DNA of 24,528 nt from the IMG/VR virus record IMGVR_UViG_3300032241_000279, positions 1 to 24,528 of that record, one strand, 5' to 3'. Origin of the DNA: a virus. The notes under the pieces were generated by a model. It saw only the letters and a list, made by a program, of their open reading frames with translations. It was not told the DNA's origin and did not search any database. Position 1 is the stretch's first letter. Each line of letters begins with the position of its first letter. Shown in pieces: positions 1-24,528 of the stretch. The position numbers and the translations under genes are program-made.

Positions 1-330
1 CAAGTCACCACGCTTCCACGTTAATTCTTTACGCTTAACGACTTCCACACAGTTAAGACATATCGTTCTAAGATTGCTTAGTGCTATGTTTTTTAAATTC
101 CCATCTATGTGAAATACCGTCATCTGACTTGGGTATAAACTTCTAAACCCGCAACTATCACATACAATTTTCTTTTTATAGCCGCTTTTCTCCCAATTGG
201 CTATTCTAGACTTTTTACTTTTCTTTTTCTGACACTCATTACATAGACTACGATAATGAGTTATACCCTTTTTAATGTAGTTTACCTCACATAAATTCTT
301 GTTACACTGTTTACAAAAGGGTCTATTCAT
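1..330 (-). CDS. Zinc-ribbon / HNH-like protein (partial, runs off left edge)
   Basis: Reading the minus strand from the ATG at 330-328 gives 110 open codons with no stop before the window edge, so the C-terminus is missing. The protein is basic and carries four CxxC pairs: Cys6/Cys9, Cys30/Cys33, Cys57/Cys60 and Cys91/Cys94. Between the last two is a His74-Ile-Asp-Gly-Asn segment followed by LSNLRTICLNC, the layout of an HNH endonuclease core with zinc-binding knuckles. I recall similar small proteins in marine T4-like phages, but their function is not established, and an HNH-like core does not prove nuclease activity. It is the only gene pointing left and diverges from the tail sheath gene. 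There is no close Shine-Dalgarno sequence, but an AATAAATA octamer lies 5 nt before the ATG. The start is supported by the first CxxC pair beginning at residue 6. Confidence 0.7.
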   Translation of the reverse strand, partial: MNRPFCKQCNKNLCEVNYIKKGITHYRSLCNECQKKKSKKSRIANWEKSGYKKKIVCDSCGFRSLYPSQMTVFHIDGNLKNIALSNLRTICLNCVEVVKRKELTWKRGDL

Positions 331-335
331 ACTTT

Positions 336-343
336 TATTTATT
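336..343 (-). promoter_or_regulatory. Possible T4-type late promoter (AATAAATA), minus strand
   Basis: The octamer AATAAATA reads leftward and ends 5 nt before the ATG of the HNH-like gene. It differs from the T4 late consensus TATAAATA only at the first base. If used, transcription would start at or within about one base of the ATG. It is an AT-rich match, so chance is possible. Confidence 0.35.
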
Positions 344-344
344 T

Positions 345-358
345 TACCTTCGAAGGTA
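345..358. repeat. Perfect 14-bp palindrome in divergent intergenic region
   Basis: TACCTTCGAAGGTA is a perfect palindrome between the divergent HNH-like and sheath genes. It lies just upstream of the leftward AATAAATA and about 29 bp before the rightward TATAAATA. As RNA it gives only a short stem with a 4-nt loop (TCGA) and no adjoining T tract, so it does not look like a terminator. A dyad protein-binding site is possible but unproven. Confidence 0.4.
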
Positions 359-386
359 CGCTAAACCCCAGTTTTTTTATTATTTT

Positions 387-394
387 TATAAATA
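387..394 (+). promoter_or_regulatory. T4-type late promoter upstream of tail sheath gene
   Basis: This is an exact TATAAATA, the late-promoter -10 element recognised by the phage sigma factor gp55 in T4. By T4 geometry transcription would start near position 400. That leaves a leader of about 48 nt with a small AGGTT/AACCT hairpin (408-421) and an AAGGA ribosome site (435-439) before the ATG at 448. Confidence 0.75.
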
Positions 395-447
395 ATAGTA
401 CACAACTAGGTTCGTAAACCTCAAAATATTACACAAGGAAAATTAAT

Positions 448-3400
448 ATGGCATTAGTATCACCCGGCGTACAAGTAACTGTAGTAGATCAATCACAATA
501 TCTCTCAGGCGCCACAAACTCGATTCCATTTGTTTTGTTAGCAACTGCTCAAAACAAAGCAAATCCAAATAGCCCAGGCACTGTAGCCGTAGGCACAACA
601 GCAGCAAACGCTAACACACTAACATTAGTAACAAGTCAAACAGACTTGGTAACTCTTTTCGGTAACCCATTTTTTTATAACACAACAAATGGTACCCCAA
701 TCAATGGTTACGAACTTAATGAATATGGTCTTTTAGCAGCATATCAAGCATTAGGTTTAACAAATCAACTTTATGTTTTACGTGCGGACATCGACTTATC
801 AGCATTGATTGGTTCAGTAGGTCGCCCAACAGGTCAACCTGCCAACGGCGCATGGTGGTTAAACACAACCAATAGTACATGGGGCGTTTATGAATTTGAT
901 CAAGTAACAGGTAGTTTTAATTTACAAACTCCTGATGTATTAAATTCAGATGACACAACATTAGTATCTGGTGGTTTTCCTGTATCAAGTTATGGTGCAA
1001 TTGGTGATTACGCAGTAATCGCAACCCCAATTAATTCAGGTCCTGCATATTCATCAGGTCAGCAATATTTCTATAAGAACTCAAGTAATACTTGGGTATC
1101 ATTAGGTTCAAGTGCATGGTTAAAATCTGTAGCAACAGTAACAGCATCAAATAGCAATCCTACATTGACTGCTGGTGATACTTTTTACTTAAACATCATT
1201 AACCCAAGTAACCCAAGTGGCACAACTGGTAGAATAGTAATCACAGTTCCAAACTCACCAAACAACAATGTTAATGGTGTAGCAAGTGCGATTGGCGCAT
1301 TAGGATATGGTGTATTAAGTGCAACTGTTGTAAGTGGAAAATTAAATATTTTCACTTCACAACCTGCAGTTGATGGTCAATATTATGGAATTACAATTTC
1401 AGCAGATAGTGGCACAGTTCTAAGTGATTTAGGTTTAGTTGCAGGCAACTATCAACAGCCACAATTTATATATGGCACATCAGCACAACAACCATTATGG
1501 CAAGCAAGTCAATCTGTACCTGCTCCAAGTGGTTCGGTATGGATCAAAGTAGGTAGTGCAGGTAATGGTTTACTTCCATCAGTAAGTCAATATAACACAG
1601 CAACATTATCATGGGTCAATAAGCCAGTAACAATGGCAACAAGTGACTGGTATGCTGACTCAGTATTAGATGCAACAGGTGGTTCAGCAATTCCTGCTAA
1701 CACAGTATATGCTCAATACAATTTTGATACAGACACATCAAAAGGTCCAGTTTATTTGTGGTCACGTGCATCAACTGGGGCAACAATTGCCACAGGTAGT
1801 GTAACAGATCCATCATTTAGTGGAGCATTCACTGCACAGATTTATGTAAGTACACCAAGTTCACAAAGTTTAACTGGTCCTTATACAATGACTTTAGGTA
1901 GTGGCACACATACTGCTAGTAACTTTATTACTGCATGGTATGCAAGTGGCGTTCCTTACACACAAGTAACACAAAACTCAAGCGGTGCGATTGTAATCAG
2001 TCACACAGCAGGTGGTGAAATTGTTGTAGACGATACAAATTACTCAACAGGTGTATCAAATGGTTTAATGGCAACAGCAGGCTTTGTTCCTGGCACAACA
2101 TCATTTGTTAAATATGGTCCAGCAGCAATTCCAGCATTTACCCCAACACAAACTTCAACAACTGGTTCAGGTGTAAACTTGTCAATCAGTGTTGAAAACA
2201 GTTATGGTCGTTACATTGTTAATACAACAAGTTTTGGTAACGCAGGTTCAAGTTTTGCTGTAGGTGACAGTATAACATTTAGTGGTGCAAATTTAGGCGG
2301 AACAAGTCCTGCTAATGATTTAGTTGTTAAAGTTGTTAAGGCAAACGCTGGTGTCGTAACTGAAATTGCATATGTTTCAGGCGTTGCTAACGTAGTATAC
2401 ACAACACAACTAAGTAATTGGATAGCATTAAATCCTGCTTACACAGCAAGTTTAGGTGCACCAAACGTTGCTCCAGCAAATGGTCAATTATGGTATTACA
2501 GTGATCCAACACAAGTTGATATCATGGTAAATGTTAACGGTGTATGGAAAGGTTATAAACAAACAAACTATGATAGCAATGGTTTCCCAACACCAACTGG
2601 CAGTAACACAACCGATCCAAACGGTCCAATCATTAGTGCAACAGCACCAACAACACAAAGTAATGGTGTAACAGCATTAAGTTATGGCGATCTTTGGGTA
2701 GACACTAGTGATCTAGTAAACTATCCAATGTTGTATCGTTGGCAGTTGTCAGGCGGTATGGATCAATGGGTATTAATTAGTAATACTGATAGTGTCAACA
2801 GTCAAGGTATTATCTTTGAAGATGCACGTTGGGCAACTAACGGCGACACAAATCCAGCAACTGATCCAATTCCAACAATTCAGAGTTTGTTAACAAGTAA
2901 CTATCTTGATTTAGATGCTCCAGTAGCATCGTTATTCCCAACAGGAATATTGTTATGGAACACAAGACGCAGTGGCTTTAATGTAAAAGCATATGAAGTA
3001 AATTACTTCAACAGCGTAAGTTTCCCAGATCAAGATTTGCCAGCACAAACAGATGCATGGGTAACACAAAGTGGTAACATGGAAAATGGTGCTCCATACA
3101 TGGGTGCATATGCTCAACGTGCAATGGTTGTAAAATCATTACGTGCAGCAATTGAAACCAACCAAGACATTCGTGATGAAGATAACAACTTCAACTTACA
3201 ATGCTGCCCTAACTATCCAGAATTGCAACCAGACATGATTGCACTTAACGTAGATAGAGGTCAAACAGGTTACATCATTGGTGACACACCAATGACACTA
3301 CCTAATGATGCAACAAGCATTGTTGCTTGGGCAACAAACGCAGCAGGAGCAGCAAGCACAGGTGTTCAAGGTCTCGTAACACGTGACACTTACATGGGCT

Positions 3401-4053
3401 TGTTCTATCCAAGTGGTTTAAGTGTAGATACAGCAGGCAACCAAGTTGCAGTTCCACCAAGTCATATGATGTTAAGTACATTCTTATATAATGACCAAGT
3501 GGCTTATCCGTGGTTAGCACCTGCAGGTACACGTAGAGGTTTAATTAACAATGCAACAAGTATTGGTTACATAAATGCACAAACAGGTGCGTTTGTATCA
3601 ATCAAAACAAGTCAAGGCATTCGTGACACACTCTACACAAACAACATTAACCCATTAGTGTTCTTTACAGGAAATGGCTTACTTAACTATGGTAACATTA
3701 CAAGTTTTGAATCAAACAGCGCACTAGATCGTATCAACGTTGCACGTTTGATTGCATATATACGCCGTCAATTAACTATAGCAGCAAGACCATTCGTGTT
3801 TGAACCTAACGATAGTATTACACAAAAAGCAATTGCCGGTGTAATTCAATCATTGTTTGTTGACCTAGTAGCAAAACGCGGTATATATGACTATATCGTA
3901 GTTTGCGATAGTTCAAACAACACACCTGCTAGAGTTGATGCGAATGAATTATGGGTAGACTGTGCTATTGAACCAGTCAAAGCAGCAGAGTTTATCTATA
4001 TTCCAGTTCGCGTATTAGCAACAGGCACAATTGGTAACAATAACGGGCAATAA
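448..4053 (+). CDS. 18: Tail sheath protein (T4 gp18-like), with very large central insertion
   Basis: This is the contractile sheath subunit that surrounds the tail tube and drives DNA delivery. The N-terminus (MALVSPGVQV, then a PFVLLATAQNK segment and LFGNPFF) and the C-terminal region from about residue 785 (EDARW, ILLWNTRRSGFNVKAYEVNYF, INVARLIAYIRRQL, FEPND) are typical of T4-like sheath proteins. T4 gp18 is about 660 aa; this one is 1201 aa. The extra length lies at roughly residues 125-785. That region is Ser/Thr/Gly/Asn-rich and contains recurring short modules of the form NG-x-x-W ... W, near residues 131-146, 357-390, 676-700 and 745-774, probably surface-exposed beta domains. The ribosome site AAGGA is 8 nt before the ATG. 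It is followed by the tube gene, the usual gp18-gp19 order. Identity is confident; the role of the insertion is unknown. Confidence 0.93.
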   Translation: MALVSPGVQVTVVDQSQYLSGATNSIPFVLLATAQNKANPNSPGTVAVGTTAANANTLTLVTSQTDLVTLFGNPFFYNTTNGTPINGYELNEYGLLAAYQALGLTNQLYVLRADIDLSALIGSVGRPTGQPANGAWWLNTTNSTWGVYEFDQVTGSFNLQTPDVLNSDDTTLVSGGFPVSSYGAIGDYAVIATPINSGPAYSSGQQYFYKNSSNTWVSLGSSAWLKSVATVTASNSNPTLTAGDTFYLNIINPSNPSGTTGRIVITVPNSPNNNVNGVASAIGALGYGVLSATVVSGKLNIFTSQPAVDGQYYGITISADSGTVLSDLGLVAGNYQQPQFIYGTSAQQPLWQASQSVPAPSGSVWIKVGSAGNGLLPSVSQYNTATLSWVNKPVTMATSDWYADSVLDATGGSAIPANTVYAQYNFDTDTSKGPVYLWSRASTGATIATGSVTDPSFSGAFTAQIYVSTPSSQSLTGPYTMTLGSGTHTASNFITAWYASGVPYTQVTQNSSGAIVISHTAGGEIVVDDTNYSTGVSNGLMATAGFVPGTTSFVKYGPAAIPAFTPTQTSTTGSGVNLSISVENSYGRYIVNTTSFGNAGSSFAVGDSITFSGANLGGTSPANDLVVKVVKANAGVVTEIAYVSGVANVVYTTQLSNWIALNPAYTASLGAPNVAPANGQLWYYSDPTQVDIMVNVNGVWKGYKQTNYDSNGFPTPTGSNTTDPNGPIISATAPTTQSNGVTALSYGDLWVDTSDLVNYPMLYRWQLSGGMDQWVLISNTDSVNSQGIIFEDARWATNGDTNPATDPIPTIQSLLTSNYLDLDAPVASLFPTGILLWNTRRSGFNVKAYEVNYFNSVSFPDQDLPAQTDAWVTQSGNMENGAPYMGAYAQRAMVVKSLRAAIETNQDIRDEDNNFNLQCCPNYPELQPDMIALNVDRGQTGYIIGDTPMTLPNDATSIVAWATNAAGAASTGVQGLVTRDTYMGLFYPSGLSVDTAGNQVAVPPSHMMLSTFLYNDQVAYPWLAPAGTRRGLINNATSIGYINAQTGAFVSIKTSQGIRDTLYTNNINPLVFFTGNGLLNYGNITSFESNSALDRINVARLIAYIRRQLTIAARPFVFEPNDSITQKAIAGVIQSLFVDLVAKRGIYDYIVVCDSSNNTPARVDANELWVDCAIEPVKAAEFIYIPVRVLATGTIGNNNGQ

Positions 4054-4060
4054 GTAGATC

Positions 4061-4088
4061 ATCTGGGCGTCAGCAATGGCGCCCAGAT
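4061..4088 (+). terminator. Strong hairpin between sheath and tube genes
   Basis: ATCTGGGCG (4061-4069) pairs perfectly with CGCCCAGAT (4080-4088), and a U-G and a C-G pair extend the stem to 11 bp with a 6-nt loop. No T tract follows, so it is not a classical intrinsic terminator. It may define or protect the 3' end of sheath mRNA. Its 3' arm overlaps the late-promoter octamer at 4086-4093. Confidence 0.6.
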
Positions 4089-4093
4089 AAATA
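4086..4093 (+). promoter_or_regulatory. Late-type promoter GATAAATA for tail tube gene
   Basis: GATAAATA differs from TATAAATA only in the first base and sits 24 nt before the ATG of the tube gene. The expected start near 4099 gives a short leader containing the AGGAG ribosome site at 4106-4110. Its first three bases are part of the preceding hairpin's 3' arm. Confidence 0.6.
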
Positions 4094-4117
4094 AAAGTAT
4101 ATTAGGAGAATACGAAA

Positions 4118-4768
4118 ATGGCAGTAGCCTCACAATCACTGTTTAACATGACAGTAGCAGGTGACAACGCAGGTGGCAATCAAGGCTTGTTAATGCCTAA
4201 ATTGCAATTTAGATTCCGTGTTAATTTTATTAACTTGGGTCTAGGCAATTCAGGTTTAAGTTTAACAAAACAAGTAATGGAATGCGCACGTCCAAACTTG
4301 AGTTTTGATGAAATCACATTGAATGTTTACAACAGTCGCATTTATCTTGCTGGTAAGCATACATGGAACGAATTAAATATGACAATTCGTGACGATGCCG
4401 CTGGCACAGTTGCAACTGCATTAGGTGAACAATTACAAAAACAAATGAACTTTGTAGAACAAGCAAGTGCAGCAGCAGGTCAAGATTATAAATTTGAAAC
4501 AAACATTCAAATTCTTGATGGTGGCAATGGTGCATATACACCAGTTGTTCTTGAAGAATGGCAACTTTATGGTTGCTTCTTAAAGACAGCCAACTATCAA
4601 ACATTAAACTATGCTACAAGTGATGCGGTACAAGTTCAAATCACATTACGTTATGATAACGCAGTACAATTAGAAAATGGTACATTAAGCGGAGTAGGTA
4701 ATGAGGTTGTAACTAGAAATCAATCGCGTTCACAAGACTCAGCAACAGGTATTGGTAGCGTAACATAA
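4118..4768 (+). CDS. 19: Tail tube protein (T4 gp19-like)
   Basis: This protein forms the inner tube of the contractile tail, stacked as hexameric rings inside the sheath. It has the conserved tube signature: MPKLQFRFRVNF near residues 26-37, then KQVMECARPNLSFDEI and VYNSRIYLAGKHTW near 51-82, followed by the WQLYGCFLKTANYQTLNY block near 148-165. At 216 aa it is longer than T4 gp19 (163 aa), with extra residues at both ends; the C-terminal tail after about residue 190 is Ser/Asn/Gln-rich and probably flexible. AGGAG lies 7 nt upstream of the ATG. It follows the sheath gene across a hairpin and late promoter and is closed by a second hairpin. Confidence 0.92.
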   Translation: MAVASQSLFNMTVAGDNAGGNQGLLMPKLQFRFRVNFINLGLGNSGLSLTKQVMECARPNLSFDEITLNVYNSRIYLAGKHTWNELNMTIRDDAAGTVATALGEQLQKQMNFVEQASAAAGQDYKFETNIQILDGGNGAYTPVVLEEWQLYGCFLKTANYQTLNYATSDAVQVQITLRYDNAVQLENGTLSGVGNEVVTRNQSRSQDSATGIGSVT

Positions 4769-4774
4769 TAATAC

Positions 4775-4817
4775 ATCCTACTCATATGATAAATATTATG
4801 AGTAGGATTATTTTTTT
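4775..4817 (+). terminator. Intrinsic terminator whose loop contains a late promoter and whose 3' arm contains the next gene's ribosome site
   Basis: A perfect 12-bp stem (4775-4786 with 4797-4808) encloses a 10-nt loop, TGATAAATAT, and is followed by a T-rich run ending at 4817, directly before the next ATG. This fits a rho-independent terminator after the tail tube gene. The loop holds a GATAAATA late-promoter octamer, and the 3' arm holds AGGA (4804-4807), the only Shine-Dalgarno candidate for the next gene. Confidence 0.8.
4788..4795 (+). promoter_or_regulatory. Late-type promoter GATAAATA inside terminator loop
   Basis: By T4 geometry RNA would begin near 4801, after the hairpin's 5' arm. 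The late message therefore could not fold the hairpin, and its AGGA would be free. Read-through RNA from upstream would fold it and hide AGGA. Confidence 0.6.
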
Positions 4818-6089
4818 ATGGCATACGGCTTTAACTCACAACCTGTAGAAATACCTCCGTATAAAATAGATACGGTTGGTAATCAAACCCTTACAGAAAT
4901 ACTTTCAGATTGGTTTCATGCTTCGAGACTTTTTCGAAGTAATTCATATCGTAATGCTCCTAAATTCAAGTTTTTATATCATGTATACTTTGATATTAAT
5001 CCTGCAGCATATACACCTTCAACTCCAGAACAAAGTAATTTAATAGGTATTTTAGTTAGAGAAGTTAAACTACCTAGTTATACTTTTACAACACATCAAT
5101 TAAATCAATACAATCGTAAACGAATTGTACAAACAAAAATAAAATATGATCCTGTAAATTTTCAATTTCACGATGATAATAATAATACTATTGCTAAAAT
5201 GTGGGCAGCGTATTATACATATTATTATGCAGATGGCTCAATTCCAGGAGTTGCTTTTTCAGGAAACAACGCACAAGCAAGTTCTGCAACTATAGGAACT
5301 CCAAATGGAGGCTCTCAACAAGTTGTTACTGCTAGTAACTATGATTTACGCACACAATATGTTCCTTCTAATGCATTACCAAATCCAAACAATTGGGGGT
5401 ATATTGGCGAAACAAATAGTCCAGCAAATCAGCAAGCAGCAAAAGTTCCTTTCTTTAAAAACATAACTATCTTTGGACTTAATAGACATAACTTTTTAGC
5501 GTATACACTTATTAATCCTATTATTACAAGTTTTAGCCACGACACTTATAACTACGATGATGGTTCAGGAACCATGCGTAATATTATGAATGTTGATTAT
5601 GAAACTGTAGTATATAATGAAGGACAGTTAGATGGCACACAACCAGGAACATATGTTACAGGGTTTGGTAATCCTGATGTTTATGATCGAGATATTAGTC
5701 CTATTACAAAAGACGGAACACAAGGATATGTACTTAGTACAAATGGATTACAACCAAGTGAAGGAGGAGAAGTGTCTCCATTACGCAGACCAAATACTTT
5801 AAACCCAACTGTAAACAATCAACCAACTACAACAGCATATGCAGTAACTGCAAACAATGATATTCCTGAAATAATTACTACAGCATCAAGATTGCCACCT
5901 AATAACCCTCAATCAGGCATAAGCATACCTACACCAAATACTACAGAAAATGAAATACCTGAAATAGTAACTACATCACAGCGATTGCCACCAGTAGCAG
6001 GACAACAGGTTAATCCAGTACAACCCGTACAATCAGCCCCTACAAGTGGCGGAACATTTGGCGGTGGTGGTGCAAGTGGAACTTGGTAA
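4818..6089 (+). CDS. Tail-tube-fold virion protein, possibly gp54-like baseplate/tube initiator
   Basis: This is a 423-aa protein placed directly after the tail tube. Residues 49-150 (KFKFLYHVYFDI, IGILVREVKLPSYTF, QLNQYNRKRIVQT, YDPVNFQFHDDN, WAAYYTYYYADGS) and 212-267 (NITIFGLNRHNFLAYTLINPIITSF, then GTMRNIMNVDYETVVYNEG) are laid out like gp19/gp54-type tube proteins, with an insertion of about 60 residues at roughly 145-210. T4 gp54 is 320 aa and starts tube polymerisation on the baseplate; this or a second tube-like protein fits, but I cannot decide between them from sequence alone. The C-terminal 130 residues look unstructured, with two near-identical IPEI-x-TT-x-x-RLPP segments (349-361 and 380-392) and a Gly-rich end. 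The ribosome site AGGA lies in the 3' arm of the upstream terminator hairpin. Confidence 0.65.
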   Translation: MAYGFNSQPVEIPPYKIDTVGNQTLTEILSDWFHASRLFRSNSYRNAPKFKFLYHVYFDINPAAYTPSTPEQSNLIGILVREVKLPSYTFTTHQLNQYNRKRIVQTKIKYDPVNFQFHDDNNNTIAKMWAAYYTYYYADGSIPGVAFSGNNAQASSATIGTPNGGSQQVVTASNYDLRTQYVPSNALPNPNNWGYIGETNSPANQQAAKVPFFKNITIFGLNRHNFLAYTLINPIITSFSHDTYNYDDGSGTMRNIMNVDYETVVYNEGQLDGTQPGTYVTGFGNPDVYDRDISPITKDGTQGYVLSTNGLQPSEGGEVSPLRRPNTLNPTVNNQPTTTAYAVTANNDIPEIITTASRLPPNNPQSGISIPTPNTTENEIPEIVTTSQRLPPVAGQQVNPVQPVQSAPTSGGTFGGGGASGTW

Positions 6090-6101
6090 AAAGGAATAAT
6101 C

Positions 6102-6482
6102 ATGGCAATTACAGTAGATAGCGTTTCACAACTAGATCAAACCGTAAGAATTTTTGATAGTTTTTATAATAATTTATTAAATGTATCGTTTGCAGATTAC
6201 GATATGGTTTATAGTTATTTTAGTAGTGTTTGCGGCAGTGATCAAGTCGCACAAAATTATACATATTTATTTTTTCTAATTGCACAAAATACAGGTATAC
6301 CAGTATTTACATTATTAGCAGAAGTGAGCAAAGGTAAAAATGCTCAAGGCACTACTGGTTTATTGCAAATGAATAGCATTGTTTGTTATTACTTAAACGG
6401 GTTTAAAGCAAAAACAAGTTTATATGGAGTATCAGTGCCATTACAAGCAAATCAACCTGCTGCTCGTAATGTAGTGTTATAA
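6102..6482 (+). CDS. Small conserved phage protein in the tail gene block, function unknown
   Basis: This protein of 126 aa has AAGGA 8 nt upstream of the ATG. It looks mainly helical: residues 10-35 are amphipathic (VSQLDQTVRIFDSFYNNLL), residues 38-67 are aromatic-rich around the single Cys44, and residues 68-75 (TGIPVFTLL) resemble a helix-turn segment. The C-terminal 25 residues (from about SLYGVSVPL) are probably extended. It lies between the tube-like protein and gp4, and its stop is followed one base later by the gp4 start, so the two are likely translated together. Position suggests a minor virion or tail assembly protein; no known domain is recognised. Confidence 0.6.
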   Translation: MAITVDSVSQLDQTVRIFDSFYNNLLNVSFADYDMVYSYFSSVCGSDQVAQNYTYLFFLIAQNTGIPVFTLLAEVSKGKNAQGTTGLLQMNSIVCYYLNGFKAKTSLYGVSVPLQANQPAARNVVL

Positions 6483-6483
6483 T

Positions 6484-6921
6484 ATGGCTAGATGGGCGCA
6501 AAGTTTTTATAATCCTAAAAATCCTGACAAATATATAGGTAAACATAAACCTTATTATCGTAGTGGTTGGGAACTTAGTTTTATGATATTTTGCGACAGC
6601 CATGACAAAATAATTAAATGGGCGAGCGAATCAATTAAAATTCCCTATAGAAATCCATTTACAGGAAAAGGCACAGTTTATGTTCCTGACTTTTTTGTTT
6701 TATACGAAGATAAGAATGGCAGACAAATTGCTGAATTAATTGAGATTAAACCTAAAAAACAAAGTATTATCGAAAGTAAAGTTACAAATGCTAGAAACCG
6801 AGCAGTAGTAGCATTAAATCATGTTAAATGGGCAGCAGCAAAAGCATACTGTAAACAACAGGGGCTGGGCTTTCGTGTTATCACTGAAACCGACTTGTTT
6901 TATAATTCCAAAAGCCGTTAA
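6484..6921 (+). CDS. 4: Head completion protein (T4 gp4/gp50-like)
   Basis: In T4, gp4 is needed to finish DNA-filled heads before tail joining. The N-terminal half matches that family in order: KYIGKHKPYYRSGWELSFM (16-34), then the KIIKWASESIKIPY region (42-55) and YVPDFFVLYEDK (66-77), followed by LIEIKPKKQ (85-93). Length is 145 aa against about 150 in T4. Pro68-Asp69 plus Glu87-Ile-Lys89 resemble a PD-(D/E)xK nuclease core, consistent with proposals that this family is nuclease-like; activity here is not shown. There is no clear ribosome site; the ATG lies one base after the previous stop, so translation probably depends on coupling. The small terminase gene follows. Confidence 0.85.
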   Translation: MARWAQSFYNPKNPDKYIGKHKPYYRSGWELSFMIFCDSHDKIIKWASESIKIPYRNPFTGKGTVYVPDFFVLYEDKNGRQIAELIEIKPKKQSIIESKVTNARNRAVVALNHVKWAAAKAYCKQQGLGFRVITETDLFYNSKSR

Positions 6922-6924
6922 CAA

Positions 6925-6932
6925 AATAAATA
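6925..6932 (+). promoter_or_regulatory. Possible late-type promoter AATAAATA abutting the terminase start
   Basis: AATAAATA ends 4 nt before the ATG of the gp16-like gene. If used with T4 spacing, the RNA would start at or next to the ATG, giving a leaderless message. No Shine-Dalgarno sequence is present upstream of this ATG. Confidence 0.4.
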
Positions 6933-6936
6933 CATT

Positions 6937-7419
6937 ATGAACCGAAAATTAGAAGATTTATTCAACTTAGACAATAGCAATTTGCCTGAAGCACCAGTTT
7001 TAGAAACACAAGTTGAGCAAAAAGAAACATATACCGAAGCATTAGATAACTTAGAAAAGATCGAAAACGCATTGCCTCAGGTACGTGGTTTAGAAACCAG
7101 CGACATTGAATTAGATGAACTTGCTAATATGGCTACGGCAAGTTATAAAGACTTAATGGATTTGGGTATGCAAGTTGACAGTAGATTTAGCAGTGAAATA
7201 TTTGGGGTTGCAGGGAATTTATTAGGACACGCAATTACAGCAAAAACTGCCAAAATCAATAAGAAATTAAAAACTATAGAATTGCAATTAAAGAAAGCAA
7301 CACTAGATCAGAAAGCCGCCGCTAAAAATGAAGAAATAGATAGTACTCCGATTGGGCAAGGACAAAAACTAGATCGCAACGAGTTGCTAGCAGTTCTAAA
7401 TGCCAAAAATAAAGAGTGA
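6937..7419 (+). CDS. 16: Terminase small subunit (T4 gp16-like)
   Basis: The small terminase subunit recognises phage DNA and stimulates the gp17 motor that packages it into the prohead. Evidence is the N-terminal LEDLFNL motif (residues 5-11), shared in my recollection with marine T4-like gp16 proteins, an acidic linker to about residue 60, then a central helical region (YKDLMDLGMQV, FGVAGNLLGHAITAKTAKINKKLKTI, 70-114) of the coiled-coil oligomerisation type, and a C-terminal short motif (DRNELLAVLNAK) like the end of gp16 proteins. Length is 160 aa, near the T4 value of 164. The large subunit gp17 is not in the window; in T4 it follows gp16 directly, so the gene order differs. No ribosome site is seen; an AATAAATA octamer lies 4 nt before the ATG. 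Confidence 0.75.
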   Translation: MNRKLEDLFNLDNSNLPEAPVLETQVEQKETYTEALDNLEKIENALPQVRGLETSDIELDELANMATASYKDLMDLGMQVDSRFSSEIFGVAGNLLGHAITAKTAKINKKLKTIELQLKKATLDQKAAAKNEEIDSTPIGQGQKLDRNELLAVLNAKNKE

Positions 7420-7420
7420 T

Positions 7421-7428
7421 GATAAATA
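7421..7428 (+). promoter_or_regulatory. Late-type promoter GATAAATA
   Basis: GATAAATA lies just after the gp16-like stop and 18 nt before the next ATG. The predicted start near 7434 gives a very short leader beginning in the AGGGA-like ribosome site at about 7434-7439. Confidence 0.55.
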
Positions 7429-7446
7429 TATAATAGGGAATTCAAT

Positions 7447-8106
7447 ATGAAAAGTTTAAAACAATACATCGCAGAAAGCGTACACACATACGATTATACA
7501 ATCAAAATTGCCGGTGATGTCACTGACAATTTTCTAGAACTTTTTACTTACAATTTAAACAAGTTCGATCCAGTTACTATTGAAAAACCAACATATACAC
7601 CTGTACAAAAAACACCATATGGATTTCCTGATTTAGAAAATCAAAGAGTTTGCATTATTAAATGTAAATTCCGTTATCCAGCAACAGAGCCAATGATTCA
7701 ACAAATGGCACAGTTGTTAGGTCATAATTTAAACATGGTGCGTGTTGTTGGTTCATATATGGATGACAGTGTTGATAATGAAGTAGTAGGTTATGAAAAT
7801 CAAATGAAGCATAGCCCAACACAAAGCATTGAAAGTGGTCCAGTTGATATGAAAAAAGTATATGCAACTAATGAGCCACAAACAAAAGCACAAAAAGATG
7901 CAAGCAAAGCATATTCAAATAGTTACCTAGACGATATTAAAAAACAAACTAAAGATGATAAGGTTAATAGTCCTTATGCAGGCAAAGAAACAAAAGATGC
8001 ATTTGACCCATTTAAGCCTTATCTTGGTGACACAAAATTAGGTAATAAAAGCCCAATGACAAACATCAGTCGCCCAAGCAAACCAAAAACTGGCGCAATG
8101 GTATAA
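7447..8106 (+). CDS. Putative internal head protein with capsid-targeting N-terminus
   Basis: The first 11 residues, MKSLKQYIAES, closely resemble the capsid-targeting peptide of T4 internal proteins (MKTYQEFIAEA in IPII/IPIII). This includes the Ile-x-Glu site cut by the gp21 prohead protease, predicted here after Glu10. Residues 15-105 look like a compact alpha/beta domain: strand YDYTIKIAG, helix DNFLELFTYNL, strand RVCIIKCKFRY, helix TEPMIQQMAQLLG, strand NMVRVVGSYM, a ferredoxin-like order. The rest (about 115-219) is Lys/Asp/Ser-rich and probably disordered. It sits between the small terminase and another protein with a targeting-like N-terminus. The family is unnamed to me; packaging into the head with DNA is inferred from the N-terminus and its neighbours. 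Confidence 0.6.
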   Translation: MKSLKQYIAESVHTYDYTIKIAGDVTDNFLELFTYNLNKFDPVTIEKPTYTPVQKTPYGFPDLENQRVCIIKCKFRYPATEPMIQQMAQLLGHNLNMVRVVGSYMDDSVDNEVVGYENQMKHSPTQSIESGPVDMKKVYATNEPQTKAQKDASKAYSNSYLDDIKKQTKDDKVNSPYAGKETKDAFDPFKPYLGDTKLGNKSPMTNISRPSKPKTGAMV

Positions 8107-8116
8107 GGAAGAAAAA

Positions 8117-10333
8117 ATGGAATTTAAAAACTGGTTACAACTTATTAACGAATCTGAAAGCCGTGCTGAAAAGGACGACAAAGCAGAAAAAGCAGCAAAG
8201 AAAGTTGCTAAAGATATTGAATATGATGAAGGTCATAAAGGCAAAGATGACGATAAAGCCGAACGTGCTGGCAAAAAAGTCAAGAAAGATATGGAATATG
8301 ATATGAAAAAGAAAAAGTCTTTAAAAGACTGGTTCGATCATATTGATGCTAATTATTTAAAAGAGGGAACTGTTGCCCCAGGTCAAAAACCACTTCCAGT
8401 TTTAGATCCACAAAACAAAACAACAGGTGCAGGATTTGTAACAAGCAATGATCCTGCTGTTCAAAACATGATTAAAAATCTTGATCCTAAAGATGTTCAA
8501 ATTGTACAAACAACAAGTTCACAAACAGGTAATACAGCCAATACAGGTAATACAGTTACCGCAAAACCAGGAACATCTCAAATGAGTGAAGAACAAGTTG
8601 ATGAAAAATGGGCAGGTGATGCTGAGATCGAAAAAACCGGCCAATATGCAGGAAAAAGCGCAGCAGAATTAAAATCAATGCTTGCTAAATTAAAGAAATC
8701 AGGCCCACATCACAAAGATAGCAAAGAAGCAAAAAGAATGCGTCAAATCAATTTTGCATTAAGAGCAAAAGGTGGTTGGAAGAAAGGCGAAGGCGCTGCT
8801 ATGAAAGAAGAATCAAAATTAGATGAAAAAGCAGTAAGTCAACAGCAACAAAAATTCATGGGCATGGTACATGCCATGCAAAAAGGCGAAAAAGTTAAAG
8901 GTGCAAGCAAAGAATTAAAAGCAGCAGCAAAAGGTATGACAAAGAAAGCAGCACACGATTATGCTGCTACAAAACGCACAGGTCTACCAAAGAAAATTAA
9001 AGAAGCCGATATTCCACCACAACAAGGTATTGATGTTGATGGTGCAGGATTAGGTGCAGGTCGTAGTAAAACTACACTTGAAACAAAGAAAACAGGAAAG
9101 GCTATGAAAAAAGCAAAAATAAATGAAAGTATGCATAAGCATAATGCAGCAAAACTTTTAGGCAAAGCACATGCTCTTGCTAAAGAAGGATATAATTGCA
9201 AGTTTGAAGATATGGAAGAAGCACGTATGTATCATGAAGGCTACAAAGAAGGTCTTGATGAATGCTATGGACAATTAATGCCTGTTGCAGGATTAGTAAA
9301 AGAAAACCCAATGCCAGCAGCAACAGTTCCAGGTATGGCAAGTCAAGCAATGCCGGCTACTATGGAAGATGATATGGCTATGGAAGATGATATGGATGAA
9401 GGCAATGCTTTCACCGCAGCACTTGCTAAAACACCAAAAGGTGGGCACTTTAGTTTAGGTGGCAAAACATTTACTGATCGTAGCAATTACGACAGCAAAA
9501 TGGACGAAACAGACATGAGTGTTTTTGAATCATGGGATAAAGAATTAAACAACTTATTAACTGAGTACAACAGCATTAATAGTCCTGTTGTTGAAGCAGA
9601 AGAAGAAACTGTAGAAGAAGCAGTAGAAGATACTGATGAGGCAGCAATTTTAATTAAGCACGCAGGTTTAGGCAAAGACCATGGTCACGAAGGTCATCAC
9701 ATGGGACATGATATTGGCGATTTACTTGCTAAATTAAGTCACGTTGAAAATCATGGTCAAGACTATGAACAAGAAACATCTGGTCAAGATGTTGAAGAAA
9801 ATTTAATGGGGCACATGAACACAGAAGAAAGTATGTGTAATGAATGTGGCATGATGGAATCAGGCTGTGGCTGTGAAAAAATGGATGAAATGCAAACACA
9901 AGATCAAAAATTATACACAGTAGCAGAAGATAATCCACCAGATGATGGTAGTCACAATGCCATGAACGCAACATTAGGCAATGCTGCTCAAAACATGGTT
10001 GCTAGTAAAACAGGCGGCGCAACACACGAAGATTTAGAAGAAGGCAAAAAATGCCCAGCATGTGGCAAAAGTCCATGTGAATGTGATGACGAAGAAGAAA
10101 CAGATGAGTCTAAGAAATTAGATGAATGGGCTAACCAAGCAGGTAGTGGTCCAGGCAAAGGTACAGATGCTCAATTCACACAAGACATTGAGTTTATGAC
10201 AAAAGTTATCAGTGGTGGTTTAAACAAACCAAAACGTGATCAAACAACATTGCCACATACTTCAACTAAACCAAGTTTAGCAGATGATAGTATGTTACAT
10301 ATATTAAAACGTTTTGATGCTACAAGTAAATAA
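8117..10333 (+). CDS. Large mosaic internal-head/prohead-core-like protein with DUF3008-like and CxxC modules
   Basis: This 738-aa, highly charged protein is built of separate modules. The N-terminus (MEFKNWLQLINES) resembles a capsid-targeting peptide with an Ile-Asn-Glu cleavage site after residue 12. A Lys/Asp-rich stretch follows, then a second similar segment (SLKDWFDHIDANYLKEG, 68-84). Residues 167-225 are a basic helical module, and 240-296 match the small DUF3008 family (QQKFMGMVHAMQKGE, AAKGMTKKAAHDYAATKRTGLPKK). Residues 335-390 (INESMHKHNAAKLLGKAHAL onward) are another helical unit. The acidic, Met/His-rich region 410-600 includes CNECGMMESGCGCEK (574-588), and 645-656 has CPACGKSPCEC. 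Further Ile/Leu-x-Glu sites could be cut by the prohead protease. AAGGAAG precedes the ATG. A scaffold or internal-protein role is inferred; no enzyme domain is seen. Confidence 0.55.
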   Translation: MEFKNWLQLINESESRAEKDDKAEKAAKKVAKDIEYDEGHKGKDDDKAERAGKKVKKDMEYDMKKKKSLKDWFDHIDANYLKEGTVAPGQKPLPVLDPQNKTTGAGFVTSNDPAVQNMIKNLDPKDVQIVQTTSSQTGNTANTGNTVTAKPGTSQMSEEQVDEKWAGDAEIEKTGQYAGKSAAELKSMLAKLKKSGPHHKDSKEAKRMRQINFALRAKGGWKKGEGAAMKEESKLDEKAVSQQQQKFMGMVHAMQKGEKVKGASKELKAAAKGMTKKAAHDYAATKRTGLPKKIKEADIPPQQGIDVDGAGLGAGRSKTTLETKKTGKAMKKAKINESMHKHNAAKLLGKAHALAKEGYNCKFEDMEEARMYHEGYKEGLDECYGQLMPVAGLVKENPMPAATVPGMASQAMPATMEDDMAMEDDMDEGNAFTAALAKTPKGGHFSLGGKTFTDRSNYDSKMDETDMSVFESWDKELNNLLTEYNSINSPVVEAEEETVEEAVEDTDEAAILIKHAGLGKDHGHEGHHMGHDIGDLLAKLSHVENHGQDYEQETSGQDVEENLMGHMNTEESMCNECGMMESGCGCEKMDEMQTQDQKLYTVAEDNPPDDGSHNAMNATLGNAAQNMVASKTGGATHEDLEEGKKCPACGKSPCECDDEEETDESKKLDEWANQAGSGPGKGTDAQFTQDIEFMTKVISGGLNKPKRDQTTLPHTSTKPSLADDSMLHILKRFDATSK

Positions 10334-10350
10334 TAGCAACAAAACTATTT

Positions 10351-10381
10351 AAAAATAGCCGGTATATCCGGCTATTTTTTT
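10351..10381 (+). terminator. Intrinsic terminator after the head-protein block
   Basis: A perfect 12-bp stem (10351-10362 with 10368-10379) has the GC-rich core TAGCCGG/CCGGCTA, a 5-nt loop, and continues into a run of T ending at 10381. It lies 18 bp after the stop codon of the 738-aa gene. The A and T flanks make it able to act on both strands, but no gene approaches from the right. Confidence 0.88.
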
Positions 10382-10406
10382 GGATATAGCGTATTCGACA
10401 ATTTAC

Positions 10407-10414
10407 GATAAATA
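10407..10414 (+). promoter_or_regulatory. Late-type promoter GATAAATA for the fibre gene
   Basis: GATAAATA lies 25 bp after the terminator and 31 nt before the fibre GTG start. The expected start near 10420 leaves an adequate leader with AGGAG at 10432-10436. Confidence 0.6.
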
Positions 10415-10445
10415 ATAGATAAGATAGTTGTAGGAGTAATTCAAG

Positions 10446-13400
10446 GTGAGCCAGCAAAACATAGATTTCGGATCGTTTCCTAATGATCCAAGTGCGGATG
10501 CAATCAGAGTTGCATTTCAAAAAGTACAAAATAACTTTACACAACTATTTACTGGGCTAGAATCACAAACAGTTTTAAGCGTTAACCAAACCCCTGGTCA
10601 AGGTATAACTGTTAATAACCCAACAGGAAACGTTGTTGTTAGCGCAAATATAGCCAATGTCAAAGTATCATCAAACACATTAGCGATTGGTATAAGTGCA
10701 GCAGCCACACAACCTCCAGTTACACAGGTTTATACTAGTTGGTCACAAAATTTAATTATTGAATTACCTAATAACCTAGCAAATATTTCAAATATAAGCG
10801 TATCTGGCAATATAACAAGTAACAATTTAACTGTAAACAATAGCATATCTACAGGAAATCTATCTGTTACTAACAATTTTACAGCAGGAAATGTCTTTGC
10901 TAATAGCGGCACAATTGGCGCAAGTTTATTAACAGGCACATTAACAACAGCAGCACAACCTAATATAACAAGTGTTGGCACATTAGGATCATTAACTGTT
11001 ACAGGTAACATTAGTGGTGCAAATTTAACAGGCAATCATTATGGTAATGGTTCTGGTCTTTCAGGCATTGTTGGATCTAATGTAACAGGCACAGTAGCAA
11101 ACGCCACATATGCAACCAGTGCTGGATCAACAACCACAGCAGGTACTGTAACAACCAACGCACAACCTAACATCACAAGCGTAGGTACATTAACAAATTT
11201 AAGTGTAACCGGTAATGTAACCGCAGGAAATTTAAAAGGCGATGGCGGAAATATTAGTAACATTGCAGGTGCTAATGTAAGTGGCACTGTAGCAAATGCA
11301 AACTATAGTACATATTCAGGAACAGCAGCAACAGCCAATAGTGTAGCAGGTGCTAATGTAACTGGATGGGTTCCAAACGCAAACATTGCTAATTTTGATG
11401 TAACTTCATTACAATCAAGTGGCAACGCATATTTAAAATTTGGTAATGCTACATCAGGTAATACATCAACAACGTCAAACGCAGTATTCGTTGCTAACAC
11501 AAGCAATGGTACATTATATGCGACAACATTTGCAGGCAATATTCAAGGATCAGGTAATAGCAATGTAGGAAATATTGGTGCAGCCGCAGGTGTGTTTACA
11601 ACTGTGGCAGGTAATTTAACTACAGCAGCACAACCAAACATTACAAGTGTAGGAACATTGACAAGTCTTGCCGTAACTGGCAACATTACAAGCGGTAATG
11701 CAAACTTAGGCAATGCTGTAACTGCTAATTACTTTATCGGCAGTGGCAATAATCTTAGCAATGTTCAGGGCGCTAATGTAACAGGCACAGTAGCAAATGC
11801 AACTTACGCAGTTAGTGCGGGATCAGCAGGAAGTGCGACCACAGCAGGTACAGTAACAACTAATGCTCAGCCTAATATTACAAGTGTAGGAACTCTTACA
11901 AGTTTAGGGGTAAGTGGTACCATCACGGCAGCCAATATTACAGCAAATACAGGGGTGTTTACTGGTAATGGTGCAAACTTAACTAACTTAACTGGTGCTA
12001 ACGTCACTGGTCAAGTTGGATATGCTAATGTGGCAAATAATGTCGCAGGTGGAAACGTAAGTGGTCAAGTAGGCAATAGTTTAATTGCAGGTACAGTATA
12101 TACAAATGCACAACCTAACATCACCAGTGTTGGTACTTTAACAAGTCTAGGCGTAAGTGGCACAGTAACTGCTGCAAATATCACAGCAAATACAGGAGTA
12201 TTTACAGGTAATGCCAACGGCTTAAGTTCATTACAAGGTGCTAATCTTGTTGGAACAATTAATAGCACAACATTAGGTAATAGCACTTTATATGTAGGCA
12301 CAACTGCCATTTCATTAGCAAGAGCAAGCGCAAGCCAATCATTAACTGGCATAACAAGTATTGATGGTTATGCTAGTACAGTAAGCACTAACGCACAACC
12401 TAATATTACAAGTGTTGGTACACTAAGTTCATTAGCAGTAACAGCAAACATAACTTCAGGAAATGTTTATGCTAATTCAGGTACCATTGGCGCAAATCTA
12501 TTAACAGGTACATTAACAACTAATGCACAGCCAAATATTACAAGTGTTGGTACACTTACAAGTGTAACAGCAACAGGCAATGTCATAGCAGGTAATGTAT
12601 ACTCAAATTCAGGAATTATACAAGCAGAATACTTAAAAGGTGATGGTAGTAACATTAGTAATATTTCTATTGCTGCAGGTTCATATATTATTAATGGCAC
12701 CAGTAATGCGTCATTGGACCCAAGTGGCAACTTTAACGTAAAAGTTGCAGGTACTGCAAATGTATTGCAAGTAACAAATAGTGGTGCTATTATAACTGGA
12801 ACAGCCAATGTGTCTTCTGATTTAACAGCAGGCAATGTAATATCTAACAACGTTACGGCGAACAATTTTACAGGTAATATCGTAACAGCAAACCAAGCAA
12901 ATATAACAAACGTTGGAACACTGACACAATTAAATGTATCTGGATTAAGTAATCTTGGTCCAGTTTCTAATGTCACAATAACAGGTGGTGGCGCAAACTA
13001 TTTCTTAATGACAAATGGTTCAGGTGGATTAACTTGGAACAATGCTACATTAATACCAGTTGCAGGTTCAAACACACAAGTCGCATATAACAATGCTGGC
13101 AGTTTTGGCGCAAGTGCAGCCTTCACATTCAATCAATCAAGTAATTTATTAACAGTAAATGGTAATGGTAATTTTGGTAATTTATTAGCAAGTCAAATAA
13201 ATGCTAGTGCAAACGTAACTGCGCCAGTATTCATTAGTAATGTGGCAAATGGCACAGCACCACTTGTTATAAATTCACAATCAAGAATTGCTAACTTAAA
13301 CGCAGATTACGTTGATGGATATCAAACAGATTTAGGTGCTAATGCCAACACAATTACTATACGTGATAGTAACGCAAGTATTACAGCAAATATATTTTAT

Positions 13401-15083
13401 GGTAAATTCCCTGGTGCTAACGTAACTGGCACCGTAGCAAACGCAAACTATAGCATATATTCTGGAACAGTGGTAACAAATGCTCAACCTAATATTACAA
13501 GTGTTGGTACGCTTTCAAGTTTAGCAGTAACAGCAAATATTACAAGTGGTAATGTTTATGCAAATAGTGGTATAATTGGCGCTGCTCACTTTGTAGGTGA
13601 GGCAGGCAATTTAAGCAATATTCAAGGTGGAAACGTAAGTGGCGCAGTAACATACGCAACTACAGCAAATAACGTAGCGGGTGGCAACGTAACAGGCGCA
13701 GTAGCAAGCGCAAGTGCGTTATTATCAAATACAAGCAGCGCAACTACAGCATATCCTACATTTGTTACAAGTAGTAGCAATGGTTATAGTGAAAACTATA
13801 TTAATAGTTCACTTAGTGCGAACCTAGCCAATGGTGCTTTAATTGCTACTACATTTGCCGGTAATGCTACAACTGCTGGCACAGTAACAACAAATGCTCA
13901 GCCAAACATTACAAGTGTTGGCACATTGACATCATTAACTGTAACAGGAAAAGTAAGTGCCGGACAGTTACAAGGTGATGGCGGAAATATAAGCAATGTT
14001 CAAGGTGGCAATGTTAGTGGCGCAGTTACTTACGCTACAACCGCCAACAGTGTAGCAGGTGGTAATGTCAGTGGTGCAGTCGCATACGCAACTACAGCAA
14101 ACTCAGTTGCTGGCGCAAACGTTTCAGGTGCAGTAGCATACGCAACTACAGCGAACGCAGTAGCGGGCGCCAACGTAAGTGGTACTGTTGCAAGTGCAAA
14201 CAACTCAAGTTATTTAGGTGGAGTTGCAGCCGCAAGTTATCTACAAGTAACAGGCACAGGTAGTTCATTAACAGCAATTAACGGTGCTAATGTCACAGGC
14301 ACAGTAGCAAATGCCACATATGCAACAAGTGCAGGTAGTGCCACATCAGCAACTAGTGCTACAACTGCCGGCACTGTAACTACTGCTGCTCAACCAAACA
14401 TTACAAGTGTAGGCACTTTAAGTAGCCTTGCTGTAACTGGTAATATTTCAGGTTCTAATATTATTGCGAACTCAGGCGGTGCGCACTATGGTTCAGGTTC
14501 TGGCTTAACAAGTATTCCTGGTGCTAATATTACAGGTACTATTAACTCAACAACATTAGGAAACAGTACTGTTTATATTGGTACTACAGGTATTGCATTG
14601 AATCGTGCAAGTGCAAGCCAATCACTTACAGGTATTGCAAGTATTGATGGATATGCAAGTACAGTAAGTACAAATGCACAGCCAAACATTACAAGTGTAG
14701 GAACATTAACTTCGTTAAACAGTAGTGGTAATATTACAGGACCTAGTGTCATCGCAAACACTGGATACTTTGTACCAAGTGTAACTACAAACATAAGTGC
14801 AGCAGGAACTGTACAAAGTAATGCCACAGCAATTACATCTCAAATAAATGTTGTATCAACTGTAGCAAGCGGAAGTGGAGTAGTGTTCCCAACACCAACT
14901 GCAGGCATACGTATTACAATTATAAATACTTCTGCAAATGCGTTGGCTGTATACCCAGCAGTTAATGGACAAATTAACAACTTAGGTGCAAATGTTGCGT
15001 ATTCATTAGCAGCAGGCGACAGACTTGATTTTCAATCAGTAACTACTACACAGTGGTATACATTGAACGCAACTTACGGATAA
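10446..15083 (+). CDS. Giant repetitive tail fibre / adhesin-like virion protein
   Basis: This 1545-aa protein starts at GTG with AGGAG 9 nt upstream. The N-terminus (NIDFGSFPNDPSADAIR, then FQKVQNNFTQLF, residues 5-36) is the short helical head seen on marine phage tail proteins and probably anchors it to the virion. The body is low-complexity Gly/Ala/Asn/Thr/Ser/Val beta-repeat: AQPNITSVGTL occurs eleven times exactly, each followed by a strand such as TSLAVTGNITSG, plus one degenerate copy (QANITNVGTL). NVSGAV-x-YATTAN units are interspersed. The last 100 residues (SNATAITSQINVVSTVASG, then a PTAGIRITIINTSANALAVYPA region and QWYTL) differ from the repeats and look like a C-terminal trimerising or receptor-binding cap. 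It is likely a trimeric fibre contacting the host surface; receptor unknown. Confidence 0.8.
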   Translation: MSQQNIDFGSFPNDPSADAIRVAFQKVQNNFTQLFTGLESQTVLSVNQTPGQGITVNNPTGNVVVSANIANVKVSSNTLAIGISAAATQPPVTQVYTSWSQNLIIELPNNLANISNISVSGNITSNNLTVNNSISTGNLSVTNNFTAGNVFANSGTIGASLLTGTLTTAAQPNITSVGTLGSLTVTGNISGANLTGNHYGNGSGLSGIVGSNVTGTVANATYATSAGSTTTAGTVTTNAQPNITSVGTLTNLSVTGNVTAGNLKGDGGNISNIAGANVSGTVANANYSTYSGTAATANSVAGANVTGWVPNANIANFDVTSLQSSGNAYLKFGNATSGNTSTTSNAVFVANTSNGTLYATTFAGNIQGSGNSNVGNIGAAAGVFTTVAGNLTTAAQPNITSVGTLTSLAVTGNITSGNANLGNAVTANYFIGSGNNLSNVQGANVTGTVANATYAVSAGSAGSATTAGTVTTNAQPNITSVGTLTSLGVSGTITAANITANTGVFTGNGANLTNLTGANVTGQVGYANVANNVAGGNVSGQVGNSLIAGTVYTNAQPNITSVGTLTSLGVSGTVTAANITANTGVFTGNANGLSSLQGANLVGTINSTTLGNSTLYVGTTAISLARASASQSLTGITSIDGYASTVSTNAQPNITSVGTLSSLAVTANITSGNVYANSGTIGANLLTGTLTTNAQPNITSVGTLTSVTATGNVIAGNVYSNSGIIQAEYLKGDGSNISNISIAAGSYIINGTSNASLDPSGNFNVKVAGTANVLQVTNSGAIITGTANVSSDLTAGNVISNNVTANNFTGNIVTANQANITNVGTLTQLNVSGLSNLGPVSNVTITGGGANYFLMTNGSGGLTWNNATLIPVAGSNTQVAYNNAGSFGASAAFTFNQSSNLLTVNGNGNFGNLLASQINASANVTAPVFISNVANGTAPLVINSQSRIANLNADYVDGYQTDLGANANTITIRDSNASITANIFYGKFPGANVTGTVANANYSIYSGTVVTNAQPNITSVGTLSSLAVTANITSGNVYANSGIIGAAHFVGEAGNLSNIQGGNVSGAVTYATTANNVAGGNVTGAVASASALLSNTSSATTAYPTFVTSSSNGYSENYINSSLSANLANGALIATTFAGNATTAGTVTTNAQPNITSVGTLTSLTVTGKVSAGQLQGDGGNISNVQGGNVSGAVTYATTANSVAGGNVSGAVAYATTANSVAGANVSGAVAYATTANAVAGANVSGTVASANNSSYLGGVAAASYLQVTGTGSSLTAINGANVTGTVANATYATSAGSATSATSATTAGTVTTAAQPNITSVGTLSSLAVTGNISGSNIIANSGGAHYGSGSGLTSIPGANITGTINSTTLGNSTVYIGTTGIALNRASASQSLTGIASIDGYASTVSTNAQPNITSVGTLTSLNSSGNITGPSVIANTGYFVPSVTTNISAAGTVQSNATAITSQINVVSTVASGSGVVFPTPTAGIRITIINTSANALAVYPAVNGQINNLGANVAYSLAAGDRLDFQSVTTTQWYTLNATYG
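10940..14712 (+). repeat. Fibre repeat region: eleven exact AQPNITSVGTL units
   Basis: The exact 11-residue unit occurs eleven times at irregular spacing, typically preceded by TTN/TTA and followed by a TSL-x-V-(T/S)-G beta strand; one diverged copy lies near 12893-12926. All eleven exact copies use different codon combinations (for example gcacaacctaatataaca and gctcaaccaaacattaca at the first six codons). The repetition is therefore far stronger in protein than in DNA. Confidence 0.9.
14004..14165 (+). repeat. Three tandem 54-bp (18-residue) units in the fibre gene
   Basis: Three consecutive in-frame units read G(G/A)NVSGAV(T/A)YATTAN(S/A)VA at 14004-14057, 14058-14111 and 14112-14165, then decay into GANVSGTVASAN. 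A related single unit occurs near 13627-13680. Codons differ between copies. Confidence 0.85.
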
Positions 15084-15101
15084 TAAAGGAGAACATATCC
15101 A

Positions 15102-15719
15102 ATGGTAACAGTAGATTTATTACAAAAATTGTGTCCAAAAACAAAGCACGACACATTAGCAGAGTTTGTTGACGCATTAAACACAGAATGCGCAAACTAT
15201 AGTATTAACACACCACAACGCATGGCAGGTTTTTTAGCACAAGTAGCACACGAAAGTGGTGACTTTAACTTTGTTAAAGAAAACTTAAACTATAGTGCTG
15301 ATGGTTTACAAAAGATTTTCCAAAAGTATTTCCCAGATGCCGACACAGCAAATGCTTATGCTCGTAATCCACAAAAGATTGCTAACAAAGTATACGCAAG
15401 TCGTATGGGCAATGGTGATGAGGCAAGCGGTGACGGCTACAAATTTTGTGGTCGCGGACTAATTCAATTAACTGGCAAAGACAATTATACTAAATTCGCA
15501 GCGTCATTAGGCAAATCATTAGATGACACCGTAGCATTTTTAGAAACAACAGAAGGCGCTGTAGCCAGTGCTGCTTGGTTCTGGAACACACATGGTCTTA
15601 ATGACATTGCTGATAAAGGTGATATCTTAACAATGACTAAGCGTATCAATGGTGGTACAATTGGCCTTGATGATAGAACAGCAAAGTATAACGCAGCCTT
15701 AGCTATACTACAAGGATAA
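15102..15719 (+). CDS. GH19-type endolysin (chitinase-like muralytic enzyme)
   Basis: This 205-aa protein belongs to the glycoside hydrolase 19 superfamily, which in phages degrades peptidoglycan at lysis. Expected landmarks appear in order: FLAQVAHESGDF (44-55) with catalytic-acid candidate Glu51, KENLNYSADGLQKIF (59-73) with second-acid candidate Glu60, and the substrate-cleft block KFCGRGLIQLTGKDNY (114-129). AASAAWFW-like helix residues 154-161 and the C-terminal TKRINGGTIGLDDR (179-192) complete the fold. There is no signal peptide or transmembrane segment, so export would need a holin; a two-helix membrane protein lies about 8.5 kb downstream. AGGAG precedes the ATG. It sits between the fibre gene and the Ig-like structural gene, so it could instead be a tail-associated lysozyme, but no fused tail domain is seen. 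Confidence 0.88.
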   Translation: MVTVDLLQKLCPKTKHDTLAEFVDALNTECANYSINTPQRMAGFLAQVAHESGDFNFVKENLNYSADGLQKIFQKYFPDADTANAYARNPQKIANKVYASRMGNGDEASGDGYKFCGRGLIQLTGKDNYTKFAASLGKSLDDTVAFLETTEGAVASAAWFWNTHGLNDIADKGDILTMTKRINGGTIGLDDRTAKYNAALAILQG

Positions 15720-15720
15720 G

Positions 15721-18276
15721 ATGACAGCCCCAGTTTGGAATACGCCAGCAGGATCAATAGGAATTTTTCAAACTTCTATTGTATTTCAATTTTCTGCTAG
15801 TGCTGTTACACCAGCAACCACACTTACATATACATTGTTAAGTGGCACACTTCCACCTGGGGTTACTTTAAATTCAAATGGCTTGTTATTAGGTAATGAG
15901 CCAACTGTTAGCATAGTTACAACTTATCCTTTTGCTATACGAGTTACAGATAATTTAGGTAATATACAAGATAGAACCTTTACAATTACAATAGCAGCGG
16001 CTCCAAGCCCAGCGTTTACTACTCCTGCAGGACAGATATTAACAACTCTTGACAGTCTTTGGGTAGAATATCCTATACTTTACAGTAACCCAGTAAGTAG
16101 TAATCCTGTTACGATTGGATTAATACAGGGTAATTTACCTCCAGGATTAGAAATAAATGAATATGGCATTATACGAGGGTATCCTAATCCCCCAGTTACC
16201 TATATTAATTTTGAAACAGTTGTAACTTATGCTACTGTTACTAGCAGTATAAACAATAGTATTACAGTAGTAAGTACATCAGGGTTTGTTGTTGGAAGAC
16301 AAATTACATTTACAGGAACTTCATTTGGTAATATTATACCTGTACAAACATATTACGTTGCTTCAATTATTAACAACACACAATTTACTATTAGCACATC
16401 TCAATATGGACCAATTGTTTCTTTAACCAACGATAGTGGATTTTTAACAACTGTATTGCCTAATAGCGTTGCAGGTGAACCAACTATTACCACATATAGT
16501 TTTAGTTTAGAATTGCAAAGCCCATTGGGTAATGATTTACAAAGTTATTTTATAACAGTTATAAATCAAAATACTCCAACAGGTCAAGGAGGTCCAGGAT
16601 TACCGCCGCATACACGTGTGCCTACTATTCTTAACACACGACCAGAAAGTTATGATATAACAAATAATCCTGAAATTTATGCATATTATATATTGCCAGA
16701 AAATAGTAACGGCAATACATATCCAACTAATGTTCCTGCTAATATAGGATCAATATTAAGTGGTGAGTTATTTCAATTTGAAATACTTGGCTACGATTTT
16801 GATGGAGATAGTTTAAAGTATAACTATATAGGATTGCCATTGGGGTTAATTGGTGACCCTTATACTGGATGGATATCGGGAACACCTGTAGTAAGTCCAA
16901 ACACTATCAATACATTTACTTTTGATGTACAAGTACAAAAAGCAAACTTCCCTACAGTTCAATCAACATTTTTTACATTTAGTTTTGTAATTGCAAATGA
17001 TATTAATGGAACAATTACGTGGTTAAGTCCTTCAGTTTTAGGAACATTGTCTAATGGTACACCTTGTACATTTTCAGTATTTGCCGAATGTGATATACCT
17101 TTGCAGTATGAAATCATAAGTGGATCGCTTCCTCCAAATTTAAATTTATTAAGCAATGGAGAAATAGTTGGCAATGTTGCTTGGCAACCACAAGATGAAT
17201 TAACACCAGTTGACACTACTTTAACATATAATTTTACTGTTAAAGCATATTCACCCAACTATCCATTAATTCAATCTACACAAAATTTTAGTATGAGTGT
17301 CTACCAAGAGTTCGATAACCCATGTGATACTCTTTATATTACGGCTGCTCCACCGTTAGAACAACGTTTGATTTTAGAAGGATTATTACAAAATCCAACT
17401 CTTATACCACCAAGTTTCATTTATAGACCAGATGATCCTAATTTTGGTGTAGCCACTGATGTTACATATGTACACGCATATGGCATTGATGCTAGTGACT
17501 TTGATCAATATGTAGCAGCAGTAACACAAAACCATTATTGGCGAAATTTGACATTGGGACAAATCAACACTGCTGTTGCTAAAGATAGCAATGGCAATGT
17601 TATATATGAAGTTGTATATAGTAACGTTATTGATAATTTGGTAAACCCACAGGGTATAAGCATACCCGAAAGTATTGAATGGCCTAGACCTATACCGTTA
17701 TTTTTGGGACCATGGTATACTAGCGTAACAGACATTTATACAAGTTATATCTACCCTGATAGTAATGGTAACCCAACATATTATACTAGTTTAGATCCAG
17801 GACATGCGCAAGAACTATATCCAAACAGTTTAATTGATATGAGAGAGCGTGTAGGGCAAGTTCTTGGTCAAACTTATAGCAGTAGTTTATTGCCAGCATG
17901 GATGACAAGTCAGCAAAGTAATGGTGGGACATTGGGATTCGTTCCAGCATGGGTAATATGTTATACATTACCTGGCACTACTACCCTTAACGGCCAAACT
18001 GTAAGTTATGCGGAATACATACAATATCAAATACAAAATAATTGGTTAAATTATAATGTAAATGGTAACCCTCAGCCATATGTGTTAAATCAAATTAACT
18101 TTGAAATAGATAGATTTAGCGTTAATAAATCTATGACATATGACTACAATAACACATTAACTCCACCTGCATGGACAGATTTACCAAGTGGCACCCCAGT
18201 ACCAAATCCATTAGACAGTAAAGATTTTTATGTTTTATTCCCACGTAAAACTATTTTACCTAACACATATCCATAA
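15721..18276 (+). CDS. Virion structural protein with Ig-like (He_PIG-type) modules
   Basis: This 851-aa protein begins one base after the endolysin stop, with AAGGA inside the endolysin's last codons, so the two are probably co-translated. Residues 30-92 (LSGTLPPGVTLNSNGLLLG ... FAIRVTDNLGN) are a putative Ig-like domain of the He_PIG type. Related modules appear near 118-155 (QGNLPPGLEINEYGIIRG), 355-425 (DFDGDSLKYNYIGLPLGL ... WISGTP) and 455-528 (SGSLPPNLNLLSNGEIVG). The second is split by an inserted beta module at about 170-235 (VVGRQITFTGTSFGNI ... YYVASIINNTQFTIS). From about 535 the sequence changes to an aromatic-rich domain (FDQYVAAVTQNHYWRNLTL, PAWMTSQQSNGG, FVPAWVICY) that looks like a separate phage structural domain. 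A surface or adhesin-associated tail role is likely; the exact position in the virion is unknown. Confidence 0.72.
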   Translation: MTAPVWNTPAGSIGIFQTSIVFQFSASAVTPATTLTYTLLSGTLPPGVTLNSNGLLLGNEPTVSIVTTYPFAIRVTDNLGNIQDRTFTITIAAAPSPAFTTPAGQILTTLDSLWVEYPILYSNPVSSNPVTIGLIQGNLPPGLEINEYGIIRGYPNPPVTYINFETVVTYATVTSSINNSITVVSTSGFVVGRQITFTGTSFGNIIPVQTYYVASIINNTQFTISTSQYGPIVSLTNDSGFLTTVLPNSVAGEPTITTYSFSLELQSPLGNDLQSYFITVINQNTPTGQGGPGLPPHTRVPTILNTRPESYDITNNPEIYAYYILPENSNGNTYPTNVPANIGSILSGELFQFEILGYDFDGDSLKYNYIGLPLGLIGDPYTGWISGTPVVSPNTINTFTFDVQVQKANFPTVQSTFFTFSFVIANDINGTITWLSPSVLGTLSNGTPCTFSVFAECDIPLQYEIISGSLPPNLNLLSNGEIVGNVAWQPQDELTPVDTTLTYNFTVKAYSPNYPLIQSTQNFSMSVYQEFDNPCDTLYITAAPPLEQRLILEGLLQNPTLIPPSFIYRPDDPNFGVATDVTYVHAYGIDASDFDQYVAAVTQNHYWRNLTLGQINTAVAKDSNGNVIYEVVYSNVIDNLVNPQGISIPESIEWPRPIPLFLGPWYTSVTDIYTSYIYPDSNGNPTYYTSLDPGHAQELYPNSLIDMRERVGQVLGQTYSSSLLPAWMTSQQSNGGTLGFVPAWVICYTLPGTTTLNGQTVSYAEYIQYQIQNNWLNYNVNGNPQPYVLNQINFEIDRFSVNKSMTYDYNNTLTPPAWTDLPSGTPVPNPLDSKDFYVLFPRKTILPNTYP

Positions 18277-18282
18277 TAAATA
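18275..18282 (+). promoter_or_regulatory. Possible late-type promoter AATAAATA
   Basis: AATAAATA overlaps the end of the preceding stop codon and ends 18 nt before the next ATG. The expected start near 18288 would give a short leader containing AGGAA at about 18289-18293. Confidence 0.4.
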
Positions 18283-18300
18283 CTATACAGGAACATATTA

Positions 18301-19611
18301 ATGAGTACAATTAACACAAACGGAATAAATGTAAATTATCCAGTGCCAGGGCAAAATCAAAGTAGCCAGGGTTTTCGCAACAACTTTAGCGGAATAGTGC
18401 AAAATTTAAACATTGCTGCTAGCGAAATCACTGACCTACAAAATAAAGCAGTATTAAAATCTGCTTTAGCCAATAGTACATTAAGCAATGACATGGCTAA
18501 TACACTTATTAGTAATGCAAGTACACGTAGTTTTAGATCAACTACATATAATTTGGGCAATGCGTTAGCAGGAACAGTTTTAATTAACGCAAGTTTAGGT
18601 GATGTACAATATGGCACAGTAGCCAGTAATGTCACATTACAATTTGGCAGTTGGTCTCCAGCACAAACACAACAAAATATTCAGTTACAATTTAATTTTA
18701 GTAATGCTAATGCTTATGTAATTTTTCCAAGTTCAGTAGTTTCAAGCAACAACAACTATGGCGTAACTATCATTGAAAATTATGCTAATATTGGCAACGT
18801 TGCTACTGTAAAACCTCCATATGGCGTTACGCAGTTGAATTATCAAATCAGTACAACTGATTGCGGTAATACACTTTACATAACACCATTAAATCGTCCA
18901 TATGAAAGCACACAAGTACAAACACGTTTAGTTCCGCCTACTGGGTTACCAGGCGATATGTCAGGTACTGTTGCTGTAAACAATATACCACCAATTACAA
19001 TTGCTAATACTATTAACACAGGCAATTATGTAGTTGTTGCCACTGGTTATACTACAGCAAACTTATATCCTGATCTAGCAATACGTTTTACAGGTAATAC
19101 CGATAGCAGTAATAGTAATATTACAGCAGGCACTTTATATTATGTTAATGCTGTTTCAAATAGCAGCGCATTTACAATTAGTTCATCAGTGGGTGGAAGT
19201 CAAGTAGACGTAGGCACAACTACAAATAGTTTTGAAGCCAACCCAGTAAATTATCTATATGTAAGTGTTGGTTCATATAACAGCACTGATTATACTTCTA
19301 TAGTTGCAAACACAAATGTTTCTGGCAATATTGGCATTACTGGCAACGTAAGTTATCTTACAGTAAATAGCCCAGTTATCTTTTCAGGAAATGTCGCAAA
19401 CAGTAATATCAATGTAAATAAAGTATATTATATTAAAAGTATTAACACAAGCGGCTCAAATGCCAATATCACAATTGCGTATAGTCGCAGTAATGGTATA
19501 GCAGGAACTCAAGTTTCAGTAAACACAGTAAGTACATTAAGCAATTGCACAATGAACACATTGGTTTCTGGTAATGATATTTTTAAACGCACTGAATTAT
19601 ATCCTTGGTAA
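18301..19611 (+). CDS. Virion structural protein, tail/fibre-associated
   Basis: This 436-aa protein has AGGAA upstream of the ATG. Residues 1-40 (INVNYPVPGQNQSSQGFR, then NNFSGIVQNLN) resemble the helical N-terminal head of the giant fibre (FQKVQNNFTQLF), suggesting both attach to the same kind of virion site. Residues 75-200 form a beta-rich domain rich in Asn, Ser and aromatic residues. Residues 240-305 and 343-407 are two related modules containing an F(T/S)GN segment, a (L/V)YY(V/I) strand and a following (F/I)TI(S/A) strand; the same module is inserted in the 851-aa protein upstream. The end (IFKRTELYPW) is not repetitive. It is Asn/Ser/Thr-rich like the neighbouring surface proteins. 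A tail or fibre accessory role is likely; no enzyme signature. Confidence 0.65.
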   Translation: MSTINTNGINVNYPVPGQNQSSQGFRNNFSGIVQNLNIAASEITDLQNKAVLKSALANSTLSNDMANTLISNASTRSFRSTTYNLGNALAGTVLINASLGDVQYGTVASNVTLQFGSWSPAQTQQNIQLQFNFSNANAYVIFPSSVVSSNNNYGVTIIENYANIGNVATVKPPYGVTQLNYQISTTDCGNTLYITPLNRPYESTQVQTRLVPPTGLPGDMSGTVAVNNIPPITIANTINTGNYVVVATGYTTANLYPDLAIRFTGNTDSSNSNITAGTLYYVNAVSNSSAFTISSSVGGSQVDVGTTTNSFEANPVNYLYVSVGSYNSTDYTSIVANTNVSGNIGITGNVSYLTVNSPVIFSGNVANSNINVNKVYYIKSINTSGSNANITIAYSRSNGIAGTQVSVNTVSTLSNCTMNTLVSGNDIFKRTELYPW

Positions 19612-19614
19612 TTT

Positions 19615-19851
19615 ATGAATCACCCATTTATTGGCGATTTATCAGATAAAAGTTTAGACGAAATTCAGAATATTATAAGTAAGCTTACTACTAAACTTAC
19701 GTTTGCTAGTCGCATGGGAAATCAACCAATGGTAAATCAATTGTTAATGGCACTTGACAGTTATAAAACTGCTTATCAAATTAAAATGGATGCATTGGTT
19801 AAGAAACAAAACATGCAAGAACAAATTAACATAACCAAAGCAACAAAATAA
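19615..19851 (+). CDS. Small helical phage protein, function unknown
   Basis: This 78-aa protein starts 3 bases after the previous stop, with no clear ribosome site, so translation is probably coupled. After HPFIGDLSDKSLDEIQNII the protein is almost wholly predicted helix (residues 12-68) with heptad-like hydrophobic spacing (SLDEIQNIISKLTTKL, NQLLMALDSYKTAYQIKMDALV). A small coiled-coil dimer or assembly factor is plausible. I recall similar small genes in marine T4-like phages without a function. Real coding is supported by its fit between flanking genes on the same strand. Confidence 0.6.
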   Translation: MNHPFIGDLSDKSLDEIQNIISKLTTKLTFASRMGNQPMVNQLLMALDSYKTAYQIKMDALVKKQNMQEQINITKATK

Positions 19852-19852
19852 T

Positions 19853-20425
19853 ATGGAAGTTAAAATCAGAAAAAATTGCACTTTTGCAACCGGACTTAAT
19901 TTAGAAAATAACTTTTGTGTAAACTTATATAATTTTGAAATTACTATGAACGTTTATACTGATGATACATACGCACAAAATATTGCTGTATCACGTTTAG
20001 ATTTTTTTCTTGATATTCTTATGGAAGATAGCGTAATAGTATGTGCTGACAACACAGATATTATACAAAAATATACAGATGCTGGACTTAAAGTTTGCAC
20101 GACCCCAGAACAGCCATATGATCAAATAGTTGCCATGGTAGTATTATTAAAATTAAATACGATTATGGAAGGACATTTATTTGTAACTGATATACATTTT
20201 ACAAGTGCATTAGGCAATGGTATTACTTTTGAATTGCAACATGAATTGGCAGAGGCCATGACACCAATCAAAGGTTGGTGGACACGTAACGATATGAGTA
20301 TTTGTGATATGCCAAAAGAAAAATCTAATGTTATTGAATTGAAAAATCCCATGAGTTGGGAAAGTGTAAAATTAAGTTTTAAAAATCCAAATAATGAAGA
20401 AACAGTTGACACAACAGTAGAATAA
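19853..20425 (+). CDS. Conserved phage protein of unknown function
   Basis: This 190-aa protein starts one base after the preceding stop and has no Shine-Dalgarno sequence. It has alternating strand and helix character: strands near 5-15 and 20-35 (NFCVNLYNFEITMNVYTDD), a helix near 45-56 (SRLDFFLDILME), strand 60-64 (SVIVCA), then helix and strand through VCTTPEQPYDQIVAMVVLL (81-99). HLFVTDIHFTSALGNG (108-123) and the HELAEAMTPIKGWW segment (129-142) are the most distinctive stretches. The tail is acidic. Cysteines are scattered and form no CxxC pair. No recognised catalytic motif. Its end contains the -35 box of the promoter for the following gene, suggesting the last gene of its transcription unit overlaps the start of an early unit. 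Confidence 0.6.
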   Translation: MEVKIRKNCTFATGLNLENNFCVNLYNFEITMNVYTDDTYAQNIAVSRLDFFLDILMEDSVIVCADNTDIIQKYTDAGLKVCTTPEQPYDQIVAMVVLLKLNTIMEGHLFVTDIHFTSALGNGITFELQHELAEAMTPIKGWWTRNDMSICDMPKEKSNVIELKNPMSWESVKLSFKNPNNEETVDTTVE

Positions 20426-20434
20426 AGTTATAAT
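20406..20434 (+). promoter_or_regulatory. Consensus sigma70-type promoter (TTGACA-17-TATAAT)
   Basis: TTGACA (20406-20411) and TATAAT (20429-20434) are both perfect matches to the bacterial housekeeping consensus with an exact 17-bp spacer. The ATG of the DnaE-like gene begins only 6 bp after the -10 box, at the expected transcription start, so the message would be leaderless or nearly so. The -35 box lies within the end of the preceding coding sequence. Confidence 0.75.
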
Positions 20435-20440
20435 AACTGT

Positions 20441-20947
20441 ATGCGTACCGATATCTATGGTCAACTTATATTCAACGAAAATGATTTAGTAAATTTATAT
20501 TATACAGACCCAAATTTACAATTAAAAAATGTTCTCGTTGAAGATGAAATAAAGTTTGACCAATCATTAGAATTAGAAAATTTGCCAACACTTATAAAAT
20601 ATACATTAAATACTATGAGTGTAAGCGAGTTTGATACGTGTTTACAAAACAATTGGTTTATGCCCAAAAGATATTACGATATGGACATAGCACAGTTTGT
20701 TTTAGATCAGTGTAAAACTGACAGCGAATTACAAAGAGCGGGTCACGAACTACTAATGTATCAAGAAAAAAATATGTTTAATTTATTAAAATATTTAAAG
20801 TATCTAGTTGATACAATGCGTGATAATAATATCGTATGGGGAGTGGGCAGAGGTAGTTCAGTGGCCAGTTTTGTATTATTTTTAATGGGTGTACATAAAA
20901 TAAATTCATTATATTATGACATACCAATTGAAGAATTTTTAAAATAG
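20441..20947 (+). CDS. DnaE-like fragment: DNA polymerase III alpha palm segment without catalytic aspartates
   Basis: Residues 94-168 (ELQRAGHELLMYQEKNMFNL, then LKYLVDTMRDNNIVWGVGRGSS and VASFVLFLMGVHKINSLYYD, ending EEFLK) align with the segment of bacterial C-family polymerases around GPGRGSGAGSLVAYLLGIT...FERFLN. Gly-Arg-Gly-Ser is at 136-139, the phosphate-contacting loop. In complete DnaE the catalytic PDFDxDF follows FERFLN directly; here the gene stops right after EEFLK, and the following gene does not supply that motif. At 168 aa against more than 1000 aa, it cannot be a polymerase alone. It could be a protein that binds nucleotides or the clamp, an inhibitor or decoy of host Pol III, or one part of a split enzyme. 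N-terminal residues 1-90 match nothing I recognise. Confidence 0.7.
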   Translation: MRTDIYGQLIFNENDLVNLYYTDPNLQLKNVLVEDEIKFDQSLELENLPTLIKYTLNTMSVSEFDTCLQNNWFMPKRYYDMDIAQFVLDQCKTDSELQRAGHELLMYQEKNMFNLLKYLKYLVDTMRDNNIVWGVGRGSSVASFVLFLMGVHKINSLYYDIPIEEFLK

Positions 20948-20956
20948 GAGTTTTAT

Positions 20957-21334
20957 ATGGGCATTTATAGAAGTGCGCAAGGCAAAAAAGTTGATATGGC
21001 AAGATTAATGGCACAGAACGAAAAAGTTCAAGCAGTTGGCATTGGTCATGATGGCAAAAAGACATCAGGTTTAAAAGTTAATGCACGTGGTGATTTGATT
21101 GATAATAAAGGAAACGTTGTTAAATCTATTAATCAAAAACGTAGTGAAACTTATGGAAAAACAGTTGGTAATAAATCTGCGCAGGGTAAAACTATGCATA
21201 GACCTGCAGCAGCAACTCCTGCACCAAAACAATCGTTAGAAGAAATTGAAGCCATAAATTCAATGAACGACATGTTAGATGAAGATGATGCAGCAGAAGT
21301 AGAACAAATTAAAGCACAGGAAAGTAAGAAATAA
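20957..21334 (+). CDS. Small conserved T4-like phage protein, function unknown
   Basis: This 125-aa protein has TAGGAG ahead of its ATG. The first 30 residues (MGIYRSAQGKKVDMARLMAQ, NEKVQAVG) and the NARGDLIDNKGNVV block (42-55) are a pattern I recall from short genes common in marine T4-like phages, where it has no assigned function. The middle (55-95) is basic and Gly/Pro/Ala-rich and probably disordered; the C-terminal 30 residues (LEEIEAINSMNDMLDEDDAAEVEQIKA) form an acidic helix. The stop overlaps the start of the GroES-like gene (TAATG), indicating translational coupling with the co-chaperonin. Confidence 0.65.
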   Translation: MGIYRSAQGKKVDMARLMAQNEKVQAVGIGHDGKKTSGLKVNARGDLIDNKGNVVKSINQKRSETYGKTVGNKSAQGKTMHRPAAATPAPKQSLEEIEAINSMNDMLDEDDAAEVEQIKAQESKK

Positions 21335-21708
21335 TGAAGACCTACAAAGAACAAAATCTTAAACCATTAGAGTTAAGTAAATTTCGCCCAATACGTGATA
21401 ATGTTATTGTAAGCGATATGGAGTTTACAGAACGTTTAAGTAAGGGTGGATTAGTATTACTTGACGATGATATGAAGTCTAGTGGCATACGCCCACGTTG
21501 GGGTAAAGTATACGCACTTGGTGATGAATTTAATGATCCTGAAATTAATGTAGGTAAATGGGTATTAGTAAGTCATGGTCGCTGGGGGCGTGGTGTGCTC
21601 ATTACTGATCAAGAAGGTGAAAAGATTATTCGTAGAGTTGATCCAAAAGACATACTCTGTGTAGCAGACGAAAGACCAAACGACTATACATTGGGCGATA
21701 AAGTTTAG
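21334..21708 (+). CDS. GroES-like co-chaperonin (functional analogue of T4 gp31)
   Basis: This 124-aa protein has the Cpn10 fold signature: FRPIRDNVIVSDME (17-30), a mobile-loop region with GGLVLLD (38-44) whose Leu-Val-Leu matches the hydrophobic tripeptide that contacts the GroEL apical domain, then RWGKVYALGDEF (55-66), VGKWVLVSHGRWGRGV (73-88) and DPKDILCVAD (103-112). It is longer than typical GroES (about 97 aa) because of a 15-residue N-terminal lead and an extended C-terminus. T4 encodes gp31 to replace GroES so that the major capsid protein gp23 folds in host GroEL; the same use is inferred here. The start overlaps the previous stop, and a terminator follows. A J-domain gene lies about 2.7 kb downstream. 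Confidence 0.85.
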   Translation: MKTYKEQNLKPLELSKFRPIRDNVIVSDMEFTERLSKGGLVLLDDDMKSSGIRPRWGKVYALGDEFNDPEINVGKWVLVSHGRWGRGVLITDQEGEKIIRRVDPKDILCVADERPNDYTLGDKV

Positions 21709-21727
21709 CCATTAATGTTGATTGATG

Positions 21728-21775
21728 CCTATAGTTATTGTAATATTATATTACATGACTATAGGTTTTTTATTT
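21728..21775 (+). terminator. Intrinsic terminator after the GroES-like gene
   Basis: CCTATAGT (21728-21735) pairs with ACTATAGG (21758-21765), and TGTAAT (21739-21744) pairs with ATTACA (21750-21755) above a small internal loop, with a 5-nt loop. A T-rich run follows (21766-21775). It is AU-rich but long, and lies 20 bp after the GroES-like stop and before gp44. Confidence 0.75.
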
Positions 21776-21789
21776 ATAAAGGTGAATAA

Positions 21790-22713
21790 GTGAAAGATAA
21801 TCTCTGGGTAGAAAAATATCGTCCCAACACTGTGGACGATTATGTCTTTGTTGACCAAACACAAAAAGACATGGTATTAAATTGGTTAAGTAATGAAACT
21901 ATTCCTCACTTATTATTAAGTGGTGATCCAGGCACTGGTAAGACTACTCTTGCTAAAGTGCTTATTCACGAATTAGAGATCGAGGATTGGGATTTACTCG
22001 AAATCAATGCTAGTCGTGAAAACGGTATTGATCATCTACGCAATAAGATCAATAATTTTGTACAAACTATGCCGTTTGGCAAATTTAAAGTTGTATTACT
22101 TGACGAGGCTGATTGGCTATCACAAGCCAGTCAGGCAGCACTTCGCAATGATATGGAATCATATCACAGCACAGTTCGTTATATTTTAACTTGTAACTAC
22201 TTACATAAAATTATTCCAGCACTTAAAAGTCGCTGTCATGAAATGCATATTGCTAAAACTGATATTACAGAATTTACAGGTCGTGCAGCAACCGTTCTTG
22301 TAACTGAAAACGTTACATTTGATTTGGATGTGTTGGATACATATGTACGCGCTACATATCCCGATCTACGTAAATGTTTAAATCGACTACAACAAGCAAG
22401 CATCAGTGGAAATCTTGCCCCAATTGCGGCTGAGGGCAATAGTGAAGATGAAATACTAATACAAGCAACTGAGTATTTTAAGAAAGGTAAGATATTAGAA
22501 GGTCGCAAACAATTAATGCAATATATTGGATTATATCCAACACGCATTGAAGATTGTTATGTTTGGATGTATAACAATCTTGATTTATGGGGTGACAGTC
22601 AGGATAAGAAAGACAATGCTATTATTACGATTCGTAATGGTCTAGCAAATCTGCCATTAATTGGTATTCCTGAGGTAGGATTGGCAGCAACATTAGTGGA
22701 GTTAACATCGTGA
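21790..22713 (+). CDS. 44: Sliding clamp loader large subunit (T4 gp44-like AAA+ ATPase)
   Basis: This protein loads the phage sliding clamp (gp45) onto primer-template DNA, working with gp62. It is 307 aa (T4 gp44 is 319) and has the RFC/DnaX motifs in order: the N-terminal WVEKYRPNTVDDYV (6-19), Walker A GDPGTGKTT (45-53), Walker B VVLLDEAD (101-108), sensor 1 TCN (134-136) and the SRC arginine-finger motif (147-149). The C-terminal half (from about 215) is the helical collar region that makes the pentamer. The start is GTG with AAGGTG upstream. The stop overlaps the next start (GTGA). No gp62 or gp45 is recognised in the window. Confidence 0.93.
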   Translation: MKDNLWVEKYRPNTVDDYVFVDQTQKDMVLNWLSNETIPHLLLSGDPGTGKTTLAKVLIHELEIEDWDLLEINASRENGIDHLRNKINNFVQTMPFGKFKVVLLDEADWLSQASQAALRNDMESYHSTVRYILTCNYLHKIIPALKSRCHEMHIAKTDITEFTGRAATVLVTENVTFDLDVLDTYVRATYPDLRKCLNRLQQASISGNLAPIAAEGNSEDEILIQATEYFKKGKILEGRKQLMQYIGLYPTRIEDCYVWMYNNLDLWGDSQDKKDNAIITIRNGLANLPLIGIPEVGLAATLVELTS

Positions 22714-22991
22714 GATATTTATTTGTAACTTTTTTACGTCAGCCCGGCGGGCAAATCAATGAAGAAGTGCGCACAGGCAAACGCATTAAGCCTGCTGATA
22801 TTAGCACATGCAATATTATTGTAGATTATGGGTTAAAAAAGATCGAAAAATGTACTGTAGAAGGTACAAAAGTAGATACAGATTTTGATAAAATCAACGC
22901 ATATTATAAAGAAATTTATCCAAGTCTTATTGCGCAACTTGAACGAGAAGCACCTGTAAGCGTTAAAGCAAAGGATGATTTAAAACCATAG
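22710..22991 (+). CDS. Small conserved phage protein next to the clamp loader, function unknown
   Basis: This 93-aa protein starts at GTG overlapping the gp44 stop by 4 bp, with GGAG 8 nt upstream, so it is translationally coupled to the clamp loader. Residues 2-18 (RYLFVTFLRQPGGQINE) and 31-54 (STCNIIVDYGLKKIEKCTVEG) look like beta strands, followed by DFDKINAYYKEIYPSLIAQLE helix (58-78). I recall like-placed proteins in marine T4-like phages. It is shorter than T4 gp62 (187 aa) and shows no likeness to it, so I do not call it gp62. Confidence 0.6.
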   Translation: MRYLFVTFLRQPGGQINEEVRTGKRIKPADISTCNIIVDYGLKKIEKCTVEGTKVDTDFDKINAYYKEIYPSLIAQLEREAPVSVKAKDDLKP

Positions 22992-22998
22992 TATTATT

Positions 22999-23006
22999 GA
23001 TAAATA
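22999..23006 (+). promoter_or_regulatory. Late-type promoter GATAAATA abutting a start codon
   Basis: GATAAATA ends 5 nt before the ATG at 23012. With T4 late spacing the RNA would start exactly on the A of that ATG. No Shine-Dalgarno sequence is present in the short gap after the preceding gene. Confidence 0.45.
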
Positions 23007-23011
23007 CATAC

Positions 23012-23635
23012 ATGGTACATAAAGTTGCAGACGATTTTTTTAATAATATAGACTTTGTTAGTATAGTAAGCACTGTTAAGGGCATTTATACTAGCGATGG
23101 CGCCATGTCTATTCTATTAGACTTTGAGCGTGTTTTAGACGATGCTGATTTATACGCATACAAAAACTGGATATTAGGTGAACTAGTACAGGGTCCAAAT
23201 GTAGGACGATATGACTGTACTTGCGTGTTCATGTGGCCCTATAAATTGATGCCAGATCCAGGTGCTATTAAACGCTTATTAAATTTAGGTTGCAAAGTAG
23301 AATTTGCTAAAAGTTCGGTAGAAGTACCTGTTGCTGTAAATGATTATGATGATTTTATTCCAGGCACAAAATATCCAAAATTCAAACCACAAAAAGTTTG
23401 GTTTGTAAAAATTACTATTCCATTAGAACTTATGGATGATATTAAAGAAGGCAGCATTGATTTGGCTGGTCAAACAATTGACTTAGCCGACATTGATGAC
23501 GCATATGATGAAGATTTAGATAAACAAGAAATCAAATCAGATGATGAACAGCAACTTAGTAGCCCAAATGCAGGTATAGGAGCAGGCCCATTACCAGCAG
23601 GTTCAAATCCAATTGGCACACCTCCAGGATTATAA
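23012..23635 (+). CDS. Conserved T4-like phage protein, function unknown (acidic C-terminus)
   Basis: The ATG at 23012 is chosen over an upstream in-frame TTG at 22997 because the TTG falls in the promoter-like octamer and adds only five residues; this gives 207 aa. Residues 7-27 (DDFFNNIDFVSIVSTVKGIY), 35-50 (LLDFERVLDDADLYAY), 68-97 (DCTCVFMWPYKLMPDPGAIK and KVEF) and 128-140 (KVWFVKITIPLEL) form an alpha/beta domain I recall as conserved in marine T4-like phages without a function. Residues 148-176 are strongly acidic, and the last 25 are Gly/Pro-rich and disordered. Neighbours on both sides are likewise unknown phage genes downstream of gp44. No catalytic motif is seen. Confidence 0.65.
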   Translation: MVHKVADDFFNNIDFVSIVSTVKGIYTSDGAMSILLDFERVLDDADLYAYKNWILGELVQGPNVGRYDCTCVFMWPYKLMPDPGAIKRLLNLGCKVEFAKSSVEVPVAVNDYDDFIPGTKYPKFKPQKVWFVKITIPLELMDDIKEGSIDLAGQTIDLADIDDAYDEDLDKQEIKSDDEQQLSSPNAGIGAGPLPAGSNPIGTPPGL

Positions 23636-23636
23636 T

Positions 23637-24179
23637 ATGAGTAAAATAATCAATGAAGGGTTAGATTATCATGATATGGTCGGACAAATAGAACCCGTTG
23701 TTAGTGTTGATGAATACAAAGCAAAAATGGGCAAAGACAGCGAGGTTGTAACTTTAAGTTTTATTTTAAACAGTAAATCAGCAGCACAAGATTTAGTACA
23801 ATGGCTAGAAGTTGGCTATGATTGGGTTATGGATGCTAGCGTAAGTACTGGTGAATATAAACCAGGGCAATGGTTAGTATTTGCTGAAATGAAACGTAGA
23901 AGTAGCGTGCCAAAAAGAATTTGCGAATTATTAGAAGATTTATACACATTAACTGATCGTAAGGCAGATCAATATAAAATTAAAGTTGACGATAAAGAAT
24001 ATGTAGCCGACCCTGAAATTTTAAATGATGTAATTATAACTAGTCCTTTATTGTACAAAGAAAAAATAAAACAAGAAAAAGAATTAAACGAATACCGTAC
24101 AATGGCAAATTTAAAGGCTGTATCATTATATGAAGAAGATACATATATTAAAGACTTGAAAGCAATTGCGAGGATTTAA
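23637..24179 (+). CDS. Conserved T4-like phage protein, function unknown
   Basis: The chosen start is the ATG at 23637, one base after the previous stop, with AGGA about 8 nt upstream. The frame is open further back, but that would overlap the preceding gene. The protein is 180 aa. Residues 21-70 (VSVDEYKAKMGKDSEVVTLS, SAAQDLVQWLEVGYDWVMDA) and 85-112 (WLVFAEMKRRSSVPKRICEL, LEDLYTLT) form an alternating beta/alpha unit; residues 145-165 (EKIKQEKELNEYRTMANL) are a charged helix. I recall a family with the VSVDEYKAKMG segment in marine T4-like phages and know no function for it. The stop overlaps the start of the membrane protein gene (TAATG). Confidence 0.65.
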   Translation: MSKIINEGLDYHDMVGQIEPVVSVDEYKAKMGKDSEVVTLSFILNSKSAAQDLVQWLEVGYDWVMDASVSTGEYKPGQWLVFAEMKRRSSVPKRICELLEDLYTLTDRKADQYKIKVDDKEYVADPEILNDVIITSPLLYKEKIKQEKELNEYRTMANLKAVSLYEEDTYIKDLKAIARI

Positions 24180-24418
24180 TGAACGATATGATGAAATCAA
24201 TGTTGGCAGATAGCCATAATAAATCTATCTCAAGCAAAAGAGTTGTTACATTAATTTCATTTACACTTTGTTGTGTAGGTTTTATTGCCAATTTGTTTTT
24301 TAAATTTACAGTCGATCCAAATATGTTTAATAGCATGATGTATATTGTTATCGCAGGTTTGGGTTTTACAGCATCAGAAAAATTCGCTAGCCCACCCAAT
24401 CCTCCCCCACAACAATAA
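24179..24418 (+). CDS. Small two-helix membrane protein, holin candidate
   Basis: This 79-aa protein has GAGGA upstream and a TAATG overlap with the previous gene. It has two predicted membrane segments, about residues 22-41 (VVTLISFTLCCVGFIANLFF) and 51-66 (NSMMYIVIAGLGFTAS), a charged N-terminus with SKR just before the first helix, and a Pro-rich C-terminal tail (SPPNPPPQQ). Size and two-helix layout suit a class II type holin that would let the GH19 endolysin reach the wall. It is not next to the endolysin and is not like T4 holin (gpt), which has one membrane segment, so the function is only a guess. Confidence 0.6.
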   Translation: MNDMMKSMLADSHNKSISSKRVVTLISFTLCCVGFIANLFFKFTVDPNMFNSMMYIVIAGLGFTASEKFASPPNPPPQQ

Positions 24419-24447
24419 TTGACAAATCCTATTATATTTGATAGAAT
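24419..24447 (+). promoter_or_regulatory. Sigma70-type promoter (TTGACA-17-TAGAAT) ahead of J-domain gene
   Basis: TTGACA (24419-24424) is perfect and TAGAAT (24442-24447) differs from TATAAT at one base, with a 17-bp spacer. The J-domain ATG follows only 5 bp after the -10 box, the same layout as the promoter at 20406-20434. Confidence 0.65.
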
Positions 24448-24452
24448 AATGT

Positions 24453-24528
24453 ATGGATTATTATTCAGTATTGGGCGTTAATAAAGACGCAACACAAGAT
24501 CAAATTAAAAAAGCCTATCGTAAATTGG
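24453..24528 (+). CDS. J-domain (DnaJ-like) protein, partial at right edge
   Basis: The visible 25 codons read MDYYSVLGVNKDA, then TQDQIKKAYRKL, the first two helices of a J-domain (DYYxxLGVxxxAxxxxIKKAYRKL). J-domains recruit and stimulate Hsp70 (DnaK). The HPD tripeptide that is essential for this lies just beyond the window, so function cannot be confirmed. The domain starts right at the ATG, which fixes the start codon. No ribosome site is present; the message from the promoter at 24419-24447 would be essentially leaderless. Confidence 0.8.
   Translation, partial: MDYYSVLGVNKDATQDQIKKAYRKL

Follow-up and report, generated by a model that had tools for sequence, protein, structure and literature searches.

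Why should a candidate late promoter of a T4-like phage lie in the loop of a perfect hairpin, one arm of which holds the ribosome-binding site of the next gene? The question arises at a junction of two genes in a 24,528-nt stretch of DNA (the window, in what follows) whose source is an uncultivated T4-like giant phage. PHROG profile matches identify the window as carrying T4-related phage tail genes, for the sheath, the tube and a second protein of the tube fold. The sheath gene (a profile match) occupies 448-4053. The tail tube gene lies at 4118-4768 on the plus strand (PHROG tail tube, phrog_4542, E 9.5e-52) and the putatively regulated gene, coding for the second tube-fold protein of 423 amino acids, at 4818-6089 on the same strand (phrog_13438, E 5e-13; phrog_4542, E 2e-11). 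The structural model of the latter protein is of low confidence (pLDDT 43); the folds that it resembles are those of the tail tube, the baseplate tube and Hcp (best E 1.3e-5), and it is too weak to support anything more specific than 'tube fold'. A sequence match to solved structures was sought for this protein, and none was found. It is probably a low-copy component.

The tail tube reading frame stops at 4766-4768, and 6 nt further on, between the two tail genes, begins a perfect stem of 12 Watson-Crick pairs. Its 5' arm, ATCCTACTCATA (4775-4786), and 3' arm, TATGAGTAGGAT (4797-4808), are defined by sequence, fold and covariation in relatives, and they enclose a 10-nt loop, TGATAAATAT (4787-4796), in which is set the late-promoter-type octamer GATAAATA (4788-4795). 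The Shine-Dalgarno (SD) motif of the second tube-fold gene, AGGA (4804-4807), which is the sole SD-like motif of the leader, lies within the 3' arm, 10 nt upstream of the ATG at 4818, and a T-rich, terminator-like tail, TATTTTTTT (4809-4817), fills the remaining space; all of these features are on the plus strand. The first-pass annotation of this DNA had picked out stem, loop, octamer, tail and AGGA by inspection, and a check against the sequence found each of them, coordinates included, to be exact. RNA covering 4760-4835 is predicted to fold at -20.4 kcal/mol (z -5.0), which none of 200 shuffled sequences equals. Perfect stems of 12 bp or more whose loops measure 3-12 nt are expected at only 0.05 per window (60 dinucleotide shuffles), and the window has two. 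(The other, at 10351-10379, is terminator-like on the minus strand.) A terminator scan with a loop limit of 8 nt had skipped the 4775-4808 stem because its loop is 10 nt long. No Rfam family is matched in the window at gathering score.

Is the loop octamer a promoter? The bare motif is no guide: with one mismatch allowed it is matched 71 times in this A+T-rich window against 88 expected, and is thus neither rare nor above chance. Those counts are what one would cite for taking GATAAATA to be a chance match, leaving a hairpin with nothing but a translational or 3'-end role, but the placement of the octamer argues otherwise. In the window and five related contigs, octamer-to-ATG distances gather at 4-6 nt (41 cases) and at 16-24 nt (65 cases), with 9 at 7-15 nt, and an SD motif is present in 48 of 78 leaders with octamer-ATG distances of 14-27 nt vs 2 of 46 with distances of 3-8 nt. 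The loop octamer, 22 nt from its ATG, falls within the 16-24 nt peak of the SD-led class. The sister lineage L015, in which the tube gene is 80% identical, has CATAAATA in the same place and with the same predicted start, although the rest of the loop differs. Moreover, among 213 promoters an octamer within a hairpin (score of at least 12) was observed nine times, with 0.75 expected from shuffled flanks. A chance match is, on this evidence, distinctly unlikely, and we infer that the loop octamer is used as a promoter; with the start-site spacing of T4, its RNA would begin at about 4801. A gp55-family late sigma factor is not encoded in the 24.5-kb fragment; six of the larger related contigs do encode one (E 2e-25 to 4e-22), and for CBB, a cultured relative, the late motif ATAAATA and a gp55-like sigma factor have been reported (PMC5259590).

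The shorter spacing defines a second class of late promoter that is found in many related contigs, the octamer ending 4-6 nt upstream of the ATG in leaders that lack an SD. Examples in the window are 6925-6932 (ATG 6937) and 22999-23006 (ATG 23012); the latter touches the reading frame 22997-23635, whose start, listed as the TTG at 22997, has probably been placed too far upstream, the ATG at 23012 lying 5 nt after the octamer. Judged by T4 start-site spacing, late mRNAs of this class would be leaderless, and our literature search found no report on leaderless T4-like late mRNAs.

The reading that we consider probable is that the 4775-4817 element is a translational switch set by the point at which transcription starts, with the SD silenced or, in RNA from the late promoter, freed. 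RNA entering from the tube gene or from genes further upstream would have both arms, would form the 12-bp hairpin and would hide the sole AGGA. RNA from the loop promoter, beginning at about 4801, would lack the 5' arm, so that the hairpin cannot form, and would be translatable. Predicted folds put the unpaired probability of AGGA at 0.000-0.004 in read-through RNA vs 0.31-0.86 in RNA from 4801, which bears out the first-pass proposal that AGGA is hidden in the one and free in the other. One short sequence is thereby predicted to serve as promoter when DNA and as translational lock when RNA. The size of the translational effect we likewise infer.

Which RNA would be silenced? The tail tube gene has a late-promoter octamer of its own at 4086-4093 on the plus strand, 24 nt upstream of the ATG at 4118 and followed by AGGAG, and late RNA that reads through into the 4775-4808 hairpin probably comes from this promoter. 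(A separate plus-strand hairpin, at 4061-4088, z -5.2, lies 5' of this octamer and overlaps it; it has no T-run, leaves the tube SD unmasked and is kept in most relatives despite sequence change.) The first-pass annotation had carried over from T4 the rationale that the hairpin blocks early RNA, and at this junction that rationale is weak because the upstream tube gene is itself late. Read-through here probably being mainly late RNA, the effect would be to uncouple the second tube-fold protein from the tube message: preventing translation of the second gene off tube transcripts fits better than blocking early RNA. The benefit would be that late transcripts of its own gene, and not the abundant tube message, supply the second tube-fold protein. 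Any early RNA running over the second tube-fold gene would be silenced in the same way.

The mechanism itself is known, being that of the T4 e, soc, 49 and I-TevI class (PMC3014915; PMC2988022). The leaders of these genes, and of T4 segB and Aeh1 mobE, have a late promoter nested in an SD-masking hairpin (PMC3014915, PMC2988022); in T4 e the SD is masked in a longer RNA, the late promoter or promoters lie within the hairpin region, and the late RNA lacks the 5' strand (PMC3014915). The known hairpin was recovered when the T4 e leader was run as a positive control (z -4.0). T4 e and the window junction share the layout of a masked SD and a nested late promoter, and differ in other respects: e is a lysis gene and its upstream gene is early or middle, whereas here a structural gene of the tail (or, as set out below, the neck) is regulated and the upstream gene at the junction is late; the window hairpin also carries a T-run, unlike that of e. 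T4 soc, 49, segB and I-TevI and Aeh1 mobE follow the same logic in different genes and phages, soc alone among them coding for another virion protein. The likeness to e, soc and I-TevI that the first-pass annotation had drawn is thus well founded, and the compensatory changes and the neck-gene leaders described below strengthen it. In T4, hairpin-nested late promoters are documented for a few special genes only: those for lysozyme, soc, gene 49 and homing endonucleases. Use at tail and neck genes, depth of conservation at the neck gene and presence in culturable jumbo phages are, as far as we have found in the literature, new.

Conservation separates the parts of the element. Six near lineages, counting that of the window, were compared at the tube junction; their tube DNA is 73-84% identical between lineages. 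All 84 cells of the stem alignment (seven rows, representing the six lineages) are paired, and three pairs have changed on both sides. The covariation score of the stem is 0.270, against 0.161 +/- 0.031 for shuffled alignments and at most 0.119 for slid controls; eight of the 12 pairs are invariant, in part because the sequences are close and because the SD constrains one arm. The AGGAUU of the 3' arm is kept in all six lineages, 9-10 nt upstream of the ATG. The octamer is kept in two of the six, the window group and its sister L015 (branch support 92/94); in L006, L010, L014 and L017 it is absent, and no octamer is found anywhere between the tube gene and the next ATG. The T-run is confined to the window group, the five other lineages (L006, L010, L014, L015 and L017) having ATTTTAATAAC, ATTATAAAAAC and similar sequences in its place. 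The first-pass annotation had looked to related phages for a kept stem, octamer and AGGA: stem and AGGA are indeed kept throughout, but the octamer is not. What is conserved, by this comparison, is the predicted SD masking; the nested promoter is a subclade trait, and a terminator could be no more than a local feature.

The last of these points bears on the possibility that the main role of the hairpin is to form the 3' end of the tube message, as intrinsic terminator or exonuclease barrier, that the promoter restarts transcription and that the SD came to lie in the stem through tight packing. The T-rich tail at 4809-4817 is the obvious reason for entertaining it. Two other observations lean the same way: the tube promoter, too, has a hairpin in front of it, one that masks no SD, and distant relatives often have, at the same junction, a separate G+C-rich stem with a T-run and then an octamer right before the ATG. 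(The second tube gene in these distant relatives thus belongs to the 4-6 nt octamer class that lacks an SD.) However, five other near lineages keep the stem without a T-run, AGGAUU is invariant within the stem at a constant 9-10 nt from the ATG, and the neck leaders considered below mostly do without a T-run as well. We regard this reading as possible, but as the lesser possibility. A terminator for the tail tube gene had also been part of the first-pass proposal; what survives is that the tail resembles that of an intrinsic terminator, although the T-run is not conserved beyond the window group. Termination as the main function was rejected as a general explanation, the T-run not being conserved. 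The 4775-4808 stem is not G+C-rich. In three more distant lineages (L023, L024 and L035) the octamer at this junction sits in short palindromes near the start codon (AGTTAG..CTAACT; ATATGATAAATAATCATAT).

The four near lineages without an octamer pose a different problem. In L006, L010, L014 and L017 the hairpin masks the sole SD of the second tube gene and the octamer is missing, and the stem therefore cannot serve the switch alone. This is the chief argument for a rival account in which the hairpin sets the stoichiometry of tube and second protein on a polycistronic RNA, by partial SD masking or by termination-coupled re-initiation, the octamer being a later, lineage-specific addition. The geometry of the window is compatible with that account, in that the tube stop is so close to the stem that a ribosome there is predicted to open the last two SD bases (0.74-0.77). 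In the octamer-less relatives, however, 9-11 nt separate the stop from the stem, and no opening of the SD by a terminating ribosome is predicted; conservation of a correctly spaced octamer within the subclade also speaks against the account, which we hold to be rather doubtful. Termination-coupled re-initiation was accordingly rejected as the general means of relief in octamer-less relatives.

The translational switch is far better supported at another gene, that of the neck protein (T4 gp13-like, phrog_211), which surfaced when the octamers of fetched contigs were scanned for surrounding hairpins. In the neck leaders of about 90 related contigs and of cultured phages (leaders L125-L204 and L260-L271, from uncultivated and cultured jumbo phages) the late octamer lies within a covarying, SD-masking hairpin. 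In all 88 neck loci an in-frame ATG is preceded, at 14-27 nt, by an octamer-like motif, a count that is favoured by the start having been chosen partly by that criterion. The arms change together (CCTGAT/ATCAGG, CCAGAT/ATCTGG, CTTAGAT/ATCTAGG, CCCGAT/ATCGGG). When 32 cluster representatives were put to an alignment-free swap test, the leaders' own arms gave -10.17 vs -5.57 +/- 0.43 for swapped arms (0 of 20000 permutations), and a structure-blind alignment of 50 neck leaders showed double changes in seven of ten pairs, with a covariation score of 0.322 vs 0.177 +/- 0.015. Predicted SD openness averages 0.13 in read-through RNA vs 0.44 in late RNA and is lower in read-through RNA for 57 of 63 leaders. 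A T-run (six or more T within 10 nt downstream of the SD) is missing from 62 of 64 neck leaders. The device appears to be gene-specific, since in full contigs the remaining late promoters of the SD class have weak folds (mean -3.2; 6 of 75 at -8 or better). Far-clade contigs that were examined have weaker folds and no clear SD-masking hairpin around the octamer. What the neck leaders add is that a device of this kind at virion-assembly genes evolves by compensatory change, with promoter and ribosome site retained.

These leaders also bear on whether the palindrome might act at the DNA level, for instance as the operator bound by a late-promoter regulator. I-TevI does use an operator to repress the late promoter of its own gene (PMC2988022), and a palindrome that surrounds a promoter would naturally lend itself to such a role. 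Yet pairing is kept while the sequence of the stem varies, the SD is always in the 3' arm, and non-Watson-Crick pairs in the 50 neck leaders are biased, with 39 G-U in the sense RNA vs 8 C-A, an excess that would be expected of an RNA helix. We consider an operator very improbable.

The neck hairpin is also strong (z -4.2 to -8.5) in cultured phages: 121Q, RaK2, Muenster, Munch, GAP32, CBB, BF, XbC2, XaC1, Kaldavass and Hallingskeid have TCTAAATA, TATAAATA or CCTAAATA in the 5' half and the SD in the 3' arm. In a swap test on seven cultured phages 6 of 5040 permutations were at or below the true pairing. The device is not clear in the neck leaders of PA5oct, Atu_ph07, Phosso, SCTP-2 and Vibrio phage 2.275.O. 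The RaK2-like jumbo phages (121Q, RaK2, Munch, GAP32, CBB and BF) thus share the device with the window, but at the neck gene and not at the second tube gene; in the literature we found no report of their neck leader as a regulatory hairpin. Rfam matches in the 121Q leader are below threshold, weak and chance-like, and were set aside.

What lies upstream of the neck gene suggests what the device might do there. MazG is encoded upstream on the same strand in 67 of 78 loci. In cultured phages, the upstream genes are co-directional and encode nudix hydrolase, glutaredoxin, macro-domain or YqeY-like proteins, and in RaK2-like phages a cluster that includes nudE precedes the neck gene, much as nudE precedes e in T4. 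The CBB neck gene is the first of the main structural block, CBB_201-261 (PMC5259590). Judging by the kind of gene, those of the mazG and nudE type upstream of the neck are presumably early; early read-through is then to be expected at the neck gene, and silencing would matter there. (In L010 and L012, where the neck gene lies behind an opposite-strand gene, the SD is outside the stem; these cases are few.) It is about an even question whether the nested late promoter and SD-masking hairpin constitute a deeply conserved early-to-late gate at the neck gene in many T4-related jumbo phages, one that prevents virion parts from being translated off early read-through RNA and that has been redeployed at the second tube gene and at homing endonuclease genes. 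If so, a gate at the early/late boundary would stop virion parts being made from early RNA, and because the device occurs in 121Q and RaK2, culturable phages of E. coli and Klebsiella, this idea is directly testable.

Two homing endonuclease genes of contig G003 have a late octamer in an SD-masking hairpin, an arrangement like that of I-TevI and mobE; the hairpin is strong at one of them (L208, 9947, minus strand) and weaker at the other (L212, 18892, plus strand).
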